From contig NZ_JASNNW010000011.1 of the NCBI RefSeq assembly GCF_030165005.1, forward strand, positions 62,001 to 126,000: 64,000 nt of DNA. The letters run 5' to 3'. The translations under genes and the position numbers were made by a program. A model generated the notes under the pieces. That model did not search any database, was not told the DNA's origin, and saw nothing but the letters and a program-made list of their open reading frames with translations. This stretch comes from Blastococcus capsensis. Its GTDB lineage: Bacteria; Actinomycetota; Actinomycetes; Mycobacteriales; Geodermatophilaceae. Of the stretch, positions 1-64,000 are shown one piece after another. Numbering within the stretch: the first letter of the stretch is position 1; each line of letters opens with the position of its first letter.

Positions 1-1115
1 CCCGCGGTCGGGCCGGGCATCTGCCGGGTGGAGGTGACCCCTTCGTCGACCACGATGGCGCCCTCGGGGAGCAGCGCACCCAGGATCCGGCCGATCGAGT
101 CCAGGCTCAGCTCGCCGGTGGGCAGCTCCGGCCGCCCGGCCGGCTGCAGCACCGCCTCCGCGGGGGCGCCCACGAGGTCGGCGAGCCGCTCCAGCGCACC
201 GGGCAGGTCGTCGGCGACCACACCCAGCTGGTGCACCTCGCAGCCCTCGGGCACGAGGTCGCTGGGCTGGTCGGGATAGGCGAAGAACGACACCGGGGGC
301 CGGGCACCGACCAGCACCAGGTGGCGGACGCCGGCCAGCCGCCGGGTGACCTGGCCGGCCGCGCGCGGGAGGCGCTCGACCACCGGCCGGCCCGCGCCGC
401 GCTCCAGCCGGGCGGGGAACGTCTCGCAGAACAGCGGCGCGCCCACGGCGGCCGCCACCCGGCTCGCGGCCACGAGGCCCGGCGTCCGGGTCGCTCCCGC
501 GCCGACCAGCAGGGCGCACGGCTCGCCGGAGGTCAACACCGCGGCCACGGCGGCGACGGCGTCGTCCGGCACCGCCGCCGGCGCCTCGACCGGTAGCGGC
601 GCGGCGATCGCGGCACCGGCCGACCAGGAGGTGTCCGCGGGCAGGACCAGCGTGGCGATCTGACCGGGAGCGCTGCGCGCCGCGGCCACGGCGGCCGCGG
701 CGTCGTCACCGACGTCGGCCGAGCTCGCGGAGCGGCGCAGCCAGCCCGACACGGTGCCGGCGAGCGCGTCGATGTCCGACTCGAGAGGCGAGTCGTAGGC
801 CTTGTGGTAGCCGGCGTGGTCGCCCACGACCGTCACGATCGGCGTCCGCGCACGACGGGCGTTGTGCAGGTTGGCCAGCCCGTTGGCGAGCCCCGGCCCC
901 AGGTGCAGCAGGACGGACGCGGGGCGGCCGGTCATCCGTCCGTAGCCGTCGGCGGCACCGGTGGCCACGCCTTCGAACAGGCAGAGGACGCCGCGCATCT
1001 CCGGCACCTTGTCGAGCGCGGCGACGAAGTGCATCTCCGACGTGCCGGGGTTGCTGAAGCAGACGTCGACCCCGCCGTCCACCAGCGTGCGGATGAGCGC
1101 CTGGGCGCCGTTCAC
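1..1115 (-). CDS. Acetolactate synthase-like ThDP-dependent enzyme (partial, 3' end outside window)
   Basis: Translation from GTG at 1115 gives the N-terminal pyrimidine-binding domain of a thiamine diphosphate enzyme: it opens NGAQALIRTLVDGGVDV, then SNPGTSEMHFV, with the conserved catalytic Glu near residue 48 (LFEGVATGAADGYGR). The central domain and the start of the C-terminal domain (EGAIVVDEGVTSTRQ) are also present, and the frame runs off the left edge of the window. The SNPGTSEMHF pattern is typical of the acetolactate synthase / benzoylformate decarboxylase-like branch rather than biosynthetic IlvB. The substrate cannot be told. The next gene upstream in the same direction is a MarR regulator about 100 bp away, which could control it. 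Confidence 0.85.
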   Translation of the reverse strand, partial: MNGAQALIRTLVDGGVDVCFSNPGTSEMHFVAALDKVPEMRGVLCLFEGVATGAADGYGRMTGRPASVLLHLGPGLANGLANLHNARRARTPIVTVVGDHAGYHKAYDSPLESDIDALAGTVSGWLRRSASSADVGDDAAAAVAAARSAPGQIATLVLPADTSWSAGAAIAAPLPVEAPAAVPDDAVAAVAAVLTSGEPCALLVGAGATRTPGLVAASRVAAAVGAPLFCETFPARLERGAGRPVVERLPRAAGQVTRRLAGVRHLVLVGARPPVSFFAYPDQPSDLVPEGCEVHQLGVVADDLPGALERLADLVGAPAEAVLQPAGRPELPTGELSLDSIGRILGALLPEGAIVVDEGVTSTRQMPGPTA

Positions 1116-1215
1116 GCGCGCACCCCGGAGGGGAGACGCGCCGGGTGATGCCGGTCACGGAAGGCTGTCACGCCGGAGACCGTACGCGCGCCGCGCCCGG
1201 TCCACCCGGCCGAGG

Positions 1216-1716
1216 TCAGCGGCGGCTGCGGGCGGCGGCCGAGACCCGGGCCAGGGCGTCGGTGACGACGGCCGCGTCGTCCCCGACCAGGGCGAGCAGG
1301 TGGGCGACGAGCTCGTCGTGGGTGACGCGGGCCGCCTCCACCCGTTCCCGGCCGGCCGGGGTCAGCCGGGCGTGCAGCAGGCGCTTGTCTATCTGCACCC
1401 GTTCCCGGATGACCAGGCCTTCGGCGACCAGCCGGTTGATCGTGCTGGTGACGCCGGGCCGCGAGAGCCCGACGGCCTCGGCGACCTCCCCCATCGAGGC
1501 CCGCCCGCCCGACGAGTCGGCGATCCGGCGGAGCGCCTCGAAGCCGGTGAGGGACAGGTCGTGGTGGCGGTGGAGCGCCGAGTCGACCCGTCGGGTGATC
1601 CGGTCGTGCGCCTGGACGATGCGCAACCACGTCTCGGCGGGGCGGGGAGCGACTCCTGGAAGAGCGGCGGCGTCCCGGGGGACTTCGCGCGCGAGCGCGT
1701 CCTCGGACAGTGACAC
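1216..1716 (-). CDS. MarR-family transcriptional regulator
   Basis: This 166-residue protein has the MarR layout: an N-terminal helix region (RIVQAHDRITRRVDSAL), then a winged helix-turn-helix at about residues 65-120 (SMGEVAEAVGLSRPGVTSTINRLVAEGLV, followed by the wing residues RERVQIDKRLLHARLTPAGRE). It probably binds DNA as a dimer and responds to a small phenolic or similar ligand, as is known for the family; the ligand is unknown. It is encoded on the same strand as, and just upstream of, the ThDP enzyme, so joint regulation is plausible. Confidence 0.9.
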   Translation of the reverse strand: MSLSEDALAREVPRDAAALPGVAPRPAETWLRIVQAHDRITRRVDSALHRHHDLSLTGFEALRRIADSSGGRASMGEVAEAVGLSRPGVTSTINRLVAEGLVIRERVQIDKRLLHARLTPAGRERVEAARVTHDELVAHLLALVGDDAAVVTDALARVSAAARSRR

Positions 1717-1754
1717 CTGCCCATCGTCCCCGGAACCGGGAACGGCGAAACCGG

Positions 1755-2918
1755 TCAGGCGGTACGGATCGGGCCGCGCCGGCGGTCGGCGCGCTGCTGA
1801 CCCGCGACCGAGACCAGCGCGCCGACCGTGCCGACGAGCGCCACCGCCGCCGCGATCAGGGAGGCGAGCGAGACGGCACCGCGCGTCCGGCCGGCCGGCT
1901 CCAGCGCGGCGGCGACCTGCAGATCCACACCGGTGCTGACGGCGGAGTCGACGCCGACGAGGTCGAGGATGGCGGGGCCCGCCGTCACGTCCCCGGGGAT
2001 GCGGACGTCCACGCGTACCGCGCCGTCGGGGTCGGCGGTCGCCGTGGCGAGGACCGTGTCGCTGCCGCGGAGCTGGATGTCCACCCGCTCACCGGGGATG
2101 AAGCCCGCTCCGCGCAGGCTGACCGTGCCCCCGGACGCGACCTGCGGAGCACGCGCGGCCGCGAGCGCCGGGACCGCCGGCGGGGTGCTCGCCGGAACGG
2201 AGGTGACCGACGGGGTGCCGGTGCCCGTCGTGCCGGTCCCGCTGCTCGTGGTGGTGGTTCGGGGTGACCGGCTGGTGGCCACCGCGACCCCCGGCTCGGA
2301 ACCGGAGCCGGCGGCCGAGCCGGTGCCGGGTGCGGGGGCCGTGGCACCGGCTTCCACACTGGCCGTCGGCGGCGCGGGCGGGGGCGGTGGCGGGGAGAGG
2401 GCGAGCTCGCAGTCCTCGACCGTGGGCCGGGTGAGCGTGTAGTCCTCGAGCTCGTCGACGTACGCGACGCCGGAGCCGTCCCGGGCGGTGAACTCCAACC
2501 GTGGGTCGATGGTCTCCCCGGGTGCGACGTCGCCGGTGCGCAGGACCGTGCGCTCCTGCGCGACGAGCACGACCTCGTCTTCGCCCGCCGCCTGCCGCGT
2601 CGTGGCCAGCCGGACGGTGTACGGGACGCTGCCGGCGACGACCTCGACCACGATCCCGCCCGGGTGGCAGCTGGGCCCGTGGGTCACCCGAGCGTCGGGA
2701 CGGGTCGGGTCGTCGATGGCCAGTGCGCTGCCGGCGCCGGCGACGGCGGCGGCGAGCAGCGGGACGAGGAGCCCGGCCACCATGCCGGCCGAGCGGGCGC
2801 CCCGCGCCATCCGCGCCGACGTGGTCCGCGTCGGCGCGGCGAACCGCTCCCACCTGCTGGTCAGCCCGATCTCCCCTTTGCGATGCGCTGGAGTTCCAGA
2901 TGATGCAGGACGTGACAC
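1755..2918 (-). CDS. Secreted, membrane-anchored protein with C-terminal Ig/IPT-like domain, unknown function
   Basis: The protein of up to 387 residues has an N-terminal signal/anchor segment (about residues 45-68), an exported domain of about 110 residues with two cysteines, a low-complexity linker rich in Pro, Thr, Ser and Gly, a short beta-rich domain (GGTVSLRGAGFIPGERVDIQL) that resembles cell-surface Ig/IPT repeats, and a C-terminal transmembrane helix followed by a basic tail (QQRADRRRGPIRTA). This is the plan of a wall-spanning surface protein. The GTG at 2918 has a weak ribosome-binding site. A strong AAAGGGGAG lies six bases before a CTG at 2864, so the real start may be there. No enzymatic motif is recognised. 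Confidence 0.75.
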   Translation of the reverse strand: MSRPASSGTPAHRKGEIGLTSRWERFAAPTRTTSARMARGARSAGMVAGLLVPLLAAAVAGAGSALAIDDPTRPDARVTHGPSCHPGGIVVEVVAGSVPYTVRLATTRQAAGEDEVVLVAQERTVLRTGDVAPGETIDPRLEFTARDGSGVAYVDELEDYTLTRPTVEDCELALSPPPPPPAPPTASVEAGATAPAPGTGSAAGSGSEPGVAVATSRSPRTTTTSSGTGTTGTGTPSVTSVPASTPPAVPALAAARAPQVASGGTVSLRGAGFIPGERVDIQLRGSDTVLATATADPDGAVRVDVRIPGDVTAGPAILDLVGVDSAVSTGVDLQVAAALEPAGRTRGAVSLASLIAAAVALVGTVGALVSVAGQQRADRRRGPIRTA

Positions 2919-3054
2919 TTCGTTGCTAGCCCGTTACCCGCGTGTCGCGCGGCGTGTCGGCAATTCGTGCCCCGCACAGCCTGCGCGAGCCCGTCCGTGT
3001 GCCCGCCGACGTCCCCGCGGTACCGGGTGAGGGCACGGTCACTACGGTGGCCGC

Positions 3055-4335
3055 GTGAACGAGGTGGGTGTGGGTCGGCGGCGGCAGAACGAGGTGTACC
3101 GGGCCGGGGTCTACGGCCACTTCCCGCGGGTGCCGGTCGGCATCCGGCGGTTGCAGGAGCGGGCCAAGCGGGTGCTCGACGCCCGGGCCTACGCCTACGT
3201 GGCCGGTGGTGCGGGCGACGAGACGACGCAGCGGGCCAATCGCGCCGCGTTCGACAAGTGGGCCGTCGTCCCCCGGGTGCTGCGCGACGCCGGCGCGCGC
3301 GACACCTCGGTGGAGCTGTTCGGACGCCGCCTGCCTGCACCACTGCTGCTGGGGCCGGTCGGCGCGCTCGAGCTGGTGCACCCGGAGGCCGACCTCGCCG
3401 TCGCTCGCGCGGCCGCCGCCACCGGCGTCCCGATGGTCTTCTCCAACCAGGGCTCCCGGTCGATGGAGGAGTGCGCGGGCGCGATGGGCGACGCGCCCCG
3501 CTGGTTCCAGCTGTACTGGTCGACCTCCGACGAACTGGTCGAGAGCCTGATCGGCCGGGCGGAGGCCGCGGGCTGCGACGCCCTGGTGGTCACTCTCGAC
3601 ACGACGATGCTCGGCTGGCGCCCGCGCGACCTCGACCTCGGGCACCTGCCCTTCGCGCTGGGCAAGGGCATCGCGCAGTACACCTCCGACCCCGTCTTCC
3701 GCCGCCTGGTCGAGGAGCGCGCGGCCGTCACGGGCCCCAAGGAACCACAGCCGCGCCCGACCCCCGCCGCCGTCAAGGCGCTGGTGACGATGGCGAAGGC
3801 CTGGCCGGGCTCGTTCCGCGACAACCTGCGCTCACCGCTGCCCCGCGCCGCCGTCGAGACCTTCCTCTCCATCTACTCCCGGCCCTCGATCAGCTGGACC
3901 GACCTCGCCTGGCTGCGCGAGCGCACGACGCTGCCGATCCTGCTCAAGGGCGTGCTGCACCCCGACGACGCCCGCCGCGCCCTGGACGAGGGGATGGACG
4001 GCGTCGTCGTCAGCACCCACGGCGGCCGGCAGGTGGACCGCTCGATCGCCGCGCTGGACGCGCTGCCCGACGTCGTCGCCGCGATCGGCGACCGGGCACC
4101 GGTACTGCTGGACAGCGGGATCCGCAGCGGCGCCGACGTCTTCACCGCCGTCGCCCTGGGCGCCCGGGCGGTGCTGCTGGGCCGTCCGTTCGCCTGGGGG
4201 TTGGCACTGGCCGGCGAGGAGGGCGTCCGCCAGGTGATCTCCGACGTGCTGGGCGAGTTCGACCTCACCCTGGGCCTGACCGGGCACACCGCCGTCGACC
4301 AGCTCAGCCCGGACATCCTCCGCCGCGTCGGCTGA
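3055..4335 (+). CDS. FMN-dependent alpha-hydroxy-acid oxidase (lactate 2-monooxygenase-like)
   Basis: The 426-residue protein covers the whole FMN-dependent alpha-hydroxy-acid dehydrogenase family. An early segment (RAYAYVAGGAGDETT) is typical, the catalytic His and Arg are in VVSTHGGRQVD (His about 322, Arg about 325), and the FMN phosphate-binding end is LLDSGIRSGADVFTAVALGARAVLLGRPF. The usual SNHGGR motif reads STHGGR here. Length and the long middle insertion fit lactate 2-monooxygenase and its actinobacterial relatives, which oxidise a 2-hydroxy acid with oxygen. The true substrate is not determined. Translation starts at GTG 3055. It is convergent with the penicillin-binding protein gene. 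Confidence 0.9.
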   Translation: MNEVGVGRRRQNEVYRAGVYGHFPRVPVGIRRLQERAKRVLDARAYAYVAGGAGDETTQRANRAAFDKWAVVPRVLRDAGARDTSVELFGRRLPAPLLLGPVGALELVHPEADLAVARAAAATGVPMVFSNQGSRSMEECAGAMGDAPRWFQLYWSTSDELVESLIGRAEAAGCDALVVTLDTTMLGWRPRDLDLGHLPFALGKGIAQYTSDPVFRRLVEERAAVTGPKEPQPRPTPAAVKALVTMAKAWPGSFRDNLRSPLPRAAVETFLSIYSRPSISWTDLAWLRERTTLPILLKGVLHPDDARRALDEGMDGVVVSTHGGRQVDRSIAALDALPDVVAAIGDRAPVLLDSGIRSGADVFTAVALGARAVLLGRPFAWGLALAGEEGVRQVISDVLGEFDLTLGLTGHTAVDQLSPDILRRVG

Positions 4336-4440
4336 GGACCTCTCGGTACAGGGAGTTCCTCTCTCCTGCGGTGTGCGGACGACACTCCGGGGCGGCCTTG
4401 ACGACGCCGTGTGACGTAGGCCACAGTGGGATCCGGGCGG

Positions 4441-4478
4441 GGGTAGCCGGCAACGAATGGCTACCCACTGCTGGGTAG
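4441..4478. terminator. Convergent intergenic stem-loops with two mutually exclusive foldings
   Basis: Between two convergent genes, GGGTAGCC (4441-4448) can pair with GGCTACCC (4459-4466). The second arm also overlaps CTACCCA (4461-4467), which can pair with TGGGTAG (4472-4478). Only one of the two stems can form at a time. With no downstream coding role the likely use is bidirectional termination; there is no T tract. Confidence 0.5.
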
Positions 4479-4526
4479 ACCGACCAACGCGGCCAGACCG
4501 TCAGGACCGGCCCCCCGCCCCCACTC

Positions 4527-7388
4527 CTACTCCCCCGTGCCCGGCGCGTTCCCCGTCGGCGGCGGGGGTTCCTGCGTGGGCTCCCCGGCCGGCGGCGGTT
4601 CCGGCGTCAGTTCCGCCGGGGGCTCCGGAGTGGGCTCCGCAGGTGGCGGAGGCCCGGGCGACGGCTCCGGAGCGGGCTCCGCAGGCGGCGGAGGCCCGGG
4701 CGACGGCTCCGGTGCCGGCCCCGGGGTCGGCTCCGCAGGCGGCGGAGGCTCAGGCGACGGCTCCGGGGTCGGCCCCGGGGTCGGCCCCGGGGTCGGCCCC
4801 GGGGTCGCCGGGGTCGGCTCCGCAGGCGGCGGAGGCCCGGGCGACGGCTCCGGTGCCGGCCCCGGAGTGGGCTCCGCAGGCGGCGGAGGCTCAGGCGACG
4901 GCTCCGGTGCCGGCCCCGGGGTCGGCTCCGCAGGCGGCGGAGGCTCAGGCGACGGCTCCGGGGTCGGCTCCGCAGGCGGCGGAGGCCCGGGCGACGGCTC
5001 CGGTGCCGGCTCCGCAGGCGGCGGAGGCGGCGGAGGCGGCGGAGGCGGCGGAGGCGGCGGAGGCGGCGGAGGCGGCGGAGGCGGCGGAGGCGGCGGAGGC
5101 GGCGGAGGCGGCGGCGGCGCCCAACGCGCACCGTTGCTGACCAGCACCGTGACGGGATCGCTCTGCTGCACGAGGCTGCCGGGCCCCGGCTGGACCCCGA
5201 GGACGACGCCCGGCGGGCGGCCGCTGTCGACGCGGGCGAGCGTGGCGGTGAGATTCCGGGCACCGAGGATCCCGCGGCACCGGTCGGCGTCCTGCCCGGC
5301 GCAGCCCGCGGGCACGGTCGCCCGCGTGCCGTCCACGTACCGGACGTCGGCCGGCGGGAAGAGCACCGGAGCGCGGGCGCTCAGGATCGGCTGCATCGCG
5401 TCGTGCCAGATCTGCGCGGGCATGCCGCCGCCGAAGCCGCCGACGTCCCGGTTCTCGACCGGGTCGTAGACCATCACGCTGGCCGCGAGCTGCGGCGTGT
5501 AGCCGACGAACGTGACCGAATAGTTCATCTGCGTCGTCCCGGTCTTGCCGGCGATCTGGTGCCCGGGCACGTAGGCACGCTCACCGGTCTGGCCGGGGAA
5601 CCCGGGCTCGACGTCCTTGCGCAGTGCTCGGGTGAGGGTGTGCGCCAGCGCGGGGTCCACGACGTCGGCCTCGCACTGCGGGCCACCCAGCGGCTGGCCG
5701 TTCTCGCCGAGCAGCGGCTGCCCGTCGCGGTCGAGCACCCGGACGATCGGGGTCGGCGCACACCGCGTGCCGCCGGCGGCCAGCGTCGCGTAGGCGTTGG
5801 CCAGGTGCAGCGGGCTGGTGGCCTCGGACCCGAAGGAGAACGAGCCGCGGTTCTGGGCGACGACCTCGTCCGCGATCGGGTCCAGGGAACGCAGCCCCAG
5901 CCGCTGGGCCATGCGCACCGGCGCCTCCACGCTGCCCAGCTGGTCCTGGAGCGCCAGGAAGTAGGTGTTCGAGGACATGTACAGCGCGCGCTCCATGTCC
6001 AGCGTGCGCGGGTAGCGGCTGGCGTTCTCCACGTCGTAGGGGCCGTCGCCGTCGCGGTAGACCGTCGACACGTAGGGATCGGAGGTGGTGATGCGGTGGT
6101 CCAGCCCGAAGCCCTGCTCCATCGCCGCGGCGGCGGTGAACACCTTGTACGTGGAGCCGGAACCCTGGCCGGCGGCGACGTTGAGGTTGACCGTCGTGTA
6201 GGCCGGATCGCCCGGGACGACGCCGAACTTCCGGTTGACCGACATGGCCAGCACGCGGCCGGTGCCCGGCTCGACGACGGTGTAGATGCCGGCGCGCGGA
6301 TCCTGGAGGCCCAGCGTCTTCACCACCGCGGCGTCCCCGGCCCGTTGGATGGCCGGGTCCAGCGTCGTCTCGATGGTCAGCCCACCCGTCTCGAGCTCCG
6401 CCTCGCTCAGGCCGAGGGTGCCGGTGAGGTGGTCCAGGGCGTAGTCGCAGAAGAAGCCGCCGATCAGCGCCTCCCGGCAGCCGCGCGGCGGGGGCTGGCC
6501 GGGGGTGACCACGACCGGGGTGGCGCGGGCCGCATCGGCCGCGGCCTGGTCCACCATGCCCAGCTCCGCCATCCGCGCCAGGACGACGTCGCGCCGCTCG
6601 GTGGCGCGTTCGGCGTTGACGAACGGGTCGTACCGGGTGGGGCTCTGCACGAGGCCGGCGAGCGTGGCGGCCTGCGCGAGGGTGAGGGCGTCCGGCGTCG
6701 TCCCGAAGTAGGTGGAGGCCGCGGCGGCCACCCCGTACGCGCCGGCGCCGAAGTACACCCGGTTGAGGTAGCGGGTGAGGATCTCGTCCTTGGAGTACTG
6801 CTGCTCCAGGGCGAGAGCCAGCTGTGCCTCGCGGAGTTTGCGGCCGAGGCTCTCGTCGGTGGCGGCCTCGCGGGCGTCGGGATCGGTGGCCGTCTGCAGC
6901 CGGATCTGCTTGATGAGCTGCTGGGTGATCGTGGAGCCGCCCTGCACCACCTCGCCGGCCGAGAGGTTGGTCAGGAACGCGCGGGCCAGCCCCCTGCCGT
7001 CGACCCCGCTGTGGTCGAAGAAGCGGCTGTCCTCGATGGCGATGAGGGCGTCCTTCACCACCGGCGCGATGGCCTCGCCGGGCACCGGGGTGCGGTTGCG
7101 CCGGTAGAGCTCGGCGATCAGTGAACCGTCGGCGGCGAGGATGCGGGTGTTGCCGGCCGGCGTGAGGTCGAGCAGGTCGGCGCTGACCGGGCGCAGCAGA
7201 CCGGCGCCGGCGTTGGTCGCCATCGATGCGCCGCCCACGAGCGGCAGGGCCAGCCCCGCGAGCAGCGCACCGGCGAGCACCACGGCCAGGGCCAGCTCCA
7301 GCACCGCGCCACCGCGGCGCACCGGCCTGCGCGGCGCCTCCTCGACCCCCGGGAGCGGCAGTCCGTCGATGGAGGGACGGGGCGACAC
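4527..7388 (-). CDS. Class A penicillin-binding protein (transglycosylase/transpeptidase) with PASTA domain and long proline tail
   Basis: Peptidoglycan synthase of about 953 residues. A cytoplasmic tail and one TM helix (about 30-55) precede a GT51 glycosyltransferase domain (EDSRFFDHSGVDGRG near 118, then GGSTITQQL). The transpeptidase domain carries GSTYK (active Ser about 412), SSN and KTGT (Lys about 615). One PASTA domain follows (about 683-753). The last 200 residues are very unusual: 34 consecutive prolines, then repeats of the type PAEPTPEPSPEPPPP. The proline run is encoded by an 11-fold 9-bp repeat at 5016-5117. GTG at 7388 is chosen because GAGGAGACCC lies just before it; the open frame extends further upstream but that stretch looks non-coding. 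Confidence 0.93.
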   Translation of the reverse strand: MSPRPSIDGLPLPGVEEAPRRPVRRGGAVLELALAVVLAGALLAGLALPLVGGASMATNAGAGLLRPVSADLLDLTPAGNTRILAADGSLIAELYRRNRTPVPGEAIAPVVKDALIAIEDSRFFDHSGVDGRGLARAFLTNLSAGEVVQGGSTITQQLIKQIRLQTATDPDAREAATDESLGRKLREAQLALALEQQYSKDEILTRYLNRVYFGAGAYGVAAAASTYFGTTPDALTLAQAATLAGLVQSPTRYDPFVNAERATERRDVVLARMAELGMVDQAAADAARATPVVVTPGQPPPRGCREALIGGFFCDYALDHLTGTLGLSEAELETGGLTIETTLDPAIQRAGDAAVVKTLGLQDPRAGIYTVVEPGTGRVLAMSVNRKFGVVPGDPAYTTVNLNVAAGQGSGSTYKVFTAAAAMEQGFGLDHRITTSDPYVSTVYRDGDGPYDVENASRYPRTLDMERALYMSSNTYFLALQDQLGSVEAPVRMAQRLGLRSLDPIADEVVAQNRGSFSFGSEATSPLHLANAYATLAAGGTRCAPTPIVRVLDRDGQPLLGENGQPLGGPQCEADVVDPALAHTLTRALRKDVEPGFPGQTGERAYVPGHQIAGKTGTTQMNYSVTFVGYTPQLAASVMVYDPVENRDVGGFGGGMPAQIWHDAMQPILSARAPVLFPPADVRYVDGTRATVPAGCAGQDADRCRGILGARNLTATLARVDSGRPPGVVLGVQPGPGSLVQQSDPVTVLVSNGARWAPPPPPPPPPPPPPPPPPPPPPPPPPPPPPPPPPPAEPAPEPSPGPPPPAEPTPEPSPEPPPPAEPTPGPAPEPSPEPPPPAEPTPGPAPEPSPGPPPPAEPTPATPGPTPGPTPGPTPEPSPEPPPPAEPTPGPAPEPSPGPPPPAEPAPEPSPGPPPPAEPTPEPPAELTPEPPPAGEPTQEPPPPTGNAPGTGE
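5016..5117. repeat. 9-bp minisatellite encoding a 34-proline run
   Basis: An AGGCGGCGG unit (plus strand) is repeated about 11 times without interruption inside the penicillin-binding protein gene. On the coding strand it reads CCG CCG CCT, giving only proline. Such an exact tandem repeat is expected to change length by slippage. Each 9-bp change keeps the reading frame. Confidence 0.9.
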
Positions 7389-7575
7389 GGGTCTCCTCGG
7401 CGCAGGCGGCAAGAGCAGGGCCCGCGCGGCGGGCCCTGGCCCCTCGATACCCCCGTCCACCGAGCTCGCCACCGGTCGGCGGTGTCTGTCACGCGATCGC
7501 AAAGTGCGCGATCGACGTCGCTCCGGAGCGCGCTCTCGCCGTCCGGGACACTGCGGGGTCCGTCGTCCTCGTGCG

Positions 7576-7636
7576 GTCGAGTCATACGAACTCGTGGCGA
7601 TCAGCGCCTGATGGCCCCGAATTCGCATGACTCGAC
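7576..7636. repeat. 61-bp imperfect palindrome (long hairpin)
   Basis: Two 29-base arms (7576-7604 and 7608-7636) match at 25 of 29 positions around a 3-base loop CGC. It lies in the 436-bp gap between the penicillin-binding protein start and the tRNA genes, a gap in which no gene is seen. It could be a bidirectional terminator, a REP/MITE-like element or a regulator site. It has no T tract. Confidence 0.7.
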
Positions 7637-7824
7637 GAGGCAGCGACCCCCTTCGCTCCGAAGGCGCGACTTCAGCAGAGGCGCCGGGGCTGCCAGCACG
7701 CGAGCAGCGCCGCACGAGCGGGGCAGCCGGCCGGTAGGCGAGGACGCGGCGGCGGACCCCGGAAACGAATCTGCCGCGCCGCCCCCGTCGGGGCTGCGCG
7801 GCAGATCGGTGTCTCAACCAGACG

Positions 7825-7897
7825 TGCACCCGAAGGGATTCGAACCCCTAACCTTCTGATCCGTAGTCAGATGCTCTATCCGTTGAGCTACGGGTGC
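7825..7897 (-). tRNA. tRNA-Arg (anticodon ACG)
   Basis: The reverse strand folds as a 73-nt tRNA: acceptor GCACCCG/CGGGTGC, a D arm with AGCTCAACGGATAGAGC, anticodon stem TCTGA/TCAGA around loop CTACGGA (anticodon ACG), and T arm GGTTCGAATCC. CCA is not encoded. Confidence 0.97.
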
Positions 7898-7917
7898 GTG
7901 TGTTCAGTTGTCGTGCG

Positions 7918-8006
7918 CGGAGGCTCCGGGATTTGAACCCGGGATGGGGATTAACCCAAACCGCATTAGCAGTGCGGCGCCATAGACCGGACTAGGCGAA
8001 GCCTCC
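7918..8006 (-). tRNA. tRNA-Ser (anticodon GCT)
   Basis: The reverse strand gives an 89-nt type II tRNA: acceptor GGAGGCT/AGCCTCC, anticodon stem CCGCA/TGCGG with loop CTGCTAA (anticodon GCT), a long variable arm and T arm GGTTCAAATCC. It lies 20 bp upstream of tRNA-Arg on the same strand. CCA is not encoded. Confidence 0.97.
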
Positions 8007-8102
8007 CGGGGCTCGAGTCACCTCGTAACCACCGAGGAGAGAGACTACCAGCGCCCTCCCGGGGGCTCCCAGCCCGGGTCCGCGGCCCGGACCGGGTGAG
8101 GG

Positions 8103-9302
8103 TCAGGCCGGCACCGACTCCCGGACGGCGGCGACCGGCGCCATGTCCCGCCCGGGCACCAGCGTGACGACGACGGCCGCCGCGGCACCGGCGCAGGCGA
8201 GCACCAGCGCCCCGGGTACGCCGAACCGCCCCTCGATCAGCACACCGCCGAGCGCCGCGCCCACGGCGGAGGCGCCGACCGTGATGGTGGACAGCCAGGT
8301 GAAGGCCTCGGTGGTGGCGTGCACCGGGGCGATGGACCCGACCAGCGAGCTCTGCACGGTGAGGGTCGGCGCGATCGCCGTCCCTCCGAGGAACAGCAGG
8401 ACGCCGAGCGCCCAGGGGCTGGAGACCCAGGCCAGCGGCGCGAGGCCGATCGTGACGCCGAACAGCAGCCAGCGGTACTGCCGGGGGAGCGACGCGCTCA
8501 TCACGCGGGCGCCGAACCACAGCCCGCCGGTGACCGAGCCCAGCGACCACACCGCGAGCAGCAGGCCGGAGAGGCCCGGCGTGCCGGTGGAGTCGGCGAA
8601 CGCGGGGATGGCCACCTCGAGCCCGCCGAAGCCCAGCATCACGGCCGAGCCGCTGAGCAGCACGCGCGGCATGCCGGGGGTCAGCACGGTCGAGAACAGG
8701 CTCGCCGCCGCGGCGGGCGCGGGCACCCAGGACCGGGCCGCACCGGCGATGCCCAGGGCCCCGCCGACGGCCAGCGTGCCGGCCACGGCGACCGCCCACG
8801 CCGGCGCCGCGAGCACCGAGAGCGTGGCGACCAGCGTGGGGCCGACGACGAAGACCAGCTCGGTCGCCGTGGCGTCGAGGGCGTAGGCGGTGGAGCGGCT
8901 GCGCTGGTCGGTCCGCGACCACAGGGCGCGGACGGTGCCGGAGACCAGCGGCGTGCTGGCGCCGGCCAGGCCCGAGGCGGCGACGACGGCGGCGTCCGGT
9001 GCTCCCCCGAGGACGACGGCGACCAGCAGGGTGAGCAGCAGCGGGTAGAGCGCCGCCTGGGCGAGCAGGATCGGCCGCGGGCCCCTCCGGTCGGCGAGCC
9101 GCCCCAGGACCGGTGCCATCGCGGCCGAGGCGACCCCGAGGGAGGCCGCGGCGAGACCGGCGACCGCATACGAACCCGTCTGCTGCTGCACCATGAGCAG
9201 CAGCGCGAGCGGCACCATGGCGGACGGGAGGCGGCCGGCGAACCCGGCGAGGAGGAGTACCGGGGCGGAGGGAAGCCGCCAGACGGTGAGATAGGCACGC
9301 AC
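8103..9302 (-). CDS. Major facilitator superfamily transporter
   Basis: A 399-residue, almost wholly hydrophobic protein with about 12 membrane segments and the MFS loop motif between helices 2 and 3 (LGRLADRRGPRP). It most resembles drug/metabolite efflux-type MFS proteins; the substrate is unknown. It is divergent from the CGNR regulator gene, with only about 100 bp between the two starts, and that gap contains operator-like repeats, so the regulator may control it. Confidence 0.88.
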   Translation of the reverse strand: MRAYLTVWRLPSAPVLLLAGFAGRLPSAMVPLALLLMVQQQTGSYAVAGLAAASLGVASAAMAPVLGRLADRRGPRPILLAQAALYPLLLTLLVAVVLGGAPDAAVVAASGLAGASTPLVSGTVRALWSRTDQRSRSTAYALDATATELVFVVGPTLVATLSVLAAPAWAVAVAGTLAVGGALGIAGAARSWVPAPAAAASLFSTVLTPGMPRVLLSGSAVMLGFGGLEVAIPAFADSTGTPGLSGLLLAVWSLGSVTGGLWFGARVMSASLPRQYRWLLFGVTIGLAPLAWVSSPWALGVLLFLGGTAIAPTLTVQSSLVGSIAPVHATTEAFTWLSTITVGASAVGAALGGVLIEGRFGVPGALVLACAGAAAAVVVTLVPGRDMAPVAAVRESVPA

Positions 9303-9339
9303 GCTTGCACTCGTTTCACACTGCAGGGAAAGGAACAGT

Positions 9340-9365
9340 AGGTGGTCAAGGACCGTTGACCGCCT
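9340..9365. promoter_or_regulatory. Operator-like palindrome in divergent MFS/CGNR promoter region
   Basis: AGGTGGTCAA (9340-9349) and TTGACCGCCT (9356-9365) are inverted copies with one mismatch and a 6-bp spacer. It sits 38 bp upstream of the MFS start and 40 bp upstream of the CGNR start, a typical place for a shared operator. TTGAC within it could also serve as a -35 box. Confidence 0.5.
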
Positions 9366-9378
9366 ACGCAGTCCCGAG

Positions 9379-9403
9379 AGTAGGGACTCGACAGTAGGGA
9401 GTC
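9379..9403. promoter_or_regulatory. Direct repeats overlapping the CGNR ribosome-binding site
   Basis: AGTAGGGACTC (9379-9389) and AGTAGGGAGTC (9393-9403) are direct repeats, 10 of 11 identical, 14 bp apart. GTCCC (9371-9375) and GGGAC (9383-9387) also pair. The second copy contains the AGGGAG that would act as ribosome-binding site for the TTG at 9406, so a bound protein or RNA fold here would affect that gene's translation. Confidence 0.4.
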
Positions 9404-9405
9404 AA

Positions 9406-9936
9406 TTGGACTACGACACCTACGGGTCAACCGCGGTCGAGCTGGCCATCGCCCTGGCCAACGCCGACCTCGAACCCGACGACGGCGTGTCGCGTTTCCT
9501 GGCGGCGCACGACGAGTGGTTCACGGCCGGGACCTCGCTGGAGCTCACGGCTTCCGACGCCCACAAGGCGGCCGCCACCGCGCGGTTGGTGCGCGCCGTC
9601 GCGCTGGCCGAGTCGCAGCCCGACGTCCTCACCCGGCTCAACGAGCTGCTGGCGCTCGCCCGCCCGCGGCCCTACGCCACCGACCACGACGGCGAGCTGC
9701 ACCTGCACTACGCCCGCCCCGACGCCCCCGTCCTCGAGCAGCTGACGACGACGGTGGCGATGGGGCTGTCGCAGGTGGTGGTGCAGCACGGCTGGCAGCG
9801 CCTGGGCGTCTGCTCGGCCGAGGGCTGCGACGACGTCTACGTGGACACGTCGCGCAACGCCAGTCGCCGCTACTGCTCCAACACCTGCGCGAGCCGCTCC
9901 ACGGTGGCCGCCTACCGGGCCCGCCGGAAGTCCTGA
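9406..9936 (+). CDS. CGNR zinc-finger (ABATE-type) putative transcription regulator
   Basis: The 176-residue protein has the two parts of this actinobacterial family: an N-terminal helical domain opening with YGSTAVELAIALANA, and a C-terminal zinc finger (CSAEGCDDVYVDTSRNASRRYC followed by SNTCASRSTVAAYRARR, shown in two parts) with four cysteines and the basic RRY/RARR residues thought to contact DNA. The start is TTG 9406 after AGGGAG. Its divergent neighbour is an MFS transporter, a common partner for such regulators. Confidence 0.88.
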   Translation: MDYDTYGSTAVELAIALANADLEPDDGVSRFLAAHDEWFTAGTSLELTASDAHKAAATARLVRAVALAESQPDVLTRLNELLALARPRPYATDHDGELHLHYARPDAPVLEQLTTTVAMGLSQVVVQHGWQRLGVCSAEGCDDVYVDTSRNASRRYCSNTCASRSTVAAYRARRKS

Positions 9937-9959
9937 CCGGCGGACCGGGCGCCTCGGTA

Positions 9960-10040
9960 GTCGATCATCGGCGGCGTGCACCCTCCGCGGCCTGCCGCGC
10001 CCGCGGGGCGCTCCGTCCGGGCAGGCGTCCGATGATCGAC
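9960..10040. terminator. Long inverted repeat downstream of the CGNR gene
   Basis: GTCGATCATCGG (9960-9971) and CCGATGATCGAC (10029-10040) are perfect 12-bp inverted copies. GCCTGCC and GGCAGGC nest inside them. The gap 9937-10250 holds no gene; this structure is its only notable content and probably ends the CGNR transcript. Confidence 0.5.
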
Positions 10041-10250
10041 CGGGGGCCGCCCGGGTGAGGGGACCGGTTGCCGCCCGGCAGCAGCAACTGAGCCGCCTCC
10101 ACGGACACCGACGCGGCGACGCCCATCGACTCGTGGAGGCGGCCGCTGACGGTTCCCGCGACGCCCCGAGTTGCGAACCGTGGTTGCCCGATGGATCTTC
10201 CGGGCAGTCCACGACGCGACTGTCCTGAGGCATCGAGGAAAGAGGTCACC

Positions 10251-10823
10251 ATGCTCGTTCGCCGGATCGCCCGGCCCCTGCTCGCCGCACCTTTCATCTA
10301 CGGAGGGATCAGCACGCTGCGCGAGCCGCAGGGCCGCGTGCCGGGTGCCCGCCCCGTGGTGGAGAAGATCGCCGACACCGCCGACAAGCAGCTCCCGGTC
10401 GAGGTGCCCCGGGACGTCGAGCAGTGGGTGAAGGCCGACGCCGCGATCAAGGTCGCCGCCGGATCGCTGTTCGCGCTGAACAAGTTCCCGCGGCTGACCG
10501 CCATCGCACTCTCGGCTTCGGTGGTGCCGACCACCCTGGCCGGCCATCGGTTCTGGGAGCACGACGACCCGACGGAGAAGTTCGGGCAGCTGTCGAACTT
10601 CCTCAAGAACACCGGCTTGCTGGGCGGGCTACTGCTCGCCGCCGTCGACACCGAGGGCAAGCCGTCGGTGGGCTACCGCGCGAAGCGGGCGGCCAAGCGG
10701 GCCGCCGACGTCACCGAGAAGAACTACGAGAAGGCGTCCAAGCGGGGGATCAAGGCGCAGAAGAAGGCCTCCCGCAAGGCCGGCAAGAAGTCCGGCAAGG
10801 GAGCCCTGAAGGTGCTCAGCTGA
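10251..10823 (+). CDS. DoxX-family membrane protein with lysine-rich tail
   Basis: Protein of 190 residues starting at ATG 10251 after GAGGAAAGAGG. The opening (MLVRRIARPLLAAPFIYGG), the segment around KADAAIKVAAGSLFALNKFPR and the helix near NTGLLGGLLLAAVD match the small four-helix DoxX family of membrane proteins, found in some redox systems. The last 50 residues are very basic (many AK, KK and RK pairs), like a nucleic-acid-binding tail, and are not part of the family core. The stop overlaps the presumed CTG start of the next gene, so the two are probably co-translated. Confidence 0.85.
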   Translation: MLVRRIARPLLAAPFIYGGISTLREPQGRVPGARPVVEKIADTADKQLPVEVPRDVEQWVKADAAIKVAAGSLFALNKFPRLTAIALSASVVPTTLAGHRFWEHDDPTEKFGQLSNFLKNTGLLGGLLLAAVDTEGKPSVGYRAKRAAKRAADVTEKNYEKASKRGIKAQKKASRKAGKKSGKGALKVLS

Positions 10824-11872
10824 GCACCCCCCTTCCGCCCGCGGTCGCGCTCCGGAGGATCGCCTTCCTCCTGGAGCGCGCCCGCGAGGCCAGCTACCGC
10901 GTCGGGGCCTACCGCACCGCCGCGGCGGTGGTCGACGGCCTGGACACCGCCGAGCTCGACCGCCGGATCCGCACCAACACGCTGAAGGACCTCAAGGGCA
11001 TCGGCCCGAAGACGGCGACGGCGATCGCCCAGGCCCACCGCGGCGAGGTGCCGGAGTACCTGACGACGCTCGAGCAGGCCTACGCCGAGCAGCTGCCGGC
11101 CGCCGACGACGTCGCCGCCTTCCGGGCCGCCCTGCGCGGTGACCTGCACGCGCACTCGGACTGGTCCGACGGCGGCAGCCCGATCCGCGAGATGGCCGAG
11201 GCCGCGATGGCGCTGGGCCACGAGTACCTGGCGCTCACCGACCACTCCCCCCGGCTCACGGTCGCCAACGGTCTGACCCCCGAGCGGCTGGAGCAGCAGC
11301 TCGACGTCGTCGCCGCGCTGAACGAGGAGCTCGCGCCCTTCCGGATCCTCACCGGCATCGAGGTCGACATCAACGTCGACGGCAGCCTCGACCAGACCGG
11401 CGAGCTGCTCGGCCGGCTCGACGTCGTGGTCGCCAGCGTGCACTCCGACCTGCGGGCGGACTCCACCGCGATGACGGCCCGCATGCTCGCCGCCGTCGCC
11501 AACCCGCACACCGACGTCCTGGGGCACTGCACCGGCCGGCTGGTGATCGGCCGGAAGCAGCGCAACGGCACCCAGCGGCCGCGGCCGGAGAGCCAGTTCG
11601 ACGCCGAGGCCGTCTTCTCCGCCTGCGTCGAGCACGGCACCGCGGTGGAGATCAACTCCCGCCCGGAACGCCTCGACCCACCGCGGCGGCTGCTCAGCCT
11701 GGCCGTCGAGCTCGGCTGCGAGTTCGCCGTCGACACCGACGCGCACGCCCCCGGCCAGCTCGACTGGCAGTACAACGGCTGCGAGCGGGCGATCGAGTGC
11801 GGCGTCCCGGTCGAGCGGGTGATCAACACTCGGCCCGCCGACGAGCTGCTGGCCTGGACCCGGGCGCGCTGA
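10820..11872 (+). CDS. PHP-domain phosphoesterase with N-terminal helix-hairpin-helix (PolX-related)
   Basis: Reads about 350 residues. The N-terminal 90 residues have a PolX-like helical domain and helix-hairpin-helix (LKDLKGIGPKTATAIAQAHRGE). The PHP domain follows with its metal ligands: GDLHAHSDWSDG, LTDHSPR, GIEVDIN, SVHSD, LGHCTGR and the last VDTDAHAP. The nucleotidyltransferase part of family X polymerase is missing, so this is a stand-alone HHH-PHP protein, probably a metal-dependent phosphoesterase acting in DNA metabolism. No ATG, GTG or TTG lies at the 5' end. CTG at 10820, overlapping the upstream TGA, is the best start, but it is not certain. Confidence 0.85.
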   Translation: MSTPLPPAVALRRIAFLLERAREASYRVGAYRTAAAVVDGLDTAELDRRIRTNTLKDLKGIGPKTATAIAQAHRGEVPEYLTTLEQAYAEQLPAADDVAAFRAALRGDLHAHSDWSDGGSPIREMAEAAMALGHEYLALTDHSPRLTVANGLTPERLEQQLDVVAALNEELAPFRILTGIEVDINVDGSLDQTGELLGRLDVVVASVHSDLRADSTAMTARMLAAVANPHTDVLGHCTGRLVIGRKQRNGTQRPRPESQFDAEAVFSACVEHGTAVEINSRPERLDPPRRLLSLAVELGCEFAVDTDAHAPGQLDWQYNGCERAIECGVPVERVINTRPADELLAWTRAR

Positions 11873-11887
11873 GCGCCAGCTCCCTGG

Positions 11888-13042
11888 TCAGTCCGCGGTG
11901 ACGTCGGCGACCGCTCCCCACACGCCCGGGTCCTCCCCGCCGACCTGCCAGAGGGCGACTCCGCGCAGACCTTCCCGGACGGCGACCGCGAGCTTCGCGT
12001 CCAGCGACCGCGCATCCTCGTACCAGACCGTGTGCTCCTCCCCGTCGACGGCGTAGCGGAAGGTGGTTGATGCCGCCGTGTGGTCCCACCGCGGCACGGC
12101 TCCGTTCTCGCTGGCCAGCTCGAAGACGGCTGTGGTGGGCAGGTAGGTGCCGGTCGCGCCCACCCAGTCGTAGCCGTAGGTCGCGATGCCGAGCATCAGC
12201 TTGTCCCGCGGGATGCGTTCCAGGGCGTACGCCACGACGTCCTCCACCCACGGCATCGGGGCCACCGGGCCGGCGGTGCTCCCGCCCCAGGCGTGGTCGT
12301 AGGCCATCACCCGCACCTGGTCGGCGACCTCCCCCAGCCGCTGGTAGCTGTAGGCGAGCGTCCAGGTGTCCTCGTCCGAGGCCCGCGCGGGCACGGCCAC
12401 GGAGACCTCCAGGCCCTGGGCGTGCAGGTCGTCCGCCAGCGCTGCGATGAAGTCGGTGAACGACTCCCCCGCCGCGGGGGGCAGGGACTCGTAGTCGACG
12501 TCGATGCCGTCCCAGCCGTTCGCCAGCACCTCCTCGACCAGGTGTCTGCGGTGGGCCTCGGCCCGCCGTGGGTCGGCCAGCAGGTCGGCCACCCGCTCCC
12601 CCTGCCACTGGCCGTCCGCGTAGTTCTGCACGGTGGGCAGCACCCGGACCCCCGGCCTCTCCAGGCCCTCCCGGACCGCAGCCGGAAACGCCACCGTCTC
12701 CAGCGCCCCGTCCGCACGGACGGTCGCCCAGACCGGGCTCACCTCGGTGAGTCCCTCGTCCAGCGCGGCGTCGAGGGCGTACCCGCTGCCCGAGTCGACC
12801 GGGAGATAGCCGGCCACCACCACCGGCTCCGCGGGCTGCAGGTGCGACCGGCCCAGCCAGGCCCCGGCGAGGACCACGACCACGCCGAGCACGAGCGCAG
12901 CGGCGAGCGCCGGTCGACGGCCCGTCCGGCCGCCACCGGTGAGCCCGGCCCGCCCACGACCCGACGAGTCCAGGACACGCATGCCGGGCAGACCATCACG
13001 TGAGCACACCGCGAGGGATCCCGGCACGCCGGGTCGGATCAC
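11888..13042 (-). CDS. GH18-family glycoside hydrolase-like secreted protein (catalytic Glu present)
   Basis: The 384-residue protein has one TM/signal anchor (about 45-65) and a GH18 barrel with the catalytic sequence WDGIDVDYESL (about 175-185), fitting the D-x-x-D-x-D-x-E signature. Further family segments are VMAYDHAWGG, LMLGIATYGYDW, HTVWYEDARS and GVALWQVGGED. It resembles YaaH/spore-type GH18 proteins that act on GlcNAc polymers. GTG 13042 overlaps the previous gene's TGA by 4 bp, which supports this start and coupling. It is last in the four-gene operon and is probably a polymer-trimming or processing hydrolase. Confidence 0.88.
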   Translation of the reverse strand: MIRPGVPGSLAVCSRDGLPGMRVLDSSGRGRAGLTGGGRTGRRPALAAALVLGVVVVLAGAWLGRSHLQPAEPVVVAGYLPVDSGSGYALDAALDEGLTEVSPVWATVRADGALETVAFPAAVREGLERPGVRVLPTVQNYADGQWQGERVADLLADPRRAEAHRRHLVEEVLANGWDGIDVDYESLPPAAGESFTDFIAALADDLHAQGLEVSVAVPARASDEDTWTLAYSYQRLGEVADQVRVMAYDHAWGGSTAGPVAPMPWVEDVVAYALERIPRDKLMLGIATYGYDWVGATGTYLPTTAVFELASENGAVPRWDHTAASTTFRYAVDGEEHTVWYEDARSLDAKLAVAVREGLRGVALWQVGGEDPGVWGAVADVTAD

Positions 13043-14361
13043 CGTTCCCGCCCGTGGTCACCCGCTGGGCCGTGGACCGCCGGCTCCGGCTCGGCCGGTG
13101 GCTGCGAAACCGGCCCCACCGTCTGCACGACGTTGCCGGCGAACACGGTCACCCGCGTGCTCCGGGGAGCCGGCACGGCCGGCGACGCGCCGCCGGGGAA
13201 GAGGTTCGCGGAGACCGCGTCGCCGGCGACCACGTCCCCGGCCATGGGAACCGTGCGACCGGCGCCGGCCGAACCCGGCGGGAGCCCGTCGCACGAACCC
13301 CACGGCAGGACACGGGGCCGACGGCGGGCCGCGACGTCCTCGACCCAGCCGACGAGCAGGACCGCCACGAAGATCAGCGCCCACGCCGTCCCGTAGCGCA
13401 GCCAGACCCCGACGGTGTCGCCGGCGTCCCCCTGCGCCAGCCCGGTGTGGTCGAGCACCAGAGGCGCGAGGGCGATGGCGACGTTGCCCCACAGGTAGAT
13501 GGTCATGGCCCGGCTGTTGACCAGGGTGAGCATCCGGTCGAGGACCGGGATCGGGCGGACCCGGTCCCACCGCGGGTAGAGGCGGAGCAGGACCACCACC
13601 GCGCCGGTGGCGTACAGCATGTTGGCCAGTGGGATGTTGTCGATGCTCGTGGCGCCGTACTCCTGCTGGTACGACGACGCGTACCAGGCGCCGGCCGCCA
13701 TGAGCGCGACTCCGCCGGCCAGCGTGGGGCCCAGCGGCAGCCGCCGCAGCATGCCGTCGTGGTGGGCGAAACCGAGCAGCCAGCAGCACGCGTACACGCA
13801 CAGCTGCAGGACCACCTCGTAGCTGCGGCCCTCCATCATGAGCAGCCCGGCGGCCAGCAGCAGCATCGTGACGACCGGAACGGCCGTCAGCCGCAGCGGC
13901 CACCGGCGGAAGAGCCAGAGCAGCCCAGGGCTGAGCAGCAGGAACCACAGGTAGGTGCGGATGTACCAGAGCGGCACGACCCACAGATAGCCCTGCGAGG
14001 ACGCCGGCGGGTCCGACAGCGGGAACACCCAGAACCAGAGCGTGTCCCACGTCAGGGGGCTGGAGCCGTCGTCGGGCGACACCTGCCAGCCCAGGGCGAT
14101 CATGACCGGGACCAGGACGGCGCCGAACACCCACAGCGGCGGCAGCAGACGCCGCAGCCGCGCGCGGTAGAAGGCGGCGATGGAGGTGGCCCGGTCGAGG
14201 GAGCCGGCCACCATTGCGCCACCGAGGGCGAACATGATCCCCATGGACGGGAACAGCAGCGGCAGCCATGTCCAGCCGACGGCGTGGAAGGTCACCACCC
14301 GGACCAGCGCTGCTGCCCGGAGGGCGTCGATGTACCGGTCCCGCGTTCCCGTGGCCGTCAC
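13039..14361 (-). CDS. Acyltransferase 3 family membrane protein (polysaccharide O-acylation)
   Basis: A 440-residue polytopic protein with about ten TM helices. The start, RYIDALRAAALVRVVTFHAVG, has the Arg and His arrangement of the acyltransferase-3 (OafA-like) family. About 70 hydrophilic residues follow the last helix. Such proteins transfer acetyl, or sometimes succinyl, groups to surface glycans across the membrane. GTG 14361 overlaps the stop of the GH18-like gene and its own stop overlaps the next start, each by 4 bp, so it is translated as part of the operon. The acyl donor and the glycan are unknown. Confidence 0.88.
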   Translation of the reverse strand: MTATGTRDRYIDALRAAALVRVVTFHAVGWTWLPLLFPSMGIMFALGGAMVAGSLDRATSIAAFYRARLRRLLPPLWVFGAVLVPVMIALGWQVSPDDGSSPLTWDTLWFWVFPLSDPPASSQGYLWVVPLWYIRTYLWFLLLSPGLLWLFRRWPLRLTAVPVVTMLLLAAGLLMMEGRSYEVVLQLCVYACCWLLGFAHHDGMLRRLPLGPTLAGGVALMAAGAWYASSYQQEYGATSIDNIPLANMLYATGAVVVLLRLYPRWDRVRPIPVLDRMLTLVNSRAMTIYLWGNVAIALAPLVLDHTGLAQGDAGDTVGVWLRYGTAWALIFVAVLLVGWVEDVAARRRPRVLPWGSCDGLPPGSAGAGRTVPMAGDVVAGDAVSANLFPGGASPAVPAPRSTRVTVFAGNVVQTVGPVSQPPAEPEPAVHGPAGDHGRER

Positions 14362-15410
14362 GCCTGCTCCCCCGCCGTCTCCGCCAGATCCCACAGTCCG
14401 CGGTCTTCGCCGCCCAGCCGCCAGACCGCGACCCCGCGCAGCCCCGCAGCGACGGCCACCGCCCACTTGGCCTCCGCCGACCGGGCGTCCTCGTACCAGA
14501 CGGTGTGCTGCTCGCCGCCCTGCTCGTAGCGGAAGGTGTGCGCTGCCGCATCGGCGTCCCAGCGGGGTGCCGCGCCGACCCGGCGGGCCAGGGCCACGGC
14601 GTCCGCCGTCTGCAGCTCGACACCCCGGCCACCGGCCCAGTCGTATCCGTAGGTGGCCAGCCCCAGCATCAGCTTCTCGCGAGGCACGCGTTCGACGGCG
14701 TACCGGACGATGTCCTGCACCCACGCCAGGGGTGCCACCGGGCCCGGCTCGCTGGTGTCCCAGGCGTGGTAGTGGGCGCGCACCCGAAGCTGGTCGGCGA
14801 CCGCGCCGAGCAGCCGATAGCTGTACGCGAGCACCTCGCTGCGCGCCTCGTCGGCGGTCCGCGCCGGCACGGTCACCGACAGCACCTTGTCGTGTGCGTG
14901 CAGATCGTCGCGGAGCGCGGTGAGGAATGCGATCAGCGCTTCCCCCGACGTGGGCGGCAGCTCGCCGTAGTCGACGTCGACGCCGGCCCAGTCGTTGTCG
15001 ACGACCGCCGCGACGATGATCCGGCGGTGCCGTTCGGCCGCGGACGGATCGGCGAGGATGCCGGCCACCAGGTCGCCCTGCCACCGACGGTCGACGTAGT
15101 TCTGGACAGTGGGCAGCAGCCGCGCGCCGTTGCTGTCGACCAGGCCGACCGCCGGGCTCAGCGCGACGGTGTCGAGCCCGCCGCCGGCGGTAGGGTTGGC
15201 CCACACGGGGCTGACCTCCGTCACCGGGCCCATCGCGACCGCCGCCTGGAGGGACGCCGCCCCGCGCGGGTCCCACCACGGCAGCGCGGCGGCGACGGTG
15301 AGGCGCGGTTCCGACGCGAGCCCCGGGTGGAGCAGCACCAGGCCGGCCACCGCGGCCATGACCGCGGCAATCGCGGCGGTCAGCACCGTCCGCGAGCGGG
15401 GGCCGGTCAT
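14358..15410 (-). CDS. GH18-like secreted protein lacking the catalytic glutamate (probable pseudo-enzyme)
   Basis: A 350-residue paralogue of the downstream GH18 protein with a signal anchor (about 8-28) and the same segments: LPTVQNYVD, LATYGYDWAGG, HTVWYEDARS, GVAVWRLGGED. The active-site strand reads WAGVDVDYGELPP: the two acidic residues before the tyrosine are kept, but the catalytic Glu is Gly, with the first Glu one place later. A shifted Glu is unlikely to be able to act as proton donor, so it may bind glycan without cutting it. It is the second gene of the four-gene operon, and its ATG overlaps the synthase stop by 4 bp. Confidence 0.85.
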   Translation of the reverse strand: MTGPRSRTVLTAAIAAVMAAVAGLVLLHPGLASEPRLTVAAALPWWDPRGAASLQAAVAMGPVTEVSPVWANPTAGGGLDTVALSPAVGLVDSNGARLLPTVQNYVDRRWQGDLVAGILADPSAAERHRRIIVAAVVDNDWAGVDVDYGELPPTSGEALIAFLTALRDDLHAHDKVLSVTVPARTADEARSEVLAYSYRLLGAVADQLRVRAHYHAWDTSEPGPVAPLAWVQDIVRYAVERVPREKLMLGLATYGYDWAGGRGVELQTADAVALARRVGAAPRWDADAAAHTFRYEQGGEQHTVWYEDARSAEAKWAVAVAAGLRGVAVWRLGGEDRGLWDLAETAGEQA

Positions 15411-17779
15411 GCCGGCACCGCCGTGGGCCGGCTCACCGGCTGCCGTGCGGCGACGGTGGGAACCGCCGGTGCCGGTAGCGGCTCGGCAGGGGTCGCGTCC
15501 ATGTGTGCGGTGCGCGCCAGCTTGTTCCAGCCCAGGCGCACTCCCCGCAGCGCGGAACCGAGACAGCTGTAGATGAGGTAGGCCCGCAGCGGCTCGAAGA
15601 TGACCCGGTAGAGCGGCACCATGAGCAGGTGAGCGGCCCGTTCGTCCAGCAGCCGCACCGCCACCACGGCGAGGAGTCCGTAGAAGATCGAGAACAGCGC
15701 GAAGTAACCGAGCACGGGCACCAGGCCGCCGGACACCACCATGAGCAGGAGCACCACGGTGACGAACGGGGTGAACAGGAGCGGGACGAGCACGGCCAGG
15801 GCCGACATCGGCAGCACCAGCATGCCCAGCCAGCCGTATCGCGGTCGCAGGATCATGCTGCGGTGCCGCCACACCGCCTGCAGCGTCCCGAACATCCAGC
15901 GGACCCGCTGCCGCACCAGCGCGTCCGCCGTCTCCGGCGCCTCGGTGTAGGCGACGGCGTCCTCTGCCTGCTCGATCTGCCAGCCGTGCTGGTGCAGCGT
16001 CAGGGTGAGGTCGCAGTCCTCTGCCAGCGTCGCTTCGCTGTAGCCGCCCGCCTCCAGCACGGCGGTCCGGCGCCAGGCCGCGCAGGCCCCGGGGACGATG
16101 GCGATGGCGTCGAGGTAGGCGGCAGCGGCGCGCTCCACACCGATCTGGGTGACGTACTCGAGCGCCTGCCACCGGGTGAGCACGTTGCGCGAGCGGTTAC
16201 CGACCTTGATCACTCCGGCGACCGCGCCGACCCGGGGCGAGTGGAACCGCGCCAGCAGTGCGCCGATGGTCTCCGGCGTGATGAGCGTGTCCGCGTCGAG
16301 GGTGACCACGACCGGCTGGCGGGCCTGCTCGAAACCGAGGTTCAGCGCCGCCCACTTCCCCCGGTTGACCTGCTGCAGCAGGCGGATGCGTGGCTCGCTC
16401 GCCGCCATGTCCCGGACGACGGCGGCGGTGCCGTCGGTGCTGCCGTCGTCCACCACGACGATCTCCGCCACGGCGTGGGCGGAGGCGAGCACGTGCTGCA
16501 GCGTCCGGCGGATGACCAGCTCTTCGTTGTAGGCGGCGACCAGCACGGAGGCCGGAAGTGGCTCGGTGGCCGTGCGCCGCGGGCTGCGCCGCGCACGGAG
16601 GAGCGCGAGCACCGTGTAGAGGACGCCGAGGCCACCCATCGTCACCAGAGCCAGGACGAGCAGACCCTGGAGCAGGACCGGGGGGACGACGAAGACCAGC
16701 TGCGCCAGCGCCAGGGTGGCCCTGTCCCAGCCGGTGACCTCCGCCGGACCGGTGCGCTCGGCGAGCTGGGGGTGCACCTGCGGCATGGTGGTGAACGTGT
16801 AGCCGGCGTCGCGGGCCAGAGGGATGAGCTCCTCGACGTACTCGAGGGTGCGGCTGCGGTCGCCACCGCCGGCGTCGTGCAGGAGCAGGGTGACGTGGTC
16901 CTGCACGCCCAGTGGAGGCATCGGGATGTCGCCGGTGAGCTCGCCCGAGGCGTACGCCCAGTCCTTGGGGTCGAAGTCGTGGGAGGTCACCACGTACCCC
17001 AGCTGCTGGGCCCGCAGGATGCCGCGCACGTCCGCCTGCATGGAGGAGGACGCGAAGCTCTCGTACGGCATGCGGAAGAAGGAGGCGTACCACCCCGTCT
17101 GGGCACGCATGATCCGGTCGCTGAGCACCAGCTCCAGGCCCGAACGGAACGGGGTGGCCTCGCCGACGTCGACGTGGGTGAGCGAGTGGTTGCCCAGCGC
17201 GTGACCCTCCCGCACGATCCGCCGCATGACGTCGGGGTTCTTGGCCACCTGCTCGCCCGTGACGAAGAACGTGGCCGTGACGTCGTGCTCGGCGAGGAGG
17301 TCCAGGAGTTCGGGCGTGTACACCGGGTCGGGCCCGTCGTCGAACGTGAGGGAGATCGTCCGCCCCGCGGCCTGGTCGTAGCCGTACCACTGGAGGGCGT
17401 ACTCGGCATCGCCCGCACGGTCGATCTCCAGGGCGGAGAGCTCGGTCACCACCTGGCCGTCGAACGGATCCTGCCCGTAGACCGAGGCGCCGTCCCGCAG
17501 CAGCTTGACCACGCGGACGAGGACCCCCTCGCCGATGACCGGGGGCGCGTCGCCCACCTCGGCGACGGTCGGTCCCTCGGGTGTCGTGGCGCCGGCCAGG
17601 GCCGGCGACGACGTGACCGCGGGCACGGCGACCGCCAGCACGATGAGCAGCACGCCGCCGATGACGGTGGCGGCGATGCGCAGGCGCTTCCACCGGCGAC
17701 CCGACGGGTCCATGAAGATCGCTGGGTGCGGGGTCGGGATGCCCGACCGCCCCCCTGCTCCATTGCTCCCGCTCAACAC
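15407..17779 (-). CDS. Bifunctional polysaccharide deacetylase (NodB) / family 2 glycosyltransferase fusion
   Basis: About 790 residues. After one TM helix comes an extracytoplasmic NodB deacetylase domain with TFDDGPD (about 145), the metal-binding GNHSLTH (about 197) and LLLHDAGG. Then TM helices and a processive GT2 domain: VDDGSTDG (about 445), DADT (about 493), EDCDL and QRVRW (about 623), with four or more C-terminal TM helices. This plan is known from actinobacterial synthases related to poly-beta-1,6-GlcNAc production (Streptomyces MatB type) and IcaA/PgaC. It probably makes and partly deacetylates an amino-sugar polymer. Start uncertain: GTG 17779 or TTG 17776 after GGGGGG, or GTG 17809. 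Confidence 0.9.
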   Translation of the reverse strand: MLSGSNGAGGRSGIPTPHPAIFMDPSGRRWKRLRIAATVIGGVLLIVLAVAVPAVTSSPALAGATTPEGPTVAEVGDAPPVIGEGVLVRVVKLLRDGASVYGQDPFDGQVVTELSALEIDRAGDAEYALQWYGYDQAAGRTISLTFDDGPDPVYTPELLDLLAEHDVTATFFVTGEQVAKNPDVMRRIVREGHALGNHSLTHVDVGEATPFRSGLELVLSDRIMRAQTGWYASFFRMPYESFASSSMQADVRGILRAQQLGYVVTSHDFDPKDWAYASGELTGDIPMPPLGVQDHVTLLLHDAGGGDRSRTLEYVEELIPLARDAGYTFTTMPQVHPQLAERTGPAEVTGWDRATLALAQLVFVVPPVLLQGLLVLALVTMGGLGVLYTVLALLRARRSPRRTATEPLPASVLVAAYNEELVIRRTLQHVLASAHAVAEIVVVDDGSTDGTAAVVRDMAASEPRIRLLQQVNRGKWAALNLGFEQARQPVVVTLDADTLITPETIGALLARFHSPRVGAVAGVIKVGNRSRNVLTRWQALEYVTQIGVERAAAAYLDAIAIVPGACAAWRRTAVLEAGGYSEATLAEDCDLTLTLHQHGWQIEQAEDAVAYTEAPETADALVRQRVRWMFGTLQAVWRHRSMILRPRYGWLGMLVLPMSALAVLVPLLFTPFVTVVLLLMVVSGGLVPVLGYFALFSIFYGLLAVVAVRLLDERAAHLLMVPLYRVIFEPLRAYLIYSCLGSALRGVRLGWNKLARTAHMDATPAEPLPAPAVPTVAARQPVSRPTAVPA

Positions 17780-18329
17780 GTTCCCCCCGTGTCGTCGTGC
17801 CACGTCCACCGGCGGCAGAGCCGCCGGGTACGTACCGCCGACCGATGCTCGGTCGACGGAACAACCCTCAGCGGACGATTACCCAGAGTCAAAGCGCGAA
17901 CGAGTGAGGGTGGGGACGCGCCGCGGTGTCACTACTCTGCGTATACCGATGCGCTGCGGTGCGGACACGCGTTCACCCGTCCGAGGGAGGACGCTCGAAG
18001 CCACTGAGCAGGTGCGATGCAGTGGTCGGACTGCTGCGGCTCGGGATGATGGGCGCGACTGCGGCGATCAGCCATGGTCGATTCGACACGGACGGTGAGC
18101 ACCGCGCCCGCCACCGGAGGGCACGCTGTGTGATCACGTGGGCAAGGAGCTTGGCTCGGTGCCGGCGTCATGACCGGGGTTCGGCGATCGCCGCCAGCGG
18201 GACAGACCGCCCCGCACGTCCCGGTCTGCCGACGGCTCCTCGGCCGCGAACGAGGGCGGTGGAGATATCGCCCTGCATCGAGCGGCTCCCGGATGCGCCT
18301 GCACACCCGGCCGGTTCGCAGCACCTGGA

Positions 18330-18686
18330 GAAAGCGCAGACGCCGGCGGGCCGGATCCCGGTGGCCGGGCGACATCGCCTGCTGCCCGCGACATCGCTTC
18401 AGCGCAGTCGTCGTCCGGGGCGTGGATGCCCGCTGTCACCGCACCGGCAAGCCCGCCGACCCGGTTCTCGCCCCCCGGTGGATCAGCCGCACCGGGCAGG
18501 GCGGCCTGCGCGGCCACGCGCGCGACCTGCGCCGGGGTGACGTCGGTGCTGCCGTCGACGATCAGGATCCCGGCGCTGTGCCCGCGGAGAACCGCGGACA
18601 CCCGGTCGACCAGCGGGCCGACGTTGGGCCCCCTCGTCGGACGTCGGGACGATCACGGTGGTGTCGTACGCGGCGGGGATGCCCAC
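18330..18686 (-). pseudogene. Decayed fragment of a family 2 glycosyltransferase (dolichol-phosphate mannose synthase type)
   Basis: Read from GTG 18686 the reverse strand gives TTVIVPTSDEGA, the start of a GT2 domain. One extra C in GGGGGCCCAAC then shifts the frame, and the sequence resumes as VGPLVDRVSAVLRGHSAGI followed by LIVDGSTDVTPAQVARVAA and GGLAGAVTAGI. Two catalytic-site residues are changed (the usual DDSTDDT reads DGSTDVT) and the rest of the gene is absent. The flanks 17780-18329 and 18687-19054 show no recognisable gene. Confidence 0.75.
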
Positions 18687-19054
18687 GGCGCACGGCGCGG
18701 CCGCGCCGCCCAGGGCCTGCGGCACGGTTGCCGGTGGAGGCGAAGGCCCGGGCGGCGCCGTCGGGCGCCGGCGATCCCGCTGGGCCGGGATGGGGATGCA
18801 TCGCGTGCCCCATCCGGGAAGGAGTCCGGCGCCATCCGCCACCCCCGGGTGGGGCGACCAGGAATCGGTCCGGGACCGCTACCACCGGGGACGTCGTCCC
18901 GACACACCGATGCACAGCGGCCCCGCGGCGGTCGGCCCTGGCGGACGTCCACCTCCCCGCACGTACCCGGAGGCGGCGAGCGCACGCAGGGCGGACCGCC
19001 GGCCCCGGCCCGGTACCTCCCCGGTGGCCCGCTCAGGTGTCGCCGCCGTCCTCG

Positions 19055-20419
19055 TCAGGGGGCGTACCCGTGCCGGACCTTCCAGTCGCGCACGGCGTCG
19101 GTCCACACACCCTCGTCCGCGGTCACCCGCATCCCGGCCGTCCACGCCGGGTACTCCCCGCCGCCCAGCCAGACGATCGTGGACGGGTTGTCCGGGCACT
19201 CGGAGTCGTCGACGACGGTCCCCGGCGGCATGGCCATGGTGTCCGTTCCGTTCAACGACTCCTCGTCGACCTTGAAGATCGAGCACTTGATGACCACCCG
19301 GTTGCCCGAGTCCGACCACTTGAAGATCGCGTTCTCGCCCATCACGGTCTTCCCGTCCTCCACGTGCGGCGTCTTGTAGAGGCCGATCAGCATGCGATCG
19401 AGGACCAGCGTCTCCGACTCCGGCGTCGGCCACGACCGGTCGCTGGAGGGACGCTCGGAGATGCCGGTGTTGCACTGCTCCCACAAGTTGTCGTAGAGCA
19501 CCCCGCCGACGGTGTAGTCGTTCTCCATGCAGTCGTCCCGGATCCGGGACAGGTAGGTGCCGGAGACGAAGAACTCGGCGTTGTTGGCGTTCACGTCGGA
19601 CTCCTGCGGCTTGATGCCGTCCTCGACGTTGTCGCAGCGCACGTCGCGCACCTGCATCCACTCGCGGGCGATGATCTTCACGCAGGCCGCGTTGAACTCG
19701 TCGTGGTAGTACTCCCACGTCTTGGCGTCGTCCGCGGAGCCGAAGATCGAGCCCCCCACCACGCAGGTGCGGTACCCGGCCGAGCCCGTGCCCGCCGCGA
19801 ACGGCGACTTGGTCGCCGGGTAGGCCGACGACGTGACCCCCGACAGGTCGTAGGTGACGTCGTCAGGCGTCGTGTCCGCTTCCCACTGCTCGGACAGTGC
19901 GGTGCCTGCGGCCACCGGCCGGACGATCGTGCGCCCGGCACCGTCGCACGCCGGGCCCGCATGGACCGGTGCGGTCCGGACCGCGGACGAGGGCGCGCCG
20001 GCCGCGACGACAGGCGCCGGAGCGGGAGCGGGCGCCGGAGCCGGAACGGGCGCCGGAGCGGGAACGGGCACGGGCGGTGGGGGCGCGTCCGCGCCATCCG
20101 GTGCCGGGGCGGGCGCGGCGGCGACGTCGGCACCTCGAGCGACGGGCGGCTGGGCCCGACGCTCGTTCGCCCGGGCCGCTCGCGTCGCCGGGGCCGCGGG
20201 CGCCGCGGTCCCTCCGGCGCGGAATGCGGCCGCTGCCGGTGGAGCGACGTCCTCGTCCGCGCCGGACACCACGGGCGCGGCCAGGACGGCCGTCGACACC
20301 GCCGCACCGAGGAGCGCACCGAGCGCGACGCGACCACCCCGCCGCCTCGTTCGCCGCGCGACCTGGCGCAGGGGCACGTCGCTCGGTCGAGCAGACATGA
20401 CGGAAGGGGGAAGCTTCAC
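19055..20419 (-). CDS. Secreted protein of unknown function, paralogue A of a tandem pair
   Basis: 454 residues: a basic N-terminus and TM/signal segment (about 28-52), a low-complexity Ala/Pro linker (about 55-150), then an exported domain of about 290 residues with several cysteines. The C-terminal domain contains TCVVGGSIFGSADD, EWMQVRDVRCDNVEDG, VNANNAEFFVSGTYLSRI and RVVIKCSIFKVDE. The spacing of short beta segments and Asn residues suggests a right-handed parallel beta-helix, as in pectate-lyase-like folds, but no catalytic motif is seen. The start GTG 20419 follows GCGAGG. The next gene upstream is a close paralogue. A surface or polysaccharide-related role is inferred only from location. 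Confidence 0.8.
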   Translation of the reverse strand: MKLPPSVMSARPSDVPLRQVARRTRRRGGRVALGALLGAAVSTAVLAAPVVSGADEDVAPPAAAAFRAGGTAAPAAPATRAARANERRAQPPVARGADVAAAPAPAPDGADAPPPPVPVPAPAPVPAPAPAPAPAPVVAAGAPSSAVRTAPVHAGPACDGAGRTIVRPVAAGTALSEQWEADTTPDDVTYDLSGVTSSAYPATKSPFAAGTGSAGYRTCVVGGSIFGSADDAKTWEYYHDEFNAACVKIIAREWMQVRDVRCDNVEDGIKPQESDVNANNAEFFVSGTYLSRIRDDCMENDYTVGGVLYDNLWEQCNTGISERPSSDRSWPTPESETLVLDRMLIGLYKTPHVEDGKTVMGENAIFKWSDSGNRVVIKCSIFKVDEESLNGTDTMAMPPGTVVDDSECPDNPSTIVWLGGGEYPAWTAGMRVTADEGVWTDAVRDWKVRHGYAP

Positions 20420-20677
20420 GGAGACCTCGCGATTGAGCCGAAACTACGGATCGTTATCGCATCGAGACTAAGGGTGAGTCTCGGAGGTAGGCCAGGTCCG
20501 GCCCCGTTACACCGCCCCAGGAATCCCAGCTGTCACAGCGGCCACCCTGGCCGCGAAAATCACCCGCTCGACGAGCTCTCCGTGCGGGTCCGACCACGTT
20601 GCGACGCCATCGAGTGGCCGCCGTCGGGGAGGTGCGGCTGCGGGAGTCCGGGCGTGGCCGGGTCAGGCGCGTCCGGG

Positions 20678-21805
20678 TCAGGCGCCGCCGGCTTCGTCGG
20701 GCGCATACCCGTGCCGGACCTTCCAGTCGCGCACGGCGTCGGTCCACACGCCCTCGTCCTCGACCACCCGGAGCCCGGCCGTCCACGCCGGGTAGTCCCC
20801 TGGTCCCAACCAGACGATCGTGGAGGGGTTGTCCGGGCACTCGGAGTCGTCGACGACGGTGCCCGGCGGCATGGCCATCGCGTCCGCTCCGTTCAGCGAG
20901 ACCGAGTTCACCTTGAAGATCGAGCACTTGATGACCACGCGGTTGCCCGCGTCCGACCACTTGAAGATCGCGTTCTCGCCCATCACGGTCTTCCCGTCCT
21001 CCACGTGCGGGGTCTCGTAGAGGCCGATCAGCATGCGATCGAGGACCAGCGTCTCCGACTCGGGCGTCGACCAGGACCGGTCCCGCCAGGGGCGCTCGGA
21101 GATACCGGTGTTGCACTGCTCCCACAGGTTGTCGTAGAGCACCCCGCCGACGGTGTAGTCGTTCTCCATGCAGTCGTCCCGGATCCGGGACAGGTAGGTG
21201 CCGGAGACGAAGAACTCGGCGTTGTTGGCGTTCACGTCGGACTCCTGCGGCTTGATGCCGTCCTCGACGTTGTCGCAGCGCACGTCGTGCACCTGCATCC
21301 ACTCCCGAGCCAGGATCTTCACGCAGGCCGCGTTGAACTCGTCGTGGTAGTAGTCCCACGTCCGGTGGTCGTCCGCGGTGCCGAAGATCGAGCCCCCCAC
21401 CACGCAGGTCCGAAGGGCGGCGTCTGCCACCCCCACCGCGAAGACCGAGCGGGACGCCGGGTAGGCGGTCGAGACGATCCACGACAGGTCGTAGGTGACG
21501 TCGTCCGGTGGGGCGGGCACTTCCCACTGGGTGTCGAGCACCGTTCCCGGTTCGGCGGGCCGCACCACCGTCCGCCCTTCGGTGTCACAAGCCGGCGGTC
21601 GCCAGGTCGAGATGCCGCTGGCGGCGTCGTCGCCGTCCCCACGCATCCCGAGGTAGACGGCCGCCGCGACAGCGAGGCAGAGGATGAGGCCGACCGCGAG
21701 GGCCACGCGCACGAAACGGCGGCCCCGCCCGGGCGGCGTGGCGGAGCCGTGTTGGCCGTGTGGCGTGGTCTGTTCCGGCCCGGATCTGTCCTGGGCTCCC
21801 GTCAC
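20678..21805 (-). CDS. Secreted protein of unknown function, paralogue B of a tandem pair
   Basis: About 375 residues, with one TM segment (about 30-52) and a C-terminal domain nearly identical to that of the neighbouring gene over about 280 residues, for example SGTYLSRIRDDCMENDYTVG and NAIFKWSDAGNRVVIKCS. The N-terminal third differs, and the Ala/Pro linker is missing. It carries the same cysteines and the same C-terminal WKVRHGYAP. Tandem duplication with later homogenisation is the simplest reading. The start GTG 21805 has no strong ribosome-binding site. Function unknown. Confidence 0.8.
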   Translation of the reverse strand: MTGAQDRSGPEQTTPHGQHGSATPPGRGRRFVRVALAVGLILCLAVAAAVYLGMRGDGDDAASGISTWRPPACDTEGRTVVRPAEPGTVLDTQWEVPAPPDDVTYDLSWIVSTAYPASRSVFAVGVADAALRTCVVGGSIFGTADDHRTWDYYHDEFNAACVKILAREWMQVHDVRCDNVEDGIKPQESDVNANNAEFFVSGTYLSRIRDDCMENDYTVGGVLYDNLWEQCNTGISERPWRDRSWSTPESETLVLDRMLIGLYETPHVEDGKTVMGENAIFKWSDAGNRVVIKCSIFKVNSVSLNGADAMAMPPGTVVDDSECPDNPSTIVWLGPGDYPAWTAGLRVVEDEGVWTDAVRDWKVRHGYAPDEAGGA

Positions 21806-21946
21806 CAGCGCAAAGATACCCCGGGAGGGCGACTCAACCCCATAGCGGGAGGTGGACGACGCACCGCCTGTGCGACCGTGGATCGGTCTGCGGAATGCTG
21901 ACGAACAGGTCCGCACCCCCGCGGGCGAGAACGAGGAGGAACTCCC

Positions 21947-23506
21947 TTGGCGGTTTCGAAGCGGCCGTTCGAGCGGTTCGGTCGGGCAACTCGCCATCCG
22001 GGTGCCTCGGAAGCGACCCCGCCGGTCGTCGACGGCGACACCCTGCCGGCCGCGCTCGACCTCGTGGTCACCCTTTGCGGGCGCCTCCGCGAGGCAGGCG
22101 TGTCGTACTGCCACTGGAAGAGCAACGATGCGCTGCATCTCTCCGCATCGGGCGACAACGACCTCGACCTGCTGGTCGACCGGCGGCACATGCAGGGCTT
22201 CACCGAGGTCCTCGCCGCCTGCGGGTTCAAGCAGGCCCGGCCGCAACGGCGCCGCTTCGTCCCGGGAGTGCTGCACTTCTACGGCGTCGACGAGGCGACC
22301 GGCCGGTTCGTCCACGTCGACGCCCAGGCACAGCTGGTGCTGGGCGACGACACCACCAAGAACGTGCACCTCCCCATCGAGAAGGCCTACCTGGCCTCCT
22401 GCACCCAGGGGCCGCTGTTCCCCGTCCCCGCCGCGGAGTTCGAGCTGGCCGTGCTCGTCCTGCGGCTCGCCCTCAAGCACGGGACCTGGGACGCGGCCGC
22501 TTTCGGCCTGGCCCCGCTCAAGGGCACCGAGCGCCGGGAGCTGGAGTACCTGCACGCGCGGGCCGACGCGGACGAACTGCGCCGGGTCGTGGAGACGTAC
22601 CTACCGCAGATCGGCTGGGCCGACTGGGAGGCGTACTTCCGGGCGCTGCTCGACGACCGGCCGCTCCCCGCCCGCCTGGCCGCCGGTGGCCGCGTCGTCG
22701 CCGGGGCTGCCGACCTGATGCGCCGCCCCCGCCGCCTGGACACCGCCGTGCGGGTCCGGCGGCGCGTCGAGTGGGGCGTCCGGCACTACGTGCTCGGGCA
22801 GCGCAACACCAAGCGGCTCATGGCCGGCGGCCGAGTCATCGCCGTCGTCGGCGGTGACGGTGCAGGGAAGTCCACCCTGGTGAACGCGTTGGCCGGCTGG
22901 CTCAACGGCCCCCTCGACACGCGCGTGATGCACATGGGCAAGCCGCCGCGGACACCCGCGAACGTGGCCGTCAAGGGCGGGCTGTACCTCGCGCGCCGTG
23001 CGGGCCTGGTGCGGGGCTGGCTACCGAACTACCCGGACGAGTCCGAGCACCAGGGCAGGTTCCCGGGCAACAGCTGGCTGCTGTGGCAGCTCGTGACCGC
23101 GTCCGACCGCCGGCGGCAGCAGCGCCGGGCCCGGAGCCTCGCCGGTCAGGGACACCTGGTCGTGTGCGACCGCTTCCCTCTCCCGCAGGTCACCCTCATG
23201 GACGGCTCGCGCACCCGGTGGATCCCGACCGAGGGTCTCTCGCCCTTCGCCCGGCGGTTGGTCGCGGCGGAGCAGCGCTGCTACGACGGGATCAGCGACC
23301 CCGACGTGCTGCTGGTCCTGCGGGTCGACCCGGACATCGCGGTGGCACGCAAGGAGGGGGTCGACCCGGCGGACTTCGTGCGGCCGCGGTCGGCCGAGGT
23401 CTTCGCCGCCGACTGGAGCCAGACCGACGCCGTCGTCCTGGACGCGTCGCGACCGGCGCAGGAGGTCCTCGCGGAGGCACGTGCCGCGGTCTGGGCCAGC
23501 CTGTGA
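21947..23506 (+). CDS. Nucleotidyltransferase-like / P-loop kinase-like fusion protein of polysaccharide clusters
   Basis: 519 residues in two parts. The first 270 residues resemble the nucleotidyltransferase fold seen in exopolysaccharide clusters, with the motif YCHWKSNDALH followed by DNDLDLLVD. The second half is a P-loop kinase-like domain with VVGGDGAGKST (about 302-312) and a thymidylate-kinase-like segment VVCDRFPLPQVT. The actual reaction is unknown; relatives of this type occur near glycan assembly genes. TTG 21947 follows GAGGAACTCCC. The next gene overlaps it by 4 bp. Confidence 0.8.
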   Translation: MAVSKRPFERFGRATRHPGASEATPPVVDGDTLPAALDLVVTLCGRLREAGVSYCHWKSNDALHLSASGDNDLDLLVDRRHMQGFTEVLAACGFKQARPQRRRFVPGVLHFYGVDEATGRFVHVDAQAQLVLGDDTTKNVHLPIEKAYLASCTQGPLFPVPAAEFELAVLVLRLALKHGTWDAAAFGLAPLKGTERRELEYLHARADADELRRVVETYLPQIGWADWEAYFRALLDDRPLPARLAAGGRVVAGAADLMRRPRRLDTAVRVRRRVEWGVRHYVLGQRNTKRLMAGGRVIAVVGGDGAGKSTLVNALAGWLNGPLDTRVMHMGKPPRTPANVAVKGGLYLARRAGLVRGWLPNYPDESEHQGRFPGNSWLLWQLVTASDRRRQQRRARSLAGQGHLVVCDRFPLPQVTLMDGSRTRWIPTEGLSPFARRLVAAEQRCYDGISDPDVLLVLRVDPDIAVARKEGVDPADFVRPRSAEVFAADWSQTDAVVLDASRPAQEVLAEARAAVWASL

Positions 23507-24234
23507 GCCCAGGCGCCGCCCGTCGGTCCTCGGAGGGGCGACGGCGAGGCGTCGCGGTCGAACTGGCCGGGATCCCGGGTGCCGGCAAGAGCCGGCTCGC
23601 CCGGGTGCTGGCCGACGAGCTCGCCGGTCAGGGGATCACTGTCACCCAGCCGCAGGCCCCGCTGGGGCCGTCGGTCCCGATCGGGCTGCGCCTGGGGCGC
23701 AAGGCGTGGGCGTGTGCCGGGACGACCGCGCGCGACCCGGCCACCACGGCACGGATCGTGCCGGCGATCCACGCCTCGGGCCAGCCGGGCCCCGGTGACG
23801 TCGCCGGCCGCGTCGTGCAGTGGCTGGTGGCGCAGCACGTCACGGACCGGGCGCTGCGCCGGGAGGGGGCGAGCATCCTGGACGAGGGACTCGTCCAGTG
23901 CCTGTGGTCGATCGGCCTGCGCGGTGACGTGACACCGGTCCTCGCCGCGGTGGCGGCCGCTCCGCGGGTGAGCGCACCCGACGTGCTGGTCGTGGTCCGG
24001 GTGGCCCCGGAGGTCGCTCTGGAGCGCCTGGCCGGACGCCTGTCCCAGCACAGCCGCACCCAGTCGCTGCCCGAATCGGACCGGCTGGCCGAGCTCGAGC
24101 GCGGGGACCGACTGCTCGGCCGACTGGTGGACTGGTGGGCGACCGACGGACCCCGACCGGCACCGGTGCTGACCGTCTCCGGCGCCGACGAGCACGAGCG
24201 CGTCCTGGAACGGATCCGCACGGCGCTCGCCTGA
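23503..24234 (+). CDS. P-loop NTPase, kinase-like, unknown substrate
   Basis: 243 residues with a Walker A motif ELAGIPGAGKSRLARVLADEL (first 20: ELAGIPGAGKSRLARVLADE) near residues 19-38, and a later VLVVVRVAPEVALERL segment with DRLAELERGD, as in nucleoside/thymidylate-kinase-like proteins. GTG 23503 overlaps the TGA of the preceding fusion gene (GTGA), so the two are co-translated and probably act together. The substrate is not known. A clear stem-loop terminator follows its stop. Confidence 0.8.
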   Translation: MSPGAARRSSEGRRRGVAVELAGIPGAGKSRLARVLADELAGQGITVTQPQAPLGPSVPIGLRLGRKAWACAGTTARDPATTARIVPAIHASGQPGPGDVAGRVVQWLVAQHVTDRALRREGASILDEGLVQCLWSIGLRGDVTPVLAAVAAAPRVSAPDVLVVVRVAPEVALERLAGRLSQHSRTQSLPESDRLAELERGDRLLGRLVDWWATDGPRPAPVLTVSGADEHERVLERIRTALA

Positions 24235-24235
24235 G

Positions 24236-24268
24236 GCCCCTCCCCGCAAGACCCTGCCGGGGAGGGGC
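24236..24268 (+). terminator. Stem-loop terminator after the two P-loop genes
   Basis: GCCCCTCCCCG (24236-24246) and CGGGGAGGGGC (24258-24268) form a perfect 11-bp stem with an 11-base loop, starting just after the TGA at 24234. There is no T tract, as is usual in GC-rich actinobacteria. Confidence 0.8.
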
Positions 24269-24453
24269 GCCGCCGACGCGATGACCGGCACGGAAGCGGC
24301 ACGTTCCGAGCACGCGCTGGAGTCGCCGCGCGAGGCGGACGGATCGGGGAGCGCCACCTCCGCCCGGCGGCCCCCACGCACGGCAGCCCGTCTGCGGTAA
24401 TGCACCCGGGCGCAGCGCCGGCCGTCGGACGGCCGAGCCGGGAGGGGGTGCCG

Positions 24454-25701
24454 GTGGGCTCCAGCGGCTGGATCGGTGGCTTGTACCGACCGTCACCGCC
24501 GCCCGGTGACGGGGGAAACGGCCGGACGCCGTGGCACGGTGGTCATCCGTTGGTACCGGACGACGGCGGAGATCCCTCGCAGACCCCGCAGCAGGGCCGC
24601 CATGCGAAGCACGCTGCCACCCCCGCCCCCGGTGAAGTGGACGAATCGGCGGGGGAGAGCGTCGAGGACCACGCCGCCGAGGACGATGGGGACAGCGTCC
24701 CCGGGGTCCCTGACAGGGTCGTCAGATGGGCCGCCGCGGTGCTCCTGCCGGTCGCCGTGGCACTGTGCGCGGGCGGCGTCACGGCCCTCGTGGAGCACGG
24801 CAACGCCGTCCCCATCGGCCGAGCCGGGGAGTCTCTCGTGGGAGGCCTGGCAGGGCGCCCGTTCAGCCCTCCACCTCTGTCGGAATTCACCCCGAGGGAC
24901 GACCTCGTGGGGCAGCCGGTCGCCGCGGTGGCCCAGGGCCTCGCGGCCGGGGGGCTCTCGGTCGAGCGGGAACCCGAGGTCCGCGGGGACGTTCCCGCCG
25001 GCCAGGTCACCAGCGTCTCCGAGGTGGGGTCCACGGTGGTGGTCCGGTACGCCGCTCCCCCGCCCGACACGTCCACGCAGACGTCCGTGGACAGGATCCC
25101 GGCCGCTCTGGTGACGGCCGACCGGCCGACCGGCGTGGCCAAGGGGCCGAGCACGTCCTCGCCGCCCACCCCCACCGGCGGGAGGCAGCCGACGCCGGAG
25201 CCCACGCCCGACCCGACACCGGAGCCCACGCCGGACTCCACACCGGATCCCACGCCCCAGCCAACACCGGACCCCACGCCAGACCCGACACCGGAGCCCA
25301 CGCCCCAGCCAACACCGGACCCCACGCCCGACCCCACGCCCGACCCCACACCGGACCCGACGCCCGACCCGACGCCGGACCCCACGCCGGAACCGACACC
25401 GGACCCGACGCCCCAGCCCACACCGGACCCGACGCCCGACCCGACGCCGGACCCCACGCCCGACCCGACGCCCGACCCGACGCCGGACCCCACGCCCGAC
25501 CCGATGCCCCAGCCCACAGCGGACCCCACGCCCGAGCCCACGCCCGACCCCACACCGGCACCGGCACCGGCACCGGAGCCCACGCCCGACCCCACGCCCG
25601 ACCCCACACCGGATCCCACGCCCGACCCGACACCGGAGCCGACACCGGACCCGACACCGAGCCCCACGCCCGACCCGACACCGGACCCCGCCACTCCCTG
25701 A
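24454..25701 (+). CDS. Membrane-anchored PASTA-like protein with long Pro-Thr tetrapeptide tail
   Basis: About 415 residues. A cytoplasmic stretch of about 90 residues precedes one TM helix (about 92-112). A single PASTA-like domain (about 145-205: [20 protein letters not shown], then PAGQVTSV) follows. The last 165 residues are a nearly perfect tetrapeptide repeat of PTPD, PTPE and PTPQ units. PASTA domains bind peptidoglycan fragments or muropeptides, and the tail looks like a wall-spanning rod. GTG 24454 is chosen because GGAGGGG lies six bases before it; an in-frame ATG at 24400 is possible. Confidence 0.8.
25189..25698. repeat. 12-bp tandem repeats encoding Pro-Thr-Pro-Asp/Glu/Gln units
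   Basis: About forty 12-bp units of the CCGACGCCCGAC type run head to tail in the 3' end of the PASTA gene. Third-position variants are spread through the units, so the array is partly diverged. It is coding, not a CRISPR. Confidence 0.85.
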
Positions 25702-25739
25702 CGCACGCCCTCAGCAGCCGTGGCGGCGGAGGGCTCTTA

Positions 25740-26262
25740 CGGCATCGTGCACCGGATGTGCAGTACGGCGGCCTTGGTTCGACCCCGTCGTGGACCCCGG
25801 CCGCCCTCGACCCGGTGCCGGTGACCACGAGGACGACCGCGCCTTCGCACTCCCAGCCCGCCGCGCAGGTCAGCGGCCGGGACGAGATGCTCCCCGGGGC
25901 TTCGGTGGGTCGATGTCGTAGGCCACGGCGCGATGCGGGTGCCGGTTCCGCTGCCGACCAGGACCACTGCATTCCCGCCCGCCGGTCGGGCCTGGCCACG
26001 ATCTCCTGCACGACCGTCGTGAGACCGGCGCCGGCTGCCTTGCCGACGATGTCCGGATTCGAGGGCCCGTGTGCATCTCATCGTTCTGCGGCTGCACGTA
26101 TGCCCGCGTGATGGTGACACCGGCGGTCCCGCCACCCCGGCGATCCGCAGCCCGACGATCTGCGTCCTCGATCCGTCCTGATCCAGTCCGGTGCCACAGC
26201 CGCCCACCGCCGTCCCGCCGGCGCACTCCTCCGCGTCGTCCACTTCCCCTGCCGCCGCGGTA
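25740..26262 (-). pseudogene. Decayed beta-sandwich modules of the neighbouring propeller-protein family
   Basis: The reverse strand contains the signature of the C-terminal module in the neighbouring large genes, broken by frameshifts: VDDAEECAGGTAVGG and LDQDGSRTQIVGLRIAGVA at 26120-26250, TITRAYVQPQNDE near 26070-26110, LQEIVARPD near 26000, GNAVVLVGSGTGT near 25945, then a second copy of VVLVVTGTGSRAA near 25820 and TKAAVLHIRCT near 25745. So at least two modules have collapsed. The rest of the gap 25702-26345 shows nothing else. Confidence 0.75.
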
Positions 26263-26345
26263 CGTCCACGGCTGGGAGGAGACCGGAGCGGACGGGGGCT
26301 CGGACACCGCGGGCGGTACTGGACGGCCACCGTCCGCGTACATGA

Positions 26346-26386
26346 CGGAGGCTGGGGTGCGAGGAGACCTCGCACCCCAGCCTCCG
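26346..26386 (-). terminator. Strong stem-loop terminator of the first propeller gene
   Basis: Arms 26346-26364 and 26368-26386 are perfectly complementary over 19 bp with a 3-base loop (AGA). It begins about 40 bp after the stop of the minus-strand gene at 26427. Confidence 0.85.
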
Positions 26387-26426
26387 GACGTGTCGGCCGC
26401 TCAGGGCTGAGACGGCCCGCCGCGGG

Positions 26427-28250
26427 TCACTGCGTGTACTCGATGTGCAGCACCGGCGCCTTGGCCGCGCCGCCGTTGTACGACTCGGCCGCGCGCTCGC
26501 CCGTGCCGGTCACGAGCAGGACGACGGGGTCGCCGCTGTCCCAGGTGGTGGAGTTGTTCACCAGCTCCTGCAGCACGGGGCTCAGGTCGGCCGTCTGCTG
26601 AGCGGCCTTCCGCTCGCCGACCGTCGGCCAGCCGACCGGGCTCCACGGCACGCTCGCCACCGTGTCACGACCCAGCCGGGCGGAGACACTCTTCGACGCC
26701 GTGGTGAAGGTCGGCGGTGCGTCGCCCACCTCGGCGGTGATCGTCAGGCTCGACGCTGCGGTCTTGACCTCGTCGGCCTGGAACTGGACGTAGGCCTTGG
26801 TGATCGTCGCCCCCGCCGGGATGGTGACGTTCGTGAAACGCATGCCGACCGTCTGCAGCGCCGAGTCCTCCTGGCCGAGGTTCAGGTCACCGCTGCCGAG
26901 CAGCACCTTGCCCGCGGGCCGCTCCTCGGCGTCGTCGGAGCCGGTCGCGACCGCGATGTCGAGGGCGCCGCCTCCCCCGTTCCCATCGGTGACCGTCACC
27001 GCCGTCGTGTCCGAGGCCGAGAGCGATCCGTCGCTGGCGGTCAGCCGCAGGACGTAGTCACCGGTCGCCGAGAAGGTGGCGGTCGTGTCGACGGCGGACG
27101 CGTCGGTGAAGGTCACGGTGCCCGGACCGCTGTCCTTGGTCCACGTCTGGGTGAGGGTTCCGGAGGGCGTGGAGTCGCTCACCGTCCCGTCCAGCGACGC
27201 CGCGTTCGGCTGCACGACCGACAGGCTCGGGCCGGCGTCCACGGTCGGCGCAGTGTTCGTCCCGCTGCTGTCACCGGTGAGGCCGGGGATGGCGACCTCG
27301 TAGAGCCGGCCGTCGTTGAAGGTGTCCCCGTTGGTGTCGTTGTCCACGCCGCGGTCGACGATGTACGCGTTGGGCGCCCCCGAACCGTTGCTCGGCGGGG
27401 CGAGGGCGATGCCGGCGCCGCTCTTCATCGTGAAGGGCAGCTTGACGATGTTCTGCAGCTTGCCGTCCAGGCCGAACTCGAGGATCTGGTTGCTGGGGTC
27501 ATCGAGCACGAACATCGTGTTCCGGTACGGGTTGTAGGCGATCCCCTCGGGGTCCCGCGCCCCGTGGGCGTAGACGTCGAAGGAGGACACCGTGTCGTCG
27601 CCGCCGACCGAGGGCAGCCCGTCGAACTTCTTGTTCGGCCCGGGCCCGTAGACGTAGACCTCCTTGTGGTAACCGTCGATGATGAGCAGCTGGCCGTTCC
27701 GGCTCAGCTCGAGGTCGACCGCGACGTCCTCCGCGTCGTCCTTCGTCCCCATGAATTTGGTGGAGAACGACGTCTGGGTGTCGTCACTGGTCCCGTAGCG
27801 GCCATCAGAACCGCGGTTCACCTCGAAGACGCGGTCCTTGTCGTCGTCGGAGACGAACAGCCGCTCGGGGAAGTCGGCAGAGAGGGCGGGGCGGAAGCCG
27901 ACCCCCACCGGCTCGTTCGAGTAGGCCAGCGTGTTCGCGCCGGTCTCCAGGAGCTTGCCGTCCAGGCTCGCGACGAAGAGGTTCGTCCCCTCGTAGACGT
28001 GGTAGGAGAGGTTGGTCTCCTCGACCTCGCCGTCGCTGATGATCAGCTTGCCGGTCACCGAGTTGTAGGTGATGCCGGACGGGTCGGGGCTCGGATGCGC
28101 CCAGTCGGAGTTCGAGCCACCGGTCCACGTGGTCTTCACCAGCGTGGCGTCCACGGTGCCGGCCTGGGCGACGGCCGGCGGGAGCACGGCCACGCCACCA
28201 CCGACCAGTGCGGCCACGAGAAGCATGCGCGTAGCGCCGGTCGAATTCAT
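26427..28250 (-). CDS. Secreted beta-propeller-like protein with one PKD-like and one C-terminal beta-sandwich module
   Basis: 607 residues from ATG 28250, preceded by GGGGAGA. Signal peptide about 1-32 (LVAALVGGGVAVLPPAVAQA). An N-terminal domain of about 320 residues looks like an NHL/SMP-30-type propeller (GITYNSVTGKLIISDGEVEE, ERLFVSDDDKDRVFEV, ARDPEGIAYNPYRNTMFVLD). A Ca-loop-like stretch DNDTNGDTFNDGRLYEV follows, then a PKD-like domain (APTVDAGPSLSV). The terminal module opens DDAEERPAG, has GATITKAYVQFQADEV and ends VLHIEYTQ. It is the shortest of three paralogues. Probably extracellular; the ligand or enzyme activity is unknown. Confidence 0.82.
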   Translation of the reverse strand: MNSTGATRMLLVAALVGGGVAVLPPAVAQAGTVDATLVKTTWTGGSNSDWAHPSPDPSGITYNSVTGKLIISDGEVEETNLSYHVYEGTNLFVASLDGKLLETGANTLAYSNEPVGVGFRPALSADFPERLFVSDDDKDRVFEVNRGSDGRYGTSDDTQTSFSTKFMGTKDDAEDVAVDLELSRNGQLLIIDGYHKEVYVYGPGPNKKFDGLPSVGGDDTVSSFDVYAHGARDPEGIAYNPYRNTMFVLDDPSNQILEFGLDGKLQNIVKLPFTMKSGAGIALAPPSNGSGAPNAYIVDRGVDNDTNGDTFNDGRLYEVAIPGLTGDSSGTNTAPTVDAGPSLSVVQPNAASLDGTVSDSTPSGTLTQTWTKDSGPGTVTFTDASAVDTTATFSATGDYVLRLTASDGSLSASDTTAVTVTDGNGGGGALDIAVATGSDDAEERPAGKVLLGSGDLNLGQEDSALQTVGMRFTNVTIPAGATITKAYVQFQADEVKTAASSLTITAEVGDAPPTFTTASKSVSARLGRDTVASVPWSPVGWPTVGERKAAQQTADLSPVLQELVNNSTTWDSGDPVVLLVTGTGERAAESYNGGAAKAPVLHIEYTQ

Positions 28251-28312
28251 CGGTGTCTCCCCGTGCAAACAGGCGATCAGGCTCCACGAAGCTTTCGTGG
28301 CGCTCTGCGGAA

Positions 28313-28318
28313 AGTCAA
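28313..28318 (-). promoter_or_regulatory. Putative -35 box shared by the three propeller paralogues
   Basis: TTGACT on the minus strand lies about 63 bases before the ATG at 28250, with AAAGCT 17 bases further on. The other two paralogues have TTGACA (31277-31282) and TTGACT (36234-36239) at matching distances from their starts, each with a weak hexamer 17 bases later. The shared position suggests a common promoter. The -10 match is poor. Confidence 0.35.
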
Positions 28319-28472
28319 CAGATCGCAATGTTTAGGGAAAAGAATGGCGCACAGTGATGGTACTCGCGCTTTCCGTCATGGTCATCGTCCGCGCATACGG
28401 ACGCACGATCAGTCACGTGGGCCCCAGGCTTGCTTCCTCAGTACGTGCTCGTCCCGGTCTGGACGGACCGGA

Positions 28473-28502
28473 AGCCCGGCACGAACGAATTCGCGCCGGG
28501 CT
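28473..28502 (-). terminator. Stem-loop after the second propeller gene
   Basis: AGCCCGGC (28473-28480) pairs with GCCGGGCT (28495-28502), an 8-bp perfect stem with a 14-base loop, just downstream of the minus-strand stop at 28537. Confidence 0.55.
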
Positions 28503-28536
28503 CCCGGGTGCGCCAGTAGGGCTCAGGCCCGTCGCG

Positions 28537-31218
28537 TCACAGCGTGTACTCGATGTGCAGCACCGGCGCCTTGGCCGCGCCGCCCTCGTAGGACTCCGCC
28601 GCCCGCTCCCCGGTGCCGGTGACGAGCAGGACGACGGGGTCGCCACTGTCCCAGTTCCCGGAGGTCACGAGCTCCTGCAGCACCGGGCTGAGGTCCGGCG
28701 TCCGGTGGTCAGCGGTTCGCTCGCCGGCCGTCGGCCAGCTGGCCACGTTCCACAGCACCTCCGCCGCCGTCGCCGCTGCCAGCCGTGCGGAGATGCTTCC
28801 GGCTGCCGTGGTGAAGGTCAGCGGCGCGTCGCCCACCTCGGCCACGATCGTCAGGCTCGACGTGGCGGTCTTCACCTCGTCGGCCTGGAACTGCACGTAG
28901 GCCTTGGTGATCGTCGCCCCCGCCGGGATGGTGACGTCGGTGAAGCGCATCCCCACCGCCGTCGGGTACGAGTCCTCCTGCGCCAGGTTGAGGTCACCGC
29001 TTCCCAGCAGGATCTTCCCCGAGTTGGTGCGCTCCTCGGCGTCGTCCGAGCCGACCCGGACGGGGATGTCGAGGACCCCGCTGCCCGACGGCGGCTCCGT
29101 CACGGCGTCGGAGACGGTGACGGTCACGTCGTCGTGGCTGCTCAGCTCACCGTCGCCGGCCGTCAGCCGCAGCACGTACGTACCGGGCTCCGAGAAGCTG
29201 GCGGTCGTGTCGACGGCCGAGTCGTTGCCGAAGGTCACCGCACCGGGGCCGCTGGCCTCGGTCCAGGTCGACGTCAGGGTCCCGGTCGAGGTGGCGTCGG
29301 ACACCGTGCCGTCGAGCAGAGCCGCGTCCGGCAGCGTGACGCTGCTGTCGTTGCCCGCGTCGACCGTCGGAGCGGTGTTCGTCGTGTCGTCCCCCGAGCC
29401 CGAGCCGTACTCGATGTGCAGCACCGGGGCCTTGGCCGCCCCACCGTCGTAGGACTCGGCGGTGCGCTCGCCGGAACCGGTGACCACGAGGGCCAGCGCG
29501 TTGCCGCTCGCCCAGCCGGAGCCGTTGACCACCGGCTGCAGGACGGCGGCGAGGTCGGGCGTCCGCTGGGCCGTGGCCCGGTCGCCCGCCGTCCAGGCCG
29601 TCGGCTGCCAGGAGACGCTCTCCGACGTCAGGGGCCGGCCCGTGATGTCGCCCGACGTCGACGTGAACGCCGCCGCGTCGGCCACGCTCTCCGCCCGGAA
29701 CGTCAGGGTGGTGGCCACCGAGTGCGACTCGTCGGCGCGGAACTGCACGTAGGCGTTCGTGATGATCGCGCCCTTGGGGACGGTCACGCCGGTGAAGCGC
29801 ATACCGACCGTCCTCGCCGCCGAGCCGTCCTGCCCGAGATTGAGGTCGCCGCTGGCCAACGCCATGCTGCCGCTGGGCTTCTCCTCGGCGTCGTCCGTGC
29901 TCGCCCCGACCGGGATGTCCAGCACGCCGCTGCCCGACGTGGTCTCTTCGCTCACCGTGACCGTCATCGTGTCGGAAGCGGAGAGCGACCCGTCGGTGGC
30001 GCTCAGCTCGAGCATGTATTCCCCGGTTGCGGAGAAGGTCGCGGTCGTGTCAACGGCGGAGGCGTCACCGAAGGAGACGTCCCCCGGACCGCTGGCCTTG
30101 CGCCAGGTCTGGGTCAGGCTGCCGGTGGACGTGGAGTCGCTCACCGTGCCGTCGAGGGTGGCCGGGTTCGACAGCACGACGGACTGGTCGGGGCCGGCGT
30201 CCACGGTGGGTGCCGTGTTCGTCGTCCCGTCACCGCTCCCGGTGAGACCGGGGATCGCCACCTCGTAGAGCCGGCCGTCGTTGAACGTGTCACCGTTGGT
30301 GTCGTTGTCCACGCCGCGGTCGACGATGTACGCGTTCGGCGCACCACCCGAGCCGTTGCTCGGCGGAGCGAGGGCGATGCCCGCCCCGCTCTTCATCTTG
30401 AACGGCAGCGTCACCCGGTTCAGCAGCGTGCCGTCCAGAGCGACCTCGTAGATCGTGTTGCTCGGGTCGTCCAGCACGAACATCGTCTTGCGCGCCTTGT
30501 TGTAGGCGATGCCCTCGGGGTCGCCCGCGCCCATGTTCCCGACGTTGATGACCTTCTCGACGAAGTCGCCCTGGCCGTCGAACGTCAGATCCGGACCGGG
30601 GTTGTACAGGAAGACCCGCCTGCCCTTGCCGTCGACGAGCAGCAGCCTGCCGCCCGAGGTCTGCTCCAGGTCGACGGCCACGTCCTCCGCGTCGTTGCGC
30701 GCACCGAAGTCGAGGAAGGACACCGACGACGACGTCTGCGTGTCATCGCCCGTCCCGTACCGGCCGTCGCCGCCCCGGTTCACCTCGAAGATGCGCGCCT
30801 GGTCGTCATCGGAGATGAACAACCGCTCCGGCAAGCCGGCCGAGAGCTGGGGCCGGAAACCGACACCCGTCGGCTCCTTCGAGTACGCCAGCGTGTTCGC
30901 ACCCGTCTCCAGCAGCCGCCCGTCCAGGCCCGCGACGAAGAGGTTCGTCCCCTCGTACACGTGGTAGGACAGGTTGGTCTCCTCGACCTCACCGTCGCTG
31001 ATGATCAGCTTGCCGGTCACCGAGTTGTAGGTGATCCCGGACGGGTCCGGGCTCGGATGCGCCCAGGTCGAGTCCGGGCCACCGGTCCACGTGGTCTTCA
31101 CCAGCGTGGCATCCACGGTGCCGACCGCCGCGGAGGCGACGGCCGGCGGCAGCGCCGCCACCCCGCCCCCGACCAGTGCGGTCACGAGGAGCACGCGCGT
31201 AGCGCCAGTCAGTTTCAA
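28537..31218 (-). CDS. Secreted beta-propeller-like protein with two PKD-like and two beta-sandwich modules
   Basis: 893 residues from TTG 31218, with GGGGGAA just before it. Signal peptide about 1-30. The N-terminal propeller is closely similar to that of the preceding gene (same DGEVEETNLSYHVYEGTNLF stretch). Then a PKD-like domain, a beta-sandwich module (DDAEEKPSGSMALASGDLNL to VLHIEYGSG), a second PKD-like domain (APTVDAGNDSSV) and a second module ending VLHIEYTL. Thus the PKD-sandwich pair is duplicated relative to the 26427 gene. Modules end with the same VLHIEY string. Function unknown; location in a polysaccharide region suggests cell surface or matrix. Confidence 0.82.
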   Translation of the reverse strand: MKLTGATRVLLVTALVGGGVAALPPAVASAAVGTVDATLVKTTWTGGPDSTWAHPSPDPSGITYNSVTGKLIISDGEVEETNLSYHVYEGTNLFVAGLDGRLLETGANTLAYSKEPTGVGFRPQLSAGLPERLFISDDDQARIFEVNRGGDGRYGTGDDTQTSSSVSFLDFGARNDAEDVAVDLEQTSGGRLLLVDGKGRRVFLYNPGPDLTFDGQGDFVEKVINVGNMGAGDPEGIAYNKARKTMFVLDDPSNTIYEVALDGTLLNRVTLPFKMKSGAGIALAPPSNGSGGAPNAYIVDRGVDNDTNGDTFNDGRLYEVAIPGLTGSGDGTTNTAPTVDAGPDQSVVLSNPATLDGTVSDSTSTGSLTQTWRKASGPGDVSFGDASAVDTTATFSATGEYMLELSATDGSLSASDTMTVTVSEETTSGSGVLDIPVGASTDDAEEKPSGSMALASGDLNLGQDGSAARTVGMRFTGVTVPKGAIITNAYVQFRADESHSVATTLTFRAESVADAAAFTSTSGDITGRPLTSESVSWQPTAWTAGDRATAQRTPDLAAVLQPVVNGSGWASGNALALVVTGSGERTAESYDGGAAKAPVLHIEYGSGSGDDTTNTAPTVDAGNDSSVTLPDAALLDGTVSDATSTGTLTSTWTEASGPGAVTFGNDSAVDTTASFSEPGTYVLRLTAGDGELSSHDDVTVTVSDAVTEPPSGSGVLDIPVRVGSDDAEERTNSGKILLGSGDLNLAQEDSYPTAVGMRFTDVTIPAGATITKAYVQFQADEVKTATSSLTIVAEVGDAPLTFTTAAGSISARLAAATAAEVLWNVASWPTAGERTADHRTPDLSPVLQELVTSGNWDSGDPVVLLVTGTGERAAESYEGGAAKAPVLHIEYTL

Positions 31219-31425
31219 GGATTCCCCCGTGCATCGAGCAATGAGCCTGGCGAAGCCTTCGTGGTCCACGACTTCGTGTCAACCGGCGGCACTCAGGGGT
31301 GACAAAAATTGCCTCTGTGTCACCGGGCAAATTCATTGCGCGACTGAACTCAGCCGTAGTGGGCGGCTGAGGAACGGGAAGCAACTGGTGCGGACGACCG
31401 CTCGGCGCGGGCGGTTTCTCTCCGT

Positions 31426-32850
31426 TCAGCGGCCGGGCAGGTGCTCGTCGTAGCGGATGATGCCGCTGTCGTCACCGTGCGGGCCCGTGTCGTACAGGTA
31501 GCCCAGCACCGGCGCCCCACCGCGGTCGGGCAGCACGAGCAGCCCCGGCAGCCACTGCGTCTCCAGGCCGTCGGCGACCTCGGCGTCGGTGCCCCAGCCG
31601 GCCTCGTCGGTCAGCACGTCGTACCAGACGTCCTGGGCGGCCTCGTCGGCGTAGACCGCGTGGACGGTCGAACCGTCGGCGGCGAGGTGGGCCACCGCCC
31701 CCCGGTTGGTGGTGTCCGCGGGGTCGATGACGATCGGCACGTCGGAGACCTGCCGCGGGGCCCCCGTCACCCGCCCGTCCTCGACGCTGGCGGCCTGGAG
31801 CACACCGGATTCGTCGGCCCAGGCGACGGTCACCACTTCGGCGCCGTCGACCCGGTGGACCACCGGGTTGGTCAGCGGCGCGCGCACCCGGTGGGCGCCG
31901 TCGGTGTCGACCCGTACGGACGGGCCGAGCGTGCCGTCGGCCGCCAGGGAGCGGTAGAAGACCTGCCGCTCGGCGTGGTCCTTGTAGAAGACGTGCGTCA
32001 CGCCGCCGGCTCCGGCGACGGCGACGGCCTGCGAGACGGTGCGGTCGGGGTCGAGGAGGAACTCGTCCCCGGCGTCGCCGGTGGCGGCGGAGAACGGGCG
32101 GACCCCGATGCGGTAGGGCTGCCGGCTGGTCGGGTCCGTGGCGTAGAGCACCCAGAGGTCGCCGTCGCCGCGCGCGGCGAGGCTGACCCACTGGTCCTCG
32201 GGCTCGATCTCCGTCTCGTGCACCTTCTCGGCGACCGACCACGTGTCCGGGTCGATCCGATCGTCACTGGTGCCGAAGGCGCTCACGAAGACGCTGCCGT
32301 TGCTCTTCTGGTAGCCGAACCAGATCCGTGTGCCGACCTGGACGAGCCAGTCGGCCTCCAGGTCACCGGCCGACGGGCGGCCCTCCCGGTCGATCTCGGA
32401 CCAGGTGGCTCCCCCGTCGGTCGAGCGCATCGCCTTCGGCTCGTTGTCCCCGTCGTCCGGGAAGTCCTCGACGACGGTGTAGAGGTTGCCGTTGCCGTCG
32501 ATGGAGGGCCCGAGGTGGCCGTGCGCCTCCGGCATGATCCCGGTCAGCAAGCCCGGGAGACCGGGCGTGGCGGTCGTGCCGGGCGCTCGAGCAGAAGATT
32601 CCGGCGCCGCGTCGGGCGGCTCGCCGGCCGGTGGACCGCTCGGCCCGGTGCAGCCGGCCACGAGGAGCACCGCGGCGACCCCGCCGAGACCGGCCGCCGC
32701 CGCTCTCCGTCCGCGACCTCGGGCACCGGACGGCGCCGAGCGCTGCGTCCCCGCCCGGCCGGCCATGGCGGGGGACGTCCCCACCCGGCCGACAGTGGCG
32801 GGAGACGTCCCCGCCCGGCCGGCCGTGGCGCCGGACGTCCGTGTGGGCAT
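31426..32850 (-). CDS. Lipoprotein with BNR/sialidase-like propeller
   Basis: 474 residues. A lipobox LLVAGC places the lipidated Cys at residue 67, after an unusually long N-terminus that contains three tandem 10-residue repeats (GRAGTSPA-type) encoded by about 30-bp repeats at 32744-32840. The exported part is built like a BNR/sialidase propeller: AMRSTDGGATWSEIDREG carries an Asp-box (STDGGATW), and other blades include VTHVFYKDHAERQVFYRS and TVHAVYADEAAQDVWYD. No catalytic sialidase residues are recognised. The ATG lies inside a long hairpin (see 32846-32884). The gene is downstream of the three-module propeller gene on the same strand. Confidence 0.8.
   Translation of the reverse strand: MPTRTSGATAGRAGTSPATVGRVGTSPAMAGRAGTQRSAPSGARGRGRRAAAAGLGGVAAVLLVAGCTGPSGPPAGEPPDAAPESSARAPGTTATPGLPGLLTGIMPEAHGHLGPSIDGNGNLYTVVEDFPDDGDNEPKAMRSTDGGATWSEIDREGRPSAGDLEADWLVQVGTRIWFGYQKSNGSVFVSAFGTSDDRIDPDTWSVAEKVHETEIEPEDQWVSLAARGDGDLWVLYATDPTSRQPYRIGVRPFSAATGDAGDEFLLDPDRTVSQAVAVAGAGGVTHVFYKDHAERQVFYRSLAADGTLGPSVRVDTDGAHRVRAPLTNPVVHRVDGAEVVTVAWADESGVLQAASVEDGRVTGAPRQVSDVPIVIDPADTTNRGAVAHLAADGSTVHAVYADEAAQDVWYDVLTDEAGWGTDAEVADGLETQWLPGLLVLPDRGGAPVLGYLYDTGPHGDDSGIIRYDEHLPGR
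32744..32840. repeat. Three tandem ~30-bp repeats in the lipoprotein 5' end
   Basis: Three copies of a unit containing CCCGCCCGGCCGGCC and GGCGGGGGACGTC follow each other with few changes. They encode 10-residue repeats ahead of the lipoprotein signal segment. The unit length is a multiple of three, so gain or loss would keep the frame. Confidence 0.7.
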
Positions 32851-32884
32851 CGCCCCAGTGTCGTCGAACCACTGGGGCGATGCC
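32846..32884 (-). terminator. 15-bp perfect hairpin that spans the lipoprotein start codon
   Basis: GGCATCGCCCCAGTG (32846-32860) pairs perfectly with CACTGGGGCGATGCC (32870-32884), loop 9 bases. It begins about 14 bases after the stop of the upstream propeller gene, so it can act as its terminator. The downstream lipoprotein ATG (32850) is inside the 3' arm, so the same fold would also hide that start codon. Confidence 0.75.
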
Positions 32885-32897
32885 GCCACGGGCCCGG

Positions 32898-35800
32898 TCA
32901 GAGGGTGTACTGGATGTGCAGCACGGGGGCCTTCGCCGCAGCACCGTTGTAGGACTCCGCCGTCCGCGTCCCGGTGCCGCTGAGGACGAGCCCCAGCGCA
33001 TTGCCGTTCGTCCACCCAGCTCGGGAGACGATCTCCTGGACCACCGACGACAGGTCCGGCGTCCGCTGCTCCGGACCGCGCAGGCCCCGGTCCGTCCAGT
33101 CCGGCGCGTTCCAGACCACGGTGGCACCCGTCAGCTGCCGGGACGAGATGTCGCCGTCCGTCGAGCTGAAGGACAGCGCGCTGTCCGCGGCCTGCCCGGC
33201 GACCGACAGGCTCGCCGCACCCGTGCTCGCCTCGTCGACCGTGAACTGCACGTAGGCGTTGGTGATCGTCGCGCCCGCCGGCAGGTCGACCCCGGCGAAC
33301 CGCAACCCGACGAGGTTCGCCGACGATCCGTCCTGGCCCAGCTCGAGGTCGCCGCTGACGGTCCCGGCGTCGCCGTCCGGCCGCTCCTCGCCGTCGTCGA
33401 CGCCGTTCTGCACCGGCACGCTGAGCGTGAGGACCTCACCACCGGTGCCACCGCCACCGGTGTCGCCACCACCGTCGCCGGTTCCGGCACCACCGAACTC
33501 GACGTGCAGGACCGGCGCCTTGGCGGCGCCGCCCTCGTACGCCTCCGCGGTGCGCGTCCCGGTGCCCGTGACGACCAGGACCAGCGCATTGCCGCTCACC
33601 CAGCCGTCGCGGGACACGATCTCCTGGACCACCGACGTCAGGTCCGGCGTCCGCTGCTCGGGACCGCGCAGGCCCCGGTCCGACCAGGCCGCCGGCTCCC
33701 AGCCCACGGTCGCCGCCGTCCTCGGGCGGGACGAGATGTCCCCGCCCGCCGACGTGAAGGACAGCGGGTCGTCCGCGGCCTGTCCGGCGATGGTGAGGCT
33801 GGCCGCCCCGGTGTCCACCTCGTCGGCCTGGAACTGCACGTACGCGTTGGTCACGGTCGCCCCCTGGGGCACCGCCACGCCGGCGAACCGCACCCCGACG
33901 GTCTGCTGCCGGGAACCGTCCTGGACCAGCTCCAGGTCGCTGCTGCCGACCGCGGTGTTGCTGGGGGACCGCTCCTCCGCGTCGTCCACTCCGGCCTGCA
34001 CCGGCACGTCCACCACACCCTCGGGCTCCGGGGCGGGCTCCGGCTCGGTCACGGTCTCCGCCGCCACCGCGACGGTCACGTCATCAGTGGACTCCAGGGA
34101 GCCGTCGGACCCGGTGAGCCGCAGCACGTAGTCCCCGGGCTGGTCGAAGGTCGCGGTCGTGGACGCCGCGGCCCGGTCGGCGAAGGTCGTGGTGCCCGGC
34201 CCGCTGAGCTGGGTCCAGGCCGCCGTCACCGTCGAGCCGGCGGGCTGGCCGTCGTCGGTCACCGAGCCCGCCAGCGTGGCCGCATCCGGCTGCGTCACCG
34301 CGAGGTCGGGACCGGCGGACACGGTCGGCGCGGCGTTGGTCGGCGCCTCCTGCCCAGGCGTGGGCCCGTACTCGACGTGCAGCACCGGGGACCGGCCGAA
34401 GCCGGCCTCGAACGCGTCGGCGGTGCGGGTACCCGAGCCGGTGACCACGAGCGCGAGCGCGTTGCCGCTCGTCCACCCCGGGCGGGACACGATCTCCTGC
34501 AGCACGGACGAGAGGTCCGGGGTCTGCTGGTCGACGCCGCGGTCACCGGGCGTCCAGGCCGGCGGCTGCCACGCGACGGTGGCCGCCGTCCGCTCGGGGG
34601 CGGAGACACTGCCCGCTGCCTCGGTGAAGGTCGCGGGGTCGTCGGCTGCCTGGGCCGCGACCGTCAGGCTCGTCGGCCCGTTCGGCTGGTCCGCGAGATC
34701 GGGGTCGGCCCCGAACTGCACGTAGGCGTTGGTGATGGTCGTGCCCTGCGGCACGGCGACCCCGGTGAAGCGCAGTCCGACCTTCTGCAGCGCCGTGCCG
34801 TCCTCGACCAGTTCGAGGTCGGTACCGCCGAGGATGGTGCGGTTGGAGCGCTCCTCCGCGTCGTCCGAGCTCGCCTGGATCGGCAGGTCCAGCACGCCGG
34901 ACCCGTCGCCGTCGCGCACCACGACGGTCACCTCGTCGGTGGCGAGGAGGGCACCGTCGTCGGCGGTCAGCCGGAGCACGTAGTTGCCGGCCGCCGAGAA
35001 GGTCGCGGTCGTCTGCATCGCGTTCGCGTCCGTGAAGACGACGTCCCCCTGGCCGCTCACCTCCGACCACGTCACCGCCACCGCGCCGGGCGGGTTGGGC
35101 AGACCGTCATCGGTCACCGAGCCGGTCAGCTGGGCGGCGTCCGACACGAGCACCGTTGCGTCGGCGCCCGCGTCCGCCGTCGGCGGGCTGTTCGGCGGCG
35201 CCTCCTCCAGCGGCGGGAGGGCCACCGCCAGCTCGTAGAGCCGGCCGTCGTTCTCGTCGGGGTTGAAGTTGTTGTCGACGCCGCGGTCGACGATGTAGAG
35301 GTGCTCCGCTCCGGAGCCGTCGCTCGCCGGCGCGAACGTCATGCCCGCCGCGCTCTTCGGCAGGTCCACCGGGATGTTGATGACGTTGAGCAGAGCACCC
35401 TGCCGATTGAGCTCGTAGATCTTCTTGGTCCCGCTGTCGAGCACGAGAAGCGTTCCGCGGCTCGGGTGGATCTCGATCCCCTCGGGATCCCCGGCACCGT
35501 GTCGCTCGACGTCGAAGGACGTCACGGTGTCGTCGCCCTCCGGCGCCACCCCGTCGAACACGCCGTTCGGTCCGGGCCCGTACTCGTAGACCTCCTGGGA
35601 GAGCCCGTCGACGACGAAGAGGTGGCCGTCGCCGGTGGCCTCCAGGTCCAGGGCGACGCCCTCGGCGTCGCCGTTCTTGTCCGTGCCCGTGGTCCCCGTC
35701 ATCCCCTGCGTGGAGAAGGAGGTGACCTCCCCGTCGTCGGCCGTGCCGTGGACGCCGTCCGGGCCGGGCGGGACCTCGAAGATGAGGTCGGCGTCGTCGT

Positions 35801-36176
35801 CGGAGACGAAGAGGTGGCCGTCGCTGGGCCGGAAGGCTGCGCCGACCGGCTCGTCGGACCAGGGCAGGCTGGTGCCGCCGACGAGGGCGGGGTCCTGCGT
35901 GCCGTCCAGGCTCGCGACGAACAGGTTGACCCCCTGGTACAGCGGCGTCTCCTCGACCTCGCCGTCGGTGATGATCAGCCGGTTGTGGATCGAGTCGTAC
36001 GCGATGCCGGACGGGTCGGGGCTGGGCACTCCCCACGCGTCCGAGGCGGTCGAGTGCTCGGCCACGAGGACGGCGTCCACCGACGCCGCCTGGGCCACGG
36101 AGCCGGGGAGCGCCGCTGCGACTCCGCCTACGAGAACCGTCACGAGAGCAGGGCGGAACAGGCCGGATAACGTCAA
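32898..36176 (-). CDS. Secreted beta-propeller-like protein with two PKD-like and three beta-sandwich modules
   Basis: 1092 residues from TTG 36176 (AAGGTG before it). Signal peptide about 1-30. A more diverged N-terminal propeller (GIAYDSIHNRLIITDGEVEE, then DPEGIEIHPSRGTLLVLD) is followed by PKD, module (DDAEERSNRTILGGTDLEL), PKD, module (VDDAEERSPSNTAVGSSDLEL), a Gly-rich linker, and a third module (VDDGEERPDGDAGTVSGDLEL) ending VLHIQYTL. It is the largest of three paralogues. Modules within the gene are about as similar to each other as to those of the neighbours, so expansion seems to occur module by module. Probably extracellular, ligand unknown. Confidence 0.82.
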   Translation of the reverse strand: MTLSGLFRPALVTVLVGGVAAALPGSVAQAASVDAVLVAEHSTASDAWGVPSPDPSGIAYDSIHNRLIITDGEVEETPLYQGVNLFVASLDGTQDPALVGGTSLPWSDEPVGAAFRPSDGHLFVSDDDADLIFEVPPGPDGVHGTADDGEVTSFSTQGMTGTTGTDKNGDAEGVALDLEATGDGHLFVVDGLSQEVYEYGPGPNGVFDGVAPEGDDTVTSFDVERHGAGDPEGIEIHPSRGTLLVLDSGTKKIYELNRQGALLNVINIPVDLPKSAAGMTFAPASDGSGAEHLYIVDRGVDNNFNPDENDGRLYELAVALPPLEEAPPNSPPTADAGADATVLVSDAAQLTGSVTDDGLPNPPGAVAVTWSEVSGQGDVVFTDANAMQTTATFSAAGNYVLRLTADDGALLATDEVTVVVRDGDGSGVLDLPIQASSDDAEERSNRTILGGTDLELVEDGTALQKVGLRFTGVAVPQGTTITNAYVQFGADPDLADQPNGPTSLTVAAQAADDPATFTEAAGSVSAPERTAATVAWQPPAWTPGDRGVDQQTPDLSSVLQEIVSRPGWTSGNALALVVTGSGTRTADAFEAGFGRSPVLHVEYGPTPGQEAPTNAAPTVSAGPDLAVTQPDAATLAGSVTDDGQPAGSTVTAAWTQLSGPGTTTFADRAAASTTATFDQPGDYVLRLTGSDGSLESTDDVTVAVAAETVTEPEPAPEPEGVVDVPVQAGVDDAEERSPSNTAVGSSDLELVQDGSRQQTVGVRFAGVAVPQGATVTNAYVQFQADEVDTGAASLTIAGQAADDPLSFTSAGGDISSRPRTAATVGWEPAAWSDRGLRGPEQRTPDLTSVVQEIVSRDGWVSGNALVLVVTGTGTRTAEAYEGGAAKAPVLHVEFGGAGTGDGGGDTGGGGTGGEVLTLSVPVQNGVDDGEERPDGDAGTVSGDLELGQDGSSANLVGLRFAGVDLPAGATITNAYVQFTVDEASTGAASLSVAGQAADSALSFSSTDGDISSRQLTGATVVWNAPDWTDRGLRGPEQRTPDLSSVVQEIVSRAGWTNGNALGLVLSGTGTRTAESYNGAAAKAPVLHIQYTL

Positions 36177-36237
36177 GGAAACACCTTCGATCGGGCGGAC
36201 AGGCTCGCTCAGGGTCACGACCGAGCGGCCTCGAGTC

Positions 36238-36256
36238 AACCCATCATGGGTTTTTT
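36238..36256 (+). terminator. Small stem with T6 tract upstream of the GT4 gene
   Basis: AACCCA (36238-36243) and TGGGTT (36247-36252) form a stem with a TCA loop followed by T residues to 36256, the layout of an intrinsic terminator on the plus strand. No plus-strand gene is seen before it. It may end a leader or antisense RNA in the 359-bp divergent gap 36177-36535, which otherwise holds no gene. Confidence 0.35.
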
Positions 36257-36535
36257 CCCGCCGTCACAGGCCGCTTGCTCACCCTGCGTAGTGGGCAACG
36301 TGCGTGACGCGCGCACCACGCCGGAATGCTTTCCGCCCTGAGACGTAGCGCACACGGCAGCTTCCCGCGCCGGGCAGCTGTCACCCGCTCGGGCCAGTCG
36401 TGGCTGCGCGACCGACGTCCACCGGTCGCCGTCCCGCAGAATGGGCCGCCGTACGACGCAACGGACGGCGGATCCTCGCCGTCGGTCTCCGCACCGAGCA
36501 GACGGGGCACCACCGTCCCGCAGGAAGGCACACCC

Positions 36536-37723
36536 GTGGACCAGGCAGCACCCGTATCCGGCGAGGACGGCGCGGCGCCGCGAATCCTGCACGTGGTCAC
36601 GCGGTACCAGCGCGGCGGATCCGAACGCCGGGTGCAGGACATCGTCCGGGCGCTGCCGGAGGCACGGCACGAGTTGCTCGTCGGTGCCGACTCCGACGTC
36701 GATCTCGCACTCCGACAGACGGGCGCCGACGGGGTCGAGACGCTGCCCCACCTGGTGCGCCAGGTGTCGCCGCTGGACGACGTCCGGGCGCTCGTCACGC
36801 TGTGGCGCCGGCTGCGCAGCGGCCGGTACGCGGCCGTCGTCACCCACCAGTCCAAGGCGGGCGTGCTCGCCCGCGCGGCCGCGGCCGCGGCAGGCCGGCC
36901 GTCCGTCCACTCGCTGTCCATGGCCAGCTTCGGCCCCGGGTACGGCCGGCTCGAGAACACCCTCTTCACCCGGATCGAGCGCCTGCTCGGCAGACGGACC
37001 GCCGCCTTCTGCGTGGTCGGCGACGATCTGGCGCAGCGCTTCGCGGCCCTGGGCGTCCCTGCCGGCCGGCTGCACACGGTGCGATCGGGCGTGCCCCTGC
37101 CCGAGAGCCTCCGCCCCCGGCAGGAGGCGCGGGCGCTGCTCGACCAGCGCCACGGCACGGTGCCCGGCAGACCGCTGATCTGCTACGTCGGCAGCCTGGA
37201 GCCCCGGAAGAACCCACTGCTGCTGGCCCGGTTGCTGCGCCGGCTGCACGACGACCTGGCCGACCCGCCGGACCTGCTCGTACTCGGCGATGGGCCGCAG
37301 CGGCAGCCGCTGCTCGACGAGCTCCGGCAACTCGGCCTGGAGGAGCACGCCGTTCTCACCGGTCACCTGACCGACCCGGGGCAGGTGCACGACGCCATCC
37401 GCGGCGCGGACGCCGTCGTCCTGCTCAGCGAGGCGGAGGGGCTGCCGCAGGTGCTCGTGCAGGCGGCGGCCTGCGGCACGCCGTTCGTGGCCTTCGACGT
37501 CGAAGGCGTGCGCGAGCTCGTCTCCCTCGGCGCGGCAGGCGTCGCCGTGCCACTCGGCCGCTTGGACGAGGTCGCCGAGGCCCTGGCCGAGGTGTTGGCC
37601 GGCGGCGCCGCCGAGGAACCGTCCGCGGACCTGTCCAGCTGGTCGGCGCACGCGATCACCAGCGGCTACCGGGACGTCCTCCAGCGGGTGCTCGTCACGG
37701 CCGGCGGCCGGCGCCGCGGCTGA
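36536..37723 (+). CDS. Family 4 glycosyltransferase
   Basis: 395 residues with the GT-B plan. The N-terminal Rossmann half begins ILHVVTRYQRGGSERRV. The C-terminal half has YVGSLEPRKNPLLL and the donor-site region GADAVVLLSEAEGLPQVLVQAAACGTP. The E-x7-E pattern of GT4 enzymes is represented by EAEGLPQVLVQA, whose second acidic residue is replaced by Gln. Start: GTG 36536 after CAGGAAGG; the open frame extends upstream without a ribosome-binding site. It likely adds one sugar to the lipid-linked repeat unit. It is the only ordinary glycosyltransferase in the cluster within this window. Confidence 0.88.
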   Translation: MDQAAPVSGEDGAAPRILHVVTRYQRGGSERRVQDIVRALPEARHELLVGADSDVDLALRQTGADGVETLPHLVRQVSPLDDVRALVTLWRRLRSGRYAAVVTHQSKAGVLARAAAAAAGRPSVHSLSMASFGPGYGRLENTLFTRIERLLGRRTAAFCVVGDDLAQRFAALGVPAGRLHTVRSGVPLPESLRPRQEARALLDQRHGTVPGRPLICYVGSLEPRKNPLLLARLLRRLHDDLADPPDLLVLGDGPQRQPLLDELRQLGLEEHAVLTGHLTDPGQVHDAIRGADAVVLLSEAEGLPQVLVQAAACGTPFVAFDVEGVRELVSLGAAGVAVPLGRLDEVAEALAEVLAGGAAEEPSADLSSWSAHAITSGYRDVLQRVLVTAGGRRRG

Positions 37724-37764
37724 TCCCTTCCGGTCGCCGGACGTGCACGGCGACCGGAAGGGAT
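37723..37764. terminator. Bidirectional terminator between GT4 and sulfotransferase genes
   Basis: ATCCCTTCCGGTCGCC (37723-37738) pairs perfectly with GGCGACCGGAAGGGAT (37749-37764), and one more G-C pair can extend the stem. It starts on the last base of the GT4 stop codon and lies between convergent genes, so it can stop transcription from both sides. Confidence 0.85.
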
Positions 37765-37790
37765 GTGAGCGCGGCGAGGGCGATGGCCGC

Positions 37791-38687
37791 TCAGCCGATG
37801 CCCCACCCGTCGAAGCCCGGGGACATGTACGGGCGCAGCCGCGCGACATCGTCCCGCAGCAGCTCGGCGAGCCGGGCCCGCAGCTCCGGCGTGATCACCG
37901 TGTCCGCGGACGCCGTGCCCGACGCGGCCGAGCCGGCCCCCGATGATGCTGCGCGGCGCTCCAACATCGAGTCCACGACCTCCTTGGCGCGCTTGGCCTG
38001 GGGCACGTGCCGCTTGAGGAAGCGGCGGGCCGACCAGACGATCGGCGGGTAGGACCGGCGCTGCGAGGTCTTGTAGAACTCCGTCTCGAGAGCCGGCGGG
38101 CTCAGCGACGGGTCGACGCCCAGGAACTCGTAGACCTCCCGGACCGTCACCGCGCGGTCGTGGCGGAGGCCTTCGGAGGTGACCACGAGCAGCTGCTCGC
38201 GCGGGAAGTGGGCCGCGTACCGCTCGAGCTGCATCGCGTACTGGCTGTAGGCCAGGTAGATCGGGTTCTCCAGCAGCGCGATCTCCGGCGGCGCGGTCTC
38301 GGCGCCCAGTGCCACCCGGTGCTCGTAGTGCGAGCGCATCCGCACGATGGGGTCGCGGACGAGGTAGACCAGCCGCACGTCGGGCAGCGCAGCGGCGATC
38401 CGCTCGGGGACGCCGTCGTACTGCGGGTACTTCGTGTACAGGGTCGAGGCCTCGCCACGGGCGACGGCGTCACCGGCGCCGTGGAACTGCTGCCGGTACC
38501 AGTCCATCCCGCGCGACCAGTTGCCGCCCTCCGCGAAGAAGTCCAGCTCCTTGATCTTCGGCATGAAGATCTGCTCGTGGTTGCGCAGGTAGTGGTAGAG
38601 GCTGGTGGTGCCTGCCTTCATCGCACCGATGACGATGAACGTCGGCAGGTCCCGCGGAGTCACGTCCGCCGCGTCGCCGGGCCTCAT
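37791..38687 (-). CDS. PAPS-dependent sulfotransferase
   Basis: 298 residues with both PAPS-binding signatures: the 5'-phosphosulfate loop FIVIGAMKAGTTSLYHYL near the N-terminus and the 3'-phosphate site RLVYLVRDPIVRMRSHY (about 105-120). It resembles heparan-sulfate-type and bacterial glycan sulfotransferases, which act on carbohydrate hydroxyl or amino groups. The ATG overlaps the flippase stop (ATGA). This, together with cysQ-cysD-cysN 10 kb away, argues for a sulfated surface glycan. The acceptor is unknown. Confidence 0.88.
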   Translation of the reverse strand: MRPGDAADVTPRDLPTFIVIGAMKAGTTSLYHYLRNHEQIFMPKIKELDFFAEGGNWSRGMDWYRQQFHGAGDAVARGEASTLYTKYPQYDGVPERIAAALPDVRLVYLVRDPIVRMRSHYEHRVALGAETAPPEIALLENPIYLAYSQYAMQLERYAAHFPREQLLVVTSEGLRHDRAVTVREVYEFLGVDPSLSPPALETEFYKTSQRRSYPPIVWSARRFLKRHVPQAKRAKEVVDSMLERRAASSGAGSAASGTASADTVITPELRARLAELLRDDVARLRPYMSPGFDGWGIG

Positions 38688-40165
38688 CGGGCCGGCCGCA
38701 CGAGCGCTGCGAGCACCCGGGCCGGACGGCGCCGGTCACCGGACGCCTTGACCAGAGCGACGGCGGCCACCGCCAGGGCGTAGGCGACGATGCCGGCCGC
38801 CGCGGAGACCAGCACGTGCTGCTCCCGGGTCAGGAGGATCACCGCAGCCATCGGCAGGGTTCCCACCACGGGCCAGAGCTGGGAACGCAGCAGCTCCGAG
38901 CGGCCGGCGGCCCGGCGGAGGAGGACGGCGTAGGCGACGAGGAGCCCCGTCTCGCAGATCACTGTGGTCATGGCAGCTCCAAGGTAGGAGAAACGGGGGA
39001 TGAAGTAGAGGTTGAGCGCGACGTTGAGCCCGGCCGCCACGGCCACCGCGATGGTCCGGGGGGTCTGGTTGTCGGTGGCGGCGAGGGAGAGGCTGAAGGT
39101 GTTGCCGAGCATCCGTACCGGAATCACGGTCACGAGCAGCTGGTAGGTCAGCACGGCGGGCAGGAACTCGGGCCCGTACAGGAAGTCGATCGTCCGGGGC
39201 GCGAGCAGCAGAGAGGCCGCGGCGATCGGGATGCCGATGAAGGCGATCGCCCGCAGGGAGACGTCCCGTAGCCGGCGGAACCCGTCCTTGTCGCCCGGCC
39301 AGGCCCGGCCCATGCGCGGGTAGAGCGCGCGATTGATGCTGCGGGCGAGGACGTTGAAGTACAGGACCAGGTTCGTCGCCGCCTGGTACAGGCCGACCGC
39401 CACCGGCCCCTTGAACACCCCGAGCATCACCGCGTCGAACCGCGCGTAGGTCAGCGTCAGGGTGTCGCTGATCGCGAAGGGGGTGCACTGCCGGACCATC
39501 GGCCGCAGGCCACCGCGCGCCACGCGGGGCAGCGGCAGGCCACCCAGGTGGCGCCCGACCAGGAGCCAGCCGACCAGGGCACCCACCGCGCGGGAGCCGG
39601 CGAAGACGCCTAGAACCCACAGCGGGCCGCCCCCCAGCGCAAGGGCGGCGGCGGCGCCGGCGAGGTAGGCCGTCTCCTGCAGCCCGGTGATCTTGGCTTC
39701 GACGTCCATTCGCTCCCAGGCCCAGAAGGCAGCGAACTGGACCCGTGCGATCCCGTCCAACGTCATTCCGGCCGCCGCGATCGCGATCGAGACGACGATG
39801 GTCCCGCTGGTCCCCACCGCCCATGCCCCGGCCGGCAGGAGGACGGCGAACGCCCCGCCGAACAGGACCGCGAGCAGGGTGCCGGCCTCGACCCAGCGCC
39901 GCCCGTCCTCGGCCCGGCGGGCGACCTCCCGGGCCAGCAGGCTCGGCACCCCGTAGTAGAACGGCAGCAGGGACGTCAGCGTGAGCGCGAACTGGACGAC
40001 ACCCAGGGCCCGCGGGCCACCGGCGCGGGCGAGCAGGACGACGACGCCCACCCCGGCGACCGCGCGGAAGACGAAACTGAGCAGCTGCCACTGCGAGTTC
40101 GAGACGACACCCTTCGCCGCGGGGCGGCTGTTCCTGGGCCCGTCGTCCAGCAGCTCAGCGGACAC
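38684..40165 (-). CDS. Polysaccharide flippase (Wzx/MATE-like)
   Basis: 493 residues with about 13-14 membrane helices and the layout of oligosaccharide flippases of the MOP superfamily: an early segment SFVFRAVAGVGVVVLLARAGG and a middle part with YQAATNLVLYFNVLARSINRALYPRMGRA. It should flip the undecaprenyl-linked repeat unit across the membrane. It overlaps the O-antigen ligase-like gene by about 11 bp and the sulfotransferase by 4 bp. Confidence 0.87.
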   Translation of the reverse strand: MSAELLDDGPRNSRPAAKGVVSNSQWQLLSFVFRAVAGVGVVVLLARAGGPRALGVVQFALTLTSLLPFYYGVPSLLAREVARRAEDGRRWVEAGTLLAVLFGGAFAVLLPAGAWAVGTSGTIVVSIAIAAAGMTLDGIARVQFAAFWAWERMDVEAKITGLQETAYLAGAAAALALGGGPLWVLGVFAGSRAVGALVGWLLVGRHLGGLPLPRVARGGLRPMVRQCTPFAISDTLTLTYARFDAVMLGVFKGPVAVGLYQAATNLVLYFNVLARSINRALYPRMGRAWPGDKDGFRRLRDVSLRAIAFIGIPIAAASLLLAPRTIDFLYGPEFLPAVLTYQLLVTVIPVRMLGNTFSLSLAATDNQTPRTIAVAVAAGLNVALNLYFIPRFSYLGAAMTTVICETGLLVAYAVLLRRAAGRSELLRSQLWPVVGTLPMAAVILLTREQHVLVSAAAGIVAYALAVAAVALVKASGDRRRPARVLAALVRPAR

Positions 40166-41591
40166 GCCGCTGGACCCGGACCAGCTCTGCGCCGGCCGGC
40201 GTGGTCGTCGCCGCGTCCCCGGCCGGGCCGGGGTCCGACCGGGACCGCGCCAGCAGGTGGACGGCGGCCAAGAGCGCGAACAGGGTCCACAGCCACCGGT
40301 AGTGCAGCACCTCGTGCGTCACCGCGGTGAGCGCGAAGGCAGCACAGGCCCCGACCAGCGCCGCGGGGACCGGAACGGCGGCCGCCACGGCCCGAGGCAG
40401 GGGCCGGCGGGTGATCCGTACGGCACGGGCGCCGACCGCGCCGATCAGCCCCATGAGCGCCAGCACGCCCAGCGGCCCCCGCTCGACGAGGGTGGCCAGG
40501 TAGTCGTTGTGCGCTTCCTTGACCGTCGTGGCAGCCGCGTCGCCCAGCGCGGCACGGGTGTTGGCCGGGCCGATGCCGAGGAGGTGCCCCTGCTGGAACA
40601 GCTCGAACTGCGACTGGAAGAGGTTGGTCCGTGCCTCCGCGCTCCGGGCGCCGCGCCCCACCGAGTAGCGGAGCAGAGGGTTGTCGCTCTGCTGCGCAGC
40701 CGTGATCAGCGGCTGAGCCACCTCCACCCAGCCGATGCCGAGGACGGCGATCACCATGGCGACGACCGCCGTCGCGGTGACGATCCCCCGGCGCGCGCGG
40801 AGGTGGAGGAACAGCGCGACGACGCTGCCACCGATGAGCGAGAGCAGGGCGGCGTTGGAACCGCTGGAGAGCATCGCCAGGACGAGGAGCAGGCATGCGC
40901 CGACCCGCAGCCACCACCGGCGTGGGACGCCGGAGGCCACGACCACGAAGACGGAGATCATGAAGTAGTTGCCGGCCATGTTGGGGTGGTCGAACAGCAG
41001 CCGCGCCCTCGTACCGCCGTCCCCGGTGGCCCCCGAGACGGCCGTCGTCCCGGTGACGACGGCGGCGATGAGCAGCACCGCCCACGCCGTGGCCGACAGG
41101 GCCCACGTGCGCAGCACCACGCCGAGCGCGCGCGGCGTTCGGCACATCGTCGCCAGCGCTGCGGCCCAGACCAGGAGGAACACCTCCTGGATGCCCGCGA
41201 CCACCCCGCTGCCGGGGCCGGAACTCACCATGGCCGAGGCGAGGCCGACCACGATGAGCGCGGTCATCGGGATGACGTAGGGGATGCGCAGGGTCGCCTT
41301 GCTGCGCAGTGCCCAGAGGACGACGGCGAAGATGCCGAAGGCCATGAGCGCGTCGATCGGCGCCCCGTGCCCGGGTCCCTTCGGGGCGACCAGCGGGGTC
41401 AGGGCGACCGCGACCGCCACCGCGCCGAGCGCGAACCGGCCCGGCTCACCCGCGGACGCCGGGAGGCGCCGGCCCGCGCCGGACGACGCGGACGCGGAAC
41501 TGCCCGCGGCGTGCCGGGGCGCGGAACTGCTCGCGGCGTGCCGGGGCGCACCGGACAGCAGGCCAGAGGCCCCCGATCGCTGGTCCATCAT
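40155..41591 (-). CDS. O-antigen ligase / Wzy-type polymerase family membrane protein
   Basis: 478 residues with about 11 TM helices and the Wzy_C-type loop seen in O-antigen ligases and polymerases: ARLLFDHPNMAGNYFMISV before the loop and LLGIGPANTRAALGD with AHNDYLATLVERG after it. The N-terminal 50 residues are low-complexity Ala/Ser/Gly. The likely role is polymerising or transferring the lipid-linked glycan outside the membrane. It starts with ATGATG only five bases after the stop of the Wzz-like gene and has no clear ribosome-binding site, so translational coupling is likely. Confidence 0.87.
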   Translation of the reverse strand: MMDQRSGASGLLSGAPRHAASSSAPRHAAGSSASASSGAGRRLPASAGEPGRFALGAVAVAVALTPLVAPKGPGHGAPIDALMAFGIFAVVLWALRSKATLRIPYVIPMTALIVVGLASAMVSSGPGSGVVAGIQEVFLLVWAAALATMCRTPRALGVVLRTWALSATAWAVLLIAAVVTGTTAVSGATGDGGTRARLLFDHPNMAGNYFMISVFVVVASGVPRRWWLRVGACLLLVLAMLSSGSNAALLSLIGGSVVALFLHLRARRGIVTATAVVAMVIAVLGIGWVEVAQPLITAAQQSDNPLLRYSVGRGARSAEARTNLFQSQFELFQQGHLLGIGPANTRAALGDAAATTVKEAHNDYLATLVERGPLGVLALMGLIGAVGARAVRITRRPLPRAVAAAVPVPAALVGACAAFALTAVTHEVLHYRWLWTLFALLAAVHLLARSRSDPGPAGDAATTTPAGAELVRVQRRVR

Positions 41592-41596
41592 CGCCG

Positions 41597-42937
41597 CTAG
41601 GAGGAGGAGGCGGCGGCGGTCGGCGCAGGATCCTGCTCGACCGGCCGCCGGGCGGAGTCGCCCGGGACGCTGTCGCGCTGCTGCGGCGCTGCGCCCGCCG
41701 GACTGCCGTAGCCGATGACCCCGATCACGGGCTGCCGGGTGAGGGCCACGTGCCGCTCGAGGCTCGCCAGGGCGGGAGCCTGCACCTTCCGCGGCGCCAC
41801 GACGACGATGCCGGTGCCCGGCTGGGTGAGCCGCGCCGGCAGGTGGGAGTCGTGCGGGCCGTCGAGCACCACGGGAACGATCTCCTTCCCGCTGCCCAGC
41901 TGCTCGCTGTCGGCGGCCAGGCCGCGCGCCAGGCCCCTGACGTCGATCTGCGGACCGACGGGGACGAGCTCGAAGGAGCGCACCCCGGCGCCGTCCGCCG
42001 CCAGGTTGACGTAGCTGGCGAGCCACTTGTCGGTCAACTCCTCGGGGCCCCGTGGCAGGCGCCGGACGTTCCCGAGCAGCTGGACGTCGAGGTGCCGGGC
42101 GAGCGCCGCGGGGCTCAGCGTGGGGCGGAACGCCTCGAGGGTCGCCGCCAGTGCCACGCCGAGGATCAGACCGAGCAGACCACCCACCGCCAGCCGGGCG
42201 GGCAGGCCGGTCGCGACGAGCGAGCCCTCCCCGGCAGAGGCGTCGACGACCTGCGGCCGGACCGACTCGGCGAGGCTCTGCGCGAGGTCCTGCCGCTGGG
42301 CCTGCGCGCGCCCCAGCTCCGTGACCGCCTGGTCGTGCCGGAGGGCGATCGCCGCGAGGCCGGTGCCGAGCGGCGCTCCGACGGCACGTGCCGCCGCCTC
42401 GGCCCGCGCGGCCGCGTCGGCCTCGGCCTCGATGGCCCGCACGGTCTCGGTGAGGGCCGCGATCCGCTCATCGGTCTCCGCGAGCAGCGCCTGCGTGTTG
42501 CCGAAGACGGCGTCCTCACGCCGCTCGACGATCTCGGTGGCGAGCGCGTTCGCGATCTCCGCCGAAGCCTGCGGGTCCGCATCGGTCACCGAGAGCTCGA
42601 GCACGCCGGAGCTGCCGACCGGGTCGACGCGGACGTTGCCGGCGACCGCGGACGGCTCCCGGTCCACGCCGGCCTGCTGGAGCGCCTCGGCGATCGCCTC
42701 CGGGCTCGTGGCCACGGCGAGGGCCGTGTCGGCCAGCGCGTTCGCCTCCTGACCGTCCCGGGCGTCCGCGGACCCGATCACCAGGCGCGCGCTGGCGGCG
42801 TACGCGTCGTCGTCCAACCGCGACAGCAGCAGGGGGATGCTGATGCCGACGATGACCGTCACGAGGATCAGCACCCAGTGGTACTTGAAAATGCGCTGGG
42901 CCGCTTCGTTCAGATCCACTGTCGTCATTCCTGTCAC
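41597..42937 (-). CDS. Wzz/Wzc-like chain-length protein without kinase P-loop
   Basis: 446 residues with the PCP architecture: TM1 (about 22-42), a periplasmic coiled-coil domain (SADARDGQEANALADTA and helices rich in Ala/Glu/Arg), TM2 (about 235-255) and a cytoplasmic part of about 170 residues. That last part resembles a BY-kinase domain in length, but no Walker A (GxxGxGKT) or Tyr cluster is present, so it is probably not an active kinase. It likely sets polymer length with the ligase-like protein. Start GTG 42937 (GCAGGG upstream) or ATG 42928. Confidence 0.85.
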   Translation of the reverse strand: MTGMTTVDLNEAAQRIFKYHWVLILVTVIVGISIPLLLSRLDDDAYAASARLVIGSADARDGQEANALADTALAVATSPEAIAEALQQAGVDREPSAVAGNVRVDPVGSSGVLELSVTDADPQASAEIANALATEIVERREDAVFGNTQALLAETDERIAALTETVRAIEAEADAAARAEAAARAVGAPLGTGLAAIALRHDQAVTELGRAQAQRQDLAQSLAESVRPQVVDASAGEGSLVATGLPARLAVGGLLGLILGVALAATLEAFRPTLSPAALARHLDVQLLGNVRRLPRGPEELTDKWLASYVNLAADGAGVRSFELVPVGPQIDVRGLARGLAADSEQLGSGKEIVPVVLDGPHDSHLPARLTQPGTGIVVVAPRKVQAPALASLERHVALTRQPVIGVIGYGSPAGAAPQQRDSVPGDSARRPVEQDPAPTAAASSS

Positions 42938-43062
42938 GTAGAGCCCTGCCGTTCGGAGCCGGGCATTGCATTGTCCATGGGGAGGGCGCGTCCCGTCGAC
43001 GGCGCTCACCCGCCTGGGTCAGCTCCCGGCGTGCGTTCCTCCACGTGTTGAGCCGGACCGGT

Positions 43063-44568
43063 CTACCGGCCTGCCGCTCCGAGCACCTGCCCGACGGTCC
43101 TCAGCAGGATCTTGACGTCGCCCCACATCGACCAGTTCTCGATGTAGGCGTTGTCGAAGCGTGCGCGATCGGCGATCGAGGTGTCGCCCCGCAACCCGTG
43201 GACCTGGGCCCAGCCGGTCAGGCCGGCCGGGACCCGGTGCCGAGCGGTGTACCAGGGGATCTGCCGGGTGAACTCGTCGACGAAGAACGGCCGCTCGGGA
43301 CGCGGCCCCACCAGGCTCATGTCGCCGCGCAGCACGTTCCACAGCTGGGGCAGCTCGTCCAGCGAGGTGCGCCGCAGGAACCTCCCCACCGGGCGGAGCC
43401 GGCCGTCCTCGGCGATGTTCCACCGGACGGCGGACTCGCTGGTGACCGCAGGCCGGAGGGAGCAGAACTTGTAGAGATTGAAGGGCCGGCCGTCGAGACC
43501 GATCCGCTCCTGGCGGAAGAGGGCCGAGCCGGTCTCCCAGCGGGCGAGCGCCGCGCAGACGGCGAGAACCGGTGCCACCATCAGCAGCGCGACGCCGGAG
43601 ACCACCGCGTCGAAGACCCGCTTACCCGTCCAGGCGCGGGTCCGGAACGGGGCGCGGCGCAGGCGCACCAGGGGGACGCCCCAGAGGACCTCGGTCTCCC
43701 GCGTCACCGAGTGCAGCTCGTAGAGCCGGGGCACGAAGTAGATCTCGCAGGCCAGCCGGTCGCAGGCCCGCAGGACGCTGACCATGGAGGGCTCGCGCAG
43801 CGATCCGTAGGTGACGATGACCATGTCGATCTGGTGCTGGACGATCACCCGACTGAGGTCGTCGTAGCCGCCCAGCACGGGCACCGGCCGCTCGTCGTCG
43901 GGGAGCATGGGGTCGTCGTCGAGCATGCCCTCGGGCTGCAGCCCGTACTCCGGGTGCGCCAGCAGGTTGGCCGTCAGCGAGCCGGCGAGCGTCCCGGCGC
44001 CGAGCACGAGTGCGCGCTGGCGCAACCGATGACGGCGGCGCGCCGCCCGGAAGACGCCGTACGCGACCGTCCGCAGGGCGAGGGACAGGCCGGCGAAGAC
44101 GATCGCCATGACGAGGCGGGTCGTCCCGGCCACCCCGTCGGGCAGCCCGCCCAGGACCATGGCGAGCGCACCGACCGCCAGTGACCGCCCGACGATGGTG
44201 GGCACGTCATCGAGGACCGACAGGGACAGCCGCGACCGGTAGAGGTCTCCCTGGTGGAACAGCACGAGGACGAAGGCCAGCACGAGCAGCGACTTGAGGT
44301 CTGCGTTGCGGGTCAGGAGCGCGGCGACCGCGAACGCCGTGACGTCGCACGCCACGAGCACGGCAGAGGGGGTGCGGCGCCGCTCCGTGAACGTCTTGCG
44401 GGGCACGGCGCTCCGGGCGTGCCGCCGCTGCCCAGAGGCCGTCGGCTCGGCTGCGCCGGCCGGGGAGGCAGGCGCGTCGTCCAGCGCACCGGACCGCGTC
44501 CGCGACGGGGGAAGCGTGGCCGGCTGCACGGTGACGGGCGTGACGTCGCTGCCCAGGTCGGCGGTCAT
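43063..44568 (-). CDS. Polyprenyl-phosphate sugar phosphotransferase (WbaP/WcaJ type, full length)
   Basis: 501 residues, with an N-terminal region of four to five TM helices, a CoA-binding-like domain (RALVLGAGTLAGSLTANLLA and MVIVTYGSLREPSM), and a C-terminal phosphoglycosyltransferase catalytic domain. That domain includes a membrane helix after KRVFDAVVSGVALL, the SLVGPRPERPFF loop, and GLTGWAQVHGLRGDT. It should transfer a sugar-1-phosphate to undecaprenyl phosphate, the first step of the repeat-unit pathway. It lies upstream of wzz-like, ligase, flippase and sulfotransferase genes on the same strand. Confidence 0.9.
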   Translation of the reverse strand: MTADLGSDVTPVTVQPATLPPSRTRSGALDDAPASPAGAAEPTASGQRRHARSAVPRKTFTERRRTPSAVLVACDVTAFAVAALLTRNADLKSLLVLAFVLVLFHQGDLYRSRLSLSVLDDVPTIVGRSLAVGALAMVLGGLPDGVAGTTRLVMAIVFAGLSLALRTVAYGVFRAARRRHRLRQRALVLGAGTLAGSLTANLLAHPEYGLQPEGMLDDDPMLPDDERPVPVLGGYDDLSRVIVQHQIDMVIVTYGSLREPSMVSVLRACDRLACEIYFVPRLYELHSVTRETEVLWGVPLVRLRRAPFRTRAWTGKRVFDAVVSGVALLMVAPVLAVCAALARWETGSALFRQERIGLDGRPFNLYKFCSLRPAVTSESAVRWNIAEDGRLRPVGRFLRRTSLDELPQLWNVLRGDMSLVGPRPERPFFVDEFTRQIPWYTARHRVPAGLTGWAQVHGLRGDTSIADRARFDNAYIENWSMWGDVKILLRTVGQVLGAAGR

Positions 44569-44714
44569 CGGGTGCCCGCCACGTGCACGGGCGCCCACCG
44601 GGCCCGGCCACCGGCCTGCTCGGCCCGGCCGGTCACCTGTGACGCGACCGCTCCCTCCGACTCCTCGGAACACCTCATCTCAGGCTCCCCACCCTTCCGC
44701 GCTGGTCATCCATG

Positions 44715-45653
44715 TCACACCGAGATCGCAGGGCGCCCCGCCTCCACCATCCGTGCCAGTCCATCGCTCAGACCCACCTTCGGGACGTAGCCGAAGCCCT
44801 CGGACGCCGTCTGCGTGTCGGCGGCCGTGTCGCGCACGTCCCCTCGCATCTTCGGAAGCCGGTGGACGTTCGGTTCACCGGCGAGCCCCGTGATGATGTC
44901 GATCACCTCGTTCATCGAGGTCCGGCTGCCGCCGCCGATGTTCGCGACGCCGGTGAAGTCCGACAGCGCCGCGGCCCGCATCGCGCTCACCACGTCACCG
45001 ACGTAGGTGAAGTCCCGGGTCTGCCCACCGTCGCCGTACAGCTCGAACACGTCGCCGTGCAGCGCCGAGGTGACGAGTCGCGAGAACGCCATGTCGGGGC
45101 GCTGACGCGGGCCGTAGACGGTGAAGAGCCGCAGCGACACGGCCGGCACCCCGAAGCCCTTCCGGTACAGCTCGCAGAGGTGCTCGGCGGCGAGCTTGGT
45201 GACGCCGTAGGGCGAGACGGGCTGGGGCCGCAGCGTCTCCGCGGTCGGGTAGGACTCGGCGTCCCCGTAGACGCTGGAGCTCGAGGCGTAGACGAGCTTG
45301 GTCAGCGGCAGCTCCCGGGCGGCCTCGAGGACCGCCTGCGTCGCCAGCACGTTCCGCGAGGTGTACGTCGCGAACTCCGCGCCCCAGGACGGGCGCACAC
45401 CTGGCTGACCGGCGAGGTGGAACACCACGTCGGCGCCCTCGAACAGGTCGGGCAGCCGGGTTCCGAGGAGGTCCTCACGGCGCAGGGTGAAGCGATCGTG
45501 CTCCAGGGCGCTCCGCAGATTGCTCTCCTTGAGCCCCGTGTCGTAGTAGTCGGTGAACGAATCGATGCCGACCACCTCGTCACCGTGCGCGAGGAGCAAC
45601 TCCGACAGATGTGATCCGACGAAGCCGGCGGCACCGGTCACCACGCACTTCAT
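44715..45653 (-). CDS. NAD-dependent sugar-nucleotide epimerase (UDP-glucuronate epimerase-like)
   Basis: 312 residues of extended SDR. The NAD site is VTGAAGFVGSHLSELLL, the active-site Tyr/Lys are in SPYGVTKLAAEHL, and SSSSVYGDAESYPT precedes it. The size and HLAGQPGVRPSWG segment fit UDP-glucuronate 4-epimerase or decarboxylase-type enzymes. It probably converts a UDP-sugar used in the glycan, with Ugd at 54.5 kb as the likely supplier of UDP-glucuronate. It is the first gene of the minus-strand assembly block, with a 462-bp upstream gap. Confidence 0.85.
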   Translation of the reverse strand: MKCVVTGAAGFVGSHLSELLLAHGDEVVGIDSFTDYYDTGLKESNLRSALEHDRFTLRREDLLGTRLPDLFEGADVVFHLAGQPGVRPSWGAEFATYTSRNVLATQAVLEAARELPLTKLVYASSSSVYGDAESYPTAETLRPQPVSPYGVTKLAAEHLCELYRKGFGVPAVSLRLFTVYGPRQRPDMAFSRLVTSALHGDVFELYGDGGQTRDFTYVGDVVSAMRAAALSDFTGVANIGGGSRTSMNEVIDIITGLAGEPNVHRLPKMRGDVRDTAADTQTASEGFGYVPKVGLSDGLARMVEAGRPAISV

Positions 45654-46115
45654 GAATTCCCCTCGCGTTGCCGCTGATCCCCGTGTCGTTCAGCCACTGA
45701 TCGGCCCAATGCAGGTAACCACACCGCTCCTAGGGAGTCGACCCAGGCGACCCTGCGTCGCAACTCACCGTGAGCACCGCGGAAGCGTCGAAGGTGCTGG
45801 TCAGCGGCTCACGGATGGCAGAACTCCGGCGTGTCCACACTGCGGAGGCCATGAACGACTCCGTTGAGTCACCACGAGCAGAGCGTTGAGAAACCACCGG
45901 AAGGATGAGTGATGTGCAACCCGATCGCTCGCTGACCGGGTTCTGCGCGACACTTTGCGAAGGTGGCCGGTCTTCGCCGGACGCGCACCACGCCCGGACC
46001 GGACCGGACGGGCCCTATCGTCACAGCGCGGCCTGGTCCCGGCGCGGTCGCGGAGGCGACCACGTCGGCGCCGGTGCGGCGCCGGTGGCGAATCGTAGAT
46101 CGGGCGGGAGGCTTC
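45654..46115. other. 462-bp divergent intergenic region, no gene seen
   Basis: This gap separates the start of the epimerase gene (minus) from that of a TSUP protein (plus). It should hold both promoters. No repeats, RNA gene or conserved ORF was recognised; frames through it have no family resemblance. Confidence 0.5.
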
Positions 46116-47117
46116 ATGGAGTGGTGGGATCCGGCGATCGCCGTGGCCGGCCTGCTGGTCGGCCTCGTCGTCGGCCTGACGGGCATGGGCGGCGGCGCAC
46201 TGATGACGCCGATCCTCGTCTTCTTCTTCGGGGTCCCTCCCCTGGCCGCCGTCTCCAGCGACGTCGTCGCGAGCTTCTTCATGAAGCCCATCGGAGGGCT
46301 GGTGCACCTCCGGCGGGGCACCGTGCACCTCGGCCTGGTCAAGTGGTTGTGCGTGGGATCGGTGCCCGGCGCGTTCTCCGGGGTGCTGCTCCTGCGGCAG
46401 ATCGGGGACGGCGCCGACCTGCAACGCACCCTGCTGTTCACGCTCGGCTTCATCCTCGTGCTGGCCTCGCTCGCCATGGGTGCCAAGGCCTACCTGAAGC
46501 TGAGGGAACGCGAGCGGCGACGCCGCCGGGGCGACGCGGATGAGCCGGAGCCTTCGTTGTCGTCGATCCCGCCGCGCCGCCTGGCCACCGCACTGGTCGG
46601 GGCCGGAGGCGGCATGGTGGTCGGGATGACCTCCGTGGGCGCGGGCTCGCTCATGATCGTCTTCCTGCTGCTGCTCTACCCGACGATCCGGGTCGGTCAG
46701 CTCGTGGGAACCGACCTCGTCCAGGCCGTTCCCCTGGTCGCCTCGGCCTCACTCGGGCACCTGCTCTTCGGTGACTTCGCCCTCGGGCTCACCGGCAGCA
46801 TCCTCGTGGGCGCGATCCCGGGAGTGTGGATCGGCGCGCGGGTGTCCTCCCGCTCCCCGGGTAGCCTCGTCCGCCGGGCGCTGGCAGTGATCATGCTGGC
46901 CTCGGGCGCCAAGCTGCTCGGCGCGTCGACCGCTCTGGTGTTGATCATCACCGCCGCCGCACTCGTCGTCGGCGCGGGGACGTGGGCATGGTTGCGGGTC
47001 CGTCACGGCGAGGCGCCCCTTGTCTGGCAGCAGCGCCGCCGGGCACTCCAGAGCGCCGCCCTGGCCCCTTCCGGCGCGGACCGGCCCGACCCGCCCGGCA
47101 CCAGCGGCGGCGGGTGA
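46116..47117 (+). CDS. TSUP/TauE-family anion exporter (sulfite exporter-like)
   Basis: 333 residues with two similar halves of about four TM helices each, characteristic of TSUP: GLLVGLVVGLTGMGGGALMT in the first half and GGGMVVGMTSVGAGSLMIVFLL in the second, both with the conserved G-rich loop. The family moves sulfite, sulfonates or other anions. Its position next to cysteine/sulfate activation genes is suggestive, but the substrate is not shown. ATG 46116 follows GGGAGG. Confidence 0.88.
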   Translation: MEWWDPAIAVAGLLVGLVVGLTGMGGGALMTPILVFFFGVPPLAAVSSDVVASFFMKPIGGLVHLRRGTVHLGLVKWLCVGSVPGAFSGVLLLRQIGDGADLQRTLLFTLGFILVLASLAMGAKAYLKLRERERRRRRGDADEPEPSLSSIPPRRLATALVGAGGGMVVGMTSVGAGSLMIVFLLLLYPTIRVGQLVGTDLVQAVPLVASASLGHLLFGDFALGLTGSILVGAIPGVWIGARVSSRSPGSLVRRALAVIMLASGAKLLGASTALVLIITAAALVVGAGTWAWLRVRHGEAPLVWQQRRRALQSAALAPSGADRPDPPGTSGGG

Positions 47118-47168
47118 CCGGCAGGGCCGGCTCGTCCGGTCCTCCACCGGACCGGCGGGCGCGGCGGT

Positions 47169-47639
47169 TCAGTCCGCGAACGGCACGGCCAGCGGTTCAG
47201 CCAACCGGCACCGCAACCGGAGCGCGAGGTTCTGGGCACGGTCGAGCGCCCGGGTGTCGAAGAAGCTGATCTCCATCATGCGATCTGCCAGCGGCATCAC
47301 GCGTGAGTCGATCAACGGGAGCGGGCTGCCGTCCGCGGCCTCGAGGCGGTAAGCCTGGCGGACGCCCGCGTGGACGTCCCCGGTCAGCCATGGCCACGAG
47401 AGGTGGAAGCTCACGCTCTCCAGCCACTCGGTCACCAGGAGCAGGTGTACCGGCAGCCCGGCGGGGGACCGCACCACGATGTGCGGGGTCGTGACCCGAC
47501 GGACGTATCCGGCGTCCGTAGGCCACCCCGACGACGGGCCGCTCAGCTCGTCCATCGGCACGCCCGAGAGACCGGCGGGGACACAGGCGTCTCCTTGTTC
47601 GAGGGGGTGGAGCCGTCCGTCGACCGCGCGATGATGCAT
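47169..47639 (-). CDS. Hypothetical protein
   Basis: About 156 residues, no signal peptide or TM helix. It contains HIVVRSPAGLPVHLLLVTEW and a C-terminal ISFFDTRALDRAQNLALRLRC stretch. No family is recognised. ATG 47639 has a plausible AGG at -8; a TTG at 47669 would add ten residues. It is just downstream of cysN's 3' side on the same strand as the cys genes, but transcribed after none of them; it sits between TSUP and cysN with convergent orientation to TSUP. Confidence 0.6.
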   Translation of the reverse strand: MHHRAVDGRLHPLEQGDACVPAGLSGVPMDELSGPSSGWPTDAGYVRRVTTPHIVVRSPAGLPVHLLLVTEWLESVSFHLSWPWLTGDVHAGVRQAYRLEAADGSPLPLIDSRVMPLADRMMEISFFDTRALDRAQNLALRLRCRLAEPLAVPFAD

Positions 47640-47684
47640 CGGGACCTGCGCGGCGCGGAAGACCAGCAACGAGAGTGATCGCGA

Positions 47685-48926
47685 CTAGAGCACCATCCCG
47701 GCGCCGACCGTGGCATTGGTGGACTCGTCGACGAGGATGAAGCTGCCGGTCGTGCGGTTGACTCGGTACGGGTCGGTGAACAGCGGTGCGGTGACCCGCA
47801 GTTGCAGTCGGCCGATCTCGTTGAGGGCCAGGGTCGGGGCCGACTCGTCGCGGTGCAGCGTGTTGATGTCGAGCCGGTAGCGCAGGTCCTTGACCATCGT
47901 CCGGGCCGGCCGGGTGGTGTGCTTGATCGCGTACTTGCCGCCGGGCCGCATCGGCTCGTCGCCCATCCAGCAGACCATCGCCTCGAGGTCCTGGGAGACC
48001 GTCGGCTGGTTGTGCGGCCGGCAGATCATGTCCCCACGGGAGATGTCGATGTCGTCCTCGAGGCGGATCGTCACCGACATCGGCGGGAACGCCTCGGCCA
48101 CCGGCCCGTCCATGGTCTCGATGGCGGCGATGCGCGAGGGCAGCCCCGAGGGCAGGACGACGACGTCGTCCCCCGGCTTGAGGATGCCGCCGGCCACCTG
48201 GCCGGCGTAGCCCCGGTAGTCGGGATGGTCGCTGGAGAACGGGCGGATCACGTACTGGACGGGGAAGCGCGCGTCGATGAGATTGCGGTCGGAGGCGATG
48301 TGCAGCTCCTCCAGGTGGTGGAGCAGCGAGGCACCCTCGTACCAGGGCATGTTCGCCGAGCGGCTGACGATGTTGTCGCCGGCGAGCGCGGACACCGGGA
48401 TGACGGCGAGGTCGCCGACGTCCAGCTTCGCGGCGAAGTTGCGGAACTCGTCGGCGATCGCGTCGAAGACGCCCTCGTCGTAGTCGACGAGATCCATCTT
48501 GTTGACGCAGAGCACCAGGTGCGGAACCCGCAGGAGGCTGGCCAGGAACGCGTGCCGGCGGCTCTGCTCCAGCAGACCCTTGCGGGCGTCGACCAGGATC
48601 AGCGCGGCGTTCGCCGTGGAAGCGCCGGTGACCATGTTCCGGGTGTACTGGATGTGCCCCGGGGTGTCGGCGACGATGAACTTCCGCCGGGGTGTGGCGA
48701 AGTACCGGTAGGCGACGTCGATGGTGATGCCCTGCTCGCGCTCGGCGCGCAGGCCGTCGGTGAGCAGCGCCAGGTTGGTGTACTCGTCACCGCGCTGCTG
48801 GCTGGTGCGCTCCACCGCCTGGAGCTGGTCGGAGAAGATCGACTTGGTGTCGTAGAGGAGCCGGCCGATGAGCGTCGACTTCCCGTCGTCCACCGACCCG
48901 GCGGTGGCGACCCGCAGCATCTCCAT
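47685..48926 (-). CDS. cysN: Sulfate adenylyltransferase large subunit CysN (GTPase)
   Basis: 413 residues of EF-Tu-like GTPase: P-loop GSVDDGKSTLIGRLL, the switch RGITIDVAY-type region (EQGITIDVAYRYF), DTPGHIQYTRNM and NKMD. It drives APS synthesis by CysD using GTP. The C-terminal APS-kinase (CysC) domain found in many actinobacterial CysNC proteins is absent. Its ATG overlaps the CysD stop by one base, so the two are translated together. Confidence 0.95.
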   Translation of the reverse strand: MEMLRVATAGSVDDGKSTLIGRLLYDTKSIFSDQLQAVERTSQQRGDEYTNLALLTDGLRAEREQGITIDVAYRYFATPRRKFIVADTPGHIQYTRNMVTGASTANAALILVDARKGLLEQSRRHAFLASLLRVPHLVLCVNKMDLVDYDEGVFDAIADEFRNFAAKLDVGDLAVIPVSALAGDNIVSRSANMPWYEGASLLHHLEELHIASDRNLIDARFPVQYVIRPFSSDHPDYRGYAGQVAGGILKPGDDVVVLPSGLPSRIAAIETMDGPVAEAFPPMSVTIRLEDDIDISRGDMICRPHNQPTVSQDLEAMVCWMGDEPMRPGGKYAIKHTTRPARTMVKDLRYRLDINTLHRDESAPTLALNEIGRLQLRVTAPLFTDPYRVNRTTGSFILVDESTNATVGAGMVL

Positions 48927-49840
48927 CAGAAGTACCCCTCACGCTTGCGGTCTTCCATCGCGGCCTCGCTGGCCCGGTCGTCGGCGCGGGTGGCGCCGCG
49001 CTCGGTGAGCCGCGTGGCGGCGACCTCCTCGATGATGTCGTCGACCGTGCTCGCGGCGGACTCCACCGCACCGGTGCAGGTGACGTCGCCGACCGTGCGG
49101 TAGCGCACGGTCGCCTCGAACGGCTGCTCGCCCTCGAGCAGCGGTACGTGCTCGTTGGGCCACAGCAGCATGCCGTCGCGCTCGACGACGGTCCGCTCGT
49201 GGCTGAAGTAGATCGACGGCAGCTCGATGCCCTCGCGCTCGATGTACTGCCAGATGTCGAGCTCGGTCCAGTTGGACAGCGGGAACACGCGGATGTGCTC
49301 ACCGCGGTGCCGGCGGCCGTTGTAGAGCGACCACAGCTCCGGCCGCTGGTTCTTCGGGTCCCACTGGCCGAACTCGTCGCGGAAGGAGAACACCCGCTCC
49401 TTGGCGCGGGCCTTCTCCTCGTCGCGCCGGGCGCCACCGAACGCGGCGTCGAAGTCGTGCTCCTCGATGCCGTCGAGCAGGGCGACGGTCTGCAGCGGGT
49501 TCCGGCTGGCCCGCGGGCCGGTCTGCTCCCTGACCCGACCCTTGTCGATGGCCTCCTGCACGGAGGCGACCAGCAGCTTGACGCCGGTCTCGGCGACGCG
49601 GCGGTCGCGGTACTCCATCACCTCGGGGAAGTTGTGCCCGGTGTCGACGTGCATCACCGGGAACGGCACCTTCGCCGGCCAGAAGGCCTTGGTGGCCAGG
49701 TGCAGCATGACGATGGAGTCCTTGCCGCCGGAGAACAGCAGCACGGGACGCTCGAACTCCGCGGCCACCTCCCGGAAGATGTGCACCGCCTCGGCCTCGA
49801 GGGCGTCGAGGTGGGTCAGCTCGTAGTGCGCGGTGGTCAT
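48926..49840 (-). CDS. cysD: Sulfate adenylyltransferase small subunit CysD
   Basis: 304 residues. The PP-loop LFSGGKDSIVMLHLATKAFW is near the N-terminus, followed by PVMHVDTGHNFPEV and ERVFSFRDEFGQWDPKNQRPELW. It forms APS from sulfate and ATP with CysN. ATG 49840 overlaps the stop of cysQ (ATGA). The order cysQ-cysD-cysN gives sulfate activation and PAP turnover in one unit. Confidence 0.95.
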   Translation of the reverse strand: MTTAHYELTHLDALEAEAVHIFREVAAEFERPVLLFSGGKDSIVMLHLATKAFWPAKVPFPVMHVDTGHNFPEVMEYRDRRVAETGVKLLVASVQEAIDKGRVREQTGPRASRNPLQTVALLDGIEEHDFDAAFGGARRDEEKARAKERVFSFRDEFGQWDPKNQRPELWSLYNGRRHRGEHIRVFPLSNWTELDIWQYIEREGIELPSIYFSHERTVVERDGMLLWPNEHVPLLEGEQPFEATVRYRTVGDVTCTGAVESAASTVDDIIEEVAATRLTERGATRADDRASEAAMEDRKREGYF

Positions 49841-50628
49841 GCGTGGACTCCCCCGTGGTTCGGTCGGGACGGCGCTGCGGCCGAGGGCAGCTCGGCCAGC
49901 GCGGCCAGGAGCCGGTCGGCTACCTCGGGGCGGCAGACCAGCAGGTCGGGCAGCCACGGATCGGGCTGGTTGTAGCGCAGCGGTGAGCCGTCGAGGCGGC
50001 TGGTGTTCAGGCCCGCGGCCCGCGCGACGGCGACGGGCGCAGCGGAATCCCACTCGTACTGACCGCCGCCGTGCACGTAGGCGTCGGCCTGACCGCGGAC
50101 GACCGCCATGGCCTTCACCCCCGCCGACCCCATCGGGACTAGCTCGCCCCCGAGCCCGGCGGCCAGATCCTGCACGAGAGCAGGAGGACGGCTGCGGCTG
50201 ACGGCGAGCCGGATGGGTCCGTCGACCGCCTCGGGGCGGGGCGGGCGCACCTCCGTGCTCAGGGTGAGCCCCTCGGCGGGGATCGCGACAGCGCCGGCGG
50301 TCAGGTCGCCGCGCTCCCACAGCGCCACGTGCACCGCCCAGTCGCTGCGGTCGAGCTCGGAGAACTCACGGGTTCCGTCGAGCGGGTCGACGATCCACAC
50401 CCGGTCGGCGCTCAGGCGGGCGGCATCGTCGGCGCCCTCCTCGGAGAGGACGGCGTCCCCGGGGCACAGCTCCCGCAGCCTGTCCAGCAGGAAGCGGTGG
50501 GACTCGGCGTCGCCGGCGGCCTTGCGGGCAGCGGCGTCCGGCACCTGCCTGCTCCGGACCTGCAGCAAGAGCTCTCCGGCCGACGTCGCCAGGTCGGCGG
50601 CGATGGCGTGATCGTTCCCCGTGGTCAT
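49837..50628 (-). CDS. cysQ: 3'(2'),5'-bisphosphate nucleotidase CysQ
   Basis: 263 residues of the inositol-monophosphatase superfamily, with the metal-binding LSEEGADD and WIVDPLDGTREFSE motifs and the later GGGQYEWDSAAPVAV. CysQ removes the 3' phosphate of PAP, the by-product of sulfotransferases and PAPS reductase, and PAP removal keeps sulfotransferases active. It overlaps cysD by 4 bp and is the first gene of the unit. The 351-bp gap 50629-50979 upstream shows no gene. Confidence 0.93.
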   Translation of the reverse strand: MTTGNDHAIAADLATSAGELLLQVRSRQVPDAAARKAAGDAESHRFLLDRLRELCPGDAVLSEEGADDAARLSADRVWIVDPLDGTREFSELDRSDWAVHVALWERGDLTAGAVAIPAEGLTLSTEVRPPRPEAVDGPIRLAVSRSRPPALVQDLAAGLGGELVPMGSAGVKAMAVVRGQADAYVHGGGQYEWDSAAPVAVARAAGLNTSRLDGSPLRYNQPDPWLPDLLVCRPEVADRLLAALAELPSAAAPSRPNHGGVHA

Positions 50629-50979
50629 CCTCTTCCGTTCGGTCGTCGGTGCCGTTCACCGGAGGCGGACCGCTGACGGGCACCGCCTCCAGGACGAGCG
50701 CCCGTGCCGCCGGAGGCGTGCGGTCAGGGCTGGGAACGCGTGTCGATATCGCAGTGTGCGCAACCGGCGCTGCGAACGCGACCCCGTGAGCCGAGATCGG
50801 CCCCGGTTTCACCCGTCTGCGCCCATCCTCCGGGAAGCACGGCAGTTCTGGAGCAGGGCGGCGTGCGCCGAGTACGGGCGCCGGCCGCTGCTCGACACGA
50901 CCCGAATCGTCAGCGCTTGTTCAGTCAGAGTTGCCCTGGATGCGGGGATCCGGTGGCCCCGGAGCGCTAGACAGCATCC

Positions 50980-51381
50980 ATGACCTGGTCTCTCACACTG
51001 GGAACTGCCTATCTGCTCGCCGGCGCCGTGATCGCGCTGGCCCTCGGCGGCGCCATCCGGTCGGCCGAGGAGTCCGGCGATCAGGCGCCGGCCGACGTCC
51101 CCCGGTCAGGTGGTGCCTGGGATGGGGGTCAGGCCTGGGTCGTGCCGTCGACGCCGCGCCCGGGCAGCAGCTCGGGCAGGTCGAGGGTGTGCGCATCGCC
51201 GGATCGGCGCATCGCCCAGTCGGCCGGGAGCACCAGGCGTGGCGCAACGCCGACCAGGACCGCCATCAGGAACGCGACACCGGCCAGTGCTTCGCCGGAC
51301 TCCTCGAGGAAGGTGGCCGTCACGCGCCAGTCGCCGGCTACGGAGGAGACCGCCGACAGCGCCACGGAGGCTCCGGCGTAG
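50980..51381 (+). CDS. Small membrane protein of an IR-motif family (3' part antisense to next gene)
   Basis: 133 residues. One N-terminal TM helix (TLGTAYLLAGAVIALALGGAIR) ends in the IRSAEES motif shared with three nearby proteins. The first 50 residues look genuine, but from 51129 the frame is antisense to a convincing minus-strand gene and its C-terminal tail has no coding character, so the original 3' end may be lost. Function unknown. Confidence 0.5.
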   Translation: MTWSLTLGTAYLLAGAVIALALGGAIRSAEESGDQAPADVPRSGGAWDGGQAWVVPSTPRPGSSSGRSRVCASPDRRIAQSAGSTRRGATPTRTAIRNATPASASPDSSRKVAVTRQSPATEETADSATEAPA

Positions 51382-52016
51382 AGCGCGAGCGTGCCGACCA
51401 CGCGGCGCCGGTCGCGGCGCTCGTGCCGGCTGAGGAACCACAGGCTGCCGACGACGGCGATGGCGGCCAGTGCGCTGGCCACAGTGGCGACCGGGTAGCC
51501 GACGGCACCCTCCAGGGCGTTCAACGCCCGGTTGTGCACGCTTCCCCCGGCCTTGACGGCCGCGATGCCACCGGCGATGAGGGCGACGGCGAGCCACCAG
51601 GTGCGTCGACCGGGGATGCGCCCGGCTCCGGCGACCGCGGCGAGCGCTGCCGCGGCGAAGAGCCCGGCCACGAAGAGCCGGGGCAGGGATGAGGCGGCGT
51701 CCATCGACAGCAGCTGGGCGGCCGGACCGGTGGCGCCGGCCAGCCGGAGGGCGTAGCCGGTGGTCATGAGGCCGACGGCGAGCCCGGCGAGGACGATGCC
51801 GACCGGGGGCAGCGGCACGGCGCGCCGCCGGGCGCGGCGGGCAGCGGGCGGGGCGGCGGCGACGAAGGTGGGCGGCAGGTCCGCGGTGGTCAGCGTGGGA
51901 TAGCTGGCGGCGGTGCCGCGTTCGCCCAACCGGATGCCGCGGCCGATGACGACGGCGAGCAGGGTCGCGAGGACCAGCCAGACGACCAGTCCACCGACGA
52001 TCCAGAGCCACAGCAC
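51129..52016 (-). CDS. Polytopic membrane protein with N-terminal IR-motif segment, unknown function
   Basis: 295 residues from GTG 52016. The first 37 residues (WIVGGLVVWLVLATLLAVVIGRGIRLGERG) match the short IR-motif membrane proteins next to it. After a short linker come about six further TM helices with no known family signature. It seems to be a fusion of the short module to a membrane domain. It is convergent and partly antisense with the short gene at 50980. Confidence 0.7.
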   Translation of the reverse strand: MLWLWIVGGLVVWLVLATLLAVVIGRGIRLGERGTAASYPTLTTADLPPTFVAAAPPAARRARRRAVPLPPVGIVLAGLAVGLMTTGYALRLAGATGPAAQLLSMDAASSLPRLFVAGLFAAAALAAVAGAGRIPGRRTWWLAVALIAGGIAAVKAGGSVHNRALNALEGAVGYPVATVASALAAIAVVGSLWFLSRHERRDRRRVVGTLALYAGASVALSAVSSVAGDWRVTATFLEESGEALAGVAFLMAVLVGVAPRLVLPADWAMRRSGDAHTLDLPELLPGRGVDGTTQA

Positions 52017-52026
52017 GACGAGATCA

Positions 52027-52864
<838 letters not shown>

Positions 52865-53006
52865 CGCCTCACCAGCCTCGGCAGCATGCATGGATCACAT
52901 CTGCATCGGGCACACCAGCGAAACACAGAAGTACCCATCGGGTTTCGGCAAGCCACGCCGTGATCTTGAGTCGAGCAACCGAAGTGCTCTCCCCTAGGAA
53001 GAACAC

Positions 53007-53249
53007 ATGAGCGCAGTGTGGGTCGTTGCAGCGGTGTGGATGGGGCTCGCCCTGGTGTTCGGGCTCCTGCTCAGCGGAGCGATCCGCCTGGCCGACGCCA
53101 AGGAGTCGAGGACGTCGGGCCGGCTGAACTTCGTCGTCGACGGCGATCCGTTCGATGCGCCTCTGCCGGCTGCACCGGTGTTCGCGACGGCAAGGGCACC
53201 GCTGGCCGGGACGATCCCGTTCACGCGCCGCCCCGTCGACGGGGGCTGA
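53007..53249 (+). CDS. Small membrane protein of the IR-motif family
   Basis: 80 residues. AGGAAGAA precedes the ATG. One TM helix (VWVVAAVWMGLALVFGLLL) ends in GAIRLADAKESR and is followed by a short soluble tail. It lies 103 bp before the LCP gene on the same strand, so it may be co-transcribed with it. Function unknown. Confidence 0.7.
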   Translation: MSAVWVVAAVWMGLALVFGLLLSGAIRLADAKESRTSGRLNFVVDGDPFDAPLPAAPVFATARAPLAGTIPFTRRPVDGG

Positions 53250-53352
53250 CCTCCCCCTCTCCCCGGCGGTGGTCACCCGACGTGAGCAGAACCGTCGGAA
53301 AGCCGCCTGGCGCGCCGTACCCTCGGTCGCGAGCAGGCCGGACGGGGGAGAG

Positions 53353-54510
53353 ATGAGCACCGACGAACCAGGCGCGACGCCGCCCGCGGACTCCTCGTCC
53401 GCCGCGCGCGTTCGGCCGAACGTCACGGCGGAAGCCGGACCCGGCTCCCAGGACGACCCCCGGCCGGACCGAGGCACGGACGACGAGCAGGAGGCCGCCC
53501 CTCGGCGACGCCGGCTGCGCACCGTGCTGGTCAGCCTCGGCGTCCTCCTGGCCGTTCTGCTGCTCGTGGTCGGTGGCGGCTTCTGGTACCTCACCGAGCG
53601 CTACGCCGGCAACATCGACCGCGTCAGCGACGTCTTCGCAGACATCGATGCGGAAGCCCGCCCGGCACCGGCCACGCCGGTGCAGCCGGCCGCCGAGGAC
53701 CCGGTCACCTTCCTGCTGGTCGGTTCGGACACCCGGGCAGAGCTCGAGCCCGGGGAGACTCCCGACGGCCGGTCCGACGCCATCATGCTGGCCAGGTTCT
53801 CCGCCGACCGTCAGCACGCGCAGGTCGTCTCGATTCCCCGCGACAGCTGGGTGGACATCCCCGGGCACGGCACGAACAAGATCAATGCCGCGTACGCCTT
53901 CGGTGGGCCCTCCCTGCTCATCCAGACGGCGGAGGAGCTCACCGGTGTGCGCATCGACCACTACGCGGCGATCGACTTCGACGGGCTGATCCAGGTGACC
54001 GACGACCTGGGTGGCGTCGACGTGGTGGTCGCCGAGACCACGTCGAACGGCCCGTACACGTTCCCCGCGGGCGAGAACCACCTGAACGGGAAGCAGGCCC
54101 GCTACTACCTGGGGCAGCGCTACGGACTGGCCGGCGGCGACTTCGACCGGGTGCGCCGGCAGCAGCAGTACCTGCAGGCGATGTTCGGCAAGCTCTTCAG
54201 CTCCGACACGTTCACCGACCCTGCTCGGCTGGACGCCGCACTGCTCGCGGTCACCAGCGCGGTGAAGCTCGACGACACGCTGGGCAACGGCGAGTTGCTG
54301 TCTCTCGCCTACTCGCTGCGCAGCCTGACGCCGGATCACGTCGAGTTCTTCACCGCCCCGGTGCTCGGCACCGGGATGGAGGGACCGGCCAGCGTCGTCT
54401 ACCTGGACCAGACGGCCGGCGAGCGCATGTGGGAGTATCTGCGGAACGACTCCCTCGGGCAGAACGCCGACGAGTTCGCCGAGGACGCGCTGCCCGAGGT
54501 GCCGCGGTAG
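53353..54510 (+). CDS. LytR-CpsA-Psr (LCP) family glycopolymer ligase
   Basis: 385 residues: a long acidic/basic cytoplasmic N-terminus, one TM helix (about 58-80) and the extracellular LCP domain. Signature pieces are LLVGSDTR, DAIMLARF, SIPRDSWVDIPGHGTNKINAAYAFGG, the conserved basic RQQQYLQAM and the Asp/Arg sites around DFDRVRR. LCP proteins transfer undecaprenyl-linked glycopolymers to peptidoglycan. In this context it probably attaches the polysaccharide made by this cluster. ATG 53353 follows GGGGGAGAG. Confidence 0.9.
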   Translation: MSTDEPGATPPADSSSAARVRPNVTAEAGPGSQDDPRPDRGTDDEQEAAPRRRRLRTVLVSLGVLLAVLLLVVGGGFWYLTERYAGNIDRVSDVFADIDAEARPAPATPVQPAAEDPVTFLLVGSDTRAELEPGETPDGRSDAIMLARFSADRQHAQVVSIPRDSWVDIPGHGTNKINAAYAFGGPSLLIQTAEELTGVRIDHYAAIDFDGLIQVTDDLGGVDVVVAETTSNGPYTFPAGENHLNGKQARYYLGQRYGLAGGDFDRVRRQQQYLQAMFGKLFSSDTFTDPARLDAALLAVTSAVKLDDTLGNGELLSLAYSLRSLTPDHVEFFTAPVLGTGMEGPASVVYLDQTAGERMWEYLRNDSLGQNADEFAEDALPEVPR

Positions 54511-54523
54511 GAGGACCGGCGAC

Positions 54524-55843
54524 TCAGCCGGCCCGGCGGCCGAGGGCGCGGTAGGACCACCCGGCCGCGGTCCACGCTTCGCGGTCGAGGGCGTTGCGGC
54601 CGTCGAGGACCCGCTTCTGCTTCACGATCCGGCCGAAGGCCACCGGGTCGAGCTGCCGGTACTGCTTCCACTCGGTGAGCACCAGGACGGCGTCGGCGCG
54701 CTCGGCGGCCTCCTCCGCGGTGTCGGCGTAGTCGAGCTGCGGCCACAGCCGCCGGCTGTTCTCGACCGCGGCCGGGTCGGTCACCCGGACGACGGCACCC
54801 TGCAGCTGCAGCTGGGCGGCGACGTTGAGCGCCGGGGAGTCACGGATGTCGTCGCTGTCGGGCTTGAAGGCCGCGCCGAGGACGGCGACCCGCTTGCCGA
54901 GCAGCGAGCCGTCGCAGACCTCGCGGGCGAGCTCCACCATGCGGAGGCGCCGCCGCATGTTGATGTTGTCCACCTCGCGCAGGAAGGTGAGCGCCTGGTC
55001 GGCTCCCAGCTCCCCCGCGCGGGCCATGAAGGCGCGGATGTCCTTGGGAAGGCAGCCGCCGCCGAATCCGAGGCCGGCGTTGAGGAACTTGCGGCCGATC
55101 CGGTCGTCGTAGCCGATCGCGTCGGCCAGGAGCTTCACGTCGGCGCCGGTGGCCTCGCACAACTCGGCCATGGCGTTGATGAACGAGATCTTCGTGGCGA
55201 GGAAGGAGTTCGCGGCCGTCTTCACCATCTCGGCGGTGGCGTAGTCGCTCTCCACCTTGGGGGTGCCGCGCTCGACGATCGTCGCGTACACCTCGTCGAG
55301 CAGCGCGCGGGCCGTGTCGCCGTCGGCGCCGGCCGGGAGGCCGTAGACCAGCCGGTCGGGGTGCAGCGTGTCCTCGACGGCGAAGCCCTCCCGGAGGAAC
55401 TCCGGGTTCCAGGCGAGCAGCGCACCCGGCACCTTGGCCTCCACCAGCTCCGCCAGAGCTGCCGCGGTGCCGACCGGCACGGTCGACTTCCCGACCACCA
55501 GCTCCCCGGCCTCGAGCACTCCCAGCAGCGACTCGACCGCACCCTGCACGTAACGCATGTCGGCGGCGTACTCGCCCCGCTTCTGCGGGGTCCCGACGCA
55601 GACGAAGTGGACGGCGGAGCCGGCCGCGTCCGCGAAGTCGGTGGAGAAGCGCAGCCGCCCGGTCTCCAGGGTGCGCGCCAGCAGCTCCTCGAACCCGGGC
55701 TCGTAGAACGGCGCCTTCGCCTGGGACAGGGACTCGATCTTGGCCTCGTCCACGTCGATGCCCACGACGTCGTGGCCGAGCTCCGCCATGGAAGCGGCGT
55801 GCACCGCCCCGAGGTAGCCACAGCCGATGACCGAGATCTTCAC
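54524..55843 (-). CDS. UDP-glucose 6-dehydrogenase
   Basis: 439 residues. The NAD site is [20 protein letters not shown], and the active-site Cys is in the segment GRKFLNAGLGFGGGCLPKDI. The C-terminal domain has LGAAFKPDSDDIRDSPALNV. It oxidises UDP-glucose to UDP-glucuronate, the probable precursor used by the epimerase at 44.7 kb. Start GTG (KISVIG frame) after AGGAGCAGGAC; a GTG 39 bases upstream is an alternative. It ends 13 bp from the end of the LCP gene, convergently. Confidence 0.93.
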   Translation of the reverse strand: MKISVIGCGYLGAVHAASMAELGHDVVGIDVDEAKIESLSQAKAPFYEPGFEELLARTLETGRLRFSTDFADAAGSAVHFVCVGTPQKRGEYAADMRYVQGAVESLLGVLEAGELVVGKSTVPVGTAAALAELVEAKVPGALLAWNPEFLREGFAVEDTLHPDRLVYGLPAGADGDTARALLDEVYATIVERGTPKVESDYATAEMVKTAANSFLATKISFINAMAELCEATGADVKLLADAIGYDDRIGRKFLNAGLGFGGGCLPKDIRAFMARAGELGADQALTFLREVDNINMRRRLRMVELAREVCDGSLLGKRVAVLGAAFKPDSDDIRDSPALNVAAQLQLQGAVVRVTDPAAVENSRRLWPQLDYADTAEEAAERADAVLVLTEWKQYRQLDPVAFGRIVKQKRVLDGRNALDREAWTAAGWSYRALGRRAG

Positions 55844-56100
55844 GTCCTGCTCCTGTTCCACGCCCATGCAGGAGGACGGCACGTCGGACGGCCCCCGCTG
55901 ATCACTCCGGACGGTAGAGCGTGGCCCGCGCCCGATGCCACCCCGGTAGGCATGACCAACCCGATCGGGACGAGATCCGGCTCACTTCTCCCCCAACACA
56001 GGGCGCACAGGGGCGATGCCGCCCGGCCTAGCGGGACATGCTGTCCAGCCCGCGGACTTCGGCGAGCCGGCCGAGGAGTGAGAGGCTTCCGCGTCTGCGG

Positions 56101-57135
56101 TCAGTACGCCCCTGAGCCGCGCAGCACTGCTCCGACGGTCTCCCAGAGGATCATGAAGTCGTACGTCAGCGACCAGTTCTCGACGTAGCGCACGTCGATC
56201 CGCACCGAGTCGTCCCACGACAGGTCCGACCGCCCGCTGACCTGCCACAGGCCGGTGAGCCCGGGCTTGACCAGGAACCGGCGGTGCATGTCGAACCCGT
56301 ACCGCTCCACCTCCGTGGGCAACGGTGGGCGGGGACCGACGAGTGACATCTCGCCGCGCAGCACGTTGAACAACTGCGGCAGCTCGTCCAGGGAGTACCG
56401 GCGGAGCAGCTTGCCCACGCGCGTCATCCGCGGATCGGCCTTGTGCTTGAACAGCACGCTGTTGCCCTGGTTCTCCGCGGCGAGGCTGTCGACCATCCGG
56501 TCGGCGCCGACCACCATGCTGCGGAACTTCAGCATGGAGAAGGACCGACCGTCGCGGCCGACGCGCTCCTGTCGGAAGAAGAGCGGACCGCGGCTGGTCG
56601 TCTTGACGGCGAGCGCGATGCCCAGAAGGACGGGGAGCAGGACGAACACACCGACGCCGGCCGACGTCTTGTCGAACAGGTGCTTGGTGAGCCGCCGGAC
56701 GCCCTTGAGCTCCGGACGCTCCATGTGCATCAGGGGAAGACCAGACACCGGGCGAATCCGTACGCGGGGCCCGACGATCTCGGTGACCGCCGGGGCGAGC
56801 AGCAACTCAGCCTGCGTCTTCTCGAGATCCCAGCCCAGCCTGCGGAGCGCCGGCCCGTCGAGCTCGGGGCAGGGCAGGACGGCGACGCTGTCGACCTCGT
56901 ACTTGCTGACGACCTTGGCCACCTGTCTCAGATTTCCAAGGACGGGCAGCCCGTTGAAGGCGTCGGCAGCGGGGCGGTACTGGTCGGCCGGCAGGCAACA
57001 GCCGATGACGCGATAACCGGGGTACGCCTGGCGCTCCATCTGCTCGTCCAGAGCGGCGACCGCGTTGCAGTGGCCGACGAGGATCGTGGTCTGGAGGCGC
57101 GCACCCCGGCTGCGGGCGCGGTGCAGCCTCCTCAA
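56101..57135 (-). CDS. Polyprenyl-phosphate sugar phosphotransferase, N-terminally truncated
   Basis: 344 residues. The catalytic domain is complete: FDKTSAGVGVFVLLPVLLGI membrane segment, FRQERVGRDGRSFSMLKFRSM, SLDELPQLFNVLRGEMSLVGPRPP and GLTGLWQVSGRSD. A CoA-binding-like middle part is present. The N-terminal block of four to five TM helices found in the full-length homologue at 43063 is missing; translation seems to start at TTG 57135 and nothing hydrophobic lies upstream in 57136-57528. The catalytic part alone can be active in related enzymes, so it may work, or it may be a decaying copy. Confidence 0.8.
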   Translation of the reverse strand: MRRLHRARSRGARLQTTILVGHCNAVAALDEQMERQAYPGYRVIGCCLPADQYRPAADAFNGLPVLGNLRQVAKVVSKYEVDSVAVLPCPELDGPALRRLGWDLEKTQAELLLAPAVTEIVGPRVRIRPVSGLPLMHMERPELKGVRRLTKHLFDKTSAGVGVFVLLPVLLGIALAVKTTSRGPLFFRQERVGRDGRSFSMLKFRSMVVGADRMVDSLAAENQGNSVLFKHKADPRMTRVGKLLRRYSLDELPQLFNVLRGEMSLVGPRPPLPTEVERYGFDMHRRFLVKPGLTGLWQVSGRSDLSWDDSVRIDVRYVENWSLTYDFMILWETVGAVLRGSGAY

Positions 57136-57528
57136 TTCCGTTAGCTCGCGATTACCGAAGTGGACCGCTCGGATTGAGCCTTGGCGTAATACTGCGTCGC
57201 TTGGGATTGCCCGCGCACCACCGATCCCGCTGGCGGGATCCAGGACGGATTCGCCGGGTCAGGACCGCCGCTCCGAACGCGGCGTGACCCCGACGTCAGG
57301 GACCACCGGAGGATGGAATGGGATCCGGCTGTCTCGCCCCCGTTGGTGGCGTCCACCCGAAACGGGGATCTGCACCCATTCCGTCACTTTCGGTCCGCGG
57401 CCCACGTAGTGGCCAGGCCGAGCGCTCCCCGCCCCACGTGCGTGGCGCCTGTGACGGACGTACAGAGCGGCTCCGACACGTGACGGTGCTGGCCTTCCAA
57501 GACCCCCACCCGGTCCTACGCTGCGGTC
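57136..57528. other. 393-bp gap, no gene seen
   Basis: Region between the truncated phosphoglycosyltransferase and the next plus-strand gene. It is slightly less GC-rich near 57130-57220. No TM-rich remnant of the missing N-terminal domain was found in any frame. Confidence 0.5.
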
Positions 57529-58329
57529 ATGCCTTGTCCCGCTTGTGGGGCGACGGACACCCGCACGCAGATCCTCCCCGGTTACTGGCGCTGCGACGCC
57601 GTCGTCCCGGCCGCCCAGCCCGTCACCGTCGGCGCGGGAACATCGGGCGTGGCCGAGCCGGGCGAGTCAGCCCGCTGCGGCACCGCGTACCTCCAGACCC
57701 GCAGCGACGACGCCGGCGCGGCGGTGTGCCGATGTGGCACCCCGGCCGTGGGCGAGTGCTCCGAGTGCACCCGCATGGTGTGCGGCGACCACTCGGGCCT
57801 CTGGCAGGGCTGGCGGGTGTGCGACCGCGATCTGGCCAACGCCCGGCTCCGGGCGCGCAACGCCGCGGTCGCCGAGGAGCGCCAGGCCCGCGAGGCCGCG
57901 GCAGCCGCGGAGGCCGAGCGCCTGCGACAGCGGAGCACGCTGCTCGAGCTGGCCGACGAGGACGCGGTCTGGAACCTCTACGTCCGCTCCGAGCCGCGGA
58001 CCGAGCAGGAGATCCGCTCGGCGGTCCACGTACTGCGCCGGCTGACCGCCGCCGAGTTCACCGACGCCTGCCTCTACGTCCTCCCCTACGCCGGCGCCCC
58101 CCGGACGCAGCGCAACGGCCTCAGCCGGCTCTCGGGCTGGCTGTTCACCGGGCCCGACTTCCACGGCCGCTCGTGGCTCCTGACCCGCAAGGGCGAGTGG
58201 CACCGCAGCGCCTCCGCCGGAACGGATCAGGGGCACCGGTGGAAGAAGGTGCGCTTCGACGACGTCGAGAAGCGCGCCGTCATCGACGAGATGGCCTGGC
58301 AGCAGTCGGTCGACAACGGTCTGGTCTGA
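57529..58329 (+). CDS. Cysteine-rich zinc-ribbon-like protein, unknown function
   Basis: 266 residues from ATG 57529. The first 110 residues contain a CPACG motif, several CxC and CxxC pairs (CRCGTP, CSECTRMVCGDH) and probably bind two or more zinc ions. An Ala/Glu/Arg-rich coiled-coil stretch follows, then a C-terminal domain with GLSRLSGWLFTGPDFHGRSW. No family is recognised. It appears to be an intracellular protein. Confidence 0.75.
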   Translation: MPCPACGATDTRTQILPGYWRCDAVVPAAQPVTVGAGTSGVAEPGESARCGTAYLQTRSDDAGAAVCRCGTPAVGECSECTRMVCGDHSGLWQGWRVCDRDLANARLRARNAAVAEERQAREAAAAAEAERLRQRSTLLELADEDAVWNLYVRSEPRTEQEIRSAVHVLRRLTAAEFTDACLYVLPYAGAPRTQRNGLSRLSGWLFTGPDFHGRSWLLTRKGEWHRSASAGTDQGHRWKKVRFDDVEKRAVIDEMAWQQSVDNGLV

Positions 58330-58839
58330 AGGCCGTACCAGCCGCGGCCGGGCCATCCAGGCCCGTGCGCTACGCCGCCCTGGGCAGCAGGCGAAGACGT
58401 GCCCAGAAACCGGTGGTCTTCATCGACTCCTCGCCCGGCGAGCCGCCACCGGTACCGACGACCTCGACGTGGACTGCATGGTCGATGGCCTCTCCCCGCT
58501 CGCCCCCGGAGTCGGCGTGCTCCGGCGCAGCAGAAGCGATGGGCGGCACGGGGAGCAGGCGATGGACGTCGGACGGCCCGTAGGCGGACGGCGGTGCGGC
58601 GTGGCGGCCGTATCCCGCCGCTCCCACAGTGCGGAGGACGACGGTCGCGCTCGTCAGCGGTCCCGGATCGGCACCATGGCCGGCGATCCGCGGCGGCAGT
58701 CCTCCGTACCCGTGCGCAGTCTCCACACGTCCGTCATCGGCAGTCGAGGCGGCATCCGTGACCGTGCGCGCCGGCCGGCACCGCCGAGATCGCTCGAGCG
58801 GCGCGCCTCCCCCCTCCGGGTGATCCGGAGCCCGCATCG
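58330..58839. other. 510-bp gap, no convincing gene
   Basis: Several open frames cross this stretch on both strands, but none has a ribosome-binding site with a recognisable product. A minus-strand frame ending in MKTTGFWARLRLLPRAA could encode a 17-residue peptide but cannot be supported. Confidence 0.4.
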
Positions 58840-61197
58840 GTGCACCTGCCGCGCTCCGCCGCCGTTGTCCCCGACGTGGACCAGCGAGATCAGGACGCCG
58901 TCACGCGGCGGCGCCCCGGCCTCGCACTGTTCGTGACCATCGGCCTGGTCGCGCTGTTCGCCACCGGCATCGGGCCGCGCCCGGCCGGCGCGGCGTGGGA
59001 CCGGACGTACGACGTCGTCCTCTACAACCTGCCCTACCTCGCCGCCGCGGCGGCGTGCGTGCTCGCGACGCGCCGGGTGCGCACCGAGCGACTCCTCTGG
59101 GCCGCGCTCGCCGCCGCACTGACCCTCGGCGCGATAGGCAACGTGCTGCGCGTGCTCTCCGCCGGCCTGCAGGGCAACGAGCCGTCCTCCGCGCTCTCGC
59201 ACGTCGTCTCCTTCGCGGCCTACCTGCTCGTGTACGTGCCCCTCGTCGTGCTGATCCGCGCCCGGGTGCCGCGCTTCCACCCCAGCATGTGGCTCGACGG
59301 CGTCGTGGCCGCCCTCGGCAGCCTGTCCGCCGGGGTCGCCTTCCTGCTCGGCCCCCATCTCCGCACCGACCCCGGCGGGACACCGGTGGCCGCGGTCGAT
59401 CTCGTGGCACCGATCACGACGGTGCTGCTCATCGCCGTGCTCATGGCCGTCGGCGGCATCCTCGGCGTGCGCCTCGACCGCACCTTCGTGCTCCTCGGCG
59501 CGGGGCTGGCCGCCCTCTGTGCCTCGGACATCGTCCTGTTCGCCCTCAAGGTGCAGGGCACCTACGTCGACGGCGGCCCGCTCGAACTCGGCTGGCTGCT
59601 CTGCGTCGTCCTGACCGCCGCGGCCGCCGACGGCGCGGTCGAGCGGCCGGCCCCCGTCGACGACACCGATTCCCGCATCGGCTGGCGGCTGCTCGCCGTG
59701 CCGCTCGCCTGCCTCGTGGCCAGCCTCGTGGTGCTGAGCCCGGCGTGGTCCGAGCCGGTGCCCGACATCGCGCGCTGGCTCGCCCTCGGCTGCGTCCTGG
59801 CCGGCGTCGTCCGCATCGCCGTGACCTTCCGCGAGGTCCGCGGCTACAACCAGGTCAAGCTCGAGTCGCGGACCGACGAGCTGACCCGGCTCGCCAACCG
59901 CCGCGCGCTGCTCGAGCAGGCCCAGCGCGTCGTCACCTCGGCGACCCCGGAGCGGCCCGCCGCTCTCCTGATCCTCGACCTCGACGGGTTCAAGGAGATC
60001 AACGACAGCCTCGGCCACTCCGCCGGCGACGACCTGCTGCGCCAGATCGGCCCGCGGCTGCGCAGCTCGCTGCGAGCCGGGGACGTCCTGGCCCGGCTCG
60101 GCGGCGACGAGTTCGCCGTCCTGATGCCGGCCGCGGAGCCGGCCGAGGCACGCGCGCTCGCCGGGCGGCTGTGCGACCTGCTGCTCGCGCCGTTCACGGT
60201 GGCCGGCGTCCGGCTGCACGTCGGCGTCAGCATCGGCGTCGCCACCACGCCGGCACCGGCGACGACCGTCGAGGAGCTGCTGCACTGCTCCGACGTCGCC
60301 ATGTACAGCGCCAAACGCGCCCGCGAAGGCGTGCACGTCTACGTGCCCGACCCCGTCACCGGCACCTCCGGCAGCGACCGGCTGCGCACCATGGAGGAGC
60401 TGCGGACGGCGCTGGACGGGGACGAGCTGCGGGTCTACCTCCAGCCCCAGGTGGACATGCACGACGGCCGCATCGTGGGCGCCGAGGCGCTGGTCCGGTG
60501 GGACCACCCCACCCGGGGCCTGCTCATGCCCGGCTCCCTGCTCCCCGCGGCCGAGCAGGCCGGGTTGCTGCGGCCGCTGACCGACCGGGTGCTCGAACTG
60601 GCGCTCGCGGCGGCCGCCCGCTGGTGGCCCGAGCGCGAGGTGCCGGTGTCGGTCAACCTGTCGGCGGCGAACGTCACCGATCTCGACCTCGCCGGCAAGG
60701 TGGCCGCCGCGCTGCACCGGCACGGCCTACCCGCGCGGGCGCTCACGCTGGAGGTCGTCGAGGACACCCTCATGGCCGATCCCGAGCGCGGCCGCACGGT
60801 GCTCGCCGACCTGCGCGCCTCCGGCGTCCGCACGTCGATCGACGACTACGGCACGGGGTACAGCTCGCTGGCCTACCTGCGGCACCTGCCGGCCGACGAG
60901 CTGAAGCTCGATCGCAGCCTGACCGCCGACGTCGACCGCGATCCCCGGGCGGCCGCCATCGTGCAGAGCACCGTCGCGCTCGCCCACGCCCTGGGCCTGA
61001 GCCTGGTGGCCGAAGGGGTCGAGACCCTGGCGACCAGCACCACGCTCGCCCGCCTCGGCTGCGACGTCGCCCAGGGGTACGCCATCGCCCGCCCCATGCC
61101 GGTCGACGACTTCCTGCGCTGGCTGGCTGCCTGGGACTCGGGGCTGGTCGATGAATCGTTGATCCCCCAGTTGAGCCAGCGCCCGGTCGCCGACTGA
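58840..61197 (+). CDS. Membrane-bound GGDEF-EAL protein (cyclic-di-GMP synthesis/degradation)
   Basis: 785 residues. About eight TM helices (residues 25-330) form a sensor-like domain. The GGDEF domain has LDLDGFKEINDS, the product-binding RAGD five residues ahead, and RLGGDEFAVL (about 421). The EAL domain keeps the catalytic set: AEALVRW (about 548), SVNLSAANV, LEVVEDTL, SIDDYGTGYSSL, KLDRSL, VAEGVET and QGYAIARPMP. So both diguanylate cyclase and phosphodiesterase activities look possible. Start GTG 58840. It may tie matrix production to a membrane signal; this link is inference. Confidence 0.93.
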   Translation: MHLPRSAAVVPDVDQRDQDAVTRRRPGLALFVTIGLVALFATGIGPRPAGAAWDRTYDVVLYNLPYLAAAAACVLATRRVRTERLLWAALAAALTLGAIGNVLRVLSAGLQGNEPSSALSHVVSFAAYLLVYVPLVVLIRARVPRFHPSMWLDGVVAALGSLSAGVAFLLGPHLRTDPGGTPVAAVDLVAPITTVLLIAVLMAVGGILGVRLDRTFVLLGAGLAALCASDIVLFALKVQGTYVDGGPLELGWLLCVVLTAAAADGAVERPAPVDDTDSRIGWRLLAVPLACLVASLVVLSPAWSEPVPDIARWLALGCVLAGVVRIAVTFREVRGYNQVKLESRTDELTRLANRRALLEQAQRVVTSATPERPAALLILDLDGFKEINDSLGHSAGDDLLRQIGPRLRSSLRAGDVLARLGGDEFAVLMPAAEPAEARALAGRLCDLLLAPFTVAGVRLHVGVSIGVATTPAPATTVEELLHCSDVAMYSAKRAREGVHVYVPDPVTGTSGSDRLRTMEELRTALDGDELRVYLQPQVDMHDGRIVGAEALVRWDHPTRGLLMPGSLLPAAEQAGLLRPLTDRVLELALAAAARWWPEREVPVSVNLSAANVTDLDLAGKVAAALHRHGLPARALTLEVVEDTLMADPERGRTVLADLRASGVRTSIDDYGTGYSSLAYLRHLPADELKLDRSLTADVDRDPRAAAIVQSTVALAHALGLSLVAEGVETLATSTTLARLGCDVAQGYAIARPMPVDDFLRWLAAWDSGLVDESLIPQLSQRPVAD

Positions 61198-61207
61198 GAT
61201 GTGACCC

Positions 61208-61227
61208 GCGTGTCCGGCGCGACACGC
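61208..61227 (+). terminator. Stem-loop after the GGDEF-EAL gene
   Basis: GCGTGTC (61208-61214) pairs with GACACGC (61221-61227) around a 6-base loop, ten bases after the stop. It separates the GGDEF-EAL gene from the SpeD-like gene, though a short distance alone does not exclude read-through. Confidence 0.5.
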
Positions 61228-61273
61228 CGGCACCGGTCAGCACGGTGTGCAGTCGACTGGGGACCATGGGCGA

Positions 61274-61663
61274 GTGACGCCGTCCTCACCCTCCCGGGAA
61301 CTGGTTCACCGCCCCGTCGCCTGGCGCGACCTCGCGCCGGAGATCGTCCGGCAGCGACTGGTGATCGAGGGTGTGCCGGCCCGGCCCGTGGACGACGCGC
61401 AGATCCGGGCGTACCTCTCGGCGCTCTCGGGCGAGGTGGACATGGTGCAGCTCCTCGAGCCGGTGACCCACCGCTCCGACCTGTACGGCTGGGCCGGCTG
61501 GATCCACTGGGAGACGTCGGGGGCGCACTTCTACGCCTGGGAGCAGCCGCGGCTGTTCTTCTCGGTGGACATCTACACCTGCAAGGCGTTCGACCCGGAC
61601 GTCGCCGTGGCGTTCACCGTCGACTTCTTCACCGCCCGCACCGTCGTCGCGAAATCCTTCTGA
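61274..61663 (+). CDS. Divergent S-adenosylmethionine decarboxylase-like (SpeD-fold) protein
   Basis: 129 residues. The C-terminal half matches the SpeD core: GAHFYAWEQPRLFFSVDIYT then CKAFDPDVAVAF; the Cys corresponds to the catalytic Cys of the family (VDIFTC). In SpeD the chain self-cleaves at Glu-Ser-His to make a pyruvoyl group. Here the matching stretch reads ETSGAHFY, so the Ser may be kept, but the preceding Glu and the following His are not in the standard places. Activity as an AdoMet decarboxylase is therefore doubtful. Only one base separates its TGA from the next ATG. Start GTG 61274 (GGGCGA upstream); GTG 61247 is possible. Confidence 0.65.
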   Translation: MTPSSPSRELVHRPVAWRDLAPEIVRQRLVIEGVPARPVDDAQIRAYLSALSGEVDMVQLLEPVTHRSDLYGWAGWIHWETSGAHFYAWEQPRLFFSVDIYTCKAFDPDVAVAFTVDFFTARTVVAKSF

Positions 61664-61664
61664 C

Positions 61665-62459
61665 ATGGCTCTCCGGCTGCTCGTGGCGCACTCCCCCGAG
61701 GAGCGGGACGCCGCACGACGGGTCGAGGCTCGGGTCTTCCTGCAGGCGTTCGGCAACACGCCCGAGGTCATGGAGCAGGAGTACGGGCCGTACGAGGCAC
61801 GGTCGCGGTTCGTGGTGGTGATCGACGACGGGAGCGGAGCCGCCCTGGGCACCGCACGGCTGATCGTCGCCGCCGGGACCCCGGTGAAGACCCTGGTCGA
61901 CGTGGCGGGTGAGCCGTGGCACCTGCAGGTGGCCGACCGCCTGGGAGCGGCCGGCCTCGCCCCCTGGGACGTGTGGGACGTGGCGAGCCTGGCCGTGGAC
62001 CCCCGCTACCGCGCCGGCGCAGCGGGTGCCGAGCTCAGCGTGGCCCTGTGCCACGGCCTCTGGCGGTACGCCCGCAACTGCGACGTCCCCGGCCTGGTCA
62101 CCATCGTCGACGACCGGGTGCGCCGGTTGCTGCGCGCGATGGGCGTGCCCTGGTACCCGATGACGGGGGCGGCGTCCCGGCCGTACCTGGGCTCGCCCGC
62201 CAGCACCCCGTGCGTCCTCGTCGCGCAGACGGCGGAGGAGAAGATGTCCCGGGCACGCCCGGACCTCGCGCCGGCCCTGGTCCACGGGCGGTTCCGGTCG
62301 ATCACCGTCGACCCGGCCGACCTGGCGCCGAGCCGCGGCGCCGTCGTACAGCAGGCCGCACCGGCCGACCGGCCGCTGCCACCCCGCCGCGACACCACGG
62401 GGTGGCGACCGCCGGCGTCCCGCCGCGAGAGCGCGTCCGCGAACCCGCCCGTCGCGTAG
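61665..62459 (+). CDS. LuxI/GNAT-like acyltransferase (possible autoinducer-synthase relative)
   Basis: 264 residues. The first 200 residues have the GNAT-like layout of acyl-homoserine lactone synthases and related acyltransferases: DAARRVEARVFLQAF, RSRFVVVIDDGSGAALGTAR with the Leu-Ile strand, WDVASLAVDPRYR and a later MGVPWYPMTG. The C-terminal 60 residues are a Pro/Arg-rich tail. LuxI enzymes join an acyl group to the amino group of AdoMet; whether this one uses AdoMet is unknown. It follows the SpeD-like gene after one base, so the two products probably work on related substrates. Confidence 0.65.
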   Translation: MALRLLVAHSPEERDAARRVEARVFLQAFGNTPEVMEQEYGPYEARSRFVVVIDDGSGAALGTARLIVAAGTPVKTLVDVAGEPWHLQVADRLGAAGLAPWDVWDVASLAVDPRYRAGAAGAELSVALCHGLWRYARNCDVPGLVTIVDDRVRRLLRAMGVPWYPMTGAASRPYLGSPASTPCVLVAQTAEEKMSRARPDLAPALVHGRFRSITVDPADLAPSRGAVVQQAAPADRPLPPRRDTTGWRPPASRRESASANPPVA

Positions 62460-62692
62460 CCCTGAGCAATCGCTGCCCGCAGTGGCGGAGCGCAGGCCGC
62501 GCGGGCCGACCGGGAGACGGAAGTTCCGGCCGGCGCCGACATCCGGCCGCCGACCGGCACGCCTTCGGCTTCCTCGCCCGAGTACCGGGTGAGCAGGACC
62601 AGCGTGCGGGAGCAGGCGGCGAACGCGTCGCCGCCGCGGGCCGGCGGCCCAGCGGTAGGTGGAAGGGTAGATGCACCGGGCAGACTTCCACC

Positions 62693-62956
62693 ATGGGTCT
62701 CAACATCAAGAACCCGGAAACCGAGGAGCTCGCCCGCCAACTCGCCGACGCAACCGGCGAGAACCTCACGCGGGCCATCACCGTGGCGGTGCGCGAACGT
62801 CTCGATCGGGTTCGGCGCCGGGGCTCCGCCGCGGCATCCGATCGCACCGCCCTGCTCCAGAGGATCGCCGGGGACGCAGCCGATCGGTGGGTCGAGCCCT
62901 ATCGCAGTAGCGACCACGGCGACCTCCTCTACGACGAGACAGGCCTGCCCCGATGA
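62693..62956 (+). CDS. vapB: VapB-type antitoxin (Rv0623-like)
   Basis: 87 residues. It opens [20 protein letters not shown], typical of the VapB family antitoxins that pair with PIN-domain toxins, with a C-terminal toxin-binding tail ([20 protein letters not shown]). It overlaps the toxin gene by 4 bp, and should repress the operon. Confidence 0.88.
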
Positions 62957-63363
62957 TCGTCGACACGTCTGCTCTCATCGCGATCCTGCGCGGAGAACCG
63001 GACGCCGATCGCTACATCCAGGCGCTGGCCACCGCAGACGAGGCTCGCACCTCGGCCGCGACCTACCTGGAGACCGCCGTCGTGGTGGACGCCAACCGTG
63101 ACCCGGTGCTCAGCGGCCGCTTCGACGACCTCCTGGCCGCGGTGCCCGTTACCGTCGAACCGGTCACGCGGTCGCAGGCGGACATCGCCCGCCGGGCCTA
63201 CCGCGACTTCGGCAAGGGCAGCGGCCATCCCGCCCGCTTGAACTTCGGTGACTGCTTCACCTATGCGCTGGCCCGCGCCACCGGTGAACCACTGCTCTTC
63301 AAGGGCACCGGCTTCTCGGCGACCGATGTCACCCCGGCCCTCGATCCGGTGGATCCTGCCTGA
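62953..63363 (+). CDS. vapC: VapC-type PIN-domain ribonuclease toxin
   Basis: 136 residues of the PIN fold. The acidic residues are in [12 protein letters not shown] (Asp4), [10 protein letters not shown] (Glu), and [12 protein letters not shown] (Asp), as required for metal-dependent RNase activity. It pairs with the upstream antitoxin and is expected to cleave RNA when free. The start ATGA overlaps the antitoxin stop. Confidence 0.9.
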
Positions 63364-63495
63364 GCAGGCCGCCGGCGACATCACGGGATGCCGTGTGGCG
63401 GGCGGTCGCCGCCAACGTCGACCTCGCCGTCGCCCAGTTACCGGAGGAACTTCTGATCTGGTACCGAACTGCGCTGGAGCGGTACCATCGCTTCC

Positions 63496-63762
63496 ATGGC
63501 CACCAACCTGCGGTTGAGCGACGCGGCAGCGAAGGCCCTGCGCCAGGCCGCGGCGGCCACTGGGCGGCCGCAGCAGCAACTCATCCGCGAGGCCCTCGAC
63601 CGGTACCTCGGCCTGGAGCCCGGCGAATCGGATCGTGCACGCGCCCGTGCGGCCGGATCGGTCCGACCCGGCACGCCGTTCCGTGACGTGGCGCCCACGG
63701 TGCACCTGCCACCGGGCGCGACCACCCGAGACCTGCTCGAGCCCGACGCCGACCCCCGGTGA
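63496..63762 (+). CDS. Ribbon-helix-helix-type antitoxin
   Basis: 88 residues starting MATNLRLSDAAAKALRQAAA then QQQLIREALDRYLGL, a ribbon-helix-helix DNA-binding domain. The C-terminal part (PFRDVAPTVHLPPGATTRDL) would bind the toxin. It overlaps the next PIN gene by GTGA. This is a different antitoxin type from the one just upstream. Confidence 0.85.
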   Translation: MATNLRLSDAAAKALRQAAAATGRPQQQLIREALDRYLGLEPGESDRARARAAGSVRPGTPFRDVAPTVHLPPGATTRDLLEPDADPR

Positions 63763-64000
63763 TCGTCTACCTCGACACCAGCGCCCTGCTCAAGCGGGTC
63801 ATCGTCGAGCCAGAGTCGGCAGCTGTACGGGCACTGCTCAGCCGGTTGTCGGCAGCCGGCGATCTGCTCACCTCCTCGGCGCTCACCTGGATGGAGGTCG
63901 AACGCGCTCTGCGCCGCGCCGACGTTCCCGACCTCGGCCGGCTGACCGAAGCCGCTCTCTCCGGTATCGACGAGTTCCCGCTGCGACCCGTCGTCCTCGA
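63759..64000 (+). CDS. VapC-type PIN-domain toxin (partial, cut by window end)
   Basis: GTG 63759 overlaps the antitoxin stop. The visible 80 residues show VIVYLDTSALLKRVIVEPES and the segment TSSALTWMEVERALRRAD, a PIN domain with its first acidic residues. The frame continues past the window. It is the toxin of the second VapBC pair. Confidence 0.85.
   Translation, partial: MIVYLDTSALLKRVIVEPESAAVRALLSRLSAAGDLLTSSALTWMEVERALRRADVPDLGRLTEAALSGIDEFPLRPVVL

Follow-up and report, generated by a model that had tools for sequence, protein, structure and literature searches.

In the window analysed here, a stretch of 64,000 nucleotides, a gene for a small SpeD-like protein ends one base before the gene for a FeeM/LuxI-like GNAT acyltransferase, which raises the question of whether the two proteins work together and, if so, what they make and which protein responds to it. 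The SpeD-like ORF (61274..61663, + strand) encodes 129 aa from a GTG start, and its conserved core of 113 aa starts inside this ORF, from about 61322. The acyltransferase ORF (61665..62459, +; 264 aa) opens with an ATG that is separated by a single base from the TGA stop of the SpeD-like gene. Upstream of the pair, on the same strand, lies the gene (58840..61197, +) for a 785-aa GGDEF-EAL membrane protein (Pfam GGDEF, 2e-41; EAL, 8.9e-70), which has a multi-TM N-terminal part and is a possible sensor and output partner of the pair. Our gene calls are ORF-based and crude; they agree with an earlier note on this DNA, which had placed a SpeD-like gene one base before an acyltransferase gene and beside a GGDEF-EAL gene. 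The window corresponds to positions C50:62001-126000 of the actinobacterial genome G000, and the closest named relatives by the SpeD-like protein are from Blastococcus (Geodermatophilaceae).

Just 3' of the unit, an antitoxin-like small ORF recognized by eye (62693-62956, +) overlaps a PIN-domain gene (62953-63363, +; Pfam 1.4e-18), and these two probably constitute a toxin-antitoxin pair. They are followed by a ribbon-helix-helix gene (63496-63762, +; Pfam 4e-7) and an ORF (63759-64000, +) that is PIN-like by eye and open at the window end, probably a second toxin-antitoxin pair in tandem.

Linkage of the SpeD-like and acyltransferase genes

The SpeD-like and acyltransferase genes constitute a conserved linked unit. 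Among the 112 genomes of the family sample, the SpeD-like gene occurs in 27 and the acyltransferase gene in 28 (a lower bound, as in the class and phylum samples, with only some first-look candidates scored), namely in the same 27 and in G106; the hypergeometric P of 4e-25 for this co-occurrence is too small, since the genomes are related. The class sample of 345 genomes contains eight with the SpeD-like gene, ten with the acyltransferase and seven with both (P 9e-12, too small for the same reason), and in all seven the two genes are adjacent, on one strand and less than 180 bases apart. Co-occurrence and adjacency in these two samples speak against chance neighbours, and the linkage in relatives that the earlier note had made its main test is thus borne out. 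The 27 family genomes carry 28 SpeD-like loci (two in G171), all of them with an acyltransferase gene downstream of the SpeD-like gene, although the acyltransferase is only 35% identical in G239 and broken in G169. Of 27 family loci compared, from which the broken copy of G169 was left out, 21 have the one-base gap. In this latter genome, the pair (G169:C2:718218-719283; L040, L042) is interrupted by frame changes, which reflect either decay or sequencing error.

At larger phylogenetic distances the picture is more varied. Among the 386 genomes of the phylum sample, strong SpeD-like matches were found in four (G000, G825, G736, and G817) and strong acyltransferase matches in the first two of these, where they adjoin the SpeD-like gene; five weaker SpeD matches and the weaker acyltransferase matches of four genomes represent more distant proteins. 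G736 encodes a diverged acyltransferase (E 7e-9) beyond a GGDEF-EAL gene from its SpeD-like gene, and in G817 no acyltransferase was found within 1.5 kb on either side. Scanning of named genomes yielded 131 SpeD-like relatives, the best 80 of which were analysed; these 80 derive from Geodermatophilaceae, Micromonosporaceae, Cellulomonadaceae, Cryobacterium, Nocardioidaceae, Mycolicibacterium sphagni, Acidimicrobiia, and nine Saccharibacteria/Patescibacteria MAGs, among others. The acyltransferase gene is located directly downstream of the SpeD-like gene at 76 of these best 80 loci. When acyltransferase starts were sought from a point about 40 bases ahead of the SpeD-like stop onwards, the first possible start lies at most 50 bases from this stop at 65 of the 76 loci and 81-172 bases from it at seven, while four have no start. 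Of the four loci without a match, L081 does encode an acyltransferase at the expected position, although a highly divergent one (22.7 bits); at the other three (L085, L092, and L114), no acyltransferase was found next to the SpeD-like gene. None of the 80 loci shows a fusion of the two genes. A plasmid or phage gene was also considered and found less likely: the acyltransferase has no plasmid match, and the M. sphagni SpeD-like protein used as a query gave no phage match and only three plasmid matches, at 33-35% identity.

The acyltransferase also occurs on its own. In another family of the same order, possibly Nakamurellaceae, ten sampled genomes encode the acyltransferase and none has a SpeD-like gene adjacent to it. 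In three of the ten, a SpeD-like gene is located 2.4-2.7 kb away on the strand of the acyltransferase, with a GGDEF-EAL gene in between that is divergent from the SpeD-like gene, judging from the coordinates; the other seven have no significant SpeD-like match anywhere in the genome. An adjacent SpeD-like gene is likewise missing at four further acyltransferase genes, those of G106, G262, G468, and G398; the G398 gene lies at a contig edge.

Signalling genes beside the pair

The GGDEF-EAL gene is a regular neighbour of the pair in Geodermatophilaceae. It lies upstream of the pair at 26 of the 28 family loci, the exceptions being a short contig end (L038) and the locus of G239 (L039), and it is present at 21 of the 22 named loci from Geodermatophilaceae. 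Of the 27 pair genomes, 25 contain matches of at least 59% identity to the N-terminal part of the window protein, 26 in all because G171 has two, and paralogs elsewhere reach at most 58%, some match being found in 77 of the 112 genomes; this break between 59% and 58% is narrow. In the flanking DNA examined at the 58 other loci, a GGDEF-EAL gene was found at 19, a sensor histidine kinase gene at ten, and neither of them at 29, including 17 from Micromonosporaceae. The ten kinases belong to the nine Saccharibacteria/Patescibacteria loci and to M. sphagni, where the kinase contains HisKA_7TM, GAF, HisKA, and HATPase domains. The kinase ORF starts at most 60 bases after the acyltransferase in M. 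sphagni and at eight of the nine Saccharibacteria/Patescibacteria loci, a list to which L081 does not belong, and in Saccharibacteria a response regulator is encoded upstream of the pair on the opposite strand. In domain scans, among 45 downstream genes (44 of 49, plus L071 by hand), EAL was detected in 15, HisKA in eight, and HisKA_7TM in five, and among the scanned upstream genes (47 of 54) response regulators were detected in nine. At one Saccharibacteria locus (L084:7171-11630), the pair is followed by two tandem sensor kinases that belong to one family.

The GGDEF-EAL proteins of Geodermatophilaceae and of 13 other loci have related N-terminal parts (hhalign 97%, E 2e-11). A single receptor domain common to all loci was rejected, as neither of these two N-terminal sets is detectably related to the membrane part of the kinases, and no shared receptor for a product of the pair is therefore shown. 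The acyltransferases without an adjacent SpeD-like gene mostly retain a GGDEF-EAL neighbour: it lies within 1.5 kb at nine of the ten loci of the possible Nakamurellaceae and near the lone acyltransferases of G262, G468, and G398 (contig edge), and none was found near that of G106. Among actinobacteria, the older association may thus be that of the acyltransferase with the membrane c-di-GMP enzyme, which the SpeD-like gene often joins as a third member. The signalling unit proposed in the earlier note agrees with the GGDEF-EAL or sensor kinase genes at many loci, whereas this part of the proposal does not extend to the 29 of 58 loci outside Geodermatophilaceae that have neither.

An altered SpeD and its possible roles

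The SpeD-like protein matches the Pfam AdoMet_dc family (PF02675; E 6.5e-9, 36.5 bits against a cut-off of 25) and remains below the cut-off of the SpeD equivalog SAM_DCase_Bsu (TIGR03330; 13.4 bits against 75.7). Its structural model (pLDDT 91) has the SpeD fold: bacterial SpeDs fill the first five places in Foldseek, and chain 1vr7_B aligns over 106 residues with Z 14.3 and rmsd 2.5. The fold, Ser63, Cys83, and a core of about 113 residues are common to this protein and the class 1b SpeD of Thermotoga maritima (1tlu, 1vr7, and 1tmi). Compared with the T. maritima enzyme, S63 and C83 are retained, with A, T, G, and Y in place of S55, E62, H64, and H68, respectively, so the altered cleavage site reported in the earlier note is real. 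PDB sequence searches with the protein or its profile found no SpeD, and because hhalign of the two proteins gives a probability of only 2.6%, the residue alignment rests on the agreement of Pfam, the tree alignment, and the fold matches.

The altered site is a property of the whole clade. The residues invariant among the 73 SpeD-like rows of alignment A2 (73 of 81 possible rows, near-duplicates dropped) include E32, H78, W79, E80, S82, G83, H85, Y87, and C103. Ser82 (codon 61517..61519, +) corresponds to the pyruvoyl Ser63 of T. maritima SpeD; since the search that gave the 131 loci used two peptide patterns and Ser82 is part of one of them, its invariance is partly by construction, whereas Cys103 lies outside both patterns. 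Tyr87 (codon 61532..61534, +) replaces the processing His68; this position is Tyr in all 31 clade rows of the SpeD tree alignment as well as in A2 and in six further relatives. (Alignment A1 omits L020, L033, L040, and L042, and A3 comprises 62 of 77 rows, near-duplicates and truncated rows dropped.) Pattern-free profile searches recovered relatives with a changed motif (WAAWVHW, WENSGAHFY) that retain S, G, H, Y, and C. The S63 and C83 equivalents persist in relatives at roughly one-third identity as well; for example, the plasmid-encoded proteins of Nostoc, Acaryochloris, and Halioglobus, 33-35% identical to the M. sphagni protein, keep S63, G64, Y68, and C83, as do the SpeD-like relatives in G354 and G817. 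Three of the weaker phylum-scan matches (L165, L166, and L169) retain H68 and group, on long branches, with T. maritima across a 100/99 split from the SpeD-like clade. S63, H68, and C83 are essential for self-processing of T. maritima SpeD, and H68 is needed for both processing and catalysis (PMC10407285). In these alignments, the clade keeps the nucleophile and the Cys but not the His, and the protein would thus either be processed by another route or stay unprocessed. The source genome contains a spermidine-synthase-like gene; the Pfam family search of this genome missed even the SpeD-like gene itself and is therefore no proof that a canonical SpeD is absent. Second SpeD-like copies with the motif variant FYGW/FSADIYTC (L092 and L114, around 5995-6333; L135 and L136) occur in genomes that also carry a pair, and no acyltransferase was found adjoining them.

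We tentatively propose, as a possibility that we hold somewhat short of probable, that the pair is a dedicated two-protein unit for N-acylation of a small molecule, in which the SpeD-like partner handles the amine and the neighbouring membrane protein senses the product. By its fold, the acyltransferase, a distant relative of FeeM and LuxI, would join an acyl group to an amine, and the SpeD-like protein would act in the same step or in the preceding one. Most likely, it would still form a pyruvoyl group, or else use its conserved Ser and Cys, and by this chemistry decarboxylate or otherwise handle the amine substrate. As the gene linkage suggests, the product would be read by the neighbouring membrane protein, the GGDEF-EAL protein here and the sensor histidine kinase in Saccharibacteria. 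The occurrence of both genes in the same genomes and in the same order, the linked signalling protein, and the invariant S63 and C83 equivalents support such a unit; the changes at H68, S55, and H64, the 29 of 58 loci lacking a sensor, and the acyltransferases and SpeD-like copies that occur without each other argue against it. A bolder version, which we regard as unlikely, is a new class of signals: a Tyr68-type pyruvoyl SpeD would make a constant amine head, to which the acyltransferase would add a lineage-specific chain, and the product would be sensed by a membrane c-di-GMP enzyme in free-living actinobacteria and by a sensor kinase in Saccharibacteria, two groups that would have exchanged the genes. 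One head group with varying acyl chains would suit the unequal conservation of the two proteins, whose mean identity over 50 pairs is 66% for the SpeD-like core and 34% for the acyltransferase, a gap inflated by the choice of loci by SpeD similarity; the same inequality also suits a small, tightly constrained subunit.

Such a subunit is the essence of the main rival explanation, which we consider rather unlikely, namely that the SpeD-like protein is an uncleaved pseudoenzyme and, through binding to the acyltransferase or to a small ligand (for example AdoMet), switches or shapes the acyltransferase. The changes at H68, S55, and H64 agree with this explanation, and strict co-inheritance and coupling suit a complex. 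The first Foldseek match of the model is the non-processing S63A mutant 1tmi (E 8.5e-8), although Z does not separate the T. maritima entries (14.2-14.3 over 105-106 residues), and the next structure after the bacterial SpeDs is the N-terminal domain of spermine synthase (Z 10.2). In human spermine synthase, this SpeD-fold N-terminal domain likewise switches or shapes its partner. A further precedent is the trypanosome prozyme, a SpeD-fold pseudoenzyme that activates AdoMetDC (PMC5201418 and PMC6221367); its partner is thus AdoMetDC, whereas that of the SpeD-like protein is an acyltransferase. Nevertheless, a pseudoenzyme needs neither of the S63 and C83 equivalents that are kept throughout the clade, and the paralogs without an adjacent acyltransferase (L092, L114, L135, and L136) also argue against this explanation.

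Alternatively, the unit may produce no signal and instead modify a membrane lipid, metabolite, or protein in the cell, for example by acylation of polyamines or aminolipids, under control of the GGDEF-EAL protein. The 29 loci outside Geodermatophilaceae without a signalling neighbour are in line with such an intracellular role; however, the partner of the pair switches between two classes of membrane signalling proteins, and the sensor kinase of Saccharibacteria directly behind the acyltransferase, together with the response regulator upstream, makes this alternative improbable.

The acyltransferase, related systems and possible transfer of the pair

Returning to the proposed N-acylation unit, the acyltransferase is related to acyl-signal synthases by fold and remains below the curated cut-offs of their profiles (FeeM, PF21926, 18.8 bits against 27; Autoind_synth, PF00765, 13.9 against 24; TIGR03694, 24.3 against 112). 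FeeM (2g0b) ranks first in both structure searches with the model (pLDDT 92.8; E 2.4e-7) and aligns over 175 residues with Z 17.3, followed among acyl-signal synthases by LasI (Z 15.7, 182 residues aligned), BjaI (15.5), and TofI (15.3). A plain GNAT, SACOL1063, is tied with FeeM (Z 17.0 over 142 residues), and thus the substrate cannot be read from the fold alone. An N-terminal acetyltransferase, which the earlier note had named as the match that would speak against its reading, is less similar (RimI 2cnm, Z 12.8) and made less likely. Many Geodermatophilaceae acyltransferases end in a tail like RRDTTGWRPPT (window 62380-62459), in which model confidence is lower.

In the LasI alignments, with LasI-to-LuxI residue numbering mapped in this analysis, the eight LuxI residues R25, F29, W35, D46, D49, R70, E101, and R104, which we take to be the hallmarks of AHL synthases, correspond to E, F, N, G, E, R, D, and S. 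Two of the eight are kept (F29 as F25 and R70 as R65), two are conservatively changed (D49 to E44 and E101 to D105), and four are lost (R25 to E21, W35 to N31, D46 to G41, and R104 to S108); LuxI E44 and G67 are kept as well (E39 and G62). These positions derive from the list of conserved residues in PMC5539150. The invariant residues of the acyltransferases are E21, F25, N31, E39, Y40, D54, R65, K75, D149, Y174, and L175. With half of the hallmarks lost, the consumption of AdoMet by LuxI enzymes, from which the earlier note had argued, does not carry over to this protein. A LuxI-type AHL synthase whose partner supplies decarboxylated AdoMet is therefore very improbable, even though LasI and BjaI rank near the top in the structure comparison, given the four replaced residues, the missed Autoind_synth cut-off, and the departure of the SpeD-like protein from active AdoMetDCs at H68.

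The two proteins resemble several known families and differ from each of them. In contrast to class 1b SpeD, SpeDA, and SpeDC (PMC10407285), the SpeD-like protein has Tyr for His68, Gly for His64, and Ala for Ser55, an N-terminus of the form DLAPxIxRQRL, and an acyltransferase as a partner instead of polyamine genes. The N-acyl amino acid synthase FeeM is the best fold match of the acyltransferase and, like the exosortase-associated acyltransferases (TIGR03694), matches it weakly by profile; the acyltransferase differs from both in its scores below their curated cut-offs and in its linkage to a SpeD-like gene and often to a membrane signalling protein. LuxI AHL synthases share the fold and the F29 and R70 equivalents. 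PMC7567580 (2020) describes 18 LuxI homologues in CPR genomes that are encoded next to sensory kinases, and so already presents the idea of an acyl-synthase-like gene adjoining a sensor kinase, whereas those homologues are there said to keep the important residues almost systematically; the word decarboxylase is absent from its main text. Likewise, the main text of a 2026 review of AHL quorum sensing in Actinomycetota (PMC13136126) contains none of the terms decarboxylase, Geodermatophil-, Blastococcus, GGDEF, c-di-GMP, and GNAT. No description of the SpeD-like/acyltransferase pair was found in the open literature searched, a scope that mostly excludes subscription journals and bioRxiv. If the proposed function is true, a pyruvoyl-type or pseudoenzyme partner would be added to the small set of acyl-signal synthases, actinobacteria and Saccharibacteria would have a candidate signal in common, and the SpeD fold, known from decarboxylation of AdoMet, arginine, and ornithine, would gain a further fate in a clade that has lost a histidine regarded as essential. 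Given its small size, the pair lends itself to direct cloning and testing.

Pairwise distances of the SpeD-like proteins and acyltransferases are correlated (r 0.88 for 71 pairs, five truncated pairs having been dropped from 76, and 0.85 for 50 pairs), which shows common descent of the two genes and not contact between their products. In trees of 35 SpeD and 26 acyltransferase rows, chosen by hand, the Cryobacterium genes group with or within Saccharibacteria in both cases (99/93 and 93/85). The SpeD tree places M. sphagni with a Saccharibacteria row (91/78), the acyltransferase tree beside that group (81/73). These positions in separate trees suggest, with moderate support, that the whole pair may have been transferred between actinobacteria and Saccharibacteria. 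Saccharibacteria largely lack fatty-acid synthesis, and an acyl donor might thus come from a host.

The M. sphagni locus (L067, NZ_NOZR01000023.1), which combines the pair with a Saccharibacteria-type sensor kinase and has 57% GC over 12 kb, is a candidate for horizontal gain of the pair and kinase. A GNAT neighbour of a SpeD relative was seen once outside Actinomycetota and Patescibacteria. No GNAT is annotated beside the SpeD relative of Nostoc (L147), whereas on the Acaryochloris marina plasmid pREC2 (L148) a gene annotated as a GNAT family N-acetyltransferase (4905-5957) is directly followed by the gene of a distant, Tyr68-type SpeD relative (5998-6354).
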